Shown here: positions 1 to 64,000 of the stretch, piece by piece
Numbering within the stretch: position 1 is the first letter of the stretch
Layout: each line of letters starts with the position of its first letter
From: Betaproteobacteria bacterium HGW-Betaproteobacteria-1
GTDB taxonomy: Bacteria > Pseudomonadota > Gammaproteobacteria > Burkholderiales > Methylophilaceae
DNA length: 64,000 nucleotides
Direction of reading: 5' to 3'
NCBI GenBank assembly: GCA_002842435.1
Contig: PHCX01000004.1
Location: forward strand, 306,209 to 370,208
Position numbers and translations under genes: made by a program
Notes under the pieces: model-generated
The model's database searches: none
What the model was told of the DNA's origin: nothing
The model's input: only the letters and a program-made list of their open reading frames with translations

Positions 1-996
1 CATGAAGTTCTGTACGCGCATGTCGATGATGGTCTCGGCTTCGGCCGCTGCTTCCTGGCGGTTACCCAGGCCTTCCTGCACGACCTGCGCAAGATCGTCG
101 ACCGTGTAAAGGTAAACATCATCCAGTTCGCCCGCTTCAGGTTCGATATCGCGCGGTACAGCCAGGTCGACCATGAAGATCGGGCGATGCTTGCGCGCCT
201 TGATGGCACGTTCGACCATGCCAAGGCCGACGATGGGCAGTTGGCTGGCAGTGGAGGTGATGACGATGTCGAACTCTGCCAGCCGGTCCGGCAATTCGGA
301 CAGCAGGACGGCCTGGCCGCCGATGCGCTCTGCCAGTTGATTGCCGCGCTCCAGCGTGCGGTTGGCGATGGTGATGCTGCCCGGTTTTTGCGCGACGAAA
401 TGTTCCGCGCAGAGTTCGATCATCTCTCCTGCGCCGATGAACAGTACGTTCAGGCCTTCGAGCTTGCCGTAAATACGCTGTGCCAAGCGCACGGAAGCCG
501 CCGCCATGGAAATCGAGCTGGCACCGATATCGGTATTGGTACGGACTTCCTTGGCCACGGCGAACGTACGCTGAAACAGTTTGTGTAGCAGGGTGCCCAG
601 CGTACCTGCGCTTTCGGCGATCTTCACGGCCTGCTTCATCTGGCCGAGGATCTGCGGCTCACCCAGCACCATGGAGTCCAGTCCGGAGGCGACGCGGAAA
701 GTATGCTTGACGGCATCCTGCTGCGGCAGGGTATAGGTGTAAGGCTGGATGTTCTGCGGATTCAGCTTGTGATAAGTCGCCAGCCATTCCAGCGCGCGCT
801 GCGGTTCGTCAGTATTGCAATACAGCTCGGTGCGGTTGCAGGTCGAGAGGATGGCCGCCTCCTTGACGCCATAACCGGCATCGCGGGAGGTTAATTCGCG
901 CAGGGCTTCACCCAGATGTTCGTTCTGGAAAGCCACATGTTCGCGGATGGAGAGAGGCGCGGTATTGTGATTAACACCGACTGTGAATAAATGCAT
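1..996 (-). CDS. hemA: Glutamyl-tRNA reductase, C-terminus cut by window edge
   Basis: NADPH-dependent reduction of glutamyl-tRNA(Glu) to glutamate-1-semialdehyde, the first committed step of C5-pathway haem synthesis. Read by hand on the minus strand from the ATG at 994-996: the protein begins [19 protein letters not shown] and has the family signature STCNRTELY with the catalytic cysteine at about residue 53. 332 codons are visible; the family is usually about 420 residues, so the C-terminal dimerisation part lies beyond position 1. An AGGA sits about 10 bases before the ATG. It is divergent from rpe. hemB, a later enzyme of the same pathway, lies at the end of the trp cluster in this window. 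Confidence 0.95.
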
Positions 997-1113
997 GGCG
1001 TAATTTTCCTGTATCGCTCATTCTTAAGCAACAGAAACCGCCGCTAAACGTGGTTTTTGTAACCCTTTGTGGTTAAAATGGCATTTTTATCCGCAAATTT
1101 AGAATTCAATATC

Positions 1114-1812
1114 ATGGCTAAACAATTCAGAATCGCACCCAGTATCCTTTCCGCCAACTTTGCCAAGCTCGGTCAGGAAATTACCGATGTCATTACTTCC
1201 GGTACGGATATCGTTCACTTTGACGTGATGGATAACCACTATGTTCCGAACCTGACGATCGGCCCGCTGGTCTGTGAGGCGATTCGCCCAGTGACCGATG
1301 CCATCATCGACGTGCATCTGATGGTCAAGCCGGTTGATCGCATCATTCCTGATTTTGCCAAGGCCGGCGCCAACATCATCACTTTCCACCCGGAAGCTTC
1401 CGAACATATCGACCGCAGCCTTTCACTGGTGCGCGATCATGGTTGTAAATCCGGTCTGGTATTCAATCCGGCGACGCCATTGAGTTATCTGGATTACGTC
1501 ATGGACAAGGTCGACATGATTCTGCTGATGTCGGTCAACCCGGGTTTCGGCGGTCAGAAATTCATTCCGGGTACACTGGACAAGCTGAAGGAAGCGCGCG
1601 CCAGAATCGATGCCTATACCGAAAAGACCGGCCGTGAAATCTGGCTGGAAGTCGATGGCGGCGTCAATGCTGCCAATATCGCCGAGATCGCCCGCGCCGG
1701 TGCCGATACTTTTGTCGCCGGTTCTGCCATCTTCGGTGCCGGCAAGGATACGGACCCTAACCGTTACGACAGCATCGTCGGCGCATTGCGTGCCGAACTG
1801 GCCAAGGTCTGA
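1114..1812 (+). CDS. rpe: Ribulose-phosphate 3-epimerase
   Basis: Interconverts ribulose-5-phosphate and xylulose-5-phosphate (pentose phosphate or Calvin cycle), a cytosolic TIM barrel. Visible motifs are [14 protein letters not shown] at the N-terminus, [17 protein letters not shown] with the metal-binding His/Asp, [20 protein letters not shown] and the C-terminal EVDGGVN. The ATG at 1114 gives 232 residues, the usual length. The reading frame is open back to an ATG at 1069, but that would put a probable -10 box (TAAAAT, 1074-1079) inside the gene, so the longer start is unlikely. It stands upstream of trpE, as in many proteobacteria, but no phosphoglycolate phosphatase gene (gph) lies between them here. 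Confidence 0.95.
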
Positions 1813-1944
1813 TCCGGACGCGGAGTAATCTCAACATGAATCTCAGGTATATCGATTGGCGATGGTGGAACTGATCTGGCTGTAAGCACTGTTCCGCCGA
1901 CGGGCGCTGCCCGCCGCAATCGCAAATTGAAAATTGGGGATTTT

Positions 1945-3432
1945 ATGTTGCACATGATGAATCAAACCGAATTTGAAGCTCTGGCCAATCAGGGCTTCAA
2001 TCGCATTCCGTTGGTCACGGAAACCTTCGCTGACCTCGACACGCCACTCTCGCTCTATCTCAAGCTGGCCAATCAACCTTTTACTTATCTGCTGGAATCC
2101 GTGCAGGGCGGTGAACGCTTTGGTCGCTATTCGATCATCGGTCTGCCTGCCCGCACTCGTGTTGTGGCGCGTGGCCGTGATGTCGAGGTCATCGACAATG
2201 GACAGGTGGTCGAATCGGCCGCCGACGTCAATCCGCTGGATTTTGTCAAAAGCTTCCAGGCGCGCTTCAAGACGCCGCCCTATGCCGGCCTGCCGCGATT
2301 CACCGGTGGTCTGGCAGGCTATTTCGGCTATGAGACCGTGCGCTACATCGAGCGTCGCCTGGCGGCAACGCAAAAACCGGATGTGCTGGATGTGCCGGAT
2401 GTGTTGTTGTTGGTCTCCGAAGAATTGGCGGTGGTCGACAATCTCTCGGGCAAGCTGTACTTCATTGTCTATGCCGATCCTGCGCAGCCGGATGCCTATG
2501 CAGATGCCAAGGCCAGATTACAGGAACTGATACGCCTGCTGCGAAAGCCGGTTACGGTGCCGGAATCCGGCCCGCTGGAAAAGACCGTGGCCACATCCGA
2601 GTTCGGTGAGGCCGGCTTCAAGGCGGCAGTGGAAAAAGCCAAGCAATACATCTTCGATGGCGACATCATGCAGGTGGTATTGAGTCAGCGTATGGCGCAG
2701 ACCTTTGCCGCACCGCCGTTGTCGCTTTATCGCGCGCTACGCAGTCTCAATCCTTCGCCCTACATGTTCTATTACGACATGGGCGATCATCATGTCGTCG
2801 GTGCTTCGCCGGAGATTCTGGTGCGGCTTGAAGGCGACACCGTCACTGCCCGGCCCATCGCCGGCACTCGTCCGCGCGGGCAGACGCGCGAGCAGGATAT
2901 CGCGCTGGCGGAAGAACTGCTGGCCGATCCGAAAGAGCGTGCCGAACATGTGCAGTTGATGGATCTCGGCCGCAATGATGTCGGCCGCGTCGCGCAGACC
3001 GGCAGCGTGAAAGTCACCGATAGCATGGTGATCGAGCGCTACTCGCATGTGATGCACATCGTTTCCAACGTCGAGGGAAAACTGAAGCCCGGCATGGATG
3101 CGGTAGACGTGCTGAAAGCAACCTTCCCGGCCGGTACCGTCAGCGGTGCGCCCAAGGTGCGTGCGATGGAGATCATTGATGAACTGGAACCTTCGAAGCG
3201 GGGCATTTATGCCGGCGCTGTTGGTTATCTGGGTTTCAATGGGGACATGGATGTTGCCATTGCCATCCGCACCGGCGTCATCAAGGACAAGATTCTCTAT
3301 TCCCAGGCAGGTGCCGGTATCGTCGCCGACTCCGTGCCAGATAACGAATGGATAGAGACACAGAACAAGGCTCGCGCTGTACTGCGTGCGGCAGAAATGG
3401 TACTGGCGGGGCTCGATAGCAGTGACTGCTGA
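1945..3432 (+). CDS. trpE: Anthranilate synthase component I
   Basis: Converts chorismate plus ammonia (delivered by TrpG) to anthranilate, the first step of tryptophan synthesis. The N-terminal regulatory domain carries the LLES motif ([16 protein letters not shown]) that binds feedback-inhibitory tryptophan in the family. The catalytic domain shows [39 protein letters not shown] and [14 protein letters not shown]. The frame opens at a TTG (1927). ATG 1945 follows GGGGA at 1936-1940, and ATGs at 1954 and 1957 are equally possible, the last matching the usual family start ([19 protein letters not shown]). About 495 residues, normal length. The next gene starts at or before its stop codon. Confidence 0.95.
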
Positions 3433-3442
3433 TACCGCCGGC

Positions 3443-6052
3443 ATGCCTGTCATGTTGGGGCGCATGCTGACGGTTTATCTTGCTTATCTGGTGGCAGGCA
3501 AGCTCGGGTTGCTAATTCCTTATGTCGGTTCTCATATCGCGCTGATCTGGCTGCCCACCGGCATCGCCATTGCTGCCATCCTGCGATGGGGATTCATCAG
3601 TGTGATCCCCATCTATCTGGCTTCCTTTACAGTCAATTTTTTGACCGGCGCGCCGCTCTTGCTGTCGGTGCAGATGTCGATCGGTAATCCAATCGGACCA
3701 ATGGTGGCAGCCACGTTGCTGCAACACTTTGATTTCAAGTCTGCGCTGGATCGCATGCGCGACATTTTGTTGCTGCTCGTATCAGTCAGTACCGGCATGT
3801 TGATTACTGCGAGTTGCGGGGTGCTGGCTTTGGTGATGGGCGGCGCTATCGGCAAAGGCGAAGTGTTGCAGGCATGGCTCATCTGGTGGCTGGGAGACTC
3901 GGTCGGTGCCTTGCTGATTCTGCCTTTGCTACTTAATCTCGGGCGCAAGGAGGCAACTGTTTTCTGGCGTTATCGGCTAAAAATCTTGTTCGGGTTCGTT
4001 ATTTTTTCCGTGTTTGACTGGTATGCCTTCGATTTTCTCAAGGCGCAAACCGGTCAGCTCATGTGGCTGTCTTTCCTGTTGCTGCCACTGGTGATCTGGG
4101 CCGCAATGCGCTATGGCATTAGCGGGGCTTCAGTCGTGATTCTTGGTGTGTCGCTGAGTGAAGTGTGGGCGATGGCCAATCAGCGTGGCCTTTTTTTTCA
4201 TGCCGATATGCACCAGAGCATTTTTTCCCTCTGGATATTCATGGCTACCATGATGATCGTGGCCATGATGGTGGTCGTGCTGCAGGCCAGGCATAAGCTC
4301 AGTGAAACGGCTTTGCGCGACAGTGAAAGCAAATTGCGCGGCATGATCAACGGCGCGCTCGACGCGATAGTTACAATCGACGAGCAAGGTTGCATCATTG
4401 AATTCAATCCTGCTGCCGAACATATTTTTGGCTATAAGCGGGATAGCGTGCTCGGACGCAATCTGGCAGAGGTCATCATCCCGCCCGATATGCGCAAGAT
4501 GCATATGGAAGGGCATGAGCGTTTCGTTAAAACCGGAAACCAGAATATGTTCGGGCGCCGCATGGAGTTGATGGCCATGCGCGCTGACGGCACCGAATTT
4601 CCCGTCGAGTTGACGATTACATCGCTGAGCGACCAGGGCTTGCCTTATGTGACCGGCTTCATTCGCGATATCACGGAAAAAAAACGTGCGGAGCAGGATA
4701 TTCGGAATCTGGCCTTTTTCGATGCATTGACCGGGTTACCGAATCGCCGCCTGCTGATGGATCGTTTGCAACAGGCGCTGGCCAGTTCTTCCCGTACGCA
4801 GAAATACGGCGTCGTGATGTTCATTGATCTGGATAACTTCAAGATCATCAACGATTCGCGTGGTCATGATTATGGCGATTTGCTCTTGATTGAAGTTGCA
4901 CGCAGGTTGCGTTCCTGTGTGCGGTTAGAGGATACGGTGTCACGCTTGAGTGGCGACGAGTTTGTGCTCATTCTGGAGGACTTGAGTCTGGACGTCGATC
5001 AGTCCGTGATTGAGGCGCGTACGGTCGGTGAGAAGATACTGACGGCGATCTATCAAAGTTATCGGCTCAAGGATGTTGAATACCACAATAGCTGCAGTAT
5101 CGGCATCAGCCTGTTTTGCGGCAATCAGATCAGTGTCGAGGAACTGCTCAAGCGTGCCGATACCGCCATGTATCAGGCCAAGGCCTCCGGCCGTAATACG
5201 CTGCAATTCCATGACCCGCAGATGCAGGAAGCGCTGGAACGGCGCATGGAGCTGGAATCGCAACTCAGGGTTGCTTTGCTCAATCAGCAATTCTTCCTGC
5301 TGTATCAGCCGCAGGTCGATGCTGCACGCAAGGTATTCTGTGCCGAGGTGCTGCTGCGTTGGAATCACCCCGGGCGAGGCTGGCTGTCACCGACGGAGTT
5401 CATTGCAACGGCTGAGGAAAGTGGCCTGATCGTCGCCATTGGTCACTGGGTGCTGTTTCATGCCTGTTTGCAATTGAAGGCGTGGGAAAGCGCAGAGCAC
5501 AGCAAGGACATCCAGTTGGCAGTCAATGTCAGTGCCCGTCAGTTCCGTCAGCCGAATTTTGTTGAAGAAATCAGACAGATGCTTGTGCAGACTGGCGCCA
5601 ATCCGGAGTTGCTCAAGCTTGAGCTGACCGAGAGCATTGTGCTGGACAATATGGCTGAGGCCATACTGAAGATGCAGGAGTTGCGCGGCATCGGCGTCCG
5701 CTTTGCGATGGATGATTTTGGAACAGGGTATTCTTCGCTTGCCTATCTCAAGCAACTGCCGCTGTCCCAGATCAAGATCGATCAGTCTTTCGTGCGGGAT
5801 ATCGCGACGGATCCCAACGATGCTGCTATTGTGCAGACCATCATCGCCATGAGCAGTACGCTCGGCTTGAATGTCATCGCAGAAGGTGTGGAGACGGAGG
5901 CGCAGTTCGACATGTTGCAGCAATATGGATGCAGGCAGTTTCAGGGCTTTTTGTTCGGCCGGCCCATGGTGTTGGCCGAACTCGAAAGCATGCTTGATCA
6001 AGATGGTCTTTTGTTTAGTGACGAATACAGCGAAAATAACGATTTGCGTTAA
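3443..6052 (+). CDS. MASE1-PAS-GGDEF-EAL protein (cyclic-di-GMP turnover)
   Basis: Membrane-anchored cyclic-di-GMP enzyme of about 869 residues. Order: a MASE1-type membrane sensor of about eight helices (roughly residues 1-285; [31 protein letters not shown]), a PAS domain (about 295-415), GGDEF (about 420-585) and EAL (about 600-850). The GGDEF motif reads SGDEF and is preceded by RLED, which fits an inhibitory RxxD site at the usual five-residue spacing. The EAL motif reads EVL, but the other phosphodiesterase residues are present: N in [11 protein letters not shown] in LELTES, DD in [12 protein letters not shown] in IKIDQSF, E in IAEGVET and Q in QGFLFGRP. So phosphodiesterase activity is likely and cyclase activity possible. 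A GTG at 3422 would overlap trpE by 11 bases. The gene lies in phase between trpE and trpG. Confidence 0.9.
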
Positions 6053-6078
6053 AGTGGTCCCGCGTAAAGGTAGGCAAT

Positions 6079-6645
6079 ATGCTTTTGATGATAGATAACT
6101 ACGATTCCTTCACCTATAACCTGGTGCAATATCTGGGTGAGCTTGGTGAGGATGTGCAGGTGCATCGTAACGATGAGATTGATCTGGCCAAGGTTGCCGA
6201 ACTGAATCCTGACCATATCGTGATTTCGCCCGGACCCTGCACGCCGAACGAAGCCGGTATCTCGGTGCCATTGATTCATGAATTCGCCGGCAAGATCCCC
6301 ATCCTTGGGGTCTGTCTTGGGCATCAGAGCATCGGTCAGGCTTTCGGCGGGCATATCGTGCATGCCAAACAATTGATGCATGGCAAGACCTCGCTGATTC
6401 ATCACAAGAATGTCGGCGTCTTCCATGGCCTGCCCAATCCCTACACGGCCACGCGATACCATTCGCTGGTTATCGAGCGCGAGACTTTGCCGGATTGCCT
6501 CGAAATCACCGCATGGACTGATGATGGTGAGATCATGGGTGTGCGTCACAAGACCTTGCCGATTGAAGGGGTGCAATTCCATCCGGAATCGATCCTGACC
6601 GAGTACGGTCACGAACTGCTGCAGAATTTCCTGAAGGCTTACTGA
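6079..6645 (+). CDS. trpG: Anthranilate synthase glutamine amidotransferase component
   Basis: Class I glutamine amidotransferase supplying ammonia to TrpE; the family often also serves p-aminobenzoate synthesis. 188 residues. The catalytic triad is visible: Cys79 in GVCLGHQ, and His168 and Glu170 in VQFHPES. The N-terminus [20 protein letters not shown] is typical. A GTAAAGGTAGG stretch stands just ahead of the ATG. The stop TGA overlaps the ATG of trpD by one base (TGATG), indicating translational coupling. It is separated from its partner trpE by the GGDEF-EAL gene. Confidence 0.96.
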
Positions 6646-7673
6646 TGGAGCAGCTGACATTCAAACAGGCATTGCAAGGCCTGATCGAGAAGCGTGATTT
6701 TACTTATGCCGAGATGCTCAGCGTCATGCACCAGGTGATGGAAGGTGAACTGACCTCCGCGCAGATCGCGGCGTTGCTGATCGGATTGCGTATCAAGGGC
6801 GAAACGGTCGAGGAGATCGCCGCGGCCGCCCATGTCATGCGCAGCCTTGCCACCCATGTGACCATCGATGACACGGCACATCTGGTCGATACCTGCGGTA
6901 CTGGCGGTGATGGTATCCAGACTTTCAATGTCTCGACTGCCGGCGCTTTTGTTGCGGCAGCCGCCGGTGCCGCAGTAGCCAAGCATGGCGGGCGTTCGGT
7001 GTCCTCAACTTGCGGCAGTATCGATGTGCTGGAAGCGCTCGGTATCAACGTCAACCAGACCCCGGAGCAGGTGGCGGCATCCGTCGATGTCATCGGCATC
7101 GGCTTCATGTTCGCTCCGAATCATCACAGTGCCATGAAATACGCTGCACCGGTACGCCGTGAACTCGGCGTGCGCACCCTGTTCAATCTGCTCGGGCCGA
7201 TGACCAATCCGGCCGGTGCCAGAAGGCAGGTCATGGGCGTTTTTCATCGTGATCTGACCATCCTGCTGGCCGGTGCCTTGAGGCGCCTGGGCAGTGAGCA
7301 TGTCATGGTGGTGCATGGTGCCGACGGCATGGATGAAATATCGTTCAGCGGTGATACCTATGTTGCGGAGCTGAAAAACGGCGAGGTCAGTGAATATGTC
7401 GTCAACCCGAAACAGTTCGGCTTGCCACTGCATGATGTCAAAAGCATACAGGTGAAGAATGCAGAGGAATCGAAAGCCATGGTGCTGGATGTGCTGGCCG
7501 GCCGGCAGGGCCCTGCGCGCGACATCGTACTGCTGAATGCCGGCGCCACTATTTATGTGGCAGGACTTGCCGATAGTCTGTCAGCAGGTATCGAAGCTGC
7601 GAAGCAGGCCATAGACTCGGGTGCGGCCATGAGCAAACTGGAGCAACTGAAAGCACGGTCATTGGCCGCCTGA
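6645..7673 (+). CDS. trpD: Anthranilate phosphoribosyltransferase
   Basis: Transfers phosphoribose from PRPP to anthranilate, the second step of the tryptophan pathway. 342 residues, standard length. Motifs are DTCGTGGDGIQTFNVST (PRPP/pyrophosphate loop), KHGGRSVSSTCGSIDVLEAL (the family usually has KHGNRS; here Asn is Gly), APNHHSAMKYAAPVRRELG and FNLLGPMTNPA. It starts inside the trpG stop codon. trpC follows after about 60 bases. Confidence 0.95.
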   Translation: MEQLTFKQALQGLIEKRDFTYAEMLSVMHQVMEGELTSAQIAALLIGLRIKGETVEEIAAAAHVMRSLATHVTIDDTAHLVDTCGTGGDGIQTFNVSTAGAFVAAAAGAAVAKHGGRSVSSTCGSIDVLEALGINVNQTPEQVAASVDVIGIGFMFAPNHHSAMKYAAPVRRELGVRTLFNLLGPMTNPAGARRQVMGVFHRDLTILLAGALRRLGSEHVMVVHGADGMDEISFSGDTYVAELKNGEVSEYVVNPKQFGLPLHDVKSIQVKNAEESKAMVLDVLAGRQGPARDIVLLNAGATIYVAGLADSLSAGIEAAKQAIDSGAAMSKLEQLKARSLAA

Positions 7674-7736
7674 AATTCGGGTAGGTGATGCCATCGCGCT
7701 AACTTGACAATCAATCTTACGGAACAAGCACAGAAT

Positions 7737-8525
7737 ATGTCGGACATACTGAACAGGATACTGGAAACCAAGCGGGCGGAAGTGGCGGCAGCGATTGTGG
7801 CCAAGCCGCTGGAAAAGCTGCGTGAAGAAGCTTATGCGGCCGACGATCCGCGTGACTTTGCCGGCAGTATCCATGCAAAAATCATGGCAGATAAGCCTGC
7901 CGTGATTGCCGAGATCAAGAAGGCCAGTCCCTCCAAAGGGGTTATCCGAGAGGATTTCCGACCGGCCGAGATTGCCAGAAGCTATGAGAAAGGCGGGGCA
8001 GCCTGCCTTTCCGTGCTGACGGACGTCCAGTACTTCCAGGGAAGTGCCGATTATCTGCGTGAAGCCAGGGCTGCCTGTACACTGCCGGTGTTGCGCAAAG
8101 ACTTCATGATAGACCCCTATCAGGTCTATGAAGCCCGTGCGATGGGCGCAGACTGCATCCTGCTGATCGTTGCCGCGCTCAACCTGGAAAAGATGCATGA
8201 GCTGGAGGATCTGGCGCATGACCTCGGCATGGCAGTACTGGTCGAGGTGCATGATGCCGACGAACTGGAACAGGCATTGCAGCTGGATACACCGTTGATC
8301 GGCATCAATAATCGTAACCTGCGCACTTTTGAAGTCACATTGCAGACGACGCTGGAACTCCTGAAAAAGATGCCGGATGATCGTTGTGTCGTGACGGAGT
8401 CCGGCATCTTCACGCCTGAAGATGTCGCTTTGATGCGCAGTCACGATGTGCATACCTTCCTGGTCGGTGAGGCCTTTATGCGCCAGCCGGATCCGGGTGC
8501 CGAACTGGTCAGAGTATTCGCTTGA
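7737..8525 (+). CDS. trpC: Indole-3-glycerol phosphate synthase
   Basis: Ring closure of carboxyphenylamino-deoxyribulose phosphate to indole-3-glycerol phosphate; a monofunctional TIM barrel. [19 protein letters not shown] is the usual N-terminus, so ATG 7737 is chosen over the TTG at 7704 where the frame opens (262 residues). Catalytic segments visible are [59 protein letters not shown] and [10 protein letters not shown]. Last trp gene of the cluster; trpF, trpB and trpA are not in this window. Confidence 0.95.
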
Positions 8526-9536
<1,011 letters not shown>

Positions 9537-9541
9537 TTTAT

Positions 9542-10177
9542 CTAGGCTGGGTCTGCCGAAGCGTCTGCTGATTTAAGCAATGCGCTGACATGAGCCAGGT
9601 TTGCCTTGCTGATGGAGTGGCCGTCGACCGGGCTCCTGGGCGGGGTTCTTGCCGCATTGGTGTCAAATACGCTCAGCCTGATAGTGCCGTTCGGTCCTTC
9701 CAGGATAAACACCGGCACTTTCTTTCTGTCGTTGCCGTGCTTGGTATTGTGCGTACGGTAACTTTTCTCGTTCGATTCATACGGTACCTGCAGATTGAGC
9801 AGGTAAATTTCTACATCCTTCAGACTTTCGGCGTAGAGGTGAATGTCGGTAGCGGCGTATCTGCCGGCAGTGCCGTCGAGTACTGCACCTGTCAGATGCG
9901 GGTTGAAACGTTCCAGCATCTGCATCACCAGTAGTGCATCCTTCCTTAATTGCTGCAAGGCAGCAGGCTGATCTTCACTATTGTAGATTTCGTGAAAAAT
10001 CCTGATTTCTTCTTCGATCTCGGCGTTGGTCGGCATGCAGTGATCTTCGGTCACGCCGAGCTGGCGTCCGGCCTTGCGCTTGGCGTGACCGAAATCCGCG
10101 ATGCCTTCATCCGCCATCATCCTTGCTGCCAGCTGTGCTATGCGCTGGCGTAGCTGCGGGTTTTTGTCCTTGGCCAC
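9542..10177 (-). CDS. Conserved hypothetical protein, function unknown
   Basis: 211 residues; I do not recognise a firm family. The N-terminal third is basic and looks helical (PQLRQRIAQLAARMMADEG, HAKRKAGRQLG). The middle has LTGAVLDGTAGRYAATDIHL followed by YAESLKDVEIYLLN, a layout faintly like a nucleotidyltransferase fold (Gly-rich turn, then acidic strand), but this is inference only. The C-terminus is polar and low in complexity. It starts 21 bases after the stop of the PBP1A gene on the same strand and ends 5 bases from hemB in convergent orientation, so it is probably the second gene of the PBP1A transcript. Confidence 0.75.
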   Translation of the reverse strand: MAKDKNPQLRQRIAQLAARMMADEGIADFGHAKRKAGRQLGVTEDHCMPTNAEIEEEIRIFHEIYNSEDQPAALQQLRKDALLVMQMLERFNPHLTGAVLDGTAGRYAATDIHLYAESLKDVEIYLLNLQVPYESNEKSYRTHNTKHGNDRKKVPVFILEGPNGTIRLSVFDTNAARTPPRSPVDGHSISKANLAHVSALLKSADASADPA

Positions 10178-10198
10178 GAAGAAATGAGCTTTCAGTAG

Positions 10199-12580
10199 TT
10201 AAAAGAGCTGATCAAAAAACGATTCCTGACCGCTTTTTTCTTTAGGAGCAGGCTGTGCCCCATCCGTCGAATAGCCGGGGAATGGTGAAAATCCGCCGGG
10301 TTCAAACACCGGAATCTCCTCTTCAGGGGGGAATTCTGCATAAAAATATTCATAGAAGCCCGGCTGGTCGTCAGGGACGCGCATGCCGGTCTCAGGGTTG
10401 ATCTTGATGGCGGCAATACCTTCTGGCGGGATGTAAGGGTGATCCGGTACGCCCTTGAGCGCGGTCGACATGTAGTTGATCCAGATCGGCAACGCAGCGC
10501 GTCCACCGGTCTCGTTGCCGCCCAGGGATTTCGGTTTGTCATAACCCATCCAGGCTACTGCGACTTGCGTGGGGTTGTAGCCGGCAAACCAGGCATCGAG
10601 CATGTCGTTGGTGGTGCCGGTTTTGCCAGCGAGGTCGTTTCTGCCCAATACGTTGGCCCGCGCAGCAGTACCACGTCTGACCACATCCTGCATCATGGAA
10701 CTCATCAGAAAGGCATTGCGGCCATCAATCACGCGATTGGCGGTTTTGCCAGCCTCAACCACTTTGGTCTGCTGGATGACCTTGCCCTTGCTGTCTACGA
10801 CCCGACTGATAATGTGCGGTTGAATCTGGTAACCGCCATTGGCGAAGACGGCATAGCCGCCCGCCATCTGCCAGGGCGTGACTGAACCGGAACCCAGCGC
10901 CATGGCGAGATATGGCGGATGGTCCTTGGCGGCAAAACCGAAGCGTGTGATGTAATCTCGCGCATAATCGACGCCAATATCCTGCAGGATGCGGATTGAG
11001 ACCATATTCTTGGATTTGGTCAGTGCGGTTCTCACCTGAACTGGGCCATCGTATTTATTATCGAAATTTCGCGGCTCCCAGCTTTTCCCGCTACCGGTTT
11101 CTTCCGATGAGACATAAACCGGAGCGTCTTCCACCATGGTGGCTGGTGTGAAGCCTTTTTCCACAGCCGCTGAATAGATGAAGGGCTTGAAACTGGAACC
11201 GGGCTGGCGCCATGCCTGTGTGACATGGTTGAATTTGTTGCGACTGAAATTAAAGCCGCCAACCAGGGCGCGCACTGCACCGTTACGTGGATCGAGTGCG
11301 ATCAGCGCAGATTCGACCTCCGGCAGTTGGGTGATCTGCCAGTCGTCACCATCAGCATGAATCCGCACTACGGCGCCAACGACGAATTTGCGTTTGCTGA
11401 CATCTTTCAGCGCCATATCCCGGCTTACCAGCCCTAGTCCGTCCCCCTTGATTTCTACCGGGCCGATATTCTTGGCATAAAGCTCAACTGACTTGGCATT
11501 GATCTTCGTGACGATGGCTGGAACCAGGCCGTTGAATTGATCGAATTCGTCCAGTGCAGTGTCCATCCATTCGCTATCCGAAATTTCGGATGCGCCTTTG
11601 ACCAGTACTTTTTCCGGGCCGCGGAAACCGCGTCTGCGTTCATAGTCGAGAATGCCCTGAATAACAGCACGATTGGCTGCTTCCTGATTGTCCTTGAGGA
11701 TCGTGGTGTAGACGCGCATACCGCTGCTGTAGATTGCATCCTGGTAGCGTTCATACATTGCTTGTCGCGCGATTTCAGCAACATAGTCGGCAGACAGCTC
11801 GTGCAGTGAGCGCTGTTTTCTGACCTTGCCCGGCTCCGCAAGAGCCGTTTGATAGGTTTGGTCATCAATAAATTTTAGGCTATGCATGCGTCTCAGCACA
11901 TAGTGTTGGCGTTCTTGGGCTCGTTTCGGATTGACGAAAGGATTGTAGCGTGACGGCGCTTTTGGCAGGCCTGCCAGCATGGCTATTTCGGCGACACTGC
12001 ACTGCGCCAGCGGCTTGCCATAATAGACTTGGGCAGCTGCACCGAAGCCGTAGGCACGCTGCCCCAGGTAGATCTGGTTGATATAGAGCTCCAGAATCTG
12101 GTCCTTGCTCAGGCTATGTTCGATCTTGATGGCCAGCAGTGCTTCGCTCAGCTTGCGCGTAGCGGTCTTTTCGCTGGACAGGAAGAAGTTGCGAGCCACC
12201 TGCATGGTGATGGTGCTGGCACCTTCCTTGAATCCACCAGCCATGATATTTGCTACAGCCGCACGCGCAATACCGATGGTATCGACGCCGCCGTGCTCAT
12301 AAAAACGCTCGTCCTCAGCAGCGAGGATGGCCTGTTTGAGTGATTGCGGGGCATCCTGGATTCTGGTGAAGGCGCGGCGTTCTTCGCCGAATTCGCCGAT
12401 CAGGTGGCCGTCAGCCGAGTAGACGCGCAGCGGTACCTTGGGGCGATAATCAGTCAGGGCTTCCAGGGAAGGTAGCGTTGGGTAGATCAGTGTTGCAGCA
12501 AGGCCGGCCAGTGCAATTAAAACTAGGCCGAGTACTACGGGCAATATAATAAGGAATTGCCACCATTTTCTAAGGTGCAT
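10199..12580 (-). CDS. mrcA: Penicillin-binding protein 1A
   Basis: Bifunctional class A penicillin-binding protein that polymerises and cross-links peptidoglycan in the periplasm. 793 residues: a short cytoplasmic start and one transmembrane helix (about 9-33), a GT51 glycosyltransferase domain (about 55-230; EDERFYEHGGVD, TITMQVARNFFLSSEK, ELYINQIYLGQRAYGFGAAA) and a transpeptidase domain with the nucleophile in GSSFKPFIYSAAV, SKN in TKSKNMVSIR and KTG in LAGKTGTTND. The acidic, proline-rich C-terminal tail is usual. Divergent from pilM, a position widely conserved in gamma- and betaproteobacteria. Confidence 0.95.
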   Translation of the reverse strand: MHLRKWWQFLIILPVVLGLVLIALAGLAATLIYPTLPSLEALTDYRPKVPLRVYSADGHLIGEFGEERRAFTRIQDAPQSLKQAILAAEDERFYEHGGVDTIGIARAAVANIMAGGFKEGASTITMQVARNFFLSSEKTATRKLSEALLAIKIEHSLSKDQILELYINQIYLGQRAYGFGAAAQVYYGKPLAQCSVAEIAMLAGLPKAPSRYNPFVNPKRAQERQHYVLRRMHSLKFIDDQTYQTALAEPGKVRKQRSLHELSADYVAEIARQAMYERYQDAIYSSGMRVYTTILKDNQEAANRAVIQGILDYERRRGFRGPEKVLVKGASEISDSEWMDTALDEFDQFNGLVPAIVTKINAKSVELYAKNIGPVEIKGDGLGLVSRDMALKDVSKRKFVVGAVVRIHADGDDWQITQLPEVESALIALDPRNGAVRALVGGFNFSRNKFNHVTQAWRQPGSSFKPFIYSAAVEKGFTPATMVEDAPVYVSSEETGSGKSWEPRNFDNKYDGPVQVRTALTKSKNMVSIRILQDIGVDYARDYITRFGFAAKDHPPYLAMALGSGSVTPWQMAGGYAVFANGGYQIQPHIISRVVDSKGKVIQQTKVVEAGKTANRVIDGRNAFLMSSMMQDVVRRGTAARANVLGRNDLAGKTGTTNDMLDAWFAGYNPTQVAVAWMGYDKPKSLGGNETGGRAALPIWINYMSTALKGVPDHPYIPPEGIAAIKINPETGMRVPDDQPGFYEYFYAEFPPEEEIPVFEPGGFSPFPGYSTDGAQPAPKEKSGQESFFDQLF

Positions 12581-12654
12581 GGAGCGTAAACATTCATGAA
12601 ATCGGATACCTATATTATATGTTCCGCACCAAATAATTTAAATTAAAAATATGC

Positions 12655-12683
12655 TTTACAGTATTTATAGTTGTTGCTAGCAT
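12655..12683 (+). promoter_or_regulatory. Probable sigma-70 promoter of the pilMNOPQ operon
   Basis: TTTACA (12655-12660), a 17-base spacer, and TAGCAT (12678-12683) in an AT-rich 142-base gap between the divergent mrcA and pilM genes. It would start transcription about 30 bases before the pilM ATG. Assigned by resemblance to the consensus only. Confidence 0.4.
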
Positions 12684-12722
12684 TTAAGGTAAATTATCAG
12701 TATTGTTCGTAACTAGCCAATA

Positions 12723-13811
12723 ATGAAAGGGAATTTCAATTTGAAATTCGACTTTTTTTTAGAACGTACCCCACCCGTTATCGGTGTTGATATCAGTTCC
12801 GCCTATGTCAAGATGGTTGAGCTGAGCGCAGCCGGTAGAGGGGCGTATAAATTGGAAGGTTACGCAATTGCGCCCTTGGCCAAGGATGCAGTGGTGGACG
12901 GCAATATCGCCGAGCTGGATAGCGTGGTCGATGCCATCAGGCGTGCGTGGAAGCTGTTGGGTTCGCGGGAAAAGCGCGCGGCGCTGGCGTTGCCCGCTGC
13001 CGCCGTTATCAGTAAGAAGGTGCTAATGGCGGGTGGTCTGCGCGAAGAGGACATGGAACTGCAGGTTGAGGCTGAAGCCAATCAATACATTCCGTTTTCA
13101 CTCGATGAAGTGAATATCGACTTTCAGATACTGGGCCCGGCGTCAAACAATCCGGAAGAAGTGGAAGTTCTGATCGCCGCTTCGCGTAAGGAAAAAATCG
13201 AGGATCGCGTGGCGGCGGCCGAAGGTGCGGGCTTGAAAGTTGCTGTCATGGATGTGGAAACCTATGCGACCGAGGCAGCCTATTCTCTTATCTCCAAGCA
13301 GTTGCCCAATAACGGCAATGATCAGACTGTGATGATTGTTGATATCGGTGCCACCATGATGCACATCGATGTGTTGCATGACAACGAGTCGGTTTACATG
13401 CGCGAGCAGAGTTTTGGCGGGGCACAGTTGACGCAGGAAATACAACGTCGTTATGGCTTGACGCCCGAAGAGGCGGAAATTGCCAAGCGTAAGGGTGGTT
13501 TGCCGGAGACTTATGAATCTGAGGTTTTGCAGCCCTTTGTGCAAAGTCTGTCGATGGAAGTGGCGCGCGCACTGCAATTCTTCACCAGTTCCACCCAGTA
13601 CAATCGTGTTGATCATATCGTGCTGGCAGGAGGTTGTGCCGCGATTCCCGGTGTCAATGTCATGGTGCAGGAACGCACTCAGGTCAATACCATAGTCGCC
13701 AATCCGTTTCACGATATTGCGCTGAACCAGAGAATAAAGAGTCAGCAGGTGGCTGCAGATGCCCCTTCCCTATTGATAGCCTGCGGGCTTGCCATGCGGA
13801 GCTTTGACTGA
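12723..13811 (+). CDS. pilM: Type IV pilus inner-membrane platform protein PilM
   Basis: Actin-like cytoplasmic protein that binds the N-terminal tail of PilN and links the pilus alignment subcomplex to the motor. 362 residues. ASKHA-type nucleotide-binding segments are visible: GVDISSAYVKMVEL (phosphate 1), MIVDIGATMMHIDVL (phosphate 2) and VLAGGCAAIPGV (adenosine). First gene of pilMNOPQ; its stop overlaps the pilN start by one base (TGATG). Confidence 0.95.
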   Translation: MKGNFNLKFDFFLERTPPVIGVDISSAYVKMVELSAAGRGAYKLEGYAIAPLAKDAVVDGNIAELDSVVDAIRRAWKLLGSREKRAALALPAAAVISKKVLMAGGLREEDMELQVEAEANQYIPFSLDEVNIDFQILGPASNNPEEVEVLIAASRKEKIEDRVAAAEGAGLKVAVMDVETYATEAAYSLISKQLPNNGNDQTVMIVDIGATMMHIDVLHDNESVYMREQSFGGAQLTQEIQRRYGLTPEEAEIAKRKGGLPETYESEVLQPFVQSLSMEVARALQFFTSSTQYNRVDHIVLAGGCAAIPGVNVMVQERTQVNTIVANPFHDIALNQRIKSQQVAADAPSLLIACGLAMRSFD

Positions 13812-14401
13812 TGATTCGCATCAATTTACTTCCACATCGCCAGATCAAGCGGGCTGAGCGTCAGCGTCAGTTCAATTTGATGCTGGTGGCAACTGTAGTG
13901 CTTGCTGGTGCCATCATCTTCATGGGTAACACCTATATGGGTGCAAAAGTTAGTGCCCAGATGGAGCGCAATCAGCGTCTGGAGGCTGCAAATGCCAAGC
14001 TTGACAAGGAAATCGAGGAAATCAAGGAGCTCAAGAGTCAGATCGGCAGCGTGCTGGAGCGCAAGCAGATAGTGGAGAATCTGCAAAGTAATCGCAGCCA
14101 GGCGGTGGTGGTTCTGGATGAGGTTAGCAGGCAGTTGCCTGAAGGGACCTATCTGAAGTTAATCAGCCAGAAGGGTAGTGTCATCGACCTTGAGGGGGTT
14201 GCCGATACCAATGCCCGAGTGGCAACCCTGGTACGGAACATGAGCAATTCCCAGTGGATGGAGCAACCCAATCTCGTGCAGATTCAGGCTGTCAGTATCG
14301 GCAATGTTCGCTACAACGATTTCAAGATGAATGTAAGACTCAAGGCGCAGCAGGCACCTGAGGTGGAAGCTCCCAAGAAACCGGTGGGGAGAAAATCATG
14401 A
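13811..14401 (+). CDS. pilN: Type IV pilus alignment protein PilN
   Basis: Bitopic inner-membrane protein. The cytoplasmic N-terminus MIRINLLPHRQIKRAE contains the INLLPHR motif that docks in PilM. It has one transmembrane helix (about residues 22-42), a periplasmic coiled coil (about 50-100; NAKLDKEIEEIKELKSQI) and a ferredoxin-like domain. 196 residues. Overlaps pilO by four bases (ATGA). Forms heterodimers with PilO in the family. Confidence 0.95.
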   Translation: MIRINLLPHRQIKRAERQRQFNLMLVATVVLAGAIIFMGNTYMGAKVSAQMERNQRLEAANAKLDKEIEEIKELKSQIGSVLERKQIVENLQSNRSQAVVVLDEVSRQLPEGTYLKLISQKGSVIDLEGVADTNARVATLVRNMSNSQWMEQPNLVQIQAVSIGNVRYNDFKMNVRLKAQQAPEVEAPKKPVGRKS

Positions 14402-15081
14402 AGTTGGAAGATTTCAATAATATTGATTTCAAGAATGCCGGCAATCTTCCGTTGCCGGTCAAGGCTGTGCTGTTGCTAGGTTTGCTGGTTCTGCTGATTG
14501 GTGCTGGTTATTGGTTCATCTGGAACCCGGCTGCCGCAGAGTTGGAGGGTGCCCGAGCCAAGGAGGGTGAGTTGCGCAAGGTGTTTCTCGACAAGAAGCG
14601 CCAATCCATCAATCTAGAGGCTTATAAGGAGCAGATGGTAGAGATCGAGCGTACATTTGGTGCGTTGCTCAAGCAACTTCCGGACAAGTCGCAGATGGAC
14701 GGTCTGCTGACCGATATCAATCAGGCAGGTCTTGCACGTGGGCTGGAATTCGAGTTGTTCAAGCCGGGCAAGGAAGTGATCGGTGATTTTTATGCCGAAA
14801 TGCCCATTCAGATCAAGGTGGTAGGCAGTTATCATGATCTGGGTGCTTTCGCGACCGATGTTTCAAAGCTGTCGCGCATCGTCACGCTGAACGACCTTGT
14901 GGTGTCCACTGCAGCAGCCAAGGGCAAGGGTGGCAATGAGCCGGCGGATGTTTCGCGGCTGGTGATGGAAGCTGTTGCAAAAACCTACCGTTATCTCGAT
15001 GCCGGCGAAATAGCAGCTAAACGCGAAGCCGAACTGCAAGCCAAAAAAGGCGCTAAAAACACCAAGGCACCAAAAAAATAA
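14398..15081 (+). CDS. pilO: Type IV pilus alignment protein PilO
   Basis: Partner of PilN in the inner-membrane alignment complex. 227 residues: a short cytoplasmic start, a transmembrane helix (about 20-42; AVLLLGLLVLLIGAGYWFIW), a coiled coil (about 50-90), then the periplasmic PilO fold with FYAEMPIQIKVVGSYHDLG, the segment usually seen in this family. The C-terminus is a Lys/Ala-rich tail (AKKGAKNTKAPKK). Confidence 0.94.
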   Translation: MKLEDFNNIDFKNAGNLPLPVKAVLLLGLLVLLIGAGYWFIWNPAAAELEGARAKEGELRKVFLDKKRQSINLEAYKEQMVEIERTFGALLKQLPDKSQMDGLLTDINQAGLARGLEFELFKPGKEVIGDFYAEMPIQIKVVGSYHDLGAFATDVSKLSRIVTLNDLVVSTAAAKGKGGNEPADVSRLVMEAVAKTYRYLDAGEIAAKREAELQAKKGAKNTKAPKK

Positions 15082-15118
15082 TGAGTATGCCAATGCACAC
15101 AACATCGAAAGGTGCTGA

Positions 15119-15628
15119 ATGAAAGCGGGAAAGATATTGCTTGTTCAGCTTTGTCTTCTGTTGGCTGCCTGTCAGGGCGGAAAAGGGGACGATCTGGATC
15201 AGTTTATTGCAGATGCAGCAAAGGACATGCGGGTGAAAGTCGATCCTTTGCCCGAGGTGTTGCCTTATACACCAATGGAATATAACGCGGACGGCACCTT
15301 GGTAAATCCGTTCAAGGCGCGCAAGGCGATAGCGGATGCTGCCAGCAAATTGCAGCCGGATATGAACCGGCCCAGGGAGCCGCTGGAGTCATATCCTCTT
15401 GAAAGTCTCAAGTTCGTTGGATCCATGGAAAAGCAGCAACTGAAGTACGGTTTGATCCAAACGCCAGATAATAGTGTGCAACAGGTGAAGATCGGCAATT
15501 ATATGGGCCAGAATTTCGGTATGGTCACTGATATCCTGGAGTCGGGTGTGGTGCTCAAGGAAATTGTACGGGATGACCTCAGCGGCGACTGGGTTGAAAG
15601 AACTGCAAATGTCGATTTGCAAGATTAG
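15119..15628 (+). CDS. pilP: Type IV pilus lipoprotein PilP
   Basis: Periplasmic lipoprotein connecting the PilN/PilO complex to the PilQ secretin. 169 residues, lipobox LLAAC with Cys18, then a flexible linker and a C-terminal beta domain (LKFVGSMEKQQLKYGLIQT, GNYMGQNFGMVTDILESGV) that binds the PilQ N0 region in homologues. The stop is followed almost at once by the ribosome-binding site of pilQ. Confidence 0.94.
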   Translation: MKAGKILLVQLCLLLAACQGGKGDDLDQFIADAAKDMRVKVDPLPEVLPYTPMEYNADGTLVNPFKARKAIADAASKLQPDMNRPREPLESYPLESLKFVGSMEKQQLKYGLIQTPDNSVQQVKIGNYMGQNFGMVTDILESGVVLKEIVRDDLSGDWVERTANVDLQD

Positions 15629-15639
15629 GGGTGGGGATG

Positions 15640-17805
15640 ATGAATATTATTAAAATAACGTTGGGTAAAGCTTCCAGTTTCTTGGTAATTGCCTTTCTGA
15701 GCTTGGCGGGGATGTCTGCATTTGCAGAAGATGCAGCTAATCGTATTGAAAAAATCGATTTTTCTGGATTGTCTGGTGATCGTGTGGCAATAACCATTAC
15801 AACCACAACCCCCCTAACTAATCCTCCGGCAGGGTTCACTATTAAGACGCCGCCTAGAATCGCTCTGGACTTTCCCAATACTGCCAATGGGTTGCAAAAA
15901 AACAGCCTGGTCGCCGAGCAGGGCGTGCTGAAAAGCGTGAATGTGGCTCAGGCCAAAGACAGAACACGGCTCGTGCTGAACCTGACCAAATCCAGTGGTT
16001 ATACGACCGAAGTCAAAGGTAACGAAACTATTATCGTATTGCAGGCCAGTGAGGTGGCGGCCAGTCCGGCAGGCGTAGTGACCAAGTTTGCAGAGGCCAA
16101 GGTCGGAGACCAGATACACAGCATCAATAATGTTGATTTTCTCAGGGGGCAGAATGGCGAAGGTCGTGTCATGATCGACTTGTCCGATGCTTCAGCAGGT
16201 ATCAACATCAGGGAGCAGGGAAAGAGAATTCTGGTTGATTTCATCAACACGGAAATCGATTCCAGTCTTGAGCGACGTCTGAATGTTACCAACTTCAACA
16301 CCCCCGTGCTTTATATCGATACGCTCAAACAGGGCAAGGATGTGCGCATGGTGATTGAACCCAAGGGCAACTGGGAACAATCTGCCTATCAGGCAGACAA
16401 GCGCTTCATCATCGATGTGCGGCCCATTATTGAAGACCCGAACAAGCTGGTGCAAGGTAGCAAGCCCGGCTACGCAGGTGAGAAGCTCTCACTGAATTTC
16501 CAGAATATTGATGTACGCTCCGTGTTGCAGGTTGTGGCTGATTTCACCGGTCTCAATATTATTACCAGTGACACCGTGTCCGGCAATCTGACTCTCAGGC
16601 TCAAGGATGTACCTTGGGATCAGGCGCTGGATATCATCATGCAGAGCAAGGGTTTGACCATGCGCAAGACCGGTAACGTGATCTGGGTTGCGCCTGCGGA
16701 TGAAGTGGCTGCCAAGGAGAAACTGGCGCTGGAAGCCTCGCAGCAGATTGAGGATCTGGAGCCGATGCGTACCGAAGTCTTTACCTTGCGATACCAGAAG
16801 GCTGAAGACCTGAAGAACCTGATCAGTGACGAGAAGCAGAAGATTCTTTCCAAGCGCGGCAGTGCAGTGGTGGATACCAGAACCAATACTGTATTCGTGC
16901 AGGATACGCCGCGCCACCTGGAAAACGTGCAGAGCATCATCAACAAGACGGATATTCCGGTCAAGCAAGTCATGATCGAATCCCGTCTGGTGATTGCCGA
17001 CGAAGGTTTCAGCAAGACACTGGGCGCCCGTTTTGGCATCAATCAATTGGGTACCGGTGGTCAGAACCGTCTGGTGACCAGCGGCACGATAGGCAACCGG
17101 GCTACGGAAATCGCAGCGGATGGCACAGTGACTATGGGTAATCGTATGGGTACGCATATGCCGGCGACCCTGAACAGCAATGCTACGATTTTTGGGGTGA
17201 GTTCGGATGGTCAACCTGACCTGATGTCAAACCTGCCGGTAGCCAATGCTTTCGGTAACTTTGCCTTCAGCCTGTTCCGTTTGCCGGCAGGTTTCCTGTT
17301 GAACCTGGAACTCTCGGCGATGGAGACTGACCAGCGCGGCAAGGTGGTGTCCAGTCCGCGGGTAACTACAGCCAACCAGCAGAAAGCCAGAATCGAACAG
17401 GGTACCGAGATTCCTTACCAGGCCGCGACCAGCAGTGGCGCGACCAGCATTCAGTTCAAGGAGGCGACTCTGAGTCTGGATGTGACTCCGCAGATCACGC
17501 CGGATGACAAGATCATCATGGATCTGCTGGTCAAGAAAGATCGGGTTGGCGCAATCTTTGCGGGCGTCCCGTCAATCGAGACCCAGCGTGTGGAAACCCA
17601 GGTGCTGGTGGCTAATGGTGAAACCGCGGTGCTTGGCGGTATTTATGAGCAGACCCAGCGGAATGATGTGGACAAGGTGCCGTTCTTCGGCAATCTGCCG
17701 GTACTCGGTCATCTATTCAAACGTACCAGCCGGACAGATGAAAAAACCGAACTGCTGATCTTTATCACGCCCAGGGTTCTGGATGAGAATCTGAGCTTGC
17801 GTTAG
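15640..17805 (+). CDS. pilQ: Type IV pilus secretin PilQ
   Basis: Outer-membrane secretin through which the type IV pilus passes. About 721 residues: signal peptide ending near SAFA, two AMIN domains (peptidoglycan binding, about 35-260), a secretin/TonB N0 domain (LNFQNIDVRSVLQVVADFTG), an N1 domain, and the C-terminal secretin core with VPFFGNLPVLGHLFKR and a TELLIFITPRVL finish. GTG 15631, ATG 15637 and ATG 15640 are all in frame; AGGGG at 15627-15631 is best spaced for 15640. Followed by paired hairpins and a terminator-like stem before aroK. Confidence 0.95.
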   Translation: MNIIKITLGKASSFLVIAFLSLAGMSAFAEDAANRIEKIDFSGLSGDRVAITITTTTPLTNPPAGFTIKTPPRIALDFPNTANGLQKNSLVAEQGVLKSVNVAQAKDRTRLVLNLTKSSGYTTEVKGNETIIVLQASEVAASPAGVVTKFAEAKVGDQIHSINNVDFLRGQNGEGRVMIDLSDASAGINIREQGKRILVDFINTEIDSSLERRLNVTNFNTPVLYIDTLKQGKDVRMVIEPKGNWEQSAYQADKRFIIDVRPIIEDPNKLVQGSKPGYAGEKLSLNFQNIDVRSVLQVVADFTGLNIITSDTVSGNLTLRLKDVPWDQALDIIMQSKGLTMRKTGNVIWVAPADEVAAKEKLALEASQQIEDLEPMRTEVFTLRYQKAEDLKNLISDEKQKILSKRGSAVVDTRTNTVFVQDTPRHLENVQSIINKTDIPVKQVMIESRLVIADEGFSKTLGARFGINQLGTGGQNRLVTSGTIGNRATEIAADGTVTMGNRMGTHMPATLNSNATIFGVSSDGQPDLMSNLPVANAFGNFAFSLFRLPAGFLLNLELSAMETDQRGKVVSSPRVTTANQQKARIEQGTEIPYQAATSSGATSIQFKEATLSLDVTPQITPDDKIIMDLLVKKDRVGAIFAGVPSIETQRVETQVLVANGETAVLGGIYEQTQRNDVDKVPFFGNLPVLGHLFKRTSRTDEKTELLIFITPRVLDENLSLR

Positions 17806-17824
17806 AGCGGTAAGTCAATGTGAC

Positions 17825-17869
17825 CTGCAAGGTATCATGCCTTGCAGTCATAATCTGACAGCAAGGCAT
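17825..17869 (+). promoter_or_regulatory. Two mutually exclusive hairpins between pilQ and aroK
   Basis: CTGCAAGG (17825-17832) pairs perfectly with CCTTGCAG (17840-17847), and ATGCCTTGC (17837-17845) pairs perfectly with GCAAGGCAT (17861-17869). The central CCTTGC is shared, so only one stem can form at a time. This is the arrangement of an antiterminator/attenuator, and it stands just ahead of the terminator-like stem at 17879. A regulatory function is inference. Confidence 0.5.
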
Positions 17870-17878
17870 TAATCCCTT

Positions 17879-17911
17879 AAAATACCTACCAACATCTGGT
17901 AGGTATTTTTT
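17879..17911 (+). terminator. Rho-independent terminator-like stem abutting the aroK start
   Basis: AAAATACCTACC (17879-17890) and GGTAGGTATTTT (17898-17909) form a perfect 12-base stem with a 7-base loop, with a run of six T at 17906-17911. The aroK GTG lies only four bases further on (17915), and GGTAGG in the 3' arm (17898-17903) is the only Shine-Dalgarno-like sequence for aroK. So the stem could both end pilQ transcription and hide the aroK ribosome-binding site. Confidence 0.6.
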
Positions 17912-17914
17912 ATT

Positions 17915-18466
17915 GTGGGAAACATATTTTTTGTCGGCTTGATGGGGGCGGGTAAAACCACGGTTGGTCGTCTGGTGGCCAAGCACCTCAACAAGGAGTT
18001 TTATGACTCGGATCATGAGATCGAGCGTCGTACCGGCGTCAACATTCCGTTGATCTTTGAACTGGAAGGCGAGGCCGGTTTCCGCCGTCGCGAAGCTGCT
18101 GTCATTGATGAGTTGGCGCATACGGACAATGTCGTTCTGGCCACCGGAGGCGGTGCGGTATTGTTGCAGGAGAACCGCGAGATTTTGAAGCGCAACGGCA
18201 TTGTGGTTTACCTCCGCGCCAATGTGAATGAGCTGTGGCAAAGAACGCGCAATGACAAGAACCGGCCCTTGTTGCAAACGGATAATCCGCGACAGAAACT
18301 TGAGCAGTTGTTCGAGCAGAGAGACCCGCTTTATCAGGAAGTGGCGACGGTCATTGTTGACACAGGAGGGCAGGCTGTCGGCAGTATCGTCCATGAGATA
18401 GAGAAACGGTTGAACCAGCTGCATGCCCGGGGCGGCGAACATGAACAACCACAGGCACAAAAGTAA
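17915..18466 (+). CDS. aroK: Shikimate kinase
   Basis: Phosphorylates shikimate with ATP on the way to chorismate. 183 residues. Walker [13 protein letters not shown], the shikimate-binding DSDHEIE, GFRRRE and ATGGGAV, and the lid arginine region NRPLL are visible. The start is GTG 17915 ([14 protein letters not shown]); an in-frame TAG at 17900-17902 rules out a longer form. Its only upstream leader is the hairpin region described separately. aroB follows after nine bases. Confidence 0.95.
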
Positions 18467-18508
18467 ACGCAAACCATGCAGCAATCACAGATAAAGCCAT
18501 TACAACAA

Positions 18509-19594
18509 ATGCAGACTCTTAACGTAGCACTGGGTGACAGAAGTTATCCGATCCATATAGGCACCCATCTTCTGGCGCAGCCGGAACTTATCCTGCCGCA
18601 TCTCAAGCGCAAGCAGGTGGCGATTGTCACGAACACCACCGTTGCTCCCTTGTATCTTGAGGTCATCGCACAGCCATTGAGGGATGCGGGCGTTAGTGTG
18701 ATTCCCATCATCCTGCCGGATGGCGAGGCCTACAAGAATAGCGATACGCTCAATCAGATCTACGATGCCCTGCTACAGAACCGTTGCGAGCGGACGACAA
18801 CGTTGATTGCACTGGGTGGCGGTGTCATCGGTGACCTGACCGGCTATGCAGCAGCGACCTATCTACGCGGTGTACCCTTCATTCAGGTGCCGACTACACT
18901 GTTATCGCAAGTGGATTCTTCGGTTGGCGGCAAGACTGGCATCAACCACCCGCTGGGCAAGAACATGATAGGCGCCTTCTACCAGCCGCAAGTGGTGCTG
19001 GCTGATATCGCGACGCTGAACACTTTGCCGCAGGCGGAACTGGCCGCTGGCATGGCGGAGGTTATCAAGTACGGCCTGATACGCGATCATGATTTTTTTG
19101 AGTGGATAGAGCGCAACATTGATCAACTGAATGCGCTTGAGCCCGCCGCGATGAGCTATGCCATCTATCGCTCCTGCCAGAACAAGGCTGAGGTCGTAGC
19201 AGCCGATGAGAGGGAAAGCGGAGAGCGTGCCTTGCTCAATCTAGGCCACACCTTCGGTCATGCGATCGAAAACGCCATGGGCTATGGTGTCTGGTTGCAT
19301 GGCGAGGCGGTCGCTGCCGGTACCATGTTGGCGGCAGATCTTTCGCGTCGTCTTGGCTGGCTCAGCGATGCCGAAGTTACGCGTATTCGCAGTCTGTTCG
19401 TCGCCGCCAGGCTGCCGGTCGATGCGCCTGACTTGGGAGTGGAGCGCTATATCGACCTTATGGGGCTGGACAAGAAAGTGGTGGATGGCAAGATTCGTTT
19501 GGTTTTGCAGCAAGGCATAGGCAACTCGGTGCTGACCAGCGATTATGATGTTGACCTATTGAAACAGACCCTGGCTTCGACCGCGCATGGTTGA
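18509..19594 (+). CDS. aroB: 3-dehydroquinate synthase
   Basis: NAD-dependent conversion of DAHP to 3-dehydroquinate, the second shikimate-pathway step. Motifs are [50 protein letters not shown] and [11 protein letters not shown] (metal-binding His). An ATG at 18476 gives 372 residues; ATG 18509 ([18 protein letters not shown]) gives 361, the usual length and N-terminus, and is preferred. Neither has a strong Shine-Dalgarno sequence. The 3' end overlaps dgt by eight bases. Confidence 0.94.
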
Positions 19595-20714
19595 ACTTGC
19601 CATCTATGCGGCCAATCCGGAGTTGAGCCGCGGCCGTGCGCATGAGGAGCCGGCGCCCTATGGTCGCAACCAGTTTCAGCGTGACCGTGATCGCATTATC
19701 CATTCCAGCGCTTTTCGCCGCCTGGAATATAAAACCCAGGTATTCGTCAATCATGAGGGCGACCTCTTCCGCACCCGGCTGACCCATAGTCTGGAAGTCG
19801 CGCAGATCGCCCGTGCCATCGCCCGCAATCTGCGGCTGCAGGAAGATCTGGTGGAAGGTATCGCGCTGGCGCACGATCTCGGCCACACCCCATTTGGTCA
19901 CGCCGGGCAGGATGCACTCAATGAATGCATGAAGGATCATGGCGGCTTCGAGCACAATCTGCAGTCCCTGCGTGTAGTGGACTATCTTGAGCAGCGGTAT
20001 GCCGAATTCGACGGCCTCAACCTCAGCTTTGAGATGCGAGAAGGTATCCTCAAGCATTGTTCTGCCAAGAACGCAAAGCAGCTAGGCGACGTCGGCGAAC
20101 GCTTCCTCAAAAAGCAGCAGCCCTCATTGGAGGCGCAAGTCACCAATCTTGCCGACGAGATCGCCTACAACAATCATGATGTCGATGATGGTTTGCGCTC
20201 AGGTCTGATTACGCTGGAGCAGTTATCCGAAGTACAGATATTCTCCGAGCACCTGCAACTGGTAAGGAAACTTTACCCCGCGCTGGAAGGGCGGCGGCTG
20301 ATTCATGAGACCGTGCGCCGCATGATCAATGCACAGGTGCTTGACCTTTGCCAGCACAGCAGCCGGTTGATTGCAACCGCCAATCCGCAGAGTGTGGATG
20401 AGGTGCGCCAGCATTCCCCGTTGATTACCTTTAGTAGTGGCATGCAAAAGCAGCAGCTGGAATTGAAGCGTTTTCTGCGAGGGCAGTTGTATCAGCATTA
20501 TCGCGTCAATCGCATGAGCGCCAAGGCGCGTCTCATCATCCGCGAATTGTTCAATGTCTTCATCGAAGATCCGGGTCTGTTACCGGACGAGTTTCGAGTC
20601 TATGCCAGAACTGATCAACCCCGCGCAGTGGCCGATTACATCGCCGGCATGACGGATCGGTTTGCGATTCGCGAATATCGCAGGCTGTTTGCCATCGAGG
20701 AACAGTCCCTGTAG
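19587..20714 (+). CDS. dgt: Deoxyguanosinetriphosphate triphosphohydrolase-like protein
   Basis: HD-domain dNTP triphosphohydrolase releasing tripolyphosphate from deoxynucleotides. 375 residues. Metal ligands are seen in [19 protein letters not shown] and [18 protein letters not shown], with a further Asp in [15 protein letters not shown]. The length matches the shorter dgt-like class rather than enterobacterial Dgt (about 505 residues). It overlaps aroB, so aroK-aroB-dgt is one transcript, an arrangement common in betaproteobacteria. Confidence 0.92.
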
Positions 20715-21019
20715 TTTTATTAATTGCCTCAACAAAACAATATAAGAGCTTTATTTAAAAATCATTTTTTAACCACGGACTTGGCTCGTCCTGCATTTGT
20801 AACAGAATGTGTTGCAGAAAAACAACAATGCACCAAAAAGTGTCACAAAAACACAGCATTTTGTTGCGATGCCAGCTTCGGCTTTGGCATACTAGTTACA
20901 CCTTTCCGCAAGGGGAGTTCGCGAACTCTGTTATCGGGTTTGTGATGGCAGGTTTGAATAAAACCTGCTGATATATAGCAAACTGAATAACAGCAAATTA
21001 AACGCAACAGGAGATAGTT
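20715..21019 (+). promoter_or_regulatory. Porin leader region with three dyads
   Basis: 305 bases without a credible gene; a 73-codon open frame at 20724-20945 has no family features and is rejected. It holds an imperfect hairpin ATGCCAGC..TTTGGCAT (about 20873-20890), a perfect 14-base palindrome GAGTTCGCGAACTC (20915-20928) and a perfect stem GCAGGTTT/AAACCTGC (20948-20955 with 20961-20968, loop GAATA). AGGAG at 21009-21013 is the porin ribosome-binding site. A promoter near TTGCGA..CATACT (about 20865-20892) is possible but weak. Confidence 0.45.
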
Positions 21020-22225
21020 ATGAATAAGAAATTAGGTATGGCAGTTGCTGGTGCCGTCATGGCATTCGGCGCTACAGCCGCTAACGCTGGTATCACCATT
21101 CCAGCAGGCGACTGGACCATCGACATCGGTGGTAACGTAAATGCTTACTACACCCACACTAGCTACGGCGGTGATTTGGATACTAACGTAGATGGTGCGC
21201 CAGGTTCTGAAAGCTCAAACACCATCAGCACCGGCCTGCTGCCAGCTGCTCTGGGCGTTGGTGGTAAGACCCGCCAAAACGATCTGGACATCGCGTTCCA
21301 GTTCACATTCTTCACAGGCGTTGACAGTACAGATGGCGGTGGTACTGCCAATGTGTTCGGCGCAAATGGCGCAGGCGGTAACAGCCTGAACATTCGTCAA
21401 GCTTACATGACTTTTGGTGATGCTTCTTGGGGTACCATCAAGATGGGTCGTGATCTGGGCGTATTCGGTTCCGATGCTATCTTGTCTGACATGACTCTGT
21501 TGGGTGTTGGTACTGGTGCTGGCGGTAACGGTAACTCCACACTGGGCCGTATTGGTTCCGGTTACCTGTATGCTGACTGGGTCGGTCAAATCGCTTACAT
21601 GTCTCCAAATTGGAACGGCTTCAGCTTCGCAGTTGCTGCTCGTCAACCATGGGGCAACACTGACAACAGCGACCTCGGCTTCGACGGTAAGGTTTCTTAC
21701 GAGTGGGCTGGTGACTACGCTGGTAAGGTCTGGGGCGGTTACCTGACTCAGAAGACTGACAACGGTGCCTTCGGTGTAGCGCATGATGAAGAGCGTGCAC
21801 ACGCTTGGGAAATCGGCGGTAAGGTCAGCGTAGCTGGCTTTGGTCTGGTCGGTTACTACTATGATGGCCAAGGCTTGGGCTCATCAGTCGTTGCTTCTGC
21901 TAATCTGCCGCTTTCTGGCTTGCTTATCAATGCAAACGATCAAGATGTAGATGGTGGTTATGTACAAGGTACATACACTATTCCAGGTGTCGGTACCAAG
22001 CTGGGCCTGTCCTGGGGTCAAAGTGAAGTTGAAAAAGGTGGTAACTTCGGTGGTACAGGTGACTACGAAAACGAGTCCTGGATCATCGGTGCTTATCACC
22101 CTCTGACCAAGAGCCTGAATCTGGTTGCTGAGTACACTGATACTGACTACGACAATATCGGTAACGTTAAGGGTGCAAACGGCGATGCCAAGACTATCGC
22201 TCTGGGCGCTATCCTGTTCTTCTAA
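21020..22225 (+). CDS. Gram-negative general porin
   Basis: Trimeric outer-membrane diffusion porin of the betaproteobacterial type (Porin_4-like). 401 residues: signal peptide MNKKLGMAVAGAVMAFGATA with cleavage after ANA, alternating beta-strand pattern throughout, internal IRQAYMTFGDASWGTIKMGR typical of the family, and a C-terminal phenylalanine (GAILFF) for Bam recognition. The codon choice is highly biased (GGT, GCT, CTG), as in very abundant proteins, and there is a strong ribosome-binding site and terminator. Substrate specificity cannot be read from the sequence. Confidence 0.92.
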   Translation: MNKKLGMAVAGAVMAFGATAANAGITIPAGDWTIDIGGNVNAYYTHTSYGGDLDTNVDGAPGSESSNTISTGLLPAALGVGGKTRQNDLDIAFQFTFFTGVDSTDGGGTANVFGANGAGGNSLNIRQAYMTFGDASWGTIKMGRDLGVFGSDAILSDMTLLGVGTGAGGNGNSTLGRIGSGYLYADWVGQIAYMSPNWNGFSFAVAARQPWGNTDNSDLGFDGKVSYEWAGDYAGKVWGGYLTQKTDNGAFGVAHDEERAHAWEIGGKVSVAGFGLVGYYYDGQGLGSSVVASANLPLSGLLINANDQDVDGGYVQGTYTIPGVGTKLGLSWGQSEVEKGGNFGGTGDYENESWIIGAYHPLTKSLNLVAEYTDTDYDNIGNVKGANGDAKTIALGAILFF

Positions 22226-22252
22226 GATTACTCTTAGTTGAATTGAAAGCTG

Positions 22253-22284
22253 AAACGGCACCTTCGGGTGCCGTTTTTATTTTT
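22253..22284 (+). terminator. Rho-independent terminator of the porin gene
   Basis: AAACGGCACC (22253-22262), loop TTCG, GGTGCCGTTT (22267-22276), then T-rich sequence. Perfect 10-base stem with an extra-stable UUCG tetraloop. Confidence 0.92.
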
Positions 22285-22300
22285 GTGGAATGGAAAATAA

Positions 22301-22552
22301 ATGAAATTATTGATCGCTGTTTTGGTATTGTCTTTGTCAGCTTGTGCGCAACTGCAGCGGGGTGAGCTGCAGCCGGTAAAAAGAATCGACGTGAAAGAGC
22401 CGATTTATTTCACGACTTGCAGCGGCATGGTTGAAGATTGGGCAAGCTGCAATAACAAGGCCATGAAGACTTGCACTAATGGTTATAGTGTCATCAGCAA
22501 GGAGGAGAACCCGACTGCTGGTCGGCGGGATATGACCTTCAGATGTAATTAA
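22301..22552 (+). CDS. Small lipoprotein of unknown function
   Basis: 83 residues. Signal peptide with lipobox LSAC (Cys15), then a short mature domain with four further cysteines (TTCSGM, ASCNNK, KTCTNG, FRCN), which suggests disulfides in the periplasm. A GGAATGGAAA stretch ahead of the ATG may serve as ribosome-binding site. It follows the porin terminator by about 17 bases. I do not recognise the family. Confidence 0.7.
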   Translation: MKLLIAVLVLSLSACAQLQRGELQPVKRIDVKEPIYFTTCSGMVEDWASCNNKAMKTCTNGYSVISKEENPTAGRRDMTFRCN

Positions 22553-22573
22553 TGCAATGGCTAGAACAATTTT

Positions 22574-22601
22574 CAGGCTTGCTAAGGGCTGAGCAAGCCT
22601 G
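22574..22601. terminator. Perfect hairpin between convergent lipoprotein and ntrC genes
   Basis: CAGGCTTGCT (22574-22583) and AGCAAGCCTG (22592-22601) form a 10-base stem with an 8-base loop, placed 3' of both convergent genes. There is no clear U-tract on either strand, so it may stabilise mRNA ends rather than terminate by itself. Confidence 0.5.
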
Positions 22602-22675
22602 TCCGTGATGCGTAAGGGCATGAATTGCCCATCCATGGGTTTGGATATATGGACTGTGTTAAGGAATGGCAGGAG

Positions 22676-24064
22676 TTACTCGTCTATCCCCAGTTCCTGA
22701 ATCTTTCTGGTCAGTGTATTGCGGCCGATGCCAAGCTGATGTGCGGCTTCGATGCGGCGTCCGCCGGTGTGCTGCAAGGCCTTGGTGATGAGGATGCGTT
22801 CGAAATCCTTGGCCCGGTTATCGAGGATCTCCTGTTCTCCGCGATTCAACGCGTCAATCACATCCAGCGCCAAGGCTTCGCGCCAGTTGCTGGTTGTTTG
22901 TGGTTTTGCGGAATCTTCCTTCAGTTCTGGCGGCAAGTCAGCCACATCGATATTTTGTCCAGGGGCCATGACGGTGAGCCAGTGACAGATATTTTCCAGT
23001 TGGCGGACGTTGCCGCTCCAGTTCATGTTGGTAAGGTAAGTGAGTGTTGCTGCTGACGGAATTTTGGTATCTACGCCCAATTCCTGCGCGCTTTGTTGCA
23101 GGAAGTGTTTGACTAGCAGGGGGATGTCCTCACGGCGCTCACGCAGTGGTGGCAGGCGCAGACGTATCACATTAAGGCGATGGAACAGGTCTTCACGGAA
23201 CAGTCCCAGTTTCACTCGCTCTTCCAGGTCCTGGTGGGTGGCGGCGATGATGCGCACATTGACTTTGACTGGCTGGTGACCACCGACGCGGTAGAACTGG
23301 CCGTCACATAACACGCGCAACAAACGTGTCTGCAGGTCGGAGGGCATATCGCCGATTTCATCAAGAAACAAAGTGCCGCCATCGGCCTGTTCGAAACGGC
23401 CGCGTCTTGCTGCCTGGGCGCCGGTGAACGCGCCGCGTTCATGTCCGAACAGCTCGGATTCCAGCAAGTCTTTGGGGATGGCGGCAGTGTTGATAGCAAT
23501 GAAAGGTTTTTCTGCGCGCGGGCTGTGGCGATGCAGTGCGCTGGCAACCAGTTCCTTGCCGGTACCGGATTCGCCATTGATCAGCACCGTGGCATGTGAG
23601 CGGCTGAGGCGGCCGATGGCGCGGAATACTTCCTGCATGGCGGGGGCCTGGCCGATGATCTCCGGCGATTCCTCCAGCGTCACCACCTCGGTTGCCTGCC
23701 GCATGCTCTCTTCGACGGCACGGCGGATGATCTCAATCGCCTGATCGACATCGAAAGGTTTAGCCAGGTATTCGAAGGCCCCACCTTGAAAGGCTGCTAC
23801 GGCGCTTTCCAGATCCGAATAGGCAGTCATGATGATAACGGGTACATCGGGCAGGCGCTGCCTGATCTCTTGCAGGAAATCCAGACCGGAACCATTGGGC
23901 ATGCGGATGTCGCTGACTACCACCTGTGGTTCTTCGCGGTTTAACGCATTGAGCGCTTCCGGTACGGAAGAGAAGGTCTTGAATTCCATGTCGGTACGCG
24001 CCAGTGCTTTTTCGAACACCCAGCGTATCGATTTATCGTCGTCAATTATCCAGATCGGTTTCAT
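22676..24064 (-). CDS. ntrC: Nitrogen regulation response regulator NtrC
   Basis: Sigma-54 activator of nitrogen-starvation genes. 462 residues: receiver domain (about 1-120; IIDDDKSIRWV, phospho-Asp in VVSDIRMPNGSG, Lys in YLAKPF), AAA+ domain (about 140-380; Walker A GESGTGKELVASALH, GAFTGA loop for sigma-54 contact, DEIGDMP), and a C-terminal Fis-type HTH (RIEAAHQLGIGRNTLTRKIQ). Downstream of ntrB in the same orientation, 22 bases apart. A sigma-54 promoter and an NtrC box lie upstream of glnA in this window, so the target is local. Confidence 0.96.
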   Translation of the reverse strand: MKPIWIIDDDKSIRWVFEKALARTDMEFKTFSSVPEALNALNREEPQVVVSDIRMPNGSGLDFLQEIRQRLPDVPVIIMTAYSDLESAVAAFQGGAFEYLAKPFDVDQAIEIIRRAVEESMRQATEVVTLEESPEIIGQAPAMQEVFRAIGRLSRSHATVLINGESGTGKELVASALHRHSPRAEKPFIAINTAAIPKDLLESELFGHERGAFTGAQAARRGRFEQADGGTLFLDEIGDMPSDLQTRLLRVLCDGQFYRVGGHQPVKVNVRIIAATHQDLEERVKLGLFREDLFHRLNVIRLRLPPLRERREDIPLLVKHFLQQSAQELGVDTKIPSAATLTYLTNMNWSGNVRQLENICHWLTVMAPGQNIDVADLPPELKEDSAKPQTTSNWREALALDVIDALNRGEQEILDNRAKDFERILITKALQHTGGRRIEAAHQLGIGRNTLTRKIQELGIDE

Positions 24065-24086
24065 ATGATTAATTCCTGATGCGTAT

Positions 24087-25190
24087 TTATTGCCGTGGCA
24101 CTGTGCCGTTCATGGCAGAGCTCTCAATCGGGAGCAGGATGGTAAAACAGGTGTGACCGGGGCTGCTTTCGCATTCGATCATGCCGTGATGTTGGGTAAT
24201 GAATGTCTGGGCCAGTGTCAGGCCCAAGCCGGAGCCACCTTCGGTGCCGGAGACCAGCGGGAAGAAGATACGGTCGCGAATCTCCGGCGGGATGCCGGGG
24301 CCATTGTCAATAATCTGCAGCTTGATGGCGACGCGGTAACGTTTTCTGGCCAGTGTGACCTGACGCTCGGCACGCGTGCGCAGGATGATTTCAGACGGCG
24401 CGCCGGTTTCATTGGGCTGTTTTTGCATGGCCTGCGCCGCGTTTCTGGCAATGTTGAGCACGGCCTGTATCAGTTTCTCGCGGTCGCCAATCAGTTCCGG
24501 CAGGCTGATGTCGTAATCACGCTTGATGATAACGCCTTTGGGCGATTCGGCCAGCAACAAGCTGCGTACGCGTTCCAGAACCTCGTGGATGTTGGTAGGC
24601 TCGTATTTTGGAACACGATGCGGCACAAGCAAGCGATCCATCAGCGATTGCAGACGGTCGGCTTCCTTGATGATGACCTGGGTATATTCGCGCAGACTGA
24701 CCTGCGGCAGTTCGTGCTCGAGCAGCTGTGCTGCACCGCGCAGTCCGCCCAGCGGGTTTCGAATCTCATGCGCCAGATTGCGCAGCAGTTCGGCATTGGC
24801 CTGTTGCTGAATCAGCATACGTTCCTCGCGTGCGATACGCAGTTGCTGGTCCATTTGTTGAAACTCCAGCACTAGGCAGGCAGGCGCCAGTTCTACCGGT
24901 GTCACGGTACAGGTCACGGCCAGTGAGTTTTGCCGCAAAGTGGTGATGACGAATTCATGTTCACGGAATGGGCTGTGATTCTTGATCGCATGTTCCAGAG
25001 CGCTATGCAGGATCTCGCAATCCGGGAATACCTGCGAGATATTGAGGCCGCGTATCTGCTTTGCGCTCAGTGCAAAGACAACTTCTGCGCCTGGGTTGGC
25101 ATAAACGACATCCCGCTGTTTATCAAGCAGGATGACGGCGGTGGCTAAATGTTCCAGTCCGGCAAATGAGGGTGGGGTGGTTTGATCCAT
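24087..25190 (-). CDS. ntrB: Nitrogen regulation sensor histidine kinase NtrB
   Basis: Cytosolic kinase/phosphatase of NtrC, controlled by PII in the family. 367 residues: N-terminal PAS (about 10-120; LDKQRDVVYANPGAEVVF), HisKA with the phospho-His in NLAHEIRNPLGGLRGAAQ, and an HATPase domain with the N-box (QAVLNIARNAAQAM), DNGPGIP and GGSGLGLTLAQ. No transmembrane segment. It lies between the DUF4124 gene and ntrC. Confidence 0.95.
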   Translation of the reverse strand: MDQTTPPSFAGLEHLATAVILLDKQRDVVYANPGAEVVFALSAKQIRGLNISQVFPDCEILHSALEHAIKNHSPFREHEFVITTLRQNSLAVTCTVTPVELAPACLVLEFQQMDQQLRIAREERMLIQQQANAELLRNLAHEIRNPLGGLRGAAQLLEHELPQVSLREYTQVIIKEADRLQSLMDRLLVPHRVPKYEPTNIHEVLERVRSLLLAESPKGVIIKRDYDISLPELIGDREKLIQAVLNIARNAAQAMQKQPNETGAPSEIILRTRAERQVTLARKRYRVAIKLQIIDNGPGIPPEIRDRIFFPLVSGTEGGSGLGLTLAQTFITQHHGMIECESSPGHTCFTILLPIESSAMNGTVPRQ

Positions 25191-25244
25191 GGCAGCTTAG
25201 ACTAAGCAAAAGCCAGGCCATGGATCGGCAATATGGAAATAATT

Positions 25245-25736
25245 TTAATTGAGCGCGTCCAGCTCTTTTTGCAGCAGTTGGATGTTCTTCTCATGGGTGT
25301 CCACATTGGCTTGCAATTGCTTCATTTTTTCTTCGAACTTGGCGACATTGCGGAAAGTCTTGCCGCCGGCACCTTTGTAAACTTCGGGCTTGGAAGCGCC
25401 CTCGTCATAGGCTTTTTTCGCTTCTTCCAGCGCCTTTTTCTCTGCTTCCAGTTCGGCCTGGAGAATCTGTTTACGCGTGTTGTCGCGCTGGTTCTGTGTT
25501 TGCTTGTCTACACGGGGGAAGCTAAATGGCGTAGGGGTCTTGACCTCGCGGCTGGGGATCGATGCACCATTAGTGGGCGGTGGGTCGATGTCAAGTTTCT
25601 TTGCCCCTTTAACGGGCACGTTGGTATAGGTTACACGGCCATCTTCATCAATGACTTTGTAGATTTCCGCTATCGCAACTGGTATCTGTGCCAGTAAAGC
25701 GCAGCCAAGTACAAGTAATGAAAGTGATTTTCTCAT
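25245..25736 (-). CDS. DUF4124 periplasmic protein
   Basis: About 163 residues. Signal peptide MRKSLSLLVLGCALLAQIP.. cleaved after AIA, then the DUF4124 motif EIYKVIDEDGRVTYTNVPVK near the mature N-terminus, a proline-rich linker and a long charged coiled coil (about 85-160; KQILQAELEAEKKALEEAKK). ATG 25736 is preferred over the frame opening at 25751 because it begins the signal peptide. Its place between glnA and ntrB is common in betaproteobacteria; the function is unknown. Confidence 0.85.
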   Translation of the reverse strand: MRKSLSLLVLGCALLAQIPVAIAEIYKVIDEDGRVTYTNVPVKGAKKLDIDPPPTNGASIPSREVKTPTPFSFPRVDKQTQNQRDNTRKQILQAELEAEKKALEEAKKAYDEGASKPEVYKGAGGKTFRNVAKFEEKMKQLQANVDTHEKNIQLLQKELDALN

Positions 25737-25842
25737 GTGAGCTGATTCCATAAGACGGAGTGTAGAGGAGACATGCTACTAAGGCAACGAGTAGAAAGGA
25801 TGCTTCGTTGACCTGCGACTGTTATCCCGCACATGGTAGGCA

Positions 25843-25869
25843 TAAAAAACGGCAGCCTGAGCTGCCGTT
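25843..25869 (-). terminator. Rho-independent terminator of glnA
   Basis: On the minus strand, AACGGCAGC / GCTGCCGTT form a perfect 9-base stem (25848-25856 with 25861-25869) with loop TCAG, followed by a run of T (the A-run 25844-25849 on the plus strand). It lies between the glnA stop and the DUF4124 gene, so ntrBC need readthrough or their own promoter. Confidence 0.9.
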
Positions 25870-25916
25870 CTTTATGGCGATCGATAAGACCGTCCGGATT
25901 ATCTCTGTATAGCAGC

Positions 25917-27326
25917 TTAGCAGCTGTAATACATACCGAACTCGACCGGGTGGGGAGTCATGCGCAGCTTGTTGACTTCTTCCATCTTCAGCTCGATGTA
26001 GCTGTTGATCCAGTCTTCGGAGAAAACGCCACCACGTGTCAGGAACTCACGGTCCTTGTCCAGGGCTTCCAATGCCATTTCCAGGGAGGAGCAAACGGTT
26101 GGGATCTGTGCATCTTCTTCTGGAGGCAGATGGTAGAGATCCTTTGTCGCTGGTTCGCCTGGGTGAATCTTGTTCTGCACGCCATCCAGGCCGGCCATCA
26201 GCATGGCGCTGAATGCCAGGTATGGGTTGGCGGTAGGATCCGGGAAGCGGGCTTCAACGCGGCGTGCCTTGTCGCCATGTACAAACGGGATGCGGATCGC
26301 AGCGGAACGGTTCTTGGCAGAATAGGCCAGTTTTACCGGTGCTTCGAAGTGCGGTACCAAGCGTTTGTAGGAGTTGGTGCTGGGGTTGGTGATGGCGTTT
26401 AAAGCGCGTGCGTGCTTGATGATGCCGCCAATGTAGTACAGCGCGAACTCGCTCAGGCCGGCATAGCCGTTACCTGCGAACAGGTTCTTGCCGTCTTTCC
26501 ATACGGATTGGTGGACGTGCATACCGGAACCGTTGTCGCCAAAGAACGGCTTTGGCATGAAGGTAGCAGTCTTGCCATAAGCGTGAGCGGTGTTCAGTAC
26601 GACATATTTCAATACCTGGGTCCAGTCAGCACGACGGGTCAGTGTATTGAATTTAGTGCCGATTTCGCATTGGCCGGCAGTGGCCACTTCGTGGTGGTGA
26701 ACTTCGACCGGGATGCCCATCTCTTCCAGTGCCACGCACATGGCGGAACGTACGTCCTGCAGTGAGTCAACTGGTGGTACCGGGAAATAACCGCCTTTTA
26801 CACCTGGACGGTGGCCGGTATTGCCGCCCTCGAAGTTGTCACCGGATGCCCAAGCGCCTTCTTCGGAGTTGATTTTTACCGAACAGCCTTGCATGTTGGC
26901 GCTCCATTGGATGGAGTCGAAAATGAAGAATTCTGGCTCTGGGCCGAAATAGGCGGTGTCGCCCAAGCCGCTGGATTTCAGGTAGGCTTCTGCACGTTTT
27001 GCCAGGCTGCGTGGGCAACGGTCGTAACCTTTGCCATCTGTTGGGTCCACAACATCACAACTCAGGATCAGTGTAGGCTCGTCCATGAATGGATCGATAT
27101 TGGCGGTATCTGGATCCGGCATCAGTTGCATGTCGGATGCCTGGATGCCTTTCCAGCCGGAAATTGATGAGCCATCGAAGGCGTGGCCTTCGGTGAACTT
27201 GTCCTCATTGAATGCTGAAACCGGCACAGTTACGTGTTGTTCCTTGCCTTTGGTATCGGTAAAACGAAAATCAACAAATTTGATGTCGTTTTCCTTTACC
27301 ATCTTCATTACATCAGCGACCGCCAT
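25917..27326 (-). CDS. glnA: Glutamine synthetase type I
   Basis: ATP-dependent ammonia assimilation into glutamine; a dodecameric cytosolic enzyme. 469 residues. Motifs: [23 protein letters not shown] (metal-binding Glu), [40 protein letters not shown], and the adenylylation loop NLYHLPPEE in variant form [10 protein letters not shown] with the target Tyr, so it is of the GSI-beta, adenylylation-regulated class. The ribosome-binding site TAGGAG precedes the ATG. Transcription is predicted from a sigma-54 promoter about 70 bases upstream with an NtrC enhancer site beyond it. Confidence 0.97.
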
Positions 27327-27397
27327 TTGATTCTCCTAAAACAATTGATAAGGATGATTAAAATCTGGGATGAAACTATTTTTTAGATTTTGTAACT

Positions 27398-27413
27398 AGC
27401 AGGAAATGTGCCA
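27398..27413 (-). promoter_or_regulatory. Sigma-54 (-24/-12) promoter of glnA
   Basis: Minus-strand TGGCACATTTCCTGCT has the -24 GG (27412-27411) and -12 GC (27400-27399) exactly 12 bases apart, fitting TGGCAC-N5-TTGC with one mismatch (CTGC). The predicted start of transcription is near 27387, about 60 bases before the glnA ATG. This agrees with the presence of ntrBC next door. Confidence 0.8.
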
Positions 27414-27505
27414 TCGCTTAGATTACATATTCTCATTTTCACACATAAGGTTATAAATGAGAACAGTCGATTGCTGTTTGATATTGGTGCATGAAATTGT
27501 CTATT

Positions 27506-27522
27506 TGCACCAGTATGGTGCG
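27506..27522. promoter_or_regulatory. NtrC enhancer-binding site upstream of glnA
   Basis: TGCACCAGTATGGTGCG matches the NtrC dyad TGCACC-N5-GGTGCA at 11 of 12 arm positions. It lies about 120-135 bases upstream of the predicted glnA start, the usual enhancer distance. A further half-site GGTGCA is at 27486-27491. The dyad also stands only about 25 bases before a TATAAT (27548-27553) facing the rhodanese gene, so it could influence that promoter too. Confidence 0.8.
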
Positions 27523-27634
27523 CTCGGTGGGGTGCGGAGAAAACGGCTATAATTCTAAGGCTAACATGAGTGAATATCTGCCTTGCATGCCATTCATTCG
27601 TTTATTTTGATAGGAAATTTTTGAGGAGTCAGTC

Positions 27635-28090
27635 ATGGAGACACTTAACAGAATTTTGCAACATGCGAGGCAGCGTGCGGTTGAGAAAGGGTTGCCTTAT
27701 GCTGGCGCCCTGACCCCGAGTGAGGCGCAGCAGGTGTTGCAACTCGCACCGGGTACTAAGCTGGTGGATGTGCGTAGCCGGGCAGAACTTGATCTGGTCG
27801 GCAGAATTCCTGAGACCGTGCATATCGAATGGGCATTTTATCCGGCATGGACGCCGAACCCGGACTTTTTGAGCCAATTGAGGATGCAGGTCGATCAGGA
27901 AGCTTTGGTGATGTTCATCTGCCGCACAGGCGGACGCTCCAATCATGCGGCGACAGCCGCGGCGGCAGGAGGATACACCGAAGCGTATAACGTGCTTGAA
28001 GGCTTTGAGGGCGAGGCGGAAGCCGGTAGCGGTCAGCGTGGCAAAATCAATGGCTGGAAAGCTGCGAACCTGCCGTGGACACATGGTTGA
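27635..28090 (+). CDS. Rhodanese-domain protein
   Basis: Single rhodanese domain, 151 residues, likely a sulfur or selenium carrier or a thiosulfate sulfurtransferase. The active-site loop is CRTGGRS with the persulfide-forming cysteine, preceded by KLVDVRSRAELDLVGRIPE and followed by YNVLEGFEGEAEA. No signal peptide, so cytosolic. GAGGAG ahead of the ATG is a good ribosome-binding site, and a TATAAT at 27548-27553 may be its -10 box. aroE follows 42 bases later; the link is positional only. Confidence 0.9.
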   Translation: METLNRILQHARQRAVEKGLPYAGALTPSEAQQVLQLAPGTKLVDVRSRAELDLVGRIPETVHIEWAFYPAWTPNPDFLSQLRMQVDQEALVMFICRTGGRSNHAATAAAAGGYTEAYNVLEGFEGEAEAGSGQRGKINGWKAANLPWTHG

Positions 28091-28132
28091 TTTGATGTCC
28101 GAACGATATCCTTTTTCAGGAAAGCCGGTCGC

Positions 28133-28954
28133 ATGACGGATCGTTATGCAGTCATCGGACATCCGGTCGAGCACAGCAAATCTCCGCAGATTCACGCGGC
28201 ATTTGCCAGACAGACGGCACAGGACATCAGCTATGAAAAGATCCTGGCGCCGCTCGACGGTTTCGCGCAGACGGTAGCCGCCATGCGCGCTGACGGTTTC
28301 ATGGGCGCCAATGTGACGGTGCCATTCAAACTGGAGGCGTTTCATTTGGCATACCGCCTGACCGAGCGTGCGAACGATGCCGGTGCAGTCAATACCTTGC
28401 TGTTCACAGGCGAAGGTGTGATCGGTGACAACACCGACGGCGTCGGCCTGGTGCGCGATATTCAGCATAATCTTGCAGTCGCCATCCAGGGCAAGCGTGT
28501 GCTGCTGATCGGTGCCGGCGGCGCGGCGGAAGGCGTGCTGCATCCCGTCCTTGAACAGCAACCCGGCCTCTTGGTTATCAGTAACCGGACGCTGGACAAG
28601 GCGCTGATCATGGTCAAGAAGATCGAGGAACGGGGTGATTTCCGTTTTGTTTCGGTGCAGGCACAGGCGTTTGAAGACCTGCAAGGGCAGGCATTCGACA
28701 TTGTCATCAATGCGACATCGGCAGGGTTGAGCGACAGTGAACTGCCCTTGCCCCCAGGAATCTTTGCGCCAGGCGCACTGGCTTACGACATGATGTACGG
28801 GCGCGAAACGCCTTTCATGAAATTCGCCCGCTTGCAGCAGGCGCGGGTGGCCGATGGTCTGGGCATGCTGGTCGAGCAGGCGGCCGAATCCTTCTACCTG
28901 TGGCGCGGGGTCAGGCCGCTTACCGCGCCGGTCATCGCTGCATTCAGGGCATAG
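28133..28954 (+). CDS. aroE: Shikimate dehydrogenase
   Basis: NADPH-dependent reduction of 3-dehydroshikimate. 273 residues. The N-terminal substrate domain has GHPVEHSKSPQIHAAFA and ANVTVPFK with the catalytic Lys, and NTDGVG carries the catalytic Asp. The Rossmann domain shows VLLIGAGGAAEGV and SNRTLDKA. C-terminal GLGMLVEQAAESFYLWRG is typical. Third shikimate-pathway gene of the window, next to mtgA as is usual in betaproteobacteria. Confidence 0.96.
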   Translation: MTDRYAVIGHPVEHSKSPQIHAAFARQTAQDISYEKILAPLDGFAQTVAAMRADGFMGANVTVPFKLEAFHLAYRLTERANDAGAVNTLLFTGEGVIGDNTDGVGLVRDIQHNLAVAIQGKRVLLIGAGGAAEGVLHPVLEQQPGLLVISNRTLDKALIMVKKIEERGDFRFVSVQAQAFEDLQGQAFDIVINATSAGLSDSELPLPPGIFAPGALAYDMMYGRETPFMKFARLQQARVADGLGMLVEQAAESFYLWRGVRPLTAPVIAAFRA

Positions 28955-28959
28955 TTTCA

Positions 28960-29655
28960 ATGAGTATCAGAACTTGGGTCTGGCGCGGTCTGCTTGCGCT
29001 GTTGCTGCTGATTCTGCTTTATCAGTTATGGATATTCCTGCATATCTGTTACTGGGTGCATCAGAATCCGGTTTCCACCGCTTTCATGCGGGATCGTCTG
29101 CAACAACTGCAAAAGGAAAATCCTGAAGCCAGACTCAAGCATCAGTGGGTGGATTATCAGCATATCTCGATCAACCTGAAGCGTGCCGTGGTTGCCGCCG
29201 AGGATTCCAAGTTCGTCCAGCATGATGGTTTCGATTGGGACGGCATTCAGCAGGCCTACGAAAAAAATCTGAAAAAGGGCAGGCTGGTAGCGGGCGGTTC
29301 GACCATCAGTCAGCAGTTGGCCAAGAACCTGTTTCTGTCCTCGCAGCGTACACCGTGGCGAAAATTGCAGGAGGCGGTCATCACATTGATGCTGGAAAAG
29401 ATGATGAGCAAGCGCCGCATCCTGGAAATCTATCTGAATGTCATCGAATGGGGCAATGGCGTCTTCGGCGCCGATGCGGCTGCGAGGCATTATTACGGCA
29501 CGGGCGCACGTCATTTGTCCGGTTATCAGGCTGCTAAAATGGCGGCCATGATTCCCAATCCGCGCTACTACGACAAGCATCGCTCGACGCGTTTCCTCAA
29601 CCGCAAGACCGGTACCATACAGTCGCGCATGCGCTTGGTGGAGGTGCCAAAATGA
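28960..29655 (+). CDS. mtgA: Monofunctional biosynthetic peptidoglycan transglycosylase
   Basis: GT51 glycosyltransferase that polymerises lipid II without transpeptidase activity. 231 residues from ATG 28960. One N-terminal transmembrane helix (GLLALLLLILLYQLWIFL), then the five family motifs: VVAAEDSKFVQHDGFDWDGI (catalytic Glu), GGSTISQQLAKNLFLSSQRT, RKLQEAVITLMLEKMMSKRR, EIYLNVIEWGNGVFGADAAA and a late RLYxN-equivalent region. The frame opens earlier (28900) but that stretch overlaps aroE and adds no family sequence. Confidence 0.95.
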   Translation: MSIRTWVWRGLLALLLLILLYQLWIFLHICYWVHQNPVSTAFMRDRLQQLQKENPEARLKHQWVDYQHISINLKRAVVAAEDSKFVQHDGFDWDGIQQAYEKNLKKGRLVAGGSTISQQLAKNLFLSSQRTPWRKLQEAVITLMLEKMMSKRRILEIYLNVIEWGNGVFGADAAARHYYGTGARHLSGYQAAKMAAMIPNPRYYDKHRSTRFLNRKTGTIQSRMRLVEVPK

Positions 29656-29681
29656 TGCCTGCGGAAACCGAGGGCTAGTCG

Positions 29682-30158
29682 ATGGAATGGCTCTGGTTAC
29701 TGGTGCTGTTACTGGTCGTACTCGGCGTACTCGGCATGGCATTGCCGGCGCTGCCTGGCGTGCCGCTACTGTTTGCCGGCTTGTTGCTGGGCGCATGGAT
29801 CGATGATTTCGTGCTGGTCAGTGTGACGACCGTGATCGTGATCGGCGTGCTGGCGTTGATTGCCTGGGTTTTTGATATTGTCGCATCCCTGCTGACAACC
29901 AAATCGGTCGGCGCCAGCCGGCAGGCATTGATAGGCACCATTGCCGGCGCCTTGCTCGGCATGCCGGCCGGTGTTATCGGCATTATTCTGGGCACGGTGT
30001 TGGGGGCAGTGATCGGTGAGTTGATGGCACATCGTGATGCCGGCCGCGCCACCAAGGTCGGCGTGGCGGCCGGTCTTGGTTTTGCGCTGTCACTGGCGGT
30101 CAAGCTGGTGTTTGCCCTGTTGATGCTGGGCATTTTTGCCTACGCCTACTTCTTCTGA
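29682..30158 (+). CDS. DUF456 membrane protein
   Basis: 158 residues with four or more hydrophobic helices and Gly-rich packing motifs (LPGVPLLFAGLLLGAW, GTIAGALLGMPAGVIGIILG, FGALIGE-like GTVLGAVIGEL), the DUF456 pattern. Function unknown. It follows mtgA by 26 bases. Its stop codon TGA is contiguous with a decayed repeat (element B) that separates it from the convergent uvrA. Confidence 0.85.
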   Translation: MEWLWLLVLLLVVLGVLGMALPALPGVPLLFAGLLLGAWIDDFVLVSVTTVIVIGVLALIAWVFDIVASLLTTKSVGASRQALIGTIAGALLGMPAGVIGIILGTVLGAVIGELMAHRDAGRATKVGVAAGLGFALSLAVKLVFALLMLGIFAYAYFF

Positions 30159-30193
30159 GGAAGTACTACTCAATTGGCTGCGTGGGCAAATTG
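30157..30193 (+). repeat. Decayed copy (B) of the inverted-repeat element end
   Basis: From the A of the DUF456 stop codon, GAGGAAGTACT and the next 26 bases align without gaps to the left end of element A (52730 onward, TAGGAAGCACT): 28 of 37 positions agree, including GGAAG, TGGCT, GGGC and AATTG blocks. No matching right end is seen before uvrA. Probably a solo, degenerate end. Confidence 0.5.
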
Positions 30194-30208
30194 TGCCGGT
30201 GTGCAGCC

Positions 30209-33022
<2,814 letters not shown>

Positions 33023-33093
33023 GTGTGTCTGACGAGCAGTGAGCTAACCTGATAATATACGCAATTTTCACCACTCAGCTCAATCAATTTTCC

Positions 33094-34473
33094 ATGCCTC
33101 AATCAGAACGTATGTCCGCACTTGAAGTGCGGGCCAGTATGAGCCTCGCTTCCATTTATGGATTGCGTATGCTGGGTATGTTCCTCATTCTGCCGATTTT
33201 TTCGATCTACGCAGAGACCATGCCGGGGGGCGAAAACCATCTGTTGATCGGGCTGGCGCTCGGTGCTTACGGCCTCACACAGGCCATGTTCCAGTTGCCG
33301 TTCGGCATGGCCTCGGACCGCTTTGGCCGCAAGCGCATGATCTACATCGGACTCGTATTGCTCGTCATCGGTAGCCTGATCGCGGCGTTTGCCACGGACC
33401 TGACCACGGTCATCATCGGCCGGGCGATCCAGGGCGCAGGGGCGGTGTCGGCCGTGGTGACGGCGCTGGTGGCAGACCTGACGCGTGAGGAACACCGCAC
33501 CAAGGCGATGGCCATGATAGGCGGCACCATCGGCATCACGTTTGCACTGTCACTGATCCTCGGCCCGGCCCTGAATCAGTGGATAGGGATTCCTGGTATC
33601 TTCATGCTGACCGGCGTGCTGGCGGTGCTGGCGATACTGGATGTCAAATACCTGGTGCCGGACCCTGTCGTCAGCCGCTTTCACTCGGATGCAGAAGCAG
33701 CGCCGAGCAAGCTCAAGGATGTGGTGAAGGACATGCAGCTGATGCGGCTCAATTTCGGCATCTTTGCCCTGCATGCAGCACAGATGGCCATGTTCGTCGT
33801 CGTGCCTTTTGCCATCAAGCAGACCAGCGGCATGAGCGAGAACGACCACTGGCTGATTTATCTGCCGGTCATGGTGCTGTCCTTTGCACTGATGGTGCCG
33901 GCAATCATCTATGGCGAAAAGAAAGCCAAACTGAAGCAGGTCTTTGTCGGCGCGATTGCCATCATGCTGGCAGCGCAACTGCTGTTTGCCGGTTCCATCG
34001 ATGCGTTCTGGGGCATCATCATTTCGCTTTCGGTCTATTTCATCGCCTTCAATATCCTGGAGGCGACACTGCCTTCGATCATCTCCAAGCTGGCGCCGGC
34101 GGCATCCAAAGGCACGGCGATCGGTGTCTATAACACGGCGCAATCATTGGGTATTTTTGTCGGCGGCGTTGTTGGCGGTTATCTGTCGCATTACCATGGC
34201 TTTGCCTCGGTCTTTGTATTCTGCAGCGTACTGATGGCGATCTGGCTGATTGCGGCGCTGAGCATGAAAACACCCCCTGCAGTTAAGAGTAAGATGTACC
34301 ATCTCGAGGAAATGACGAAAGCCGCTGGCAAAAGCCTGTCTACGCGACTGGGTGCGGTGGCCGGTGTGCGAGAAGCGGTAGTACTGCCGGATGAAGGTTT
34401 GGTTATACTTAAGGTTGATATGCAACAGAGTTATGATGAGGCGGAAGTGTTGCGTCTCATTGCGGCGAATTAG
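33094..34473 (+). CDS. MFS transporter with C-terminal YajR-type domain
   Basis: Twelve-helix major facilitator, 459 residues. The family A-motif is clear (GMASDRFGRKRMIYIG), with RAIQGAGAVSAVVTALVADL in helix 4. After helix 12 a soluble ferredoxin-like tail (about 405-459; LGAVAGVREAVVLPDEGLVI) resembles the YAM domain of E. coli YajR. Substrate unknown; probably a proton-driven exporter. uvrA | MFS | ssb is a common betaproteobacterial order. Confidence 0.9.
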   Translation: MPQSERMSALEVRASMSLASIYGLRMLGMFLILPIFSIYAETMPGGENHLLIGLALGAYGLTQAMFQLPFGMASDRFGRKRMIYIGLVLLVIGSLIAAFATDLTTVIIGRAIQGAGAVSAVVTALVADLTREEHRTKAMAMIGGTIGITFALSLILGPALNQWIGIPGIFMLTGVLAVLAILDVKYLVPDPVVSRFHSDAEAAPSKLKDVVKDMQLMRLNFGIFALHAAQMAMFVVVPFAIKQTSGMSENDHWLIYLPVMVLSFALMVPAIIYGEKKAKLKQVFVGAIAIMLAAQLLFAGSIDAFWGIIISLSVYFIAFNILEATLPSIISKLAPAASKGTAIGVYNTAQSLGIFVGGVVGGYLSHYHGFASVFVFCSVLMAIWLIAALSMKTPPAVKSKMYHLEEMTKAAGKSLSTRLGAVAGVREAVVLPDEGLVILKVDMQQSYDEAEVLRLIAAN

Positions 34474-34493
34474 CGAGAATATAGGGAGAAATC

Positions 34494-34988
34494 ATGGCAT
34501 CAGTGAACAAGGTAATTCTGGTTGGCAACCTCGGGCGTGACCCGGAAGTGCGTTATATGCCCAACGGCGAAGCCGTATGTAATTTCAGCATCGCAACGAC
34601 AGACAGCTGGAAGGACAAAAGCGGTCAGAAGCAGGAACGTACCGAGTGGCATAACATCGTCATGTACCGCAAGCTGGCGGAGATCGCCGGTGAATACCTG
34701 AAAAAAGGCCGTCCGGTCTATGTCGAAGGTCGCTTGCAGACACGCAAATGGCAAACCAAGGAAGGTCAGGACCGTTACACCACGGAAATCATCGCCGACC
34801 AGATGCAGATGCTGGGTGGACGTGACAGTGGCGGTTCGAATGCCAGCTATGACGATATGAACCAGGATCAGGATAGAGACCAGGGCTCGGCGCCAGCGCG
34901 TCAATCCGCACCGGCGGCACAAGCCGCCAAGCCGGCAGCGGCGGGCGGCTCATCGTTCGATGAGTTCGATGACGATATTCCGTTCTGA
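34494..34988 (+). CDS. ssb: Single-stranded DNA-binding protein
   Basis: OB-fold tetramer protecting single-stranded DNA. 164 residues: OB domain (1-110; [53 protein letters not shown]), a Gln/Ala/Gly-rich linker, and the acidic tip DEFDDDIPF that recruits partner proteins. Good ribosome-binding site (AGGGAGAAATC before ATG). Confidence 0.97.
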
Positions 34989-35013
34989 GCAATATTCGAG
35001 AATGCTGCTGCAG

Positions 35014-35040
35014 AAAAGCGCCTTTTTAAAAGGCGCTTTT
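35014..35040. terminator. Bidirectional terminator between ssb and cpaF
   Basis: AAAAGCGCCTTTT (35014-35026) and AAAAGGCGCTTTT (35028-35040) are exact reverse complements, so both strands give a GCGCC/GGCGC stem flanked by A- and T-runs. It serves ssb on the plus strand and the cpaF transcript on the minus strand, whose stop codon starts at 35042. Confidence 0.92.
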
Positions 35041-36293
35041 TATTTTGCGTGAAACAGCGTTTTGAGTTTCGGGGTGGAGGCAGGCGTCGGGCTGGTAATG
35101 AATTCCTGGCGGGAGACGTCGTAGCTGAAAAGTTCGTTAGTCACAAAGATATTGTCCCGCACGCCGAGTACTTCGACGATGGAGGTTATTTTCCGGTCGC
35201 CGTTTGGCATGCGGCTGATCTGCACCAGCAGGTCGATTGCGGCGGAAATCATTCTGCGCAGTGTGAGGTCGGATCCGCGGAAGCCGGCCAGTCCTGATAA
35301 CAGTTCCATCCTGAGCAGGGCATCCTCCGGATTGTTGGCATGAATGGTACTCATTGAGCCTTCATGCCCCGTGTTCATGGCCTGCAGCACGTCCATGACC
35401 TCGTCGCCACGAATCTCGCCCAGAATGATTCTGTCCGGGCGCATGCGCAAGGCGTTCCTTACCAGCGTTCGTGCAGTGATTTCACCTTCCCCCTCAAGAT
35501 TGCCCGGGCGTGACTCCAGGCTGACCACGTGGTTGTGGTTTAGCTTGAGCTCCGCGGCATCTTCAATCGTGACCACACGTTCTTTGGGGAGAATCGCCCG
35601 GCTCAGTAGATTCAATAATGTCGTTTTGCCGCTCCCGGTTCCGCCGCTGATCATGATATTGACTTTGCATTCAACGGCGTTCAGGAGAAAGTCCAGCATC
35701 TCATGGCTGAGTGTGCCAAAAGCTACCAGGTCATTGCCCGAGAATGGTTCCTTGCGAAACTTTCTGATGGAGACGCATGGGCCGTTCAGGGCCAGAGGCG
35801 GAATGATGACATTGATACGGCTGCCATCCGGTAATCTGGCGTCGACGATAGGGCTGGACTCGTCGATACGGCGGCCAAGTGGAGCGAGAATCTTTCTGAC
35901 GACACGCAATACGTGTTGGTCGTCGATGAAACGGTAGCCTGTTGGTTCCAGCACGCCGTCCTGCTCAACAAAAATGTTGTTTGCACCGTTGACCAGGATG
36001 TCATTGATGCTCTCGTCATCGATCAGACTTTGTAGCGGGCCGAAGCCGGAGAGTTCGTCGATCATCTCTGAAGTCAGGTTTTCAATATCCTGTGCATTCA
36101 CCACATAGTCAATCGAAGCGACGAACTTGAATACCTTGGCGCTGATGTAGGTGTTGACTTGTTCTTCACTCATTCCCGGCAGATGTACCTTGTCGGCCTC
36201 GATCTCAGCGATCAGATAGTTGTGCAGGCGATATTTGATGTCCTGGTACTGGCCGCCAGCCTTGGATGCCGGATGGTTTGTTGTATAGCGCAT
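35040..36293 (-). CDS. cpaF: CpaF/TadA-type secretion ATPase
   Basis: Hexameric type II/IV secretion ATPase of the Tad (Flp pilus) group. 417 residues. N-terminal all-alpha domain (about 20-100), NDILVNGANNIFVEQDG, SSPIVDARLPDGSRIN, Walker A SGGTGSGKTTLLN, Asp box TIEDAAELKL, Walker B RIILGEIRGDEVMDV and His box STIHANNPEDALLR. All catalytic residues look intact. Located three bases after the cpaE-like gene. No tadB, tadC, flp, rcpA or rcpC gene lies in the window, so the rest of a Tad machine, if any, is elsewhere. Confidence 0.92.
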   Translation of the reverse strand: MRYTTNHPASKAGGQYQDIKYRLHNYLIAEIEADKVHLPGMSEEQVNTYISAKVFKFVASIDYVVNAQDIENLTSEMIDELSGFGPLQSLIDDESINDILVNGANNIFVEQDGVLEPTGYRFIDDQHVLRVVRKILAPLGRRIDESSPIVDARLPDGSRINVIIPPLALNGPCVSIRKFRKEPFSGNDLVAFGTLSHEMLDFLLNAVECKVNIMISGGTGSGKTTLLNLLSRAILPKERVVTIEDAAELKLNHNHVVSLESRPGNLEGEGEITARTLVRNALRMRPDRIILGEIRGDEVMDVLQAMNTGHEGSMSTIHANNPEDALLRMELLSGLAGFRGSDLTLRRMISAAIDLLVQISRMPNGDRKITSIVEVLGVRDNIFVTNELFSYDVSRQEFITSPTPASTPKLKTLFHAK

Positions 36294-36296
36294 ATT

Positions 36297-37601
36297 TTAT
36301 CGGTTGCTCCTGAGCCGCTGCAGTGCATTTTTCAGTTGAGACAGGAGGTTGCCAGCCTGCTTTGGCCGTTCCATGGACTGCATGTCGGGCAGGGCATGAA
36401 CGAGCTTTTTAATCGCGCTGACATAACTGCTGTTTGGCATCTTGTCGAACATGGACTCGCCGGTATTGATACAGCTCAGGCGCAGTTGGCCGACGCCGGG
36501 TAAAGTGCCGCCGAGCGGCATGCCAAAGGATTCGGCAATACTGAGGGCGCTTGGTGTGGCATCGCTCAGGTGGCGGTCTATGATCAGCCTGCTATCCGGC
36601 AGCGATATCTTCTGTTGGCGCAGTGATTCAAGCAGGTCATGGTTGCGCTTGCAGCTGGGGATGGTCTGTTCTGCCAGCAAGAATGTCGATGTGGTCTGTG
36701 ACAGCGCGGACTTCAGCAGTTCGGGGTTGGTAATGCCGGAGAGGTTGATGAAGATGTGTTTGAAATGGCGCTTGAGTGCGTAAAGAATCAGATGCAGGTC
36801 TGCGGGCGCCAGTTCACTGTATTTTCTATCTCCGTCCGGCATGGAAAGCAGGCTGAGTCCGGAGTCATGCCTGGCGAATCCGGTTTCGATCAGTGTCGCA
36901 TCCAGTCGGGACCGGTTATGGATTACATCCAACAGGCTGAATTTCGAGGTGAGGCCCATAATCAGCATGATGTCGGCACTGGGGTTGCCAAGGTCCAGCA
37001 ACAGCGTTGGCCCGCGCCTTTGCATCTCCAGAGCCATATGTATGGAGAAAAGTGCATTGCCATCTCCCATACGGGAATTCAGTAGCGTGTAAATGTGCCC
37101 AGTCCCGGCAAGTTGGGGGCTGGCGGATATCATGCTGTGTTTCTGATGGCGCCTGATAACAGCCTGTACTTCATGGGCCGGTGTGCCAATCTGTATGATA
37201 TCGCGGGCACCGGAGCGGATGATCGGCAGCACTGTGCTCTGGTCCATGGTTTCAACCAGTGCGATCACGGCGAGTGAGGGTTTGATGCTGATCAGCCCTT
37301 CGATCATGGTGAGATCGGCATTGAGTTGTTGCTGTTTGCCGACCGTGGGCGGCTCCTTGTCCTGTGATGGCAGATGAACAAGGGCGACGCCTACATCTAC
37401 AGTGCCTATCAGGCTGGAGATTCTGTCTCTGTCGTCAGGCTCGACGAAAATGAGGTTTGAGACCGCGTCATTCAGGCCATACAGCCACGTTGAACAGTGG
37501 CTTTTATTCGTAATGGCTATACAGTTGTTTGTCGCTTTCATCAGTTCGACTTCCCCAAGTTCGATTTCTGAAAGGCATCGTCCGATGCTCAAGTTTTGCA
37601 T
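36297..37601 (-). CDS. cpaE: CpaE/TadZ-type pilus localisation protein with degenerate P-loop
   Basis: 434 residues: an N-terminal atypical receiver-like domain (about 30-160; VALVHLPSQ, LAVIALVETMDQSTVL, SGARDIIQIGTP) and a MinD/ParA-like domain (LLLDLGNPSADIMLIMGL, FSLLDVIHNRSRLDATLIE, GLSLLSMPDG). The expected Walker A (GGVGKTT) is replaced by NSRMGDGNALFS, lacking the invariant lysine and threonine, so ATP hydrolysis is unlikely. In Tad systems TadZ marks the pole or pilus site. Cotranscribed with cpaF. The C-terminus is a basic, Gln-rich tail. Confidence 0.85.
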   Translation of the reverse strand: MQNLSIGRCLSEIELGEVELMKATNNCIAITNKSHCSTWLYGLNDAVSNLIFVEPDDRDRISSLIGTVDVGVALVHLPSQDKEPPTVGKQQQLNADLTMIEGLISIKPSLAVIALVETMDQSTVLPIIRSGARDIIQIGTPAHEVQAVIRRHQKHSMISASPQLAGTGHIYTLLNSRMGDGNALFSIHMALEMQRRGPTLLLDLGNPSADIMLIMGLTSKFSLLDVIHNRSRLDATLIETGFARHDSGLSLLSMPDGDRKYSELAPADLHLILYALKRHFKHIFINLSGITNPELLKSALSQTTSTFLLAEQTIPSCKRNHDLLESLRQQKISLPDSRLIIDRHLSDATPSALSIAESFGMPLGGTLPGVGQLRLSCINTGESMFDKMPNSSYVSAIKKLVHALPDMQSMERPKQAGNLLSQLKNALQRLRSNR

Positions 37602-37766
37602 ATGTTCCCATGAACATGCTTATGGCTTGGGGCAAGGTACGCTGACTAGTATTGAAACCGGAGTTGCAGTTTTTTGTTGGTTCTTGTTAATGCCGCGTTG
37701 GTTCAAACTGGCACGTCCAGTTTGTCAGAAAAGTGCCGGTTGTCAAGCATGCTGGCGGTCTGCAAT

Positions 37767-37802
37767 ACAGGGCGGCATGGCCTTCCTCCATGTCCGCCCT
37801 GT
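37767..37802. repeat. Long hairpin between the OmpA-type gene and cpaE
   Basis: ACAGGGCGGCATGG (37767-37780) pairs with CCATG (37788-37792) and CCGCCCTGT (37794-37802), giving 14 base pairs with one bulged T. On the plus strand it is followed by TTCTTTTG; on the minus strand, the direction of the genes, no U-tract follows. It may separate the mRNA levels of the OmpA gene and cpaE. Nothing else is recognised in the 269-base gap 37602-37870. Confidence 0.55.
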
Positions 37803-37870
37803 TTCTTTTGCATGGCTTGTCTTTATTGCGGTTTCAGATATCCGCAAAATGTCCTCAGTGTATGCCTGGG

Positions 37871-38974
37871 TTAGAGTTTAGTCTGAGTTTCAATCTGCAC
37901 CACAACTCTTCTGTTTGGTTGCAGGCAGCTGATTATCCGCTCACTACGTGGGCCATCGCAAAATACGACAGGTTCGGTTGAGCTTTTGCCTATGGCATTC
38001 AGGCGGTTGCCGTCCACACCTTGGTTAATCAGGAAATCCCTGACCGCATAAGCGCGCCTGAGTGAGAGTTGCTCATTGATGGCGTCGTTTCCCAGTCGGT
38101 CTGTATGCCCCTCGATCGTCACGTTGCCCAGGCTTTTATTGTCGATAAGTTTTTGTGTGATCTGGGTTCTGAGGATGTTTTTGCCTTCGTCGGACAAGGT
38201 GTGTTCGTTAAGTTCAAACAATGTGGCAGCAAAGAAAGTGTGGGTTTCGATCTTTTGCGGCTCGGCTTGCACGATTTTTTCGACTTCAACAACACGCTCC
38301 ACAATTTGTGGTGCCTGTGCCACCGGCTCCATTTTGGGTTCGGGGATGATGGCGGGCTTGCCACCAAAGCGATAAAGCAGGCCGATATTCAGCTGGTTGT
38401 TGGCAATGGTGCCGTCCACCCCCAGCTCGCTGGTTTTGGCGTCTGCCCGGCTGATGATTCTGCGGAAATCGGCCTGTACACCGAACTGGTCATTGAACAG
38501 GTATTGGAAACCGGCACCAATATTGCCTGCCAGTGACGTATCGGAGCCGGAAACCTTGCCGCCGGGCAGATATCCCGGTGCTATGTTGTAGGAGATCCTG
38601 TTGTTGGAGGCGCCAAGGCCAGCCAGCACGAACGGTCTGAACTTGTCACGGGAGAATACATAAAGCGCATCAGCCGTCAGGTTGAATTGCTTGTAATCGC
38701 CGCCATCGAATGATGAGTGATCCTCGTCAGCCTTGTGGTAGGAGAGCCCGACCTGGATGTCGATGTTCTCTGTGAGCTCTTTGCCGAGCCGCAGATGAAG
38801 GCCGGGGCTGTCATCTGACGCATCAAGGTCTGCATCCGGGTAGATCAGACTGGCTCCGCCCAGCCCATACCATGACTCGGTACTGAAGCCATAATTTTCT
38901 TCAGCAGATACATGCCCGTTGGACAGTAGCAAAAAGGCAGCTGTTACGGCTGCATAAGTAAGTTTCAGTTTCAT
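37871..38974 (-). CDS. OmpA-family outer membrane protein
   Basis: About 367 residues: signal peptide (MKLKLTYAAVTAAFLLLSNG.. cleaved after VSA), an N-terminal eight-stranded beta-barrel (about 25-205; aromatic/alternating strands such as LHLRLGKELTENIDIQVGL), a Pro/Val/Glu linker, and a C-terminal OmpA domain (about 255-365; VTIEGHTDRLGNDAINEQLS) that binds peptidoglycan, with a cysteine pair in FCDGPRSE..SCLQPNRR. GTG 38983 is in frame, but ATG 38974 with CAGGG in front is preferred. It is first in the leftward group ahead of cpaE-cpaF and divergent from the repeat lipoprotein. Confidence 0.9.
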   Translation of the reverse strand: MKLKLTYAAVTAAFLLLSNGHVSAEENYGFSTESWYGLGGASLIYPDADLDASDDSPGLHLRLGKELTENIDIQVGLSYHKADEDHSSFDGGDYKQFNLTADALYVFSRDKFRPFVLAGLGASNNRISYNIAPGYLPGGKVSGSDTSLAGNIGAGFQYLFNDQFGVQADFRRIISRADAKTSELGVDGTIANNQLNIGLLYRFGGKPAIIPEPKMEPVAQAPQIVERVVEVEKIVQAEPQKIETHTFFAATLFELNEHTLSDEGKNILRTQITQKLIDNKSLGNVTIEGHTDRLGNDAINEQLSLRRAYAVRDFLINQGVDGNRLNAIGKSSTEPVVFCDGPRSERIISCLQPNRRVVVQIETQTKL

Positions 38975-39097
38975 ATTAATCACCCTGAGATAAAGTCAAA
39001 ACTCGGTCTGCAACATGCTATGACTCCTGGCGCCGGGGCTGGATATTCATGTTGTGCGGCACGTCAGGTAATAGCTCCAGTGATTGAATAATACATC

Positions 39098-39156
39098 AAA
39101 ATGAAAAAAATGATAAAAAATATTTGACTTTTTCATTTTCAAAGTGAAAAATATGA
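39098..39156. promoter_or_regulatory. AT-rich divergent control region with repeated TTTTTCATTTT/TGAAAAATATGA words
   Basis: Between the OmpA-type and lipoprotein genes lie AAAATGAAAAA (39098-39108), its complement TTTTTCATTTT (39129-39139) and TGAAAAATATGA (39145-39156). The latter two recur upstream of the receiver/HTH gene at 45774-45784 and 45769-45780 (complement TCATATTTTTCA). A possible -35 TTGACT is at 39124-39129. The stretch is much more AT-rich than its neighbours. Candidate operators; low complexity makes chance matches possible. Confidence 0.4.
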
Positions 39157-39191
39157 AACATATTAATTGTTCAACTCAATCGGGGCTAATT

Positions 39192-40961
39192 ATGGAAATC
39201 AAGAAAATCAGCAGGATGGTGGCTTTGGCGCTGGCATCGACATTTTTCCTTAGCGCATGTGACAGTGACGGCCTGGGTAGCGTGGTCAGGCCTTCGAGCA
39301 GCACCGTGGTGACAGGCGGCACGGGTGGTACAGATGGCACTGACGGTACAGATGGTACAGACGGGGATGGGGCTGATCTTCTGTTGGGCGGGGTGGTTGA
39401 CTCGTTGCTCGGGCCAGATGGCTTGTTGCCAGTCACCAGTGAGTCCGGCGATTCAACATTGCTTGATCCATTGATTGGGAAAGACGGTCTGCTGCCTTTG
39501 ACGTCAGGTAGTGGTGATGGTCCGGGCCCTTTGCTGGATCCGGTGCTGGGTCAGGATGGCTTGACAGATCAACTGGGTTTGACGGCTGAAGGGGATGGCG
39601 TGTTGGATCCGATACTTGATCCGCTTGTTGGTTCGGAGGGTCTCATTCCGCTGGTCAGTAGTGAAGGCGCTGCCGGTTCGGCATTGCTGGATCCCGTTAT
39701 CGGTCACGACGGCTTGCTGCCTTTGACCAGTGAAACAGGCGATGCCGGAATGGTCGACGATCTGGTCGGCCCTACAGGACTGCTTCCCCTGGTAAGCACC
39801 CCGGATGCCGTGGATCAACCGGATACCTTGCTTGATCCTCTGATCGGCAACAACGGTTTGTTGCCGCTGGTATCAGGCGAGGAGCCGAGTGCACTTGACG
39901 GACTGGCTGGTCACGATGGTTTGCTGCCATTGACTTCGGGCAATAATCAGAATCCTGGTGGCGACCAGAACCTGCCATTGGATGCGCTACTTACGCCTGT
40001 CACCGGCTTGCTTGGTGATGGCGTGCCGGACGCAGATGGGCTGCTCAGCCCGGTAACTGATCTGTTAGGCAGCGGCGTGCCTGATACGGGCGGCCTGCTG
40101 GCCCCTGTGACTGATTTGCTGGGTGGCGATACATTACCGACAGCCACACTGCTTGACCCTGTTGTCGGCTCGGATGGGCTACTACCTCTTACATCACCAC
40201 CAGGCGGTGAACAGGCGCTGCTGGATCCTGTGATTGGTCCCGAAGGCTTGCTCCCCCTGACAAGCGGCGGTTCCGGCACTGGTACTGATTTGCTTGCTCC
40301 TGTCACCGGTTTACTTGGTGGTGATGTACCCGATGCCGGTGGCCTGCTGGCCCCTGTGACTGATTTGCTGGGTGGCGATGCATTACCGACAGCCACACTG
40401 CTTGACCCTGTTGTCGGCTCGGATGGGCTACTACCGCTTACATCACCACCAGGAGGTGAACAGGCGTTGCTGGATCCTGTGATTGGTCCCGAAGGCTTGC
40501 TTCCCTTGACGAGTGGAGGAACCGGTGCAGGTAATGATTTACTGGCGCCTGTCACTGATTTGCTTGGTGGTGGTGTACCGGATGCAGGTGGCCTGATCAG
40601 CCCGGTAACTGATCTGGTAGGAGGTGGCTTGCCTGATACGGGAGGCCTGCTTGCCCCTGTGACCGATTTGCTGGCTGGCGGAATACCTGACACAGATGGC
40701 TTGCTTAGCCCTGTGACTGATCTGGTTGGCGGAGGCTTGCCTGATACTGGCGGATTACTGGCCCCGGTAACGGGACTTCTTGACGGCGGTATTCCTGACG
40801 CGGGCGGTGTATTGGCGCCTGTTACAGGCCTGCTGGGCGGTACAACTCCTGATACCGGCGGTCTGCTAGCTCCGGTAACCGACCTGCTGGACGGAAGTCA
40901 GCCGGATACCGGTGGCCTGCTGGCTCCTGTTACAGGCTTGCTCGGCGGTTTGCTGAATTAA
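39192..40961 (+). CDS. Repeat-rich lipoprotein (GLLPLTS and GLLAPVTDLLGG repeats)
   Basis: About 589 residues from ATG 39192 (GGGG seven bases before); the frame opens at 39144 but only this start gives the signal peptide MEIKKISRMVALALASTFFL with lipobox LSAC (Cys23, Asp at +2). A Gly-Thr-Asp stretch follows (GGTGGTDGTDGTDGTDGDG). Then come about eleven copies of a unit centred on LLDPVIGxDGLLPLTS, and thirteen copies of an 18-residue unit LLAPVTDLLGGGxPDTGG up to the C-terminus. No aromatic residues are seen in the repeats. Proteins of this look are often labelled collagen-like in Burkholderiales. Probably a surface or periplasmic structural/adhesive protein, and the likely partner of the TpsB gene that follows. 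Confidence 0.85.
   Translation: MEIKKISRMVALALASTFFLSACDSDGLGSVVRPSSSTVVTGGTGGTDGTDGTDGTDGDGADLLLGGVVDSLLGPDGLLPVTSESGDSTLLDPLIGKDGLLPLTSGSGDGPGPLLDPVLGQDGLTDQLGLTAEGDGVLDPILDPLVGSEGLIPLVSSEGAAGSALLDPVIGHDGLLPLTSETGDAGMVDDLVGPTGLLPLVSTPDAVDQPDTLLDPLIGNNGLLPLVSGEEPSALDGLAGHDGLLPLTSGNNQNPGGDQNLPLDALLTPVTGLLGDGVPDADGLLSPVTDLLGSGVPDTGGLLAPVTDLLGGDTLPTATLLDPVVGSDGLLPLTSPPGGEQALLDPVIGPEGLLPLTSGGSGTGTDLLAPVTGLLGGDVPDAGGLLAPVTDLLGGDALPTATLLDPVVGSDGLLPLTSPPGGEQALLDPVIGPEGLLPLTSGGTGAGNDLLAPVTDLLGGGVPDAGGLISPVTDLVGGGLPDTGGLLAPVTDLLAGGIPDTDGLLSPVTDLVGGGLPDTGGLLAPVTGLLDGGIPDAGGVLAPVTGLLGGTTPDTGGLLAPVTDLLDGSQPDTGGLLAPVTGLLGGLLN
40092..40589 (+). repeat. In-frame 249-base tandem duplication inside the lipoprotein gene
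   Basis: The stretch beginning GGCCTGCTGGCCCCTG at 40092 recurs at 40341, 249 bases (83 codons) later, with only scattered substitutions over most of the unit. Each unit contains one PVTDLLGG-type and two GLLPLTS-type repeats. The near identity indicates a recent duplication within an already repetitive gene. Confidence 0.8.
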
Positions 40962-40975
40962 TTGTCTGAATCTGG

Positions 40976-41006
40976 CAATCCCGGCGCCTGCTGGCAGCCG
41001 GGATTG
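40976..41006 (+). repeat. Perfect hairpin between the lipoprotein and TpsB genes
   Basis: CAATCCCGGC (40976-40985) and GCCGGGATTG (40997-41006) form a 10-base stem with an 11-base loop and no T-run. It suggests partial termination or mRNA processing within one operon rather than a full stop. Confidence 0.6.
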
Positions 41007-41036
41007 CTGGAGCCATATTCATAAAGAGCTGAGTTT

Positions 41037-42719
41037 ATGCAAATCAAGCATCTGTTGGTATATCTCAGCGCTCTCACGCTGCTGGCCATCAGTCAGCAGG
41101 TAATGGCCAATGCCAATCCTGAAGGTGCGTTGCCGGTTATCGAAAAGCCGCAACCTGCAAGTGAGCCGTCAGTCACGCTGGATACCCGGCAGGAAGTCGA
41201 TCCCCGGGTACAGAAGTTGCTGGCGTCCAGGATACTGGTCAAAACCTTTGAGATTCAGGGCGCGCAGGCAATTCCGCTGAGTGAGATTGACGTTATTACA
41301 AAGCCATATGTAGATACGGTGCATACGGTGCAGGAATATATCGACCTGGCCGGCGTCATTACCAAACTTTACCGTGATCGCGGCTATCCGCTCTCCTTCG
41401 CCTATATTCCTTCGCAGACGTTCGCCAATCATGTGGTCAGGATCGAGGTGATCGAAGGTTACATCGGCAAGCTTGTGCTCCAAGGTGATTTCGGCAATTC
41501 CGAAGACCGGATACGCGAGATCGTGCGTCCGCTGCTGGAAGAAAAGCCGTTGACTGCAGCCACTCTGGAACGTGGCACCGGACTGCTCAGGCTTGTCCCC
41601 GGGTTAAGTCTACAGGCGTATCTGCCGCTGCCAAAAACGCGTAACGGGGCTGCTGAAATGACGATCAAGGCAAGCCGTCGGTCGATCTCCGCAGTCGGCC
41701 GTTTTGAATCCCTGCGTCCGAAGACACGGGCAATCGTCAGTCTGCAAACCAATAGTCATGGTCCTGCTGCCGAGCAAATGAACTTTACGACCTTGCTGTC
41801 CGAGGATAATGAGGAATATTACGCAGTGGCCTATAGCCAACTGCTTGGCAGTAGCGGATTGAGATTCAGGGTGGACAGCTCGTTTTACAACGGTGACTCG
41901 GACGAGGATTATCCGGCGGGACTGCAAAGAGACGTGCTTTCCCTGCGGCTCAGCACATCACTCAGTTACCCGTTCATTGCCGACAGATATCAAACTTTGA
42001 TGGGCACGATCGGGATCAACGCCGTCAACTATGAAGACGAGATCCGCAGCAAGGAGACACAGCGCAGCATTACTTCCAGGACAAACTCCAGAGCGCTGGT
42101 AATGGCCGCAGACTATACGCTGACGCAGCCGGACAAGAGCCTGGCCTTGCAGCTTTCGTTGAGCAAGGGCCTGGATTCAATCGGGGCTGCCAAGAGCGTC
42201 AAAACCAATTTTCTGTCGAACTTCGTCGGCGAAAATCCGGCAGATCTCGATTTCGAGAAGGTGAATGTTGGCGCCACGTTGAGAAATGCATGGCCGTGGC
42301 GACTGGGAACGGCACTTTCTTTTGCCGGCCAATACAGTCCGGACTACGTGCCTGTTACAGAGCGCATACAGTTTGGTGGCTACCAATATGGACGGGCATT
42401 CAGGCCGGGTGTTCTCTACGGGGATTCTGGCTGGGGAGCCAGTGCCGAGGTGAACAGGTTGTTTCCAGTGGCTTTTGATTTTTCCTATTTCCAGTTGGTG
42501 GGTATCCAGCCATACGTGCTGGCTGAGATGGCCAGAACCTATCAAAAAATCGAAGTGACGAATATCGATCGGATCAAATCGCTGGCGCTTGGTGTGAGGT
42601 TGAGGACAGACGTACTCGGCGTGATGGATATGGCTTTGGCAAAGGCGCTCGGCAATCGCGATGAGAGCAACAAGGATGATCTGACTTTCAGTTTCAATTT
42701 CGGCTTTATGCTGAATTGA
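41037..42719 (+). CDS. TpsB-type outer membrane transporter (ShlB/FhaC/HecB family)
   Basis: Omp85-superfamily transporter of two-partner secretion. 560 residues: signal peptide (cleavage near VMANA), a proline-rich linker, POTRA domain(s) (about 65-150; VKTFEIQGAQAIPLSEIDVI, LYRDRGYPLSFAYIPSQTF, IEVIEGYIGKLVLQGDFGN), then a 16-strand barrel with the conserved L6-type motif FGGYQYGRAFRPG (VRGY/F equivalent) and a final FNFGFMLN strand. No filamentous-haemagglutinin-type TpsA is present; the gene follows the repeat lipoprotein, which lacks the TPS secretion domain. Ends in a shared hairpin with the convergent receiver gene. Confidence 0.92.
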   Translation: MQIKHLLVYLSALTLLAISQQVMANANPEGALPVIEKPQPASEPSVTLDTRQEVDPRVQKLLASRILVKTFEIQGAQAIPLSEIDVITKPYVDTVHTVQEYIDLAGVITKLYRDRGYPLSFAYIPSQTFANHVVRIEVIEGYIGKLVLQGDFGNSEDRIREIVRPLLEEKPLTAATLERGTGLLRLVPGLSLQAYLPLPKTRNGAAEMTIKASRRSISAVGRFESLRPKTRAIVSLQTNSHGPAAEQMNFTTLLSEDNEEYYAVAYSQLLGSSGLRFRVDSSFYNGDSDEDYPAGLQRDVLSLRLSTSLSYPFIADRYQTLMGTIGINAVNYEDEIRSKETQRSITSRTNSRALVMAADYTLTQPDKSLALQLSLSKGLDSIGAAKSVKTNFLSNFVGENPADLDFEKVNVGATLRNAWPWRLGTALSFAGQYSPDYVPVTERIQFGGYQYGRAFRPGVLYGDSGWGASAEVNRLFPVAFDFSYFQLVGIQPYVLAEMARTYQKIEVTNIDRIKSLALGVRLRTDVLGVMDMALAKALGNRDESNKDDLTFSFNFGFMLN

Positions 42720-42755
42720 GCATGCTCAATTCAGTGGTACATCCGTTTCCCACTT

Positions 42756-42835
42756 CCGGCTTCTGACTCAGGGCTGTGGGTGCCAGGTTGCAACCCCTGA
42801 ATTACCTGGTACCCGAGTCAGAAAGCCGGCTTTTT
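42756..42835. terminator. Long nested hairpin between convergent tpsB and receiver genes
   Basis: CCGGCTTCTGACTC (42756-42769) pairs with GAGTCAGAAAGCCGG (42815-42829, one bulged A), enclosing a second imperfect stem GGGTGCCAGGT / ACCTGGTACCC. Five T follow at 42831-42835 on the plus strand. The outer 3' arm includes the last codons of the CheY-like gene. Likely terminates tpsB and possibly both transcripts. Confidence 0.7.
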
Positions 42836-43201
42836 CTTCTTCAGCAAGGCTTCGCTCAAATCAACCAGTTCCTGCGGCTGAAAGGGTTTGATCAGGTAGT
42901 TGTTGGCACCCGAAAGTTTGCCTGTGATGCGATCCTCATCGGAATCAGCGCCTGTAATGAATATGATGGGCGTGTTTTCGAACTTGCTGGAGGATTTCAG
43001 GATATCGCAAAGTATGAACCCATTGATTTCCCCCGGCATCATGACATCCAGCAGAATCAGGTCCGGGTCTACTGACTCGATCAGTTGCAGGCCGGTTTGT
43101 GCATCGCAGGCCTCGAAAAATTCATGATTGTTGATTTCGAGCGACATTCTGATCAGTGCTCGAAGATCCGGTTCGTCATCAACGATTACTATTTTTGCCA
43201 T
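42818..43201 (-). CDS. Single-domain response regulator (CheY-like)
   Basis: 127 residues consisting only of a receiver domain: acidic pair in VIVDDEPDLR, phospho-Asp52 in ILLDVMMPGEING, switch Thr in IFITGA and Lys in YLIKPFQP. ATG 43201 (MAKIVIVDDE) is chosen; the upstream part of the frame to 43303 lies within the kinase gene. No output domain, so it must act through a partner. It follows the HNOBA-PAS kinase by 25 bases in the same operon. Confidence 0.92.
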   Translation of the reverse strand: MAKIVIVDDEPDLRALIRMSLEINNHEFFEACDAQTGLQLIESVDPDLILLDVMMPGEINGFILCDILKSSSKFENTPIIFITGADSDEDRITGKLSGANNYLIKPFQPQELVDLSEALLKKKKPAF

Positions 43202-43226
43202 GTCTGCTCCTTGTTGTTCTTGATGG

Positions 43227-45140
43227 TCAGATTGATTTTGGTATCCATATCGTGACTCGTGTACCAACACCCAGTTCCGAATCGACATCGACCTTGCCGC
43301 CATGAAACTCTACTATCTCTTTCACTATACACATGCCCAATCCGGTGCCGGGGATTTTCATTGTCTGTGCAGATCTGAAGAACGGATCAAACAACTTGCC
43401 CTGGTCGCTTTTTGATATGCCTGCGCCAAAATCGGTGATGCGGATGCCGACAAATGAGCCTGCGTCGGATTCCATTTCCAGCGTGTCAATGATGATTTCC
43501 TTGTCCTCACCTGAGTACTTGTTGGCATTGGATAGCAGGTTGATGAGTACTTGCGTCAATTTGTCGAATTCGCCCTGGATAGACAGGTCGTCGTCAGCCG
43601 CTATGATTTTGACTGTCCTCTTTTTGCAGTTGACCTTGAATTCGTCAAAGGCGGAATGGATCAGCTGATTGACCTTGATCGGTTTGGGCTTGAATTCCAG
43701 TTTGCCTTTCGCCTCGACCCGCGACAGATCCAGCAGATCGTTGATCAGTTTGGTCATGCGGGTTGCTTGCCGGTAAACATTCTGCAGAATTTCCCTGGTC
43801 TGCGTTTCGTTGTAGTCGCGATTGATCAGCAAATCGGTAAAGCCGTAAATGCTGGCCATTGGTGTTCGCAGTTCATGTGCGGCAGCCGACAGAAACTCGC
43901 CTTTCATCCGGCTCAATTCGTACTCGTGTGTGATGTCCTGGAAATAGTGAATGACTTTCTGGTTTTTTCCGGCGGCGTCCGGCACGATCTTGACCGAATG
44001 TCTGAGGATGCTCAGTTTCGGTTTGCTGATCTTGATGATGGGTTGATGCCCGGCTTCTGTTGATGGATTCTCGTGTTCATTCAGGTTGTTGATCAGCGAT
44101 TCAAAACTCTCCGCATCGATATTTTCCAATGTCTTATCATCGAGTCCCGTCATTTTGAGAAAGGCGTGATTCAGCTGGCTCAATTTGCCCTGTTCGTCGA
44201 AGGAGACGAAACCATCCGGGCTTAGGTCGAAAATGGTGTTCAGCTCGGCACTCAGTCTTTCGTTCAGGGACTGCGCCATTTTTTGCTCGGTAATGTCGCG
44301 TCCGATGGCGATGAAGTTGATGATTTCGCCATGGTCGTCGGCAAGTGTTCGGACGTCGACGTCGATCCACCTCGTTTCCTGCGCTACTTCAAACTCGATT
44401 TCTTTCTGGAAGTTGGTGGTAGCCCGTAATTCCTGTCTGACCTGCTTGAATTCGCTGGCAGGCATGTCAAGCAATATGCTTAATTCCTTGCTCAGTACAT
44501 CTTCCTGTGAGAACCCCGAGTTTTTGAGGAAGGCATCGTTCACCCATTCAATCACGCCCTGCGCATTGGCAATAATGATCCAGTAGGTGGAGCGGGAAAT
44601 GATGTGCGCCAGCTTGCGGGATTCAGCCTCCTGGTTCGCAAGCAGGTGGCGTATTTCGTTCAGTTGATCCTGCTGGGCAATCAGCGCATCAGAGAGGCTG
44701 ATTTTGCTTTTGGTGTGCGTATGCTGTTTATGCTGAAACAGGTCGTTAATGAGATCGTGATTGGAGAAATCTGTCGCATCGAGCCCGAGTTGATCAAGAT
44801 AGGCGCTGGTGTTGATCAGCGGTTTGAGTATAAAGATCAGCCTGTCATCCCCTGAGGGGAATATCCTGGCGCTGAAATCGATCTGGGTCTTTCTGTGACG
44901 TAGCGAGCAGATCTCGTTTTCCATGGAGCGCAGATAGCCCCAATTGAGCAGCGATGCCGGCGTGGTGATCTCGAAGAATTGATCAAGATAGGCGTTGGGA
45001 CTTATCCTCGCATCAAATTTTTTGCTGATGCCGGTGCCGGTCTGAACAAATTTGAATTCACGATTGATAACAAAGTGAAAAGGAAACAGCGCCGAGAGCT
45101 GCTCAGCCGATAAGCCGACCTTACTTGTTGCTTCCCGCAA
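43227..45140 (-). CDS. HNOBA-PAS-PAS sensor histidine kinase
   Basis: Soluble kinase of 637 residues. Residues about 12-140 resemble the HNOBA domain of soluble guanylate cyclases: FPFHFVINREFKFVQTGTGI at the start and GLDATDFSNHDLINDLF near the end. A signalling coiled coil (about 145-178) follows, then two PAS domains (about 180-290 and 300-410), HisKA with phospho-His422 in AAAHELRTPMASIYGF, and HATPase (LINLLSNANKYS, DFGAGIS, GTGLGMCIV). It starts at TTG 45138-45140 after GGGAG and overlaps the upstream receiver gene by 20 bases. No transmembrane helix and no H-NOX gene in the window. The ligand is unknown; redox or gas sensing through a partner is one possibility. Confidence 0.9.
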   Translation of the reverse strand: MREATSKVGLSAEQLSALFPFHFVINREFKFVQTGTGISKKFDARISPNAYLDQFFEITTPASLLNWGYLRSMENEICSLRHRKTQIDFSARIFPSGDDRLIFILKPLINTSAYLDQLGLDATDFSNHDLINDLFQHKQHTHTKSKISLSDALIAQQDQLNEIRHLLANQEAESRKLAHIISRSTYWIIIANAQGVIEWVNDAFLKNSGFSQEDVLSKELSILLDMPASEFKQVRQELRATTNFQKEIEFEVAQETRWIDVDVRTLADDHGEIINFIAIGRDITEQKMAQSLNERLSAELNTIFDLSPDGFVSFDEQGKLSQLNHAFLKMTGLDDKTLENIDAESFESLINNLNEHENPSTEAGHQPIIKISKPKLSILRHSVKIVPDAAGKNQKVIHYFQDITHEYELSRMKGEFLSAAAHELRTPMASIYGFTDLLINRDYNETQTREILQNVYRQATRMTKLINDLLDLSRVEAKGKLEFKPKPIKVNQLIHSAFDEFKVNCKKRTVKIIAADDDLSIQGEFDKLTQVLINLLSNANKYSGEDKEIIIDTLEMESDAGSFVGIRITDFGAGISKSDQGKLFDPFFRSAQTMKIPGTGLGMCIVKEIVEFHGGKVDVDSELGVGTRVTIWIPKSI

Positions 45141-45756
45141 CTTGTTTCTCCCGGTGCTTTTTTGTAATTATCGATGAGATGAATGCATCCAGTTGATCAA
45201 AACTGAGCGGTTTGAAGAACAGGGTCGCATTTCTGGGCAGTGGTCCGTACTCCTCGACTTTGTCGGCAGTCAAGCCGGTGATGATAATGACGTCAAGGTT
45301 TTTGAACTGCGGGGATTTTTCCAGGAATTTCAGCATGTCGTAGCCGTTGACACCAGGCATTGTGATGTCAGTAATCAGCAAATCCGGCTTATAGGTTGCC
45401 AGTTTTACCAGCCCGTCGAAGCCGTCATCTGCAGTGTCGAATTCCACCGGATATTTCCAGTCGGTGAAGAAGAATTTGAACATCTGCCGTATGCCTTCAT
45501 CGTCTTCAACCAGTAGCACATGAAAAGGCGATGGTGCGGTCGTGTATTTCTCGGTGCGCAGGGATTCCTGCCGTTTTTTAATGACTTCTTCGACAGACTG
45601 ACGCGATACTTTTCTGTGGCCTCCCGCGGTCTTCCATGCCTGGAGTGCACCGGACTCCACCCATAGCTGTATCGTCCGCAACGACACCCCCAGCATTTGC
45701 GCGGCAATGCGTGTCGAAATGTAAGTATCGGCTGGCTTATTAATGGTTTCTACCAT
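45121..45756 (-). CDS. Response regulator with N-terminal MerR/excisionase-type HTH
   Basis: 211 residues with an inverted domain order. An N-terminal winged-helix of the MerR/excisionase type (about 12-62; YISTRIAAQMLGVSLRTIQ, WKTAGGHRKVSRQSVEEVIK) is followed by a receiver domain (about 78-200; acidic pair in LVEDDEGIR, phospho-Asp130 in LLITDITMPGVNG, Thr in IIITGL, Lys in FFKPLS). First gene of the three-gene signalling operon and probably the DNA-binding output. AT-rich direct repeats lie directly upstream. Confidence 0.9.
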   Translation of the reverse strand: MVETINKPADTYISTRIAAQMLGVSLRTIQLWVESGALQAWKTAGGHRKVSRQSVEEVIKKRQESLRTEKYTTAPSPFHVLLVEDDEGIRQMFKFFFTDWKYPVEFDTADDGFDGLVKLATYKPDLLITDITMPGVNGYDMLKFLEKSPQFKNLDVIIITGLTADKVEEYGPLPRNATLFFKPLSFDQLDAFISSIITKKHREKQVAGSNK

Positions 45757-45768
45757 GGAGAAATAGTA

Positions 45769-45811
45769 TCATATTTTTCATTTTTTCCTGCCGAATATAA
45801 CCATATTTTTA
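45769..45811. promoter_or_regulatory. AT-rich repeats upstream of the signalling operon
   Basis: TCATATTTTTCA (45769-45780), overlapping TTTTTCATTTT (45774-45784), and a related CCATATTTTTATAATGG about 32 bases further (from 45801). The first two words recur between the OmpA-type and lipoprotein genes (39129-39156). They lie where the promoter of the HTH-receiver gene should be; a minus-strand -10 such as TATGAT overlaps them. Candidate autoregulatory site. The rest of the 255-base gap 45757-46011 holds nothing recognised. Confidence 0.4.
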
Positions 45812-46011
45812 TAATGGCTTAGTGTATTTGCAACATATTTCTGCGCAACTTTCGACATTATGTTTCCATTCGAAAGTTGTAGCGTATGACTGAAACAAGT
45901 AATTGCCGGCCCCGGCTTTGTGGCAGGTTCTAAACTCTTGATATTTCATCTTTAATCGCCATGTACATCTCGGGTATAATTTCACACTTTTGATGTTCGG
46001 AGCTTTTCGAC

Positions 46012-46272
46012 ATGCCAATCTATGATTATCAATGCACAAGCTGTGGCTTCCGCAAGGAAGTCATGCGCAAGATCAGCGAGCCTAATCTGACGGATTGTCC
46101 CGAGTGCGGCAAGCCTACATTTGCCAAGCAGCTTTCTGCGCCAAGTTTTCAACTGACAGGTAGCGGCTGGTATGCCACCGACTTCAAGGACAGTGGCAGC
46201 AAAGCGGCAAAAAAGACTGAAGCAGCTGCAGACCAGGCACCGGCCTGTGGCAGCGGCTGCGCTTGCCATTAA
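46012..46272 (+). CDS. FmdB-family zinc ribbon protein
   Basis: 86 residues. The N-terminal zinc ribbon has MPIYDYQCTSCGF and DCPECGKPTF (two CxxC knuckles), then a low-complexity Ala/Lys tail ending in a second Cys cluster (CGSGCACH). Family members are putative regulatory or metal-binding proteins. Usually found just before aspS in betaproteobacteria, as here, though the DUF502 gene often between them is missing. Confidence 0.9.
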   Translation: MPIYDYQCTSCGFRKEVMRKISEPNLTDCPECGKPTFAKQLSAPSFQLTGSGWYATDFKDSGSKAAKKTEAAADQAPACGSGCACH

Positions 46273-46416
46273 ATCGCTTGTTGTTAATCAAACTATCCGC
46301 GTGCCAGGCTTGGGCTGCATGAAATATTTATTCATCAGCAACTGGGCTGGCCCGGCTTTCGTTCCGTCCGATTTGAACGGACAATTTTTTAACTTTTCAT
46401 CATAAGAAATCTGCAT

Positions 46417-48201
46417 ATGCGTACCCATTACTGCGGTCATCTGAACCGCGAACTGATCGGCCAAACCGTGACACTCTGTGGCTGGGCTCATCGTCGTCGT
46501 GACCACGGCGGCGTCATCTTTATCGACTTGCGTGACCGTGAAGGCATGGCTCAGATCGTTATCGACCCGGACACGCCCGAGGCTTTCAGTATTGCGGAAA
46601 CCGTACGTAATGAATTCGTGCTGAAGGTCACCTGCAAGGTGCGTGCACGTCCCGAGGGTACCGTGAATCCCAATATCCCGACTGGTGAAGTCGAGATGCT
46701 GGCGAGCGAGATCGAAGTGTTGAATCCTTCGCTGACGCCGCCGTTCATGCTGGACGACGACAACCTGTCTGAGATGGTCCGCCTGGAACATCGTTACATC
46801 GACCTGCGCCGTCCGGCCATGCAGAAGAACCTGATGTTGCGCTACCGTGTTTCCAAGAACCTGCGCGATTACCTCGATACCGCAGGTTTCATTGAAGTCG
46901 AAACGCCGATGCTGACCCGCTCCACGCCGGAAGGCGCACGTGATTATCTGGTGCCCTCCCGTGTGCATCATGGCGAGTTCTTCGCGTTGCCGCAATCGCC
47001 GCAGTTGTTCAAGCAATTGCTGATGGTGTCCGGCTTCGACCGTTACTTCCAGATCACCAAATGCTTCCGCGACGAGGACTTGCGTGCCGACCGTCAGCCT
47101 GAATTCACCCAGGTCGATATCGAGACTTCCTTCCTCGGCGAAGATGAAATCATGAACATCGTCGAAGAGATGATTCGCCGCATGTTCAAGAATGTGCAGG
47201 ATGTCGATCTGCCGACCGCATTCCAACGCATGCCGTTCAGCGAGGCGATGAACAAGTACGGTTCCGACAAGCCGGACATGCGCGTCACGCTCGAAATCAC
47301 CGAACTGACCGATGTCATGAAAGATGTCGATTTCAAGGTGTTCTCCGGTGCCGCCAACATGGTCAACGGCCGTGTTGCCGCACTGCGCGTACCGAACGGC
47401 GCTGCCATTTCGCGCGGTGAAATCGATGCCTACACCGAGTTCGTCAAGATCTACGGTGCCAAGGGTCTGGCTTACATCAAGATCAACGACATCACCAAGC
47501 TGAACGAAGAAGGCCTGCAAAGCCCCATCGTCAAGAACATCCATGAAACCGCATTGAAAGCCATCATCGAACGTACCGGTGCGCAGAATGGCGACATCGT
47601 CTTCTTCGGCGCAGACAAGGCCAAGGTAGTCAACGAAGCGCTCGGTGCATTGCGCTCCAAGGTCGGTCATGAAAAAGGTCATGTCGATGGCCGTGCATGG
47701 GCGCCGCTGTGGGTGGTGGATTTCCCCATGTTCGAACACGATGAAGAAGCCGACCGCTGGGTTGCGCTGCATCACCCGTTCACCGCGCCGAAAGACGGTC
47801 ATGAAGACCTGCTGGCGACCAACCCCGGCGCCTGCCTGTCCAAGGCCTACGACATGGTCATCAACGGCTGGGAAGTCGGCGGCGGTTCCGTGCGTATCCA
47901 CAAGCAGGAAGTGCAATCCAAGGTGTTTGACGCACTGAAGATATCCAAGGAAGAAGCACAGGAGAAATTCGGCTTCCTGCTCGACGCCCTGCAATACGGT
48001 GCGCCTCCACACGGCGGCCTGGCTTTCGGCTTGGACCGTCTGGTTACACTGATGGCTGGTGCGGAATCCATCCGTGACGTCATCGCCTTCCCCAAGACCC
48101 AGCGCGCGCAATGTCTGATGACGCATGCGCCGAGCGAAGTGGATGAGAAGCAGTTGCGTGAGTTGCACATTCGCGTTCGTCAGCAAAACACTACCGCGTA
48201 A
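46417..48201 (+). CDS. aspS: Aspartyl-tRNA synthetase
   Basis: Class IIb synthetase charging tRNA(Asp), and possibly tRNA(Asn) if this lineage uses GatCAB. 594 residues: N-terminal OB anticodon-binding domain ([20 protein letters not shown]), motif 2 region [20 protein letters not shown], the bacterial insertion (GAD) domain (about 285-420), and motif 3 [15 protein letters not shown]. The stop TAA overlaps the next ATG by one base. Confidence 0.97.
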
Positions 48202-48557
48202 TGATGAGCAGTCCGCAAGATCAAGAGTTTAGATCGCGAGATTTAGCGGACTCTCTCAGGCACTATTTGATTGGGATTAACACCGGCGGTATTGCAGTTG
48301 TTACTGCATTATCAAAAGACCTGTCCTTGGTGCCTTCAATCACGTTGTTTGTTTTTGGTATTGTTTTTTGTGGTGCAAGTCTTTTCTCGGCTCAGCATAG
48401 AGCATTAAGGCGACGTGATGCTGCAAGAGCTGCTGCAAGAGCTAAAGCACAGGAGCCGGAGTTTGCTTGGTACTGGCGCAGTATTTACTGGAACATATTG
48501 TCTTTCTTGAGTTTTGTCGGCGGTGCAGCTTTTGGCATAGTTTGTTATCAGGCTTAA
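48201..48557 (+). CDS. Small membrane protein of unknown function
   Basis: 118 residues with two or three hydrophobic segments (TGGIAVVTAL, VPSITLFVFGIVFCGASLF, IYWNILSFLSFVGGAAFGIV) separated by a strongly basic, Arg/Ala-rich loop (HRALRRRDAARAAARAKAQ). No family recognised. Base composition is visibly more AT-rich than the flanking aspS and apt, and it interrupts a usually tight aspS neighbourhood, so it may be a late insertion. Starts within the aspS stop codon. Confidence 0.65.
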   Translation: MMSSPQDQEFRSRDLADSLRHYLIGINTGGIAVVTALSKDLSLVPSITLFVFGIVFCGASLFSAQHRALRRRDAARAAARAKAQEPEFAWYWRSIYWNILSFLSFVGGAAFGIVCYQA

Positions 48558-48562
48558 TACTC

Positions 48563-49087
48563 ATGATCAAATCCTTCATCCGCACCGTCCCGCATTACCC
48601 CAGACATGGGGTGCAGTTCCGTGACATTACCACCTTGCTGAAAGACCCGCTGGGCCTGAAGGTGACGGTGGACGAGTTGTTCAGTCGTTACGAGAACCAG
48701 AAAATCGACAAGGTAGTCGGCGTGGAGTCGCGCGGTTTTCTGATCGGCACGCCGTTGGCATACAAGTTGGGTGTCGGTTTCGTGCCGGTGCGCAAGCAGG
48801 GCAAGTTGCCGGCCGAGACGCTGGGCCATGATTATGAGCTGGAATATGGCAGCGACCGCGTCGAGATTCATACGGATGCGATTGAGCGCGGTGAGCGCAT
48901 ATTGCTGGTCGATGACCTGATCGCCACCGGCGGTACGGCGATTGCCGCCGCGGCACTGATCGAGAAGCTGGGTGGTGAGATCGTCGAGTGTGCCTTTATC
49001 ATCGACCTGATCAGCCTTGGCGGTCGTGATCGTCTGGCGAAAAAGGGCTATAGCATGTTTGCCTTGTGTGAGTTTGAGGGCGACTAG
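48563..49087 (+). CDS. apt: Adenine phosphoribosyltransferase
   Basis: Salvages adenine to AMP with PRPP. 174 residues from ATG 48563 (MIKSFIRTVPHYPRHGVQFR); the longer open frame from 48467 overlaps the upstream gene and lacks family sequence. Typical segments are DKVVGVESRGFLIGTPLAY, VRKQGKLPAETL and the PRPP loop LLVDDLIATGGTA. The stop TAG is followed directly by inverted-repeat element C. Confidence 0.95.
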   Translation: MIKSFIRTVPHYPRHGVQFRDITTLLKDPLGLKVTVDELFSRYENQKIDKVVGVESRGFLIGTPLAYKLGVGFVPVRKQGKLPAETLGHDYELEYGSDRVEIHTDAIERGERILLVDDLIATGGTAIAAAALIEKLGGEIVECAFIIDLISLGGRDRLAKKGYSMFALCEFEGD

Positions 49088-49092
49088 TGGGC

Positions 49093-49237
49093 AGCGCACC
49101 TCGAAGAACCGTAGCGAGCGATTTGAGTTCAAGACGCACGGAGCGCAGGGCAGGAGACAGTACAGATAGTACGGCGAGTGACCGAGCACCGCGCAACGCA
49201 GAAATCGAAGCGCGAAGTAGGTTATCCGAGGTGCGCT
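49093..49237. repeat. 145-base inverted-repeat element C between apt and nudB
   Basis: Bounded by perfect 11-base inverted repeats AGCGCACCTCG (49093-49103) and CGAGGTGCGCT (49227-49237). It contains GAGCACCGCGCAACGCAG (49184-49201), matching 17 of 18 bases of the complement of 52766-52783 in element A. It starts six bases after the apt stop and its right end includes the GTG (49231-49233) that is the probable nudB start. Looks like a small non-autonomous mobile or REP-like element. Confidence 0.65.
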
Positions 49238-49671
49238 ATAAGACGCCGGTTTCTGCTTTGGTGTTGATACACACGGCGGATTTGCAGGTATTGTTGCTGG
49301 AACGTGCTGACAAAGCCGGGTTCTGGCAATCGGTGACCGGCAGTCTGGAAGAAGACGAGACGCCGCGCGAAGCCGCCATCCGCGAAGTACGCGAGGAAAC
49401 CGGCCTGATCGCCACCGACTACAACTTTTACGATATGCATGCCTCGAACGTGTACGAGATCTATGAGCACTGGCGTTATCGTTATGCGCCGGGTGTGACG
49501 CACAATACGGAACATCTGTTCGGGCTTGAATTACCTGCCCCTTTGCCGGTCCAACTCGCAGCGGACGAACACCTGAATTATGAATGGTTGGACTGGCGCG
49601 AGGCGGCGAAGAAAGTATTTTCCTGGACCAATGTCGATGCGCTCCGGCGACTGGGCGAGCGACATACATGA
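49231..49671 (+). CDS. nudB: Nudix hydrolase, dihydroneopterin triphosphate diphosphatase type
   Basis: Removes pyrophosphate from dihydroneopterin triphosphate in folate synthesis. From GTG 49231 the protein is 146 residues and begins V/MRYKTPVSALVLIHTADLQ, the normal family start. The Nudix box reads GSLEEDETPREAAIREV followed by REETGLI. The frame stays open without a stop back to a GTG (49087) that overlaps the apt stop (TAGTG), which would add 48 residues encoded entirely by repeat element C. E. coli has the order aspS-nudB-yebC-ruvC; here yebC-ruvC is 13 kb away. Confidence 0.88.
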   Translation: MRYKTPVSALVLIHTADLQVLLLERADKAGFWQSVTGSLEEDETPREAAIREVREETGLIATDYNFYDMHASNVYEIYEHWRYRYAPGVTHNTEHLFGLELPAPLPVQLAADEHLNYEWLDWREAAKKVFSWTNVDALRRLGERHT

Positions 49672-49686
49672 CACTGTGAGAGATGA

Positions 49687-50814
49687 ATGATGGCAACATC
49701 AACGATTGAGATGCCGATGAAAGCCGAACCCATCAAGTTCGAGCGTTTTCAGGCGAGCAAAGAAGCTGAATTGCAGGAGCGCATCATTGCGGCCAAGGCC
49801 AAGCTCGGCAAGCGGCTGGTGATACTCGGTCACCACTATCAGCAGGAAAGCGTCTATCGTCACGCCGATTACACCGGCGATTCACTCAAGCTGTCGCGTT
49901 ATGCCGGCGAGACCGATGCCGAGTTCATCGTTTTTCTCGGCGTGCATTTCATGGCCGAGGTGGCGGATATTCTCTCCCGTCCGGAACAGATTTCCATTCT
50001 GCCGGACCTGTCTGCCGGATGCTCCATGGCCGATATGGCGAATCTGGCCAAGGTCGAGCGTTCGCGCCGCGAGCTTTCCAAGTTGCTGGATTTCGATGCG
50101 TCCATCACGCCGGTGACTTACATCAATTCCGCTGCCGACCTCAAAGCTTTTTGCGGCGAGCACGGCGGCATTGTCTGCACTTCGACCAATGCGCCGAAGA
50201 TCATCGAATGGGCCTTCGCCCAGCGCGAAAAGGTGCTGTTCTTCCCGGACCAGAACCTCGGCCGCTGGAGCGGTTACAAGATGGGCATCCCGCTGGAACA
50301 GATGCCGGTGTGGGATCCGGACCAGCCGATGGGCGGGCTGACGGAGGAGCAGATCAAAAACGCGAAGATTCTTTTGTGGAAGGGCCATTGCGCCGTGCAC
50401 CAGATGTTCCGCGAACAGAACATCACGCGCTTCCGCGCCGAGCATCCGGACGGTTTCGTCATCTCGCATCCGGAATCGCCGTTCGAGGTCTGCCTCAACT
50501 CCGATTATGTCGGCTCCACCGAATACATCCTGAAGACGGTCAGCGAAGCGCCGGCCGGCACCAAGTGGCTGGTGGGCACCGAACTGAACCTGGTCAACCG
50601 CTTGGCGGAACAGATGAAGCCGCAGGGCAAGCTGGTGCAGTTCATGTCGCATGTGATCTGCGAGTGCTCTACCATGGCGCGCATCGACCCGCAACATCTG
50701 GCCTGGACGCTGGAGAATCTGGCTGCCGGCAATGTCGTCAATCAGATCAAGGTGCCGGAGGCCGAGGCGAAACTGGCCAAGCTGGCGCTGGACCGTATGC
50801 TTGCTGCCTCCTGA
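49687..50814 (+). CDS. nadA: Quinolinate synthase A
   Basis: 4Fe-4S enzyme condensing iminoaspartate with dihydroxyacetone phosphate to quinolinate for NAD synthesis. 375 residues. GHHYQQESVYRHADYTGDSL near the N-terminus and three cluster cysteines: Cys112 in SAGCSMADMA, Cys235 in KGHCAVHQ, and Cys325/327 in VICECSTMA. ATG 49687 and the next ATG codon are both possible. nadB and nadC are not in the window. Confidence 0.95.
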   Translation: MMATSTIEMPMKAEPIKFERFQASKEAELQERIIAAKAKLGKRLVILGHHYQQESVYRHADYTGDSLKLSRYAGETDAEFIVFLGVHFMAEVADILSRPEQISILPDLSAGCSMADMANLAKVERSRRELSKLLDFDASITPVTYINSAADLKAFCGEHGGIVCTSTNAPKIIEWAFAQREKVLFFPDQNLGRWSGYKMGIPLEQMPVWDPDQPMGGLTEEQIKNAKILLWKGHCAVHQMFREQNITRFRAEHPDGFVISHPESPFEVCLNSDYVGSTEYILKTVSEAPAGTKWLVGTELNLVNRLAEQMKPQGKLVQFMSHVICECSTMARIDPQHLAWTLENLAAGNVVNQIKVPEAEAKLAKLALDRMLAAS

Positions 50815-50830
50815 TTCAGCCTGATCGAGC

Positions 50831-51583
50831 ATGCACAGCACCCTGCGTATTGCCACTTTCAATATCCACAAGGGCTTGACCAGTTTCAACGCCCGTTTTG
50901 CCTTACATGACCAGCGTGACCTGATACGCCAAATGCATGCGGATATCGTCTTCCTGCAGGAGGTGCAGGATGTGCATCAGGCACGCAGCCGGCGTTTCAA
51001 GCACTGGCCGCTCGAAGGTCAGGCCGAGTTTCTCGCTGATTCGGTCTGGTCCGATTATGCCTATGGCAAGAATTCGGTCTATCCGGCTGGCCATCACGGT
51101 AATGTCCTGCTGTCCAAATTCCCTATTATCAAAACTGAAAATGTTGATATCTCGGCGCACCACACCGAACAGCGTGGCATGCTGCACGCTGAAATTGCGG
51201 TTCCCGGCTGGCAGGAACCGCTGCATTGCATCTGTGTGCATCTGGGTCTGTTTGCCAGTTGGCGCAGGAAGCAGATACATCTGTTGCGCGAACGGATCGA
51301 TGTTGCCGTGCCGCCGCAGGCGCCGCTGATCATCGCCGGCGATTTCAATGATTGGGGTATGAGCGCAGGCCGAATCCTGACTGAAGGACTGCATCTGCGC
51401 GAAGTATTCGAGCACCATCAGGGCAAGGCAGCGCGCAGCTTCCCATCCGTGTTGCCTTTCTTTCGGCTGGATCGAATCTATGAGCGCGGTTTCAATGTGC
51501 AGCATGTGCAGGTGCACGCAGGGCCGAAATTCGCGCAGGTATCCGATCATGCAGCCCTGAGCGCCACACTCGTCAAGCGATGA
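50831..51583 (+). CDS. Endonuclease/exonuclease/phosphatase family protein (YbhP-like)
   Basis: Metal-dependent phosphodiesterase fold, 250 residues. Motifs: RIATFNIHKGL, IVFLQEVQD (catalytic Glu), HGNVLLSKFPI, IIAGDFNDW (Asp/Asn) and SDHAALSATL (final Asp-His). Overlaps the cardiolipin synthase gene by four bases (ATGA). In E. coli ybhP is likewise next to clsB, so a role in phospholipid metabolism is plausible but unproven. Confidence 0.9.
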   Translation: MHSTLRIATFNIHKGLTSFNARFALHDQRDLIRQMHADIVFLQEVQDVHQARSRRFKHWPLEGQAEFLADSVWSDYAYGKNSVYPAGHHGNVLLSKFPIIKTENVDISAHHTEQRGMLHAEIAVPGWQEPLHCICVHLGLFASWRRKQIHLLRERIDVAVPPQAPLIIAGDFNDWGMSAGRILTEGLHLREVFEHHQGKAARSFPSVLPFFRLDRIYERGFNVQHVQVHAGPKFAQVSDHAALSATLVKR

Positions 51584-52731
51584 TCCATTTCACTGATGCC
51601 AACCAGATAGAGCTGTTGAGAAACGGCGTCGAATATTTCCCGGCGCTGGAAGCTGCGATCAATGAGGCGCGTCATGAAATCTACCTGGAAACCTATATTT
51701 ATGAGACTGACGCCACAGGCTTGCGCATAGGCGAAACACTGAAGCGTGCTGTCGGCCGTGGGGTGCGTGTGTATGTGCTGCTCGATGGGTTCGGTTGCAA
51801 GGACATGCCTGCCGCTTATATCAAAGAGCTGCAGGAGGCCGGGGTCAATCTGATGGTTTACCGGCCCAAGATATCGCCGTGGACGCTCAAGCGCAGCCGG
51901 CTCAGACGCTTGCATCGTAAACTGGCCGTGATCGATGGCAAGGTGGCTTTTGTCGGTGGCATCAATATCATCGACGATTTCAATGTGCCGAATCACGACC
52001 CGCCGCGTATCGACTATGCCGTGAAGATAGAGGGCGAGTTGCTGCCGCAGATCCGCATCAGTGCACGCAAGCTCTGGCGACGCATCGCCTGGGCACATTT
52101 GCGACACGTGGATGCCGGAACGCTGCCGGTATCCGAACCCGTGCAGGCAGGCAACATGAAGGCCGCATTTATCGTGCGCGATAATCTGTTCCATCGGCGA
52201 GATATTGAAGAGAGTTATCTGGCCGCCATCAAGCGTGCAAAAACCGAGGTCCTGATCGCCAATGCCTATTTCATCCCGGGCTTGAATTTCCGCAAGGCAC
52301 TGATTGCAGCGGCCAGGCGAGGCGTGCGTGTGCGTCTGCTGCTGCAGGGCAAGAAGGAGTACTTTCTCATGTTTGCCACGCATTACTTCTATTACGATTT
52401 TCTGGCGGAAGGCATTCAGATCTACGAATACCGCAAGAGCTTCATGCACAGCAAGGTGGCCGTCATTGATCATGAATGGGCCACGGTCGGTTCTTCCAAT
52501 ATCGACGCTTTCAGCCTGTTGCTGGCACGTGAAGCCAATATCGTGGTTCTGGACAAACCTTTCGCCGGACAGCTGGCAAGCGATATCGAGTGTTTAATTG
52601 TCGATGGGGCACACGAAATTCTGGCAGAGGACTGGAAGCGCGGAAATTATTTGAAACGAATGCTTTCCGCGCTAGTCTATTTCGTCGTGCGCATGGTGAC
52701 AGGTCTGGCTGTACAGCCGGATAAACATTAG
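51580..52731 (+). CDS. clsB: Cardiolipin synthase B-type phospholipase D protein
   Basis: PLD-superfamily enzyme of 383 residues with two HKD motifs: HRKLAVIDGKVAFVGG and HSKVAVIDHEWATVGSSN. No N-terminal transmembrane hairpin, which fits ClsB rather than ClsA. A short hydrophobic C-terminal helix (MLSALVYFVVRMVTGLAV) may attach it to the membrane. The stop TAG shares its last G with the left end of repeat element A. Confidence 0.92.
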   Translation: MIHFTDANQIELLRNGVEYFPALEAAINEARHEIYLETYIYETDATGLRIGETLKRAVGRGVRVYVLLDGFGCKDMPAAYIKELQEAGVNLMVYRPKISPWTLKRSRLRRLHRKLAVIDGKVAFVGGINIIDDFNVPNHDPPRIDYAVKIEGELLPQIRISARKLWRRIAWAHLRHVDAGTLPVSEPVQAGNMKAAFIVRDNLFHRRDIEESYLAAIKRAKTEVLIANAYFIPGLNFRKALIAAARRGVRVRLLLQGKKEYFLMFATHYFYYDFLAEGIQIYEYRKSFMHSKVAVIDHEWATVGSSNIDAFSLLLAREANIVVLDKPFAGQLASDIECLIVDGAHEILAEDWKRGNYLKRMLSALVYFVVRMVTGLAVQPDKH

Positions 52732-53055
52732 GAAGCACTGATTAAATGGCTACGCGGGCGAATTGCTGCGTTGCGCGGTACTCGCAACCTCGCTGTATAA
52801 GGCATACTATGGCTTCGGCGCGCTGCGCTTAACCTGCTAGTGCAGGTTAGCCTACGCCGAAACACTGCGTTAGTTTTCTCGGCTACTGCGTTCCGGGCGC
52901 CTTGTGGCGTCAAGCCGAGCTGCCTTGGCAGCCGTCTTGACGGACACGACCCTTGCGGTTGTGGCGTCAAGGTCGCGACGAAGGAGCGGGCACTTGATGG
53001 ACATGACCCTTGTGGTTGCACTTCATCCCGCTCGCTCATTTAATCAGCGCTTCCT
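52731..53055. mobile_element. 325-base MITE-like inverted-repeat element A
   Basis: Left end GGAAGCACTGATTAAAT (52731-52747) and right end ATTTAATCAGCGCTTCC (53039-53055) are inverted repeats with one mismatch in 17, with weaker similarity continuing inward (GCGGG, GAA-TGC). The interior carries an imperfect tandem repeat of about 57 bases (TTGACGGACACGACCCTTG at 52938; TTGATGGACATGACCCTTG at 52994) and no credible gene. It lies between the clsB stop codon and the tRNA-Thr gene. A non-autonomous element is inferred; no transposase or clear target duplication is seen. Confidence 0.65.
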
Positions 53056-53142
53056 TAAAGATTGGTATTCGTCAGTGATCGAATCGGCAAGTCCGGTTTG
53101 CCGCAGACGAAGCTAGCTTCTATAATCGCTTACTTTTAACGT

Positions 53143-53218
53143 GCTGGTGTAGCTCAGTTGGTAGAGCAACGCACTCGTAACGCGTAGGTCGTAGGTTCGA
53201 TTCCTATCACCAGCACCA
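53143..53218 (+). tRNA. tRNA-Thr, anticodon CGU
   Basis: 76 bases including encoded CCA. Acceptor GCTGGTG / CACCAGC with discriminator A, D-arm GCTC..GAGC with TAGCTCAGTTGGTAGAGC, anticodon loop CTCGTAA (CGT at 53176-53178), variable loop AGGTC, T-arm GTAGG-TTCGATT-CCTAT. The anticodon stem ACGCA / CGCGT has four pairs and an A-C mismatch at 31-39. Reads ACG threonine codons. Confidence 0.93.
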
Positions 53219-53256
53219 AAGAAATTTCAACCCAACCGTTTGCAGATAGGACTCCC

Positions 53257-53976
53257 TTGAAAACCCTGACCCTGACATTTTCCAGCCTGGCCCTGCTGTT
53301 GGCGCTGGTGCAACCCCTGAATGCCGCTACCTTGGATGAGGCCAAGGCGGCTGCCAAACTCGCTGATTTCAAAACTGCGGCAAGCATTTACGAGCCTTTG
53401 GCTGAGCAGGGCGATGTGACTGCCCAGTATGAACTGGGTATCCTTTATTATCGTGGCATGGGCGTCGAGCAAAGTTACGAACAGGCGGCGAAGTGGCATC
53501 GCAAGGCGGCAGAGCAGGGTCATGTCGATGCGCAGTACAGCATCGGTGCCATGCATTTCAACCGCGATATTCCGACCGAAGATTACACCGAAGCTGCCCA
53601 ATGGTATATGAAGGCGGCGGAACAGGGTCATGTCAAAGCCCAGTTGAATGTCGGCATACTCTATTTCCGCGGAGATATTCTTGAGCAAAACCTTGAGGAG
53701 GCGGTGAAGTGGTACCTGAAAGCCGCAGAGCAAGGTAGTGCCGAAGCACAGTTCAACCTTGGCAATATGTATACCCGTGGATTAGGTGTGGAAGAGGACC
53801 TTGTGCGCGGCACCATGTGGGTATTGGTCTCGATCGAGAATCCGGACGTGGGCAAGCGCATCATCAGCAAGACCAAGGTGGCCAACTTCAATGCCGGCAA
53901 GATGACAGAAGAGCAGCGTCAGCAGACACGTCAGTTGGCCAATGAGTGCAAGGCCAAGCAATATAAAGGCTGTTAA
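53257..53976 (+). CDS. Sel1-repeat periplasmic protein
   Basis: 239 residues starting at TTG 53257 with AGGACT just before. Signal peptide [20 protein letters not shown].. cleaved after LNA, then about four Sel1/TPR-like repeats of 36 residues ([80 protein letters not shown]). Such repeats mediate protein contacts; the partner is unknown. Its stop TAA overlaps the stop of the convergent GIY-YIG gene within TTAA. Confidence 0.9.
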
Positions 53977-54248
53977 GCGACTTTGACAGCAACAGGAAGC
54001 TGGATTTCGTCAAAGAAATCCAGCTTTTTTTTACGTCGGATTTTCTTCAATTGCGCCTCCGCTATCGAAGCGGTCGAGCGATCGGGATAGGTTCTGGAAG
54101 CGAGTATGCGTAGCGGGGGATTTGCGCGCGTGTATTTGGCGCCGAGTCCGGATTGATGTGCGCGGAAGCGCGCCTCCAGATCTGTCGTGATGCCGGCGTA
54201 GTAGCTGCCGCCCTCACATTCCAGCAAGTACAAATGCCACTTCATCAA
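53973..54248 (-). CDS. GIY-YIG domain protein (YhbQ/UPF0213-like)
   Basis: 91 residues, a lone GIY-YIG nuclease-type domain: [20 protein letters not shown] (GIY-YIG variant), [20 protein letters not shown] and [14 protein letters not shown]. The conserved Tyr, Arg and Glu positions look present. The DNA encoding its last dozen codons also forms the terminator of the convergent Sel1 gene. Confidence 0.9.
53997..54032 (+). terminator. Terminator of the Sel1 gene, inside the GIY-YIG coding sequence
   Basis: AGCTGGATTTC (53998-54008), loop GTCAAA, GAAATCCAGCT (54015-54025), then eight T to 54032. Perfect 11-base stem. Confidence 0.92.
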
Positions 54249-54285
54249 TATCGATCAAATCAATCCGCAAGCAAGGGGTAGCAAA

Positions 54286-54501
54286 TCAGTAATCTGCGCT
54301 GCGTCCGGTAGAGTATCCGTAGGCATCATTCTGCCATTCGCCACAGTGGTCGCATCTGTGATCCTGCATGGTTTTGCACAGGGTCAAGTGGTCGTGCCCG
54401 CAGAAACGGCAGGCGTGTGCAGGGTTGGCCGTGGATTTGGCCTGTGTTTCATGATGCTCCTGCGCTACGCGCGTACTACCCAAACCATATTTGTTGTCCA
54501 T
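54286..54501 (-). CDS. Small cysteine-rich (zinc ribbon-like) protein
   Basis: 71 residues from ATG 54501, which follows a perfect AGGAGG five bases upstream. The middle has CRFCGHDHLTLC and HRCDHCGEW, two CxxC knuckles that suggest a zinc ribbon, and the tail is YGYSTGRSADY. An in-frame ATG at 54534 is less likely. The leader contains two direct copies of TTGCRATCAGGAG. Family not recognised. Confidence 0.7.
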   Translation of the reverse strand: MDNKYGLGSTRVAQEHHETQAKSTANPAHACRFCGHDHLTLCKTMQDHRCDHCGEWQNDAYGYSTGRSADY

Positions 54502-54624
54502 GGGAACCTCCTGATCGCAATCTCCTGATTGCAACCTTCTGTAAGACGGGCTTACTGCTCTATCTTAATCTTCCGGGGGGAGATGGCAATCAGTTTTTTG
54601 TATGAATCGGCTGGCATGGATTGA

Positions 54625-55203
54625 TTATGATGCGCATTCCGCTGTCTTGCTGGCTGTCTCGTCCGCCCATTGCAGGATCTGCCGGATTGCCTGGTTGCTG
54701 GCACTATCCAGTGCGGCAACACCTCCCTTGCTGTCTGCACTTGGTGCGGCAGCGCTGGTTTGTACCATGTGGCTGTAAAGATTGCGGCGCGGCAGTTTTG
54801 TATACAGCGTGGCATGCAGGCTGACGACGCCGCTATTGGCATCCGGACTGGCAAACACTTGATCGAATGCTTCGATTTCCAGATTGATGCCACAATGAGC
54901 CTGCCTGGCGGCATTCGTCATGCTGCGCATCTTGGATTCGAGCAGTGCAGCCGGCGAACTGGACCAGCGACTTTGCGCGTAGGTATGAACCTGCGCAGGA
55001 TTCTGGTAATCGAGACGGTAGCGTATGCGCCGGTGGTCAACCGCGCCGACCGCAGTGATGCGGCCGATATCTACGAGGGTGTCGATTCTATCTGTCTGGT
55101 TTTCCAGGCCGAAGTCGTAGATTGCGCTTTCCGGCCCCGGCCGGTTTGCTCCAAGGCAGGCAGTCAGCAGGCTGATCAGGCTAATATAGATAAGATAACG
55201 CAT
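54625..55203 (-). CDS. ABC-type transport auxiliary lipoprotein (PqiC-like)
   Basis: 192 residues. Lipobox LLTAC (Cys16), then the ABC_trans_aux fold (SAIYDFGLENQ, DIGRITAVGAVDHRRIRYRL, WSSSPAALLESKM). It is last of the four-gene lipid transport operon, 12 bases after the MCE gene; in homologous systems it is the outer-membrane or periplasmic partner of the MCE protein. Confidence 0.88.
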   Translation of the reverse strand: MRYLIYISLISLLTACLGANRPGPESAIYDFGLENQTDRIDTLVDIGRITAVGAVDHRRIRYRLDYQNPAQVHTYAQSRWSSSPAALLESKMRSMTNAARQAHCGINLEIEAFDQVFASPDANSGVVSLHATLYTKLPRRNLYSHMVQTSAAAPSADSKGGVAALDSASNQAIRQILQWADETASKTAECAS

Positions 55204-55215
55204 ATCACTTGCCTC

Positions 55216-56175
55216 TCAAGGGTTCGTGTCGGAATGAAAACCGGTCTCACCCGGCCCCGGTCTGGCCGGTGGTTTGCCGAGCAGCAGGCTCTGCGGATGT
55301 TGCTCCAGACTGTCAAGCAGTTCGCTGAATTGTGTCAGGTCGCGGTTCATGTGCCGTGTCAGTTCGTGTATGCGCGGCAATGTTTCATCATTGAGCGTAT
55401 GACTCAGCTGCCGGCTGTCTTTTCCGATTTCCTGCGCCATGCTGCGGAACTCCCTGGCAGTTTCGTTCAGTTCGCCCAGTAAAGGGTGAGCGGCATCGGC
55501 GGTTTTTTGCATGCTGCTCAGTGTCTCGCTCAGCATGAGCTGGTTCTGTTCGGACGCCATGTTGCCCATGCGTTCGAAAGTGGTCGAAGCGGTGTTCAAT
55601 AGCGGTTCCAGCTTTCTGGAAGCCAGTTCAAGATTGGTCAGCGTCTGATTGAGTTTTTCATGGTCCATGCTGTTCAATAGTTGATTGGCGGTGCTGGCTA
55701 GTGCATTGCTGCTCTCCAGCAGTGTTTCTATCTGGGTGATGAGCTGCGGGCCGTCATCCAGCAGTTTGTCCATCATCGAAGGATGCAGGGGAATTTCGCC
55801 GCCCACGGCGAGCATGGGCACGCTGCTGTCTTCCGTGTCGTCGAGGTCGATGAAGGCGAGTCCGGTAACACCCTGCATGCGCAGCTCGGCATGACTCTGC
55901 TCGCTCAGGCGAAGTTCGTCGATGACGCGGATGTCGATGCGGATAACGTTTCTGGCCGTTTGATCGAGACGGATGTTGGTTACCTTGCCGACATTGACGC
56001 CGCGGTATCTGACTGTCGATTCGACGCTGAGTCCGGTGACTGGCTGGCTGGAGACTACGGTGTAGTTGGCATTCTGCCGGTGGTCGCCGCTCAGCCACCA
56101 GAAGGAAAGCAGCAGGGCGAGGCCGAGCAGCAAGGTAAAAAGTCCGACGGCGATAGCGTAGGTGCGATTTTCCAT
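55216..56175 (-). CDS. MlaD/MCE-domain substrate-binding protein
   Basis: 319 residues: an N-terminal transmembrane helix (about 7-28), one MCE domain (about 38-115; VTGLSVESTVRYRGVNVGKV, RMQGVTGLAFIDL) and a long alpha-helical C-terminal region (about 140-300), longer than E. coli MlaD (about 183 residues) and likely forming a periplasmic tube or coiled coil. Binds lipid between the permease and the lipoprotein. Confidence 0.92.
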   Translation of the reverse strand: MENRTYAIAVGLFTLLLGLALLLSFWWLSGDHRQNANYTVVSSQPVTGLSVESTVRYRGVNVGKVTNIRLDQTARNVIRIDIRVIDELRLSEQSHAELRMQGVTGLAFIDLDDTEDSSVPMLAVGGEIPLHPSMMDKLLDDGPQLITQIETLLESSNALASTANQLLNSMDHEKLNQTLTNLELASRKLEPLLNTASTTFERMGNMASEQNQLMLSETLSSMQKTADAAHPLLGELNETAREFRSMAQEIGKDSRQLSHTLNDETLPRIHELTRHMNRDLTQFSELLDSLEQHPQSLLLGKPPARPGPGETGFHSDTNP

Positions 56176-56179
56176 GTGT

Positions 56180-56962
56180 CTATTGTGCCCTTTCCATGCG
56201 CGTACTGATATCGTGGAAGAAATTATTGACGAAGGGATGATCGACTGCGCCCAGTTCGCTCAGTGCGCAATCGGCGACGATCTGCTTGTCTGCCAGCACG
56301 GCGACACGGTCCGCCATCTGCGCCAGCGTGTCGAGGTCGTGGGTAACGAAGAGCACGGTCAGCCCCAGTGTGTGCTTGAGTTGCTTGATCAGTTCGACGA
56401 ATTTCTTGCTGCGGTCCGGGTCCAGGCCGGCGGTCGGTTCGTCCAGTACCAGCAGTTCCGGTTCCAGCGCCAATGCCCGCGCAAGGCCGACGCGCTTGAT
56501 CATGCCGCCGGAGAGTTGTGCCGGCAGTAGCAGGCCATGCTTGGGTTCCAGTTCGACCAGCGATAGTTTGTGCATGACCAAACGGCAGATGGTTTCCTCG
56601 TCGAACTGCTTGAGTTCGCGCAGGGGGAAGGCGATGTTGTCGTAGACGGAAAGCGCGGAGAACAGGGCACCCTGCTGGAACAGCATACCCAGACGGTTCA
56701 TCAGGCGCTGCTGCTTGAGGCGATCGACTTCGTGCAGGTTTTCGCCGAACAGGAAGATTTCTCCCCGCGTCGGCACTGTCAGCCCGACGATGTGGCGCAG
56801 CAGCGTGGTCTTGCCGCTGCCGGAGCCGCCGACCAGTGCGACGATCTGGCCCGAGTGCACCTGCAGGTTGAGGTTCTGATGAACCACGTTGTCGTCGAAC
56901 ACGGTCCATACCTGACGCGCTTCGCAGACGATGTTGTCGCGGTCGGATGCGGGCGTGCTCAT
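56180..56962 (-). CDS. MlaF-type ABC transporter ATP-binding protein
   Basis: 260 residues. Walker A VGGSGSGKTTLLRHIVG, signature LSGGMIKRVGLARAL (Mla-type GGM), Walker B LLVLDEPTAGLDP, and the switch His in LFVTHDLDTL. Powers lipid movement with the MlaE-type permease, whose gene overlaps it by four bases. Confidence 0.94.
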   Translation of the reverse strand: MSTPASDRDNIVCEARQVWTVFDDNVVHQNLNLQVHSGQIVALVGGSGSGKTTLLRHIVGLTVPTRGEIFLFGENLHEVDRLKQQRLMNRLGMLFQQGALFSALSVYDNIAFPLRELKQFDEETICRLVMHKLSLVELEPKHGLLLPAQLSGGMIKRVGLARALALEPELLVLDEPTAGLDPDRSKKFVELIKQLKHTLGLTVLFVTHDLDTLAQMADRVAVLADKQIVADCALSELGAVDHPFVNNFFHDISTRMERAQ

Positions 56963-58074
56963 ATGCCGATGCCTCTGGTCAGGATGGCGAACTGTGCGTC
57001 GATCAGGATGACGGCAGTGATGGCGGTGACCACCGAACTGGTGGTGCTCATGCTAAGGCTCTCCGTGTTGGGTTTGACGCGCAGGCCGAAATGGCAGGCG
57101 ATCAGGGTGACGACAAAGCCGAACAGCAGGCCCTTGATCAGGCTCAGGGTCAGGTTGACCGGTTGCACGACGGTCGGCAGGTATTCGAAGAAGAAGCGGA
57201 AGCTGATGCCAAGCTCGATATTGGCCGACATTGCGCCGCCAAGCAGGCTCCAGGCTGAGGTCCACAGCACCAGTAGCGGGGCGACAAAAGTCAGGCCCAG
57301 CACCTTGGGCAGCACGACGCGCAATATGCGTGAGATGCCCATGGTGGTCAGCGCGTCGATTTCCTCGGTGACGCGCATGACGCCGATCTGCGCCGTCATG
57401 GCCGAACCCGAGCGCCCGGCGACCAGCACTGCCATCAGCATCGGCCCCAGTTCACGGATGATGCCAAGGCCGAGGATGTTGACGATGAAAATGTCGGCAC
57501 CGAATGCGCGCAGCTGCTTGGACATCAGATAACCCAGCGCGATGCCGATCATGAAGCCGAGCAAGGCGCTGATGGGCAGGGCGGTGACGCCGCTTTTGTA
57601 GATATTGGCGCTGAACTCGCGTAGCGGGAATTCCCTGGGTCGCCGCAGGACATAGAAGATTTCCATGAACAACAGGCCAAGCAGCTGCATGAAATCGCGC
57701 AGATGTGCGATAAATTCAAAAGTTGTTTTGCCGAGGCTGGCAAGCGGTCCCATCAGGTCTGGCTGTTTGCGTACGCGGATGGAGGTGTCGAGGCGGCCCA
57801 GCATGTCGAAGACTTTGCGCTGTTCGTCGGTCAGGTTGATGCGGTTGTCGATTTTTGCGCCCCAGCCTGCCCATAGTACGGCAGCGGCGGCGGTGTCGAG
57901 TTGTTCGACTTGTTGCAGGTCCCAACTGGTAAAGGGGTCGGAGAAATAGGGCGCGAGCGAGGTTTTCAGGGCAGCGAAATCGTTCTCCAGCGAACGCAGT
58001 GACCATTGGCCATGCAGCCGTATGTGCGGACGGCCCTGTTGGTCCAGTTCGATGTGAAAACTTGCTGCCGCCAT
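56959..58074 (-). CDS. MlaE-type permease fused to an N-terminal STAS-like domain
   Basis: 371 residues. Residues about 1-100 resemble a STAS domain (IRLHGQWSLRSLENDF, LDTAAAAVLWAGWGAKID), the role filled by separate MlaB in E. coli. Then the MlaE permease (FIVNILGLGIIRELGPMLMA, VAGRSGSAMTAQIGVMRVTE, EIDALTTMGI). First gene of the operon permease-ATPase-MCE-lipoprotein, which probably maintains outer-membrane lipid asymmetry. Confidence 0.93.
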   Translation of the reverse strand: MAAASFHIELDQQGRPHIRLHGQWSLRSLENDFAALKTSLAPYFSDPFTSWDLQQVEQLDTAAAAVLWAGWGAKIDNRINLTDEQRKVFDMLGRLDTSIRVRKQPDLMGPLASLGKTTFEFIAHLRDFMQLLGLLFMEIFYVLRRPREFPLREFSANIYKSGVTALPISALLGFMIGIALGYLMSKQLRAFGADIFIVNILGLGIIRELGPMLMAVLVAGRSGSAMTAQIGVMRVTEEIDALTTMGISRILRVVLPKVLGLTFVAPLLVLWTSAWSLLGGAMSANIELGISFRFFFEYLPTVVQPVNLTLSLIKGLLFGFVVTLIACHFGLRVKPNTESLSMSTTSSVVTAITAVILIDAQFAILTRGIGI

Positions 58075-58094
58075 CCGTTTCCCCTTTCCGGTCG

Positions 58095-58124
58095 ATTATA
58101 CGCAGTGCTTTTGCTTTAGGACAA
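58095..58124 (-). promoter_or_regulatory. Probable promoter of the lipid transport operon
   Basis: Minus strand: TTGTCC (58124-58119), an 18-base spacer, and TATAAT (58100-58095), about 20 bases before the permease ATG. Facing it on the plus strand, another TATAAT at 58144-58149 may be the -10 of the yjbQ gene. Confidence 0.55.
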
Positions 58125-58203
58125 CTGCCGGGGCGAGGCGCGGTATAATCCAAGTTATTCTATTAAAACAACATTCGAAATCATTTTTGGAGAAATCGGC
58201 AGC

Positions 58204-58623
58204 ATGAAAAGCTATCGCAAGGAACTCTGGTTCAATGCACCGGCCCGCATGGCCTTCATCAACATCACCGGCGATGTGGAGCAATGCCTGCATGAGTCCG
58301 GCGTCAAGGAAGGTTTTGTGCTGGTCAATGCCATGCATATCACGGCCAGTGTATTCATCAACGACGATGAATCCGGCCTGCATCACGATTATGGCGTCTG
58401 GCTGGAGAAGCTGGCGCCGCATGAGCCTGTCAGCGGCTATCACCATAACCGTACTGGCGAGGACAATGCCGATGCGCACATGAAGCGGCAGGTCATGGGC
58501 CGCGAGGTGGTTGTGGCCATTACCAACGGCCGGCTGGATTTCGGCCCGTGGGAGCAGATTTTCTATGGGGAGTTCGACGGCCGTCGCAAGAAGCGCGTGC
58601 TGGTGAAGATTATTGGTGAATAG
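58204..58623 (+). CDS. yjbQ: YjbQ/UPF0047 family protein
   Basis: 139 residues covering the whole UPF0047 fold: [20 protein letters not shown], the metal/active-site histidines in HHDYGVW and [20 protein letters not shown], and the end [20 protein letters not shown]. The E. coli member has weak thiamine-phosphate-synthase activity; the physiological role is unclear. Ends six bases before the U32 gene. Confidence 0.92.
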
Positions 58624-58629
58624 ATAGTG

Positions 58630-59976
58630 ATGAAAATACCTGAATTACTCGCCCCGGCTGGGGATCTGGATCGCATGCGTACAGCGTTTGACTATGGGGC
58701 GGATGCAGTTTATGCCGGCCAGCCGCGCTACAGTCTGCGTGTGCGCAACAACGGTTTCGGCATGGCCGAGCTGGCGGAAGGCATCAACGAGGCGCATCGG
58801 CGCGGCAAAAAATTCTTTGTGGCAAGCAATATTGCGCCGCACAACAGCAAGGTCAAGACCTATATGGCCGACATGGAGCCGGTGATCGCCATGCAGCCGG
58901 ATGCGCTTATCATGTCGGATCCCGGCCTTATCATGATGGTGCGCGAAAAATGGCCTGAGATGCCGGTGCACTTGTCTGTGCAGGCCAATACCGTGAATTA
59001 CGCTACGGTTAAATTCTGGCAGCATCTCGGCCTGTCGCGCGTGATCCTGTCGCGTGAACTGTCGCTGGATGAGATCGAGGAGATCCGCCAGCAATGTCCG
59101 GACATGGAGTTGGAAGTCTTTGTTCATGGCGCACTCTGCATCGCCTATTCAGGCCGTTGCCTGCTTTCGGGTTACTTCAATCACCGCGATCCGAACCAGG
59201 GCAGTTGCACCAACTCCTGTCGCTGGGATTATAAAGTGCATGATGCGTCCGAAGATCCTGCCGGCGTCATTCGTCTCAATGAGTTCGATTTCAAGGCCGA
59301 GATGGAAAAATCCAGCCTGTCGGAATGCGGCAGCATGGTCCGGCACCCAGAGGCGGACAAGGTTTACCTGATCGAGGAAAAAGGCCGCCCGGGAGAACTG
59401 CTACCGATCATGGAAGACGAGCACGGCACCTACATCATGAACAGCAAGGACCTGCGGGCGATTGAGCATGTGGAGCGGCTGATGAAGATCGGCGTCGATT
59501 CGCTCAAGATCGAGGGCCGCACCAAGTCACGCTACTATGTGGCGCGCACTTGCCAGACCTACCGCAAGGCTGTGGATGACGCGCTGGCCGGACGACCGTT
59601 TGACCTCAGTTTGCTGGGCGAACTGGAGAATCTGGCGAACCGCGGCTATACCGATGGTTTTTATCAGCGCCACCATACCATTGACCATCAGAACTACATG
59701 CAGGGTCATTCGAAGTCCAATCTCAGTCTTTATGTCGGCGATATCATTGGCTACGATACCGAGCGCGGATTGGCTGATATCGCAGTCAAAAACCGCTTTG
59801 CCCTGGGTGACCGTTTGCAGATCATCCAGCCGGAAGGCAATCGCGAGATTGTGGTGGAATCCCTGTTTGACAAGAAAGGCCAGCCGGTGAGTGAGGCAGC
59901 CGGCAGCGGTATCTTTGTTCGTTTGCCGATGGCGGCCGGGGATTTCCAGAACGCCATGGTGGCGCGCTATTTGTAA
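58630..59976 (+). CDS. trhP: U32-family protein, TrhP/YegQ-type tRNA hydroxylation protein
   Basis: 448 residues from ATG 58630 (a GTG three bases earlier is also in frame). The U32 signature LEVFVHGALCIAYSGRCLLS and the following Cys-rich HRDPNQGSCTNSCRW are intact, as are KIPELLAPAGDLDRMRTAFD at the start and SLKIEGRTKSRYYVA. E. coli TrhP (YegQ) acts in prephenate-dependent hydroxylation of uridine-34 in tRNA, probably through an iron-sulfur cluster; the name peptidase is historical. Confidence 0.92.
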   Translation: MKIPELLAPAGDLDRMRTAFDYGADAVYAGQPRYSLRVRNNGFGMAELAEGINEAHRRGKKFFVASNIAPHNSKVKTYMADMEPVIAMQPDALIMSDPGLIMMVREKWPEMPVHLSVQANTVNYATVKFWQHLGLSRVILSRELSLDEIEEIRQQCPDMELEVFVHGALCIAYSGRCLLSGYFNHRDPNQGSCTNSCRWDYKVHDASEDPAGVIRLNEFDFKAEMEKSSLSECGSMVRHPEADKVYLIEEKGRPGELLPIMEDEHGTYIMNSKDLRAIEHVERLMKIGVDSLKIEGRTKSRYYVARTCQTYRKAVDDALAGRPFDLSLLGELENLANRGYTDGFYQRHHTIDHQNYMQGHSKSNLSLYVGDIIGYDTERGLADIAVKNRFALGDRLQIIQPEGNREIVVESLFDKKGQPVSEAAGSGIFVRLPMAAGDFQNAMVARYL

Positions 59977-59982
59977 GTGGAT

Positions 59983-60041
59983 CCCCGATCAAGCAATCGT
60001 TCTGGCTTCGCCTGAAGCTGCAAGTGATCTCCTGATCGGGG
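59983..60041. repeat. Nested hairpin between trhP and the CBS gene
   Basis: CCCCGATCA (59983-59991) pairs exactly with TGATCGGGG (60033-60041) and encloses GCTTC-GCCT-GAAGC. It lies 3' of both convergent genes without a T-run. Downstream there is a 12-base direct repeat TGAATTATTGCC twice in tandem (about 60046-60070). Confidence 0.55.
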
Positions 60042-60062
60042 CTATTTGAATTATTGCCTGAA

Positions 60063-60497
60063 TTATTGCCCTTGAATGTAGCTTTCCAGTTGCTGTATCA
60101 GAAACTGCTGATAGGCAATGGTTTCCTTCACCAGGTCGCCGATGGAAAGTATGCCGATGACCCGGTCATTTTCAACGACAGGCAAGTGACGGATGCGCTT
60201 GCCTGACATCAACTCCATGCACTCGTCCGTCAGTTGGTCCGGGGTAACGGTGATGACCTTGGTCGACATCACCTCGGAAATCCTGGTCATCCTGGAGGTT
60301 TTGCCTTTCAGCGCAACTTCGCGGGCGTAATCACGCTCTGAAAAAATGCCGGCGAGGTGGCCGCTATCATCAAGCACGACCAGCGCGCCAACATGTTTTT
60401 CCGCCATGATCGTCAAGGCATCGAAAACATTGGTCTCGGGTGTAACAGAAAGCGTCTCATAGCCCTTGGCGTCAAGCAGTTGTCTAACGGTTTTCAT
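60063..60497 (-). CDS. CBS-domain pair protein
   Basis: 144 residues made of two CBS motifs (about 8-65, GALVVLDDSGHLAGIFSERD; 75-130, IRHLPVVENDRVIGILSIGD) plus a C-terminal helix. Stand-alone CBS pairs bind adenine nucleotides; this RDYAREVALKGK type is widespread in betaproteobacteria. No partner domain. Divergent from the MarR gene. Confidence 0.92.
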   Translation of the reverse strand: MKTVRQLLDAKGYETLSVTPETNVFDALTIMAEKHVGALVVLDDSGHLAGIFSERDYAREVALKGKTSRMTRISEVMSTKVITVTPDQLTDECMELMSGKRIRHLPVVENDRVIGILSIGDLVKETIAYQQFLIQQLESYIQGQ

Positions 60498-60596
60498 GTG
60501 CTCCTCCGTTTTGTGTCTTTTTTATGGCAGTGCTTGTTATGGCAATGCTTGTTGAAAATATACACCTGTTTTAACAGCGACTAAAATTCATGTTGC

Positions 60597-60624
60597 TTGA
60601 CATAGTTAGTTAGCTAACTATAAT
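60597..60624 (+). promoter_or_regulatory. Strong promoter with embedded operator, marR-type gene
   Basis: Consensus TTGACA (60597-60602), a 16-base spacer and TATAAT (60619-60624). The spacer holds the dyad ATAGTTAG-TTAG-CTAACTAT (arms 60602-60609 and 60614-60621). The same 8-4-8 geometry and 7 of 8 arm bases recur at 61161-61180. Transcription should begin near 60631, only about four bases before the ATG, so the mRNA is nearly leaderless. Confidence 0.75.
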
Positions 60625-60634
60625 GCAACTAATC

Positions 60635-61141
60635 ATGTTGCAACTTCGTGACCTTCCAACCAAAGAGACGCTGAAGAAATTCGCGCAGCGATATCCGCAA
60701 GCGGATATCAGCGCGGTTTCCGCCTTCCTGCATCTGCTGCGACTGGCGACCGATCTGTCATTTGCCCTGGATGCGTGTCTCAGTCTTCATGGCCTGTTGC
60801 AGGGGCGCTGGTGGGTGCTGATATTGTTGATGCGGGAAGAAAACCTGACTTCGACGCCTTCAGCCCTTGCTGAAAAAGCTGGGGTGACGCGTGCCACCAT
60901 GACCGGCCTGATCGACGGTCTTGAGCGTGACGGACTGGTCGAGCGTCTGCTGGATTCGCGCGACAGACGCAGCGTTTCGGTCAGGCTGACTGCCGCTGGT
61001 CAGTCCAGACTGGATCAGGTGATGCCGGACTATTACAGACGCGTGCACGATTGCATGGCAGGTCTGGACGAGAGTGACCGTGAACGTTTGCATGAGTTAT
61101 TGAATCTGATAGGCAGCGGTATAGAGGCTTTCAATCAATAA
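60635..61141 (+). CDS. MarR-family transcriptional regulator
   Basis: 168 residues from ATG 60635; an ATG at 60623 lies within the -10 box and is excluded. The winged helix is clear: GRWWVLILLMREENLTSTPS, LAEKAGVTRATMTGLIDGLE, RDGLVERLLDSRDRRSVSVR with the DxR wing, and flanking dimer helices. Probably a repressor of its own gene and of the DUF4440-DMT pair, as both promoters carry the same dyad. Inducer unknown. Confidence 0.93.
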   Translation: MLQLRDLPTKETLKKFAQRYPQADISAVSAFLHLLRLATDLSFALDACLSLHGLLQGRWWVLILLMREENLTSTPSALAEKAGVTRATMTGLIDGLERDGLVERLLDSRDRRSVSVRLTAAGQSRLDQVMPDYYRRVHDCMAGLDESDRERLHELLNLIGSGIEAFNQ

Positions 61142-61160
61142 GGCCGAATTTTTTACCCAT

Positions 61161-61180
61161 ATAATTAGGTGACTAATTAT
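61161..61180. promoter_or_regulatory. MarR operator upstream of the DUF4440 gene
   Basis: ATAATTAG-GTGA-CTAATTAT: perfect 8-base arms, 4-base spacer. It overlaps a TATAAT (61160-61165) and matches the dyad in the marR promoter in geometry and in 7 of 8 bases per arm. Confidence 0.75.
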
Positions 61181-61208
61181 CAAATTAACCATAACCAAGG
61201 AGTTTCAA

Positions 61209-61589
61209 ATGCAGAACCAGGAAATCAAAGCCATCATTCTTGATATCAACACGCGTTGGGATGCTGCATTCAACAGCAAGCAGCCTGCTCAAGTGGCCGC
61301 GCTGTATGACAATGATGCGACTGTGCTGCCTGCCGGCGCTGCGCAGGTTTCAGGTGCAGCTGCCATTCTGGATTTCTGGACCAACACCATTGCGCAAGGC
61401 ATCATCGACCACAAAATCGAAATGTTGGAAGTAGGGGTTGATGGTAATCTGGCGTTTCAGCGCGGGCTTTGGAGCGCGGCAGTTGTCAATGCAGAAGGCC
61501 AGCGCCAGACATTCAGCGGCAATCTGCATGTGCTCTACAGACGTCAGGCCGATGGCAGCTGGAAGGCACTGACACACATCTGGAATTAA
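61209..61589 (+). CDS. SgcJ/EcaC-type DUF4440 (SnoaL-like) protein
   Basis: 126 residues, one NTF2-like fold: NTRWDAAFNSKQPAQVAALY, DATVLPAGAAQVSGAAAILD, FQRGLWSAAV and a final WKALTHIWN. Members include polyketide-tailoring and stress-linked proteins; the substrate is not deducible. Good ribosome-binding site AAGGAG. The MarR dyad in its promoter and the DMT exporter 24 bases downstream suggest a small inducible detoxification unit (inference). Confidence 0.88.
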   Translation: MQNQEIKAIILDINTRWDAAFNSKQPAQVAALYDNDATVLPAGAAQVSGAAAILDFWTNTIAQGIIDHKIEMLEVGVDGNLAFQRGLWSAAVVNAEGQRQTFSGNLHVLYRRQADGSWKALTHIWN

Positions 61590-61613
61590 GCTCAATCAAC
61601 TAAAGGATTCACC

Positions 61614-62528
61614 ATGCCCTGGTCCTCAAACAAGTTTCGTGCAGTAGCGGCGCTCTTGCTGCTCTCCGTGCTATGGGGGTACAACTGGGTAGTGATGAAG
61701 AATGCGCTGGTGGATGCCGGGCCTTTTCAGTTCGGGGCCCTGCGCAATCTGTTGGGTGCGCTTTGTCTACTGGGTTTGATACTTGTCCTGCGCAGGCCGA
61801 TCAGGCCGAAGGAGATTCCGACGCTCATCGTGCTGGGATTGCTGCAGACCAGCGGTTTTACCGGCCTCATTATCTGGGCGCTGGTGGAAGGGGGGGCCGG
61901 AAAGACGGCGGTGCTGACTTACACCATGCCATTCTGGGTCATGATCATGGCCTGGCCGCTGCTGGGCGAGAAGATACAGGGCAGCCAATGGCTGGCAGCC
62001 CTGCTTTCGGTCATGGGCATATTGTTTATCCTCGATCCGCTGCATCTCGGCACGGACCTGTTCAGCATGGTCTTGGCCGTGCTTGCCGGCATCAGCTGGG
62101 CGCTGGCTGTGATGCTGGCAAAAAAACTGCATCAGCGTACGCCGGAACTGGACCTGCTCTCACTGACTGCATGGCAGATGCTGTTCGGTTCGCTGCCGAT
62201 CGTCGTGGCGGCCTTCATCGTGCCGGCACCGCCCATTGACTGGACACCCTACTTCATCGGCGCAGTAATCTATAACGCCGTTTTCTGCAATGCGCTGGCC
62301 TGGCTGCTCTGGCTTTATGCTCTGCAGCGGCTGGAGGCGGGTGTGGCCAGTATGGTTACTCTGCTGGCGCCTGTCATCGGTGTGCTGGCGGCCTGGTGGG
62401 AACTGCAGGAGCAGCCGAGCCATGGCGAGTTGTGGGGCATACTTTTCATTCTGGCCTCGCTCGTCATTATCTCGATCCGCGGCATGAGGCAGCATCAGAA
62501 AATCGATCCGGCAATGGCGCAGGAGTGA
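61614..62528 (+). CDS. EamA/DMT-family transporter
   Basis: 304 residues with ten hydrophobic helices in two EamA halves (about 10-140 and 150-290). Typical segments: VLWGYNWVVMKNAL, FGALRNLLGALCLLGLILVL, TYTMPFWVMIMAWPLLGEKI, WLLWLYALQRLEAGVASMVT and LLAPVIGVLAAWWELQE. Probably a metabolite or drug exporter in one operon with the DUF4440 gene. Confidence 0.92.
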   Translation: MPWSSNKFRAVAALLLLSVLWGYNWVVMKNALVDAGPFQFGALRNLLGALCLLGLILVLRRPIRPKEIPTLIVLGLLQTSGFTGLIIWALVEGGAGKTAVLTYTMPFWVMIMAWPLLGEKIQGSQWLAALLSVMGILFILDPLHLGTDLFSMVLAVLAGISWALAVMLAKKLHQRTPELDLLSLTAWQMLFGSLPIVVAAFIVPAPPIDWTPYFIGAVIYNAVFCNALAWLLWLYALQRLEAGVASMVTLLAPVIGVLAAWWELQEQPSHGELWGILFILASLVIISIRGMRQHQKIDPAMAQE

Positions 62529-62583
62529 TGCCGTCCTGATATGCTAAAATCACGCGTATTTTAGACAGCTATCAGGGTAAAAA

Positions 62584-63312
62584 ATGGCAGGACATTCCAA
62601 GTGGGCCAATATTCAGCATCGCAAGGGTCGTCAGGATGCGAAGCGCGGCAAAATCTTTACACGTTTGATCAAGGAAATCACGGTAGCAGCCCGCATGGGC
62701 GGCGGTGATGTGGCAACCAATCCGAGGTTGCGCATGGCGGTGGATAAAGCCAAAAGCGAATCCATGCCGAAAGACAATATCGAAAACGCCATCAAGCGTG
62801 GTTCCGGCACACTGGAAGGCGTCAATTACGAGGAAATCCGTTACGAAGGCTATGGCATTGGTGGTGCTGCCGTCATGGTTGATTGTCTGACCGACAACAA
62901 ACAGCGCACGGTCGCCGATGTGCGTCATGCCTTCAGCAAGTTTGGCGGCAATCTCGGCACAGATGGTTCGGTTGCTTTCATGTTCAAGCACTGTGGCGTA
63001 ATTCTGTTTGAGCCGGGCGCGAATGAAGATCAAGTGATGGAAGTTGCTCTGGAAGCCGGTGCGGAAGACATCGTCACCGATGAAGATGACGGCAGCATCG
63101 AAGTCATCACCCAGCCCAACGATTATCAGGCAGTGAAAGATGCGCTTGAGGCTGCAGGTCTCAAGCCTGCGCATGGCGAAGTCACCATGCGTGCTGCTAC
63201 TGATACGGTCTTTACCGGCGACGATGCAGTCAAAATGCAGAAGCTGCTGGATGCGCTGGACGACCTCGATGATGTGCAGGAAGTTTATACCTCGGCCGTC
63301 ATAGAAGAGTGA
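62584..63312 (+). CDS. yebC: YebC/TACO1-family protein
   Basis: 242 residues. [20 protein letters not shown] and [20 protein letters not shown] are the family N-terminus; three-domain length. Named a transcriptional regulator, but homologues also aid translation of difficult (e.g. proline-rich) stretches. Standing directly before ruvC is the common arrangement; its stop overlaps the ruvC GTG by four bases. Confidence 0.95.
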
Positions 63313-63854
63313 CCGCAATCCGCATTCTTGGCATTGACCCGGGCCTGCGTCAGACAGGCTTCGGCGTTATCGAAAAGACTGGCGAAAAACTGCACTACAT
63401 CGCCAGTGGCACGATCAAGACCACGACCGGCAAGGGTGCGGATATCGAAGACCTGCCAAGCCGGTTGAAAATCATATTGGACAGCCTGTTCGAAGTGATT
63501 GATACCTATGCGCCGCAGCAGGTTGCCGTCGAGAAAGTCTTTGTCAATGTTAATCCGCAGTCCACGCTGCTGCTCGGTCAGGCACGCGGGGCTGCTATCA
63601 GCGCAGCCGTTATCCGTAATCTTACGGTGGCCGAATATACAGCACTGCAAGTCAAGCAGTCGGTCGTCGGCAACGGCCATGCGGCCAAGGAGCAGGTGCA
63701 GGAGATGGTCAAGCGTCTGCTGAAACTGCCGGCCACGCCAAGCCCGGATTCTGCCGATGCACTGGCTTGCGCCATCTGCCATGCGCATGGCGGTCAGGGC
63801 CTGGGAAAATTGGCGACAGCAGGTTTTCGTGTGCGCGGCGGTAGGCTAATATAA
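63309..63854 (+). CDS. ruvC: Holliday junction resolvase RuvC
   Basis: Endonuclease cutting Holliday junctions with RuvAB. 181 residues, GTG start within the end of yebC. Acidic active site: Asp in [14 protein letters not shown], Glu in VAVEKVFVN, and the Asp pair region [18 protein letters not shown]. Confidence 0.95.
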
Positions 63855-63917
63855 GCGCATGTCTGCGATTGCCCCCATCTCTCCGAATTCGCCAATTTCA
63901 TTCTCGAGAAAGCTCCC

Positions 63918-64000
63918 ATGATCGGTCGCCTGAACGGTGTTCTGCTCGAAAAAACGCCACCATTGGTGCTGATAGACGTCAATGGCGTCGGTTATGAGTG
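63918..64000 (+). CDS. ruvA: Holliday junction helicase subunit RuvA, start only
   Basis: The first 27 codons read [20 protein letters not shown] then VNGVGYE, the OB-fold start of RuvA, which binds the junction and loads RuvB. The rest lies beyond the window. 63 bases after ruvC. Confidence 0.9.

Follow-up and report, generated by a model that had tools for sequence, protein, structure and literature searches.

The DNA analyzed here, a 64-kb stretch of a Methylophilaceae genome that we call the window, probably holds a cut-down version of a Tad-linked adhesion locus of Burkholderiales, with proposed control by a two-component trio and proposed export through a TpsB transporter. We regard it as cut-down because relatives carry the lipoprotein/TpsB unit next to a full Tad locus. 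All eight genes lie between ssb (34494-34988) and fmdB (46012-46272), in the places claimed by a preliminary description of this DNA, and the families assigned there were borne out by Pfam, structure and profile matches. The genes and predicted control elements are as follows.

35040..36293, minus strand: cpaF (CpaF1), Tad motor ATPase (Pfam T2SSE)
36297..37601, minus strand: cpaE/tadZ (CpaE1) (Pfam TadZ_N)
37871..38983, minus strand: ompA-type gene, outer-membrane barrel and peptidoglycan-binding OmpA domain (Pfam OMP_b-brl, OmpA)
39101..39115, plus strand: predicted HTH-receiver site ATGAAAAAAATGATA in the ompA/lipoprotein intergenic region, one mismatch to ATGATAAAAATGATA
39124-39129 and 39149-39154, plus strand: predicted promoter-like boxes of the lipoprotein gene, TTGACT and AAATAT (inspection)
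39144-39158: weaker predicted copy of the site, GTGAAAAATATGAAA
39192..40961, plus strand: repeat lipoprotein, 589 residues, with lipobox LSAC, a GTD stalk and two repeat types
40962..41036, plus strand: lipoprotein/tpsB gap with a strong hairpin (-36.8 kcal/mol, z -4.7)
41037..42719, plus strand: tpsB, POTRA and 16-strand-type outer-membrane transporter (Pfam POTRA_2, ShlB)
42818..43201, minus strand: CheY-like single receiver, 127 residues (Pfam Response_reg)
43227..45140, minus strand: sensor histidine kinase with HNOBA-like N-terminus, PAS domains, HisKA and HATPase (Pfam)
45121..45756, minus strand: HTH-receiver response regulator, N-terminal HTH_17 followed by a receiver (Pfam, family search)
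45767..45781, minus strand: predicted HTH-receiver site ATGAAAAATATGATA upstream of the regulator's own gene, two mismatches

As judged from gene order across genomes, the eight genes form a genuine unit that methylotrophic bacteria have conserved. G050, which belongs to another genus, packs all eight and an entire Tad pilus locus into about 26 kb, while in genus g11 the signaling trio adjoins the repeat lipoprotein and TpsB. The lipoprotein-TpsB pair is kept in four Methylophilaceae genera and, by this recurrence, is a conserved two-gene unit. The OmpA family is common (102 of 150 Methylophilaceae genomes), and the locus-linked OmpA ortholog of G050, 59% identical, is distinct from a second copy in the same genomes. 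In the remaining families of Burkholderiales, a homologous TpsB locus has a Tad locus as well as collagen-like or repeat lipoproteins as neighbors in 11 of 12 cases; at the loci of Cupriavidus and Caballeronia, open reading frames were read directly from the DNA. One environmental carrier is Cupriavidus metallidurans CH34 (locus L122). A close CpaF clade, present in 21 of 150 Methylophilaceae genomes, is carried by all 12 that have this TpsB (Fisher 1.6e-12 by genome and 0.003 by genus, values in which shared ancestry causes independence to be overstated). The co-occurrence check proposed for the locus thus found the association kept well beyond chance, in Methylophilaceae and in other families. 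That unrelated genes became neighbors by chance is scarcely credible: gene content does vary by genus, g3 having no trio and g11 no linked OmpA or Tad genes, but linkage recurs over genera and families, the trees are supported and a DNA motif is shared. On the strength of recurrent linkage, we rejected a chance neighborhood both for the lipoprotein-TpsB-trio grouping and for the Tad-TpsB-lipoprotein grouping.

The locus had been proposed to be an undescribed surface system. The surface locus is conserved, and its trio is linked to, and probably controls, the repeat protein, but the word 'undescribed' is not supported, as Burkholderia cenocepacia is already on record with Tad genes, a collagen-like lipoprotein and a 561-residue outer-membrane protein. 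The best-described counterpart of the window locus is BCAL1520-1537, an flp pilus cluster that includes BCAL1523/1524, which are collagen-like lipoproteins, and BCAL1522, an outer-membrane protein (PMC2753556, PMC10224339, PMC7970998, PMC10303873). Common to this cluster and to the window's locus type are repeat-rich lipoproteins that adjoin an outer-membrane protein, with a Tad/Flp link. Because the locus of G426 (L124) matches the BCAL cluster in sizes and spacings, with a TpsB of 561 residues and gaps of 145 and 41 bp, BCAL1522 is very probably a TpsB of the window's clade; we found no text recognizing the B. cenocepacia protein as such. The two loci also differ: BCAL1520-1537 has a full Tad operon, whereas the window has CpaE and CpaF only; the BCAL lipoproteins carry Collagen_mid, whereas that of the window matches no Pfam domain; and the BCAL cluster is affected by quorum sensing (CepR), whereas the window is linked to a two-component trio with its own predicted DNA site. 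BCAL1524 occurs in outer-membrane vesicles and promotes autoaggregation (PMC10303873), and the lipoproteins and flp genes rise together upon contact with host-membrane vesicles (PMC7970998).

Phylogenies were built for CpaF and TpsB. The window TpsB has the POTRA domain and FhaC-type barrel of type Vb transporters (FhaC, CdiB, ShlB), and its profile matches the structures of CdiB and FhaC. Unlike canonical type Vb transporters, it falls in a clade of its own, linked to Tad and lipoprotein genes and apart from the canonical TpsB of the same genome, and its partner is a lipoprotein in which the TPS secretion domain PF05860 was not found, whereas the canonical control TpsA in L054 matched. This partner has a lipoprotein signal and a repeat-rich, low-complexity body of long, aromatic-free repeats, and matched no Pfam family even with the threshold relaxed to E 10; Collagen_mid (PF15984) was not found in it, whereas TpsB-adjoining relatives in other families match. 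Translation most likely starts at ATG 39192 and not at GTG 39144 as previously assigned. When the two lipoprotein groups were compared as profiles, the nominal probability was 99%, but over just 39 repeat columns, and given that span we did not accept their homology. AlphaFold2 models from single sequences (mean pLDDT 33 for TpsB and 37 for the lipoprotein) were too poor for use. Hairpins are also found in the lipoprotein/tpsB gaps of G050 and G053, and that of the window is possibly a partial terminator or message stabilizer.

Since the lipoprotein has neither a Pfam match nor a TPS domain, it is the gene pairing that points to TpsB as its probable outer-membrane exporter. The lipoprotein would pass the inner membrane by Sec, be lipidated and then reach the cell surface via TpsB; its repeats may promote cell-cell or surface adhesion there, and the OmpA-type protein may anchor the structure to peptidoglycan. 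We consider it unlikely that TpsB serves another substrate or general surface-protein folding, with the Lol pathway carrying the lipoprotein and co-regulation alone accounting for the pairing. The missing TPS domain fits that route, as does an Asp directly after the lipid cysteine, which in E. coli can favor inner-membrane retention, but at every complete linked locus examined a co-directional repeat lipoprotein stands next to TpsB, in the place of TpsA, and no other candidate substrate recurs. Export by TpsB could also belong to a wider scheme, which we put forward tentatively and as rather improbable: a Burkholderiales-wide non-canonical two-partner system in which this TpsB clade exports TPS-less surface lipoproteins in functional partnership with Tad pili, the exporter module having in this lineage kept CpaE and CpaF after loss of the rest of the pilus. 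Among the papers covered, our literature search found no description of TpsB paired with Tad or with lipoprotein substrates.

The signaling trio combines a HisKA/HATPase kinase with receivers that keep conserved phosphoacceptor sites (Pfam, inspection), as expected of a two-component system; its putative 'gas/redox-type' label comes entirely from the HNOBA and PAS domain labels. The kinase ortholog is 59% identical in G050 and 38-39% identical in g11, and the CheY-like receiver, with a likely start corrected to 43201 and GGAG ahead of it, is kept in g1, g11 and g22. The DNA words noticed earlier as shared within the locus proved real, with 12 nine-mers common to the ompA/lipoprotein and HTH-receiver control regions versus 1.1 expected (0 of 100 dinucleotide shuffles reached 12), and the motif is conserved across genera. 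In three genera, both the lipoprotein gene and the HTH-receiver gene are preceded by ATGATAAAAATGATA or a close variant of it, and such sequences are rare elsewhere: the site at 39101 is the sole match with one mismatch or fewer in the readable window genome, and all three genome-wide matches in G050 are inside the locus. The motif also accompanies an HTH-receiver homolog in G014 and G033, and scattered matches occur in genomes without the trio (four in G018, six in G014, which has the regulator homolog, and one in G019). No copy was found upstream of cpaE1 or flp in the window genome. From these comparisons, the promoters of lipoprotein/OmpA and of the HTH-receiver carry a DNA site that is conserved, and through this shared predicted site the trio probably controls the repeat lipoprotein. 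A cytoplasmic signal would act on the kinase, which, with its CheY partner, would alter phosphorylation of the HTH-receiver; the latter would act at the site to activate or repress the lipoprotein, the divergent OmpA gene and itself. Compared by role, PprAB of Pseudomonas aeruginosa is similar in its two-component control of Flp/Tad pili and a secreted adhesin, BapA (PMC3510237), but the adhesin is a different one with a type I secretion exporter, and the window regulator has an N-terminal HTH_17.

Two components of the Tad/Flp pilus system, CpaF and CpaE/TadZ, are present at the window site as clear family members. CpaF1 matches solved CpaF structures (E about 4e-107) and has intact Walker A and B motifs by inspection, and CpaE1 matches TadZ (4lda) and a ParA-family ATPase (3ea0). 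The CpaF tree groups CpaF1 with the locus-linked CpaF of G050 (support 100/100), apart from the CpaF that belongs to the complete second Tad set of sister genomes, and so assigns it to the locus-linked Tad lineage. The platform proteins TadB/TadC, the secretin, RcpC, TadE and pilin, all present in G050, have no gene between ssb and fmdB, and the window site likewise has no prepilin peptidase. This orphan layout, with cpaF1 directly adjoining ssb, is found in the window genome and in G055. CpaE1 and CpaF1 are under purifying selection, with dN/dS of 0.037 and 0.15 for CpaE1 and of 0.022 and 0.050 for CpaF1; for CpaF1, the two orphan-bearing genomes differ by 2 nonsynonymous versus 27 synonymous changes. 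The P-loop of CpaE1 is degenerate, as had been reported, but is no anomaly because degeneracy was common to every Methylophilaceae CpaE compared, complete Tad loci included, and a deviant Walker A is a known TadZ trait (PMC13170226); the P-loop alignment thereby ruled out the dead P-loop as the mark of a new role.

As anticipated, the missing kinds of Tad genes occur outside the locus: the window genome has at least some of them, and sister genomes G055 and G064 have a complete second set. The visible part in the window genome, flp and the prepilin peptidase gene cpaA (C10:175565 on), precedes the window by about 130 kb within one contig. TadB/TadC were not found in the readable part of this genome, and we dropped the reading that they had been lost, the stretch adjoining flp being masked. 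With Flp and CpaA present and the second set complete in G055 and G064, a pilus role is therefore the simplest, in which CpaE and CpaF would serve Tad parts from other loci as an alternative pair for motor function and positioning. These parts also argue against the highly doubtful reading that the pair was kept to power or position the lipoprotein-TpsB machinery and not a pilus, as does the occurrence in g11 and g3 of the lipoprotein-TpsB pair without linked CpaE/CpaF. Nor is a cytoplasmic ATPase known to be required for TpsB transport, although the orphan layout, the strong purifying selection and a site with neither the motif nor a Tad platform gene would suit such a role. It is quite unlikely that the pair is a remnant of a lost linked Tad set with no pilus role, leaving the lipoprotein, TpsB, OmpA and trio as the sole working part: about 10 Tad genes of the G050 site are absent from the window and the second set of the sister genomes has its own CpaE/CpaF, but both window genes are intact and their dN/dS values are low. 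The window is thus a natural example in which Tad motor genes persist without linked pilus genes.

For Burkholderiales more widely, a poorly annotated, flp-adjacent outer-membrane gene (BCAL1522, as we infer) gains a probable TpsB identity, and the probable substrate of this flp-adjacent TpsB is the adjoining collagen-like lipoprotein. The regulator and the DNA site predicted from this locus also lend themselves to testing in a binding assay.

As the preliminary description had noted, gene calls and Pfam place eight genes together between ssb and fmdB on contig C10 of the window genome (2.5 Mb, given as 99.9% complete): cpaF, cpaE and ompA run leftward, the repeat lipoprotein and tpsB genes rightward, and a tightly packed two-component trio (HTH-receiver, kinase and CheY-like receiver) leftward. 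The catalytic residues of the kinase and receivers appear intact by inspection. Between the window genome and its sister genome G055 (locus L053), the kinase gene (window 43227-45140) has a dS of about 0.44 and fmdB is likewise far more diverged, whereas neighbouring genes have dS of 0.07-0.18, suggesting recombination.

A search of 150 Methylophilaceae genomes recovered close TpsB relatives in 12 genomes of four genera, with neighbourhoods in three states. In genus g11, the trio adjoins the lipoprotein-TpsB pair and a complete Tad locus lies far away; in genus g3, the pair stands on its own. In genome G050, OmpA, lipoprotein, TpsB, CpaE/CpaF and trio share one locus of about 26 kb, its Tad parts confirmed by Pfam; the proposed association is kept in other genomes.

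Gene order of the G050 locus
OmpA, lipoprotein, TpsB, cupin gene
TadG, TadD, TadC, TadB, CpaF, CpaE, RcpA, RcpC, TadE, CpaA
divergent trio

In sister genome G064, likeness to the window stops shortly after tpsB (window 42836, L009 2584), where a transposase-like gene and ribonucleotide reductase genes follow; no copy of the trio turned up in the G064 genome. The HTH-receiver gene of G062 lies in two overlapping frames (G062:C1:1359159-1359747), reflecting a frameshift or sequencing error.

Outside the family, Tad genes and repeat lipoproteins adjoin TpsB at 11 of 12 sampled loci (ten genomes and two plasmid-collection records), the exception, G311, having the weakest TpsB match (27% identity). 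A fully supported split in the TpsB tree sets this locus-linked clade apart from canonical TpsBs. The window genome also encodes a canonical two-partner system (L054 9147-15997, G000:C1), whose TpsA, 1715 residues long, carries a TPS domain (PF05860) and whose TpsB falls on the canonical side, opposite the window TpsB clade.

The lipoprotein spans 589 residues from the ATG at 39192, with an LSAC lipobox, a short GTD stalk and a body interleaving two repeat types, LLDPVIGPDGLLPLTS and the 18-residue LLAPVTDLLGGGLPDTGG; the sequence beyond residue 45 contains 76 acidic residues, a single basic one and no aromatics. Repeat number seems variable, because a 249-bp unit duplicated in the window gene (40092-40595) is single in G055, where an N run comes after it. 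Orthologues exchange the stalk, with TP repeats in G050 and collagen GATGPT repeats in G002, and all seven lipoproteins scanned with Pfam, from six non-Methylophilaceae TpsB loci, match the bacterial collagen middle region (PF15984). In g3 genomes, two more lipoproteins of the same repeat style lie upstream of the pair (L049 2618-5146; L050 2473-5059); in L049 a glycosyltransferase-like gene comes next. The lipoprotein-tpsB gap holds a strong hairpin in three genera (window 40962-41036; L042 8924-9003; L044 8999-9084), unrelated in sequence between genera and followed by a T run in two of the three.

In the CpaF tree, window CpaF groups with G050 CpaF (100/100), apart from the second CpaF of G055, G064 and G045. 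G055 shares the orphan CpaE/CpaF layout of the window. The location of the second Tad set differs among sister genomes (L081 7131-17700; L083; L088): in G064 the complete set lies between ssb and cpaF1, and in G055 and G045 it adjoins ribonucleotide reductase genes. The preliminary description had asked whether the rest of a Tad locus exists elsewhere in the window genome, and at least part does: flp and cpaA of this second set, 97% identical to G055, are readable from C10:175565, beyond which C10 reads N from 176001, just inside cpaA, to between 241000 and 250000 (at least 65 kb; L099, L100, L103, L104). With dN/dS values of 0.022 to 0.15, CpaF1 and CpaE1 are being maintained and are not decaying.

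In g1, g22 and g11 genomes, the lipoprotein gene and the HTH-receiver gene are each preceded by the motif ATGATAAAAATGATA, a direct repeat of 9-bp period, or by a near match to it. With at most one mismatch allowed genome-wide, the single match in the readable window genome is at the lipoprotein promoter; all three in G050 lie in the locus, as do 10 of 21 across G030, G010, G062 and G053, versus a small fraction of one expected by chance. Among the kinase-less genomes searched, G002, G025, G011, G016, G017 and G043 have none, and G018, G014 and G019 have four, six and one. G014 and its sister G033, same-genus genomes without lipoprotein-TpsB, encode a homologue of the HTH-receiver (47-48% identical). 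Motif copies precede both this homologue and the next gene, bactofilin-like by inspection (L168 7191, 8105; L171 9730, 10645), so the motif accompanies the regulator. In G030 the distant flp operon has a two-mismatch copy upstream; none was found upstream of cpaE1 or flp in the window genome. The predicted site directly precedes a -35-like box in the window and lies downstream of a TTGACA in g11, so it could serve either activation or repression.

A Tad locus with collagen-like lipoproteins is already on record. As far as the open-access literature tells, what is new is the recognition that the probable exporter forms a TpsB clade of its own, which pairs with these lipoproteins across families; the predicted two-component regulon and its site in Methylophilaceae; and a lineage keeping the motor pair CpaE/CpaF alone of Tad genes at the locus. 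The flp cluster of B. cenocepacia comprises operons BCAL1524-1520 and BCAL1525-1537 (PMC2753556); contact with host-membrane vesicles induces lipoproteins along with flp genes (PMC7970998), and BCAL1524, which occurs in outer-membrane vesicles, promotes autoaggregation (PMC10303873). The protein BCAL1522 has been given a heme utilization-related annotation; it is very probably the TpsB, since its length and neighbour spacing match those of TpsB at the G426 locus. Sequence comparison establishes the gene order, its conservation, the CpaF lineage, selection on CpaE/CpaF and the motif. The B. cenocepacia cluster lends support by analogy to a proposed mechanism in which the kinase would act through the HTH-receiver on the lipoprotein and OmpA, TpsB would export the lipoprotein, the orphan CpaE/CpaF pair would serve a conventional Tad role, and the outcome would be adhesion or aggregation.
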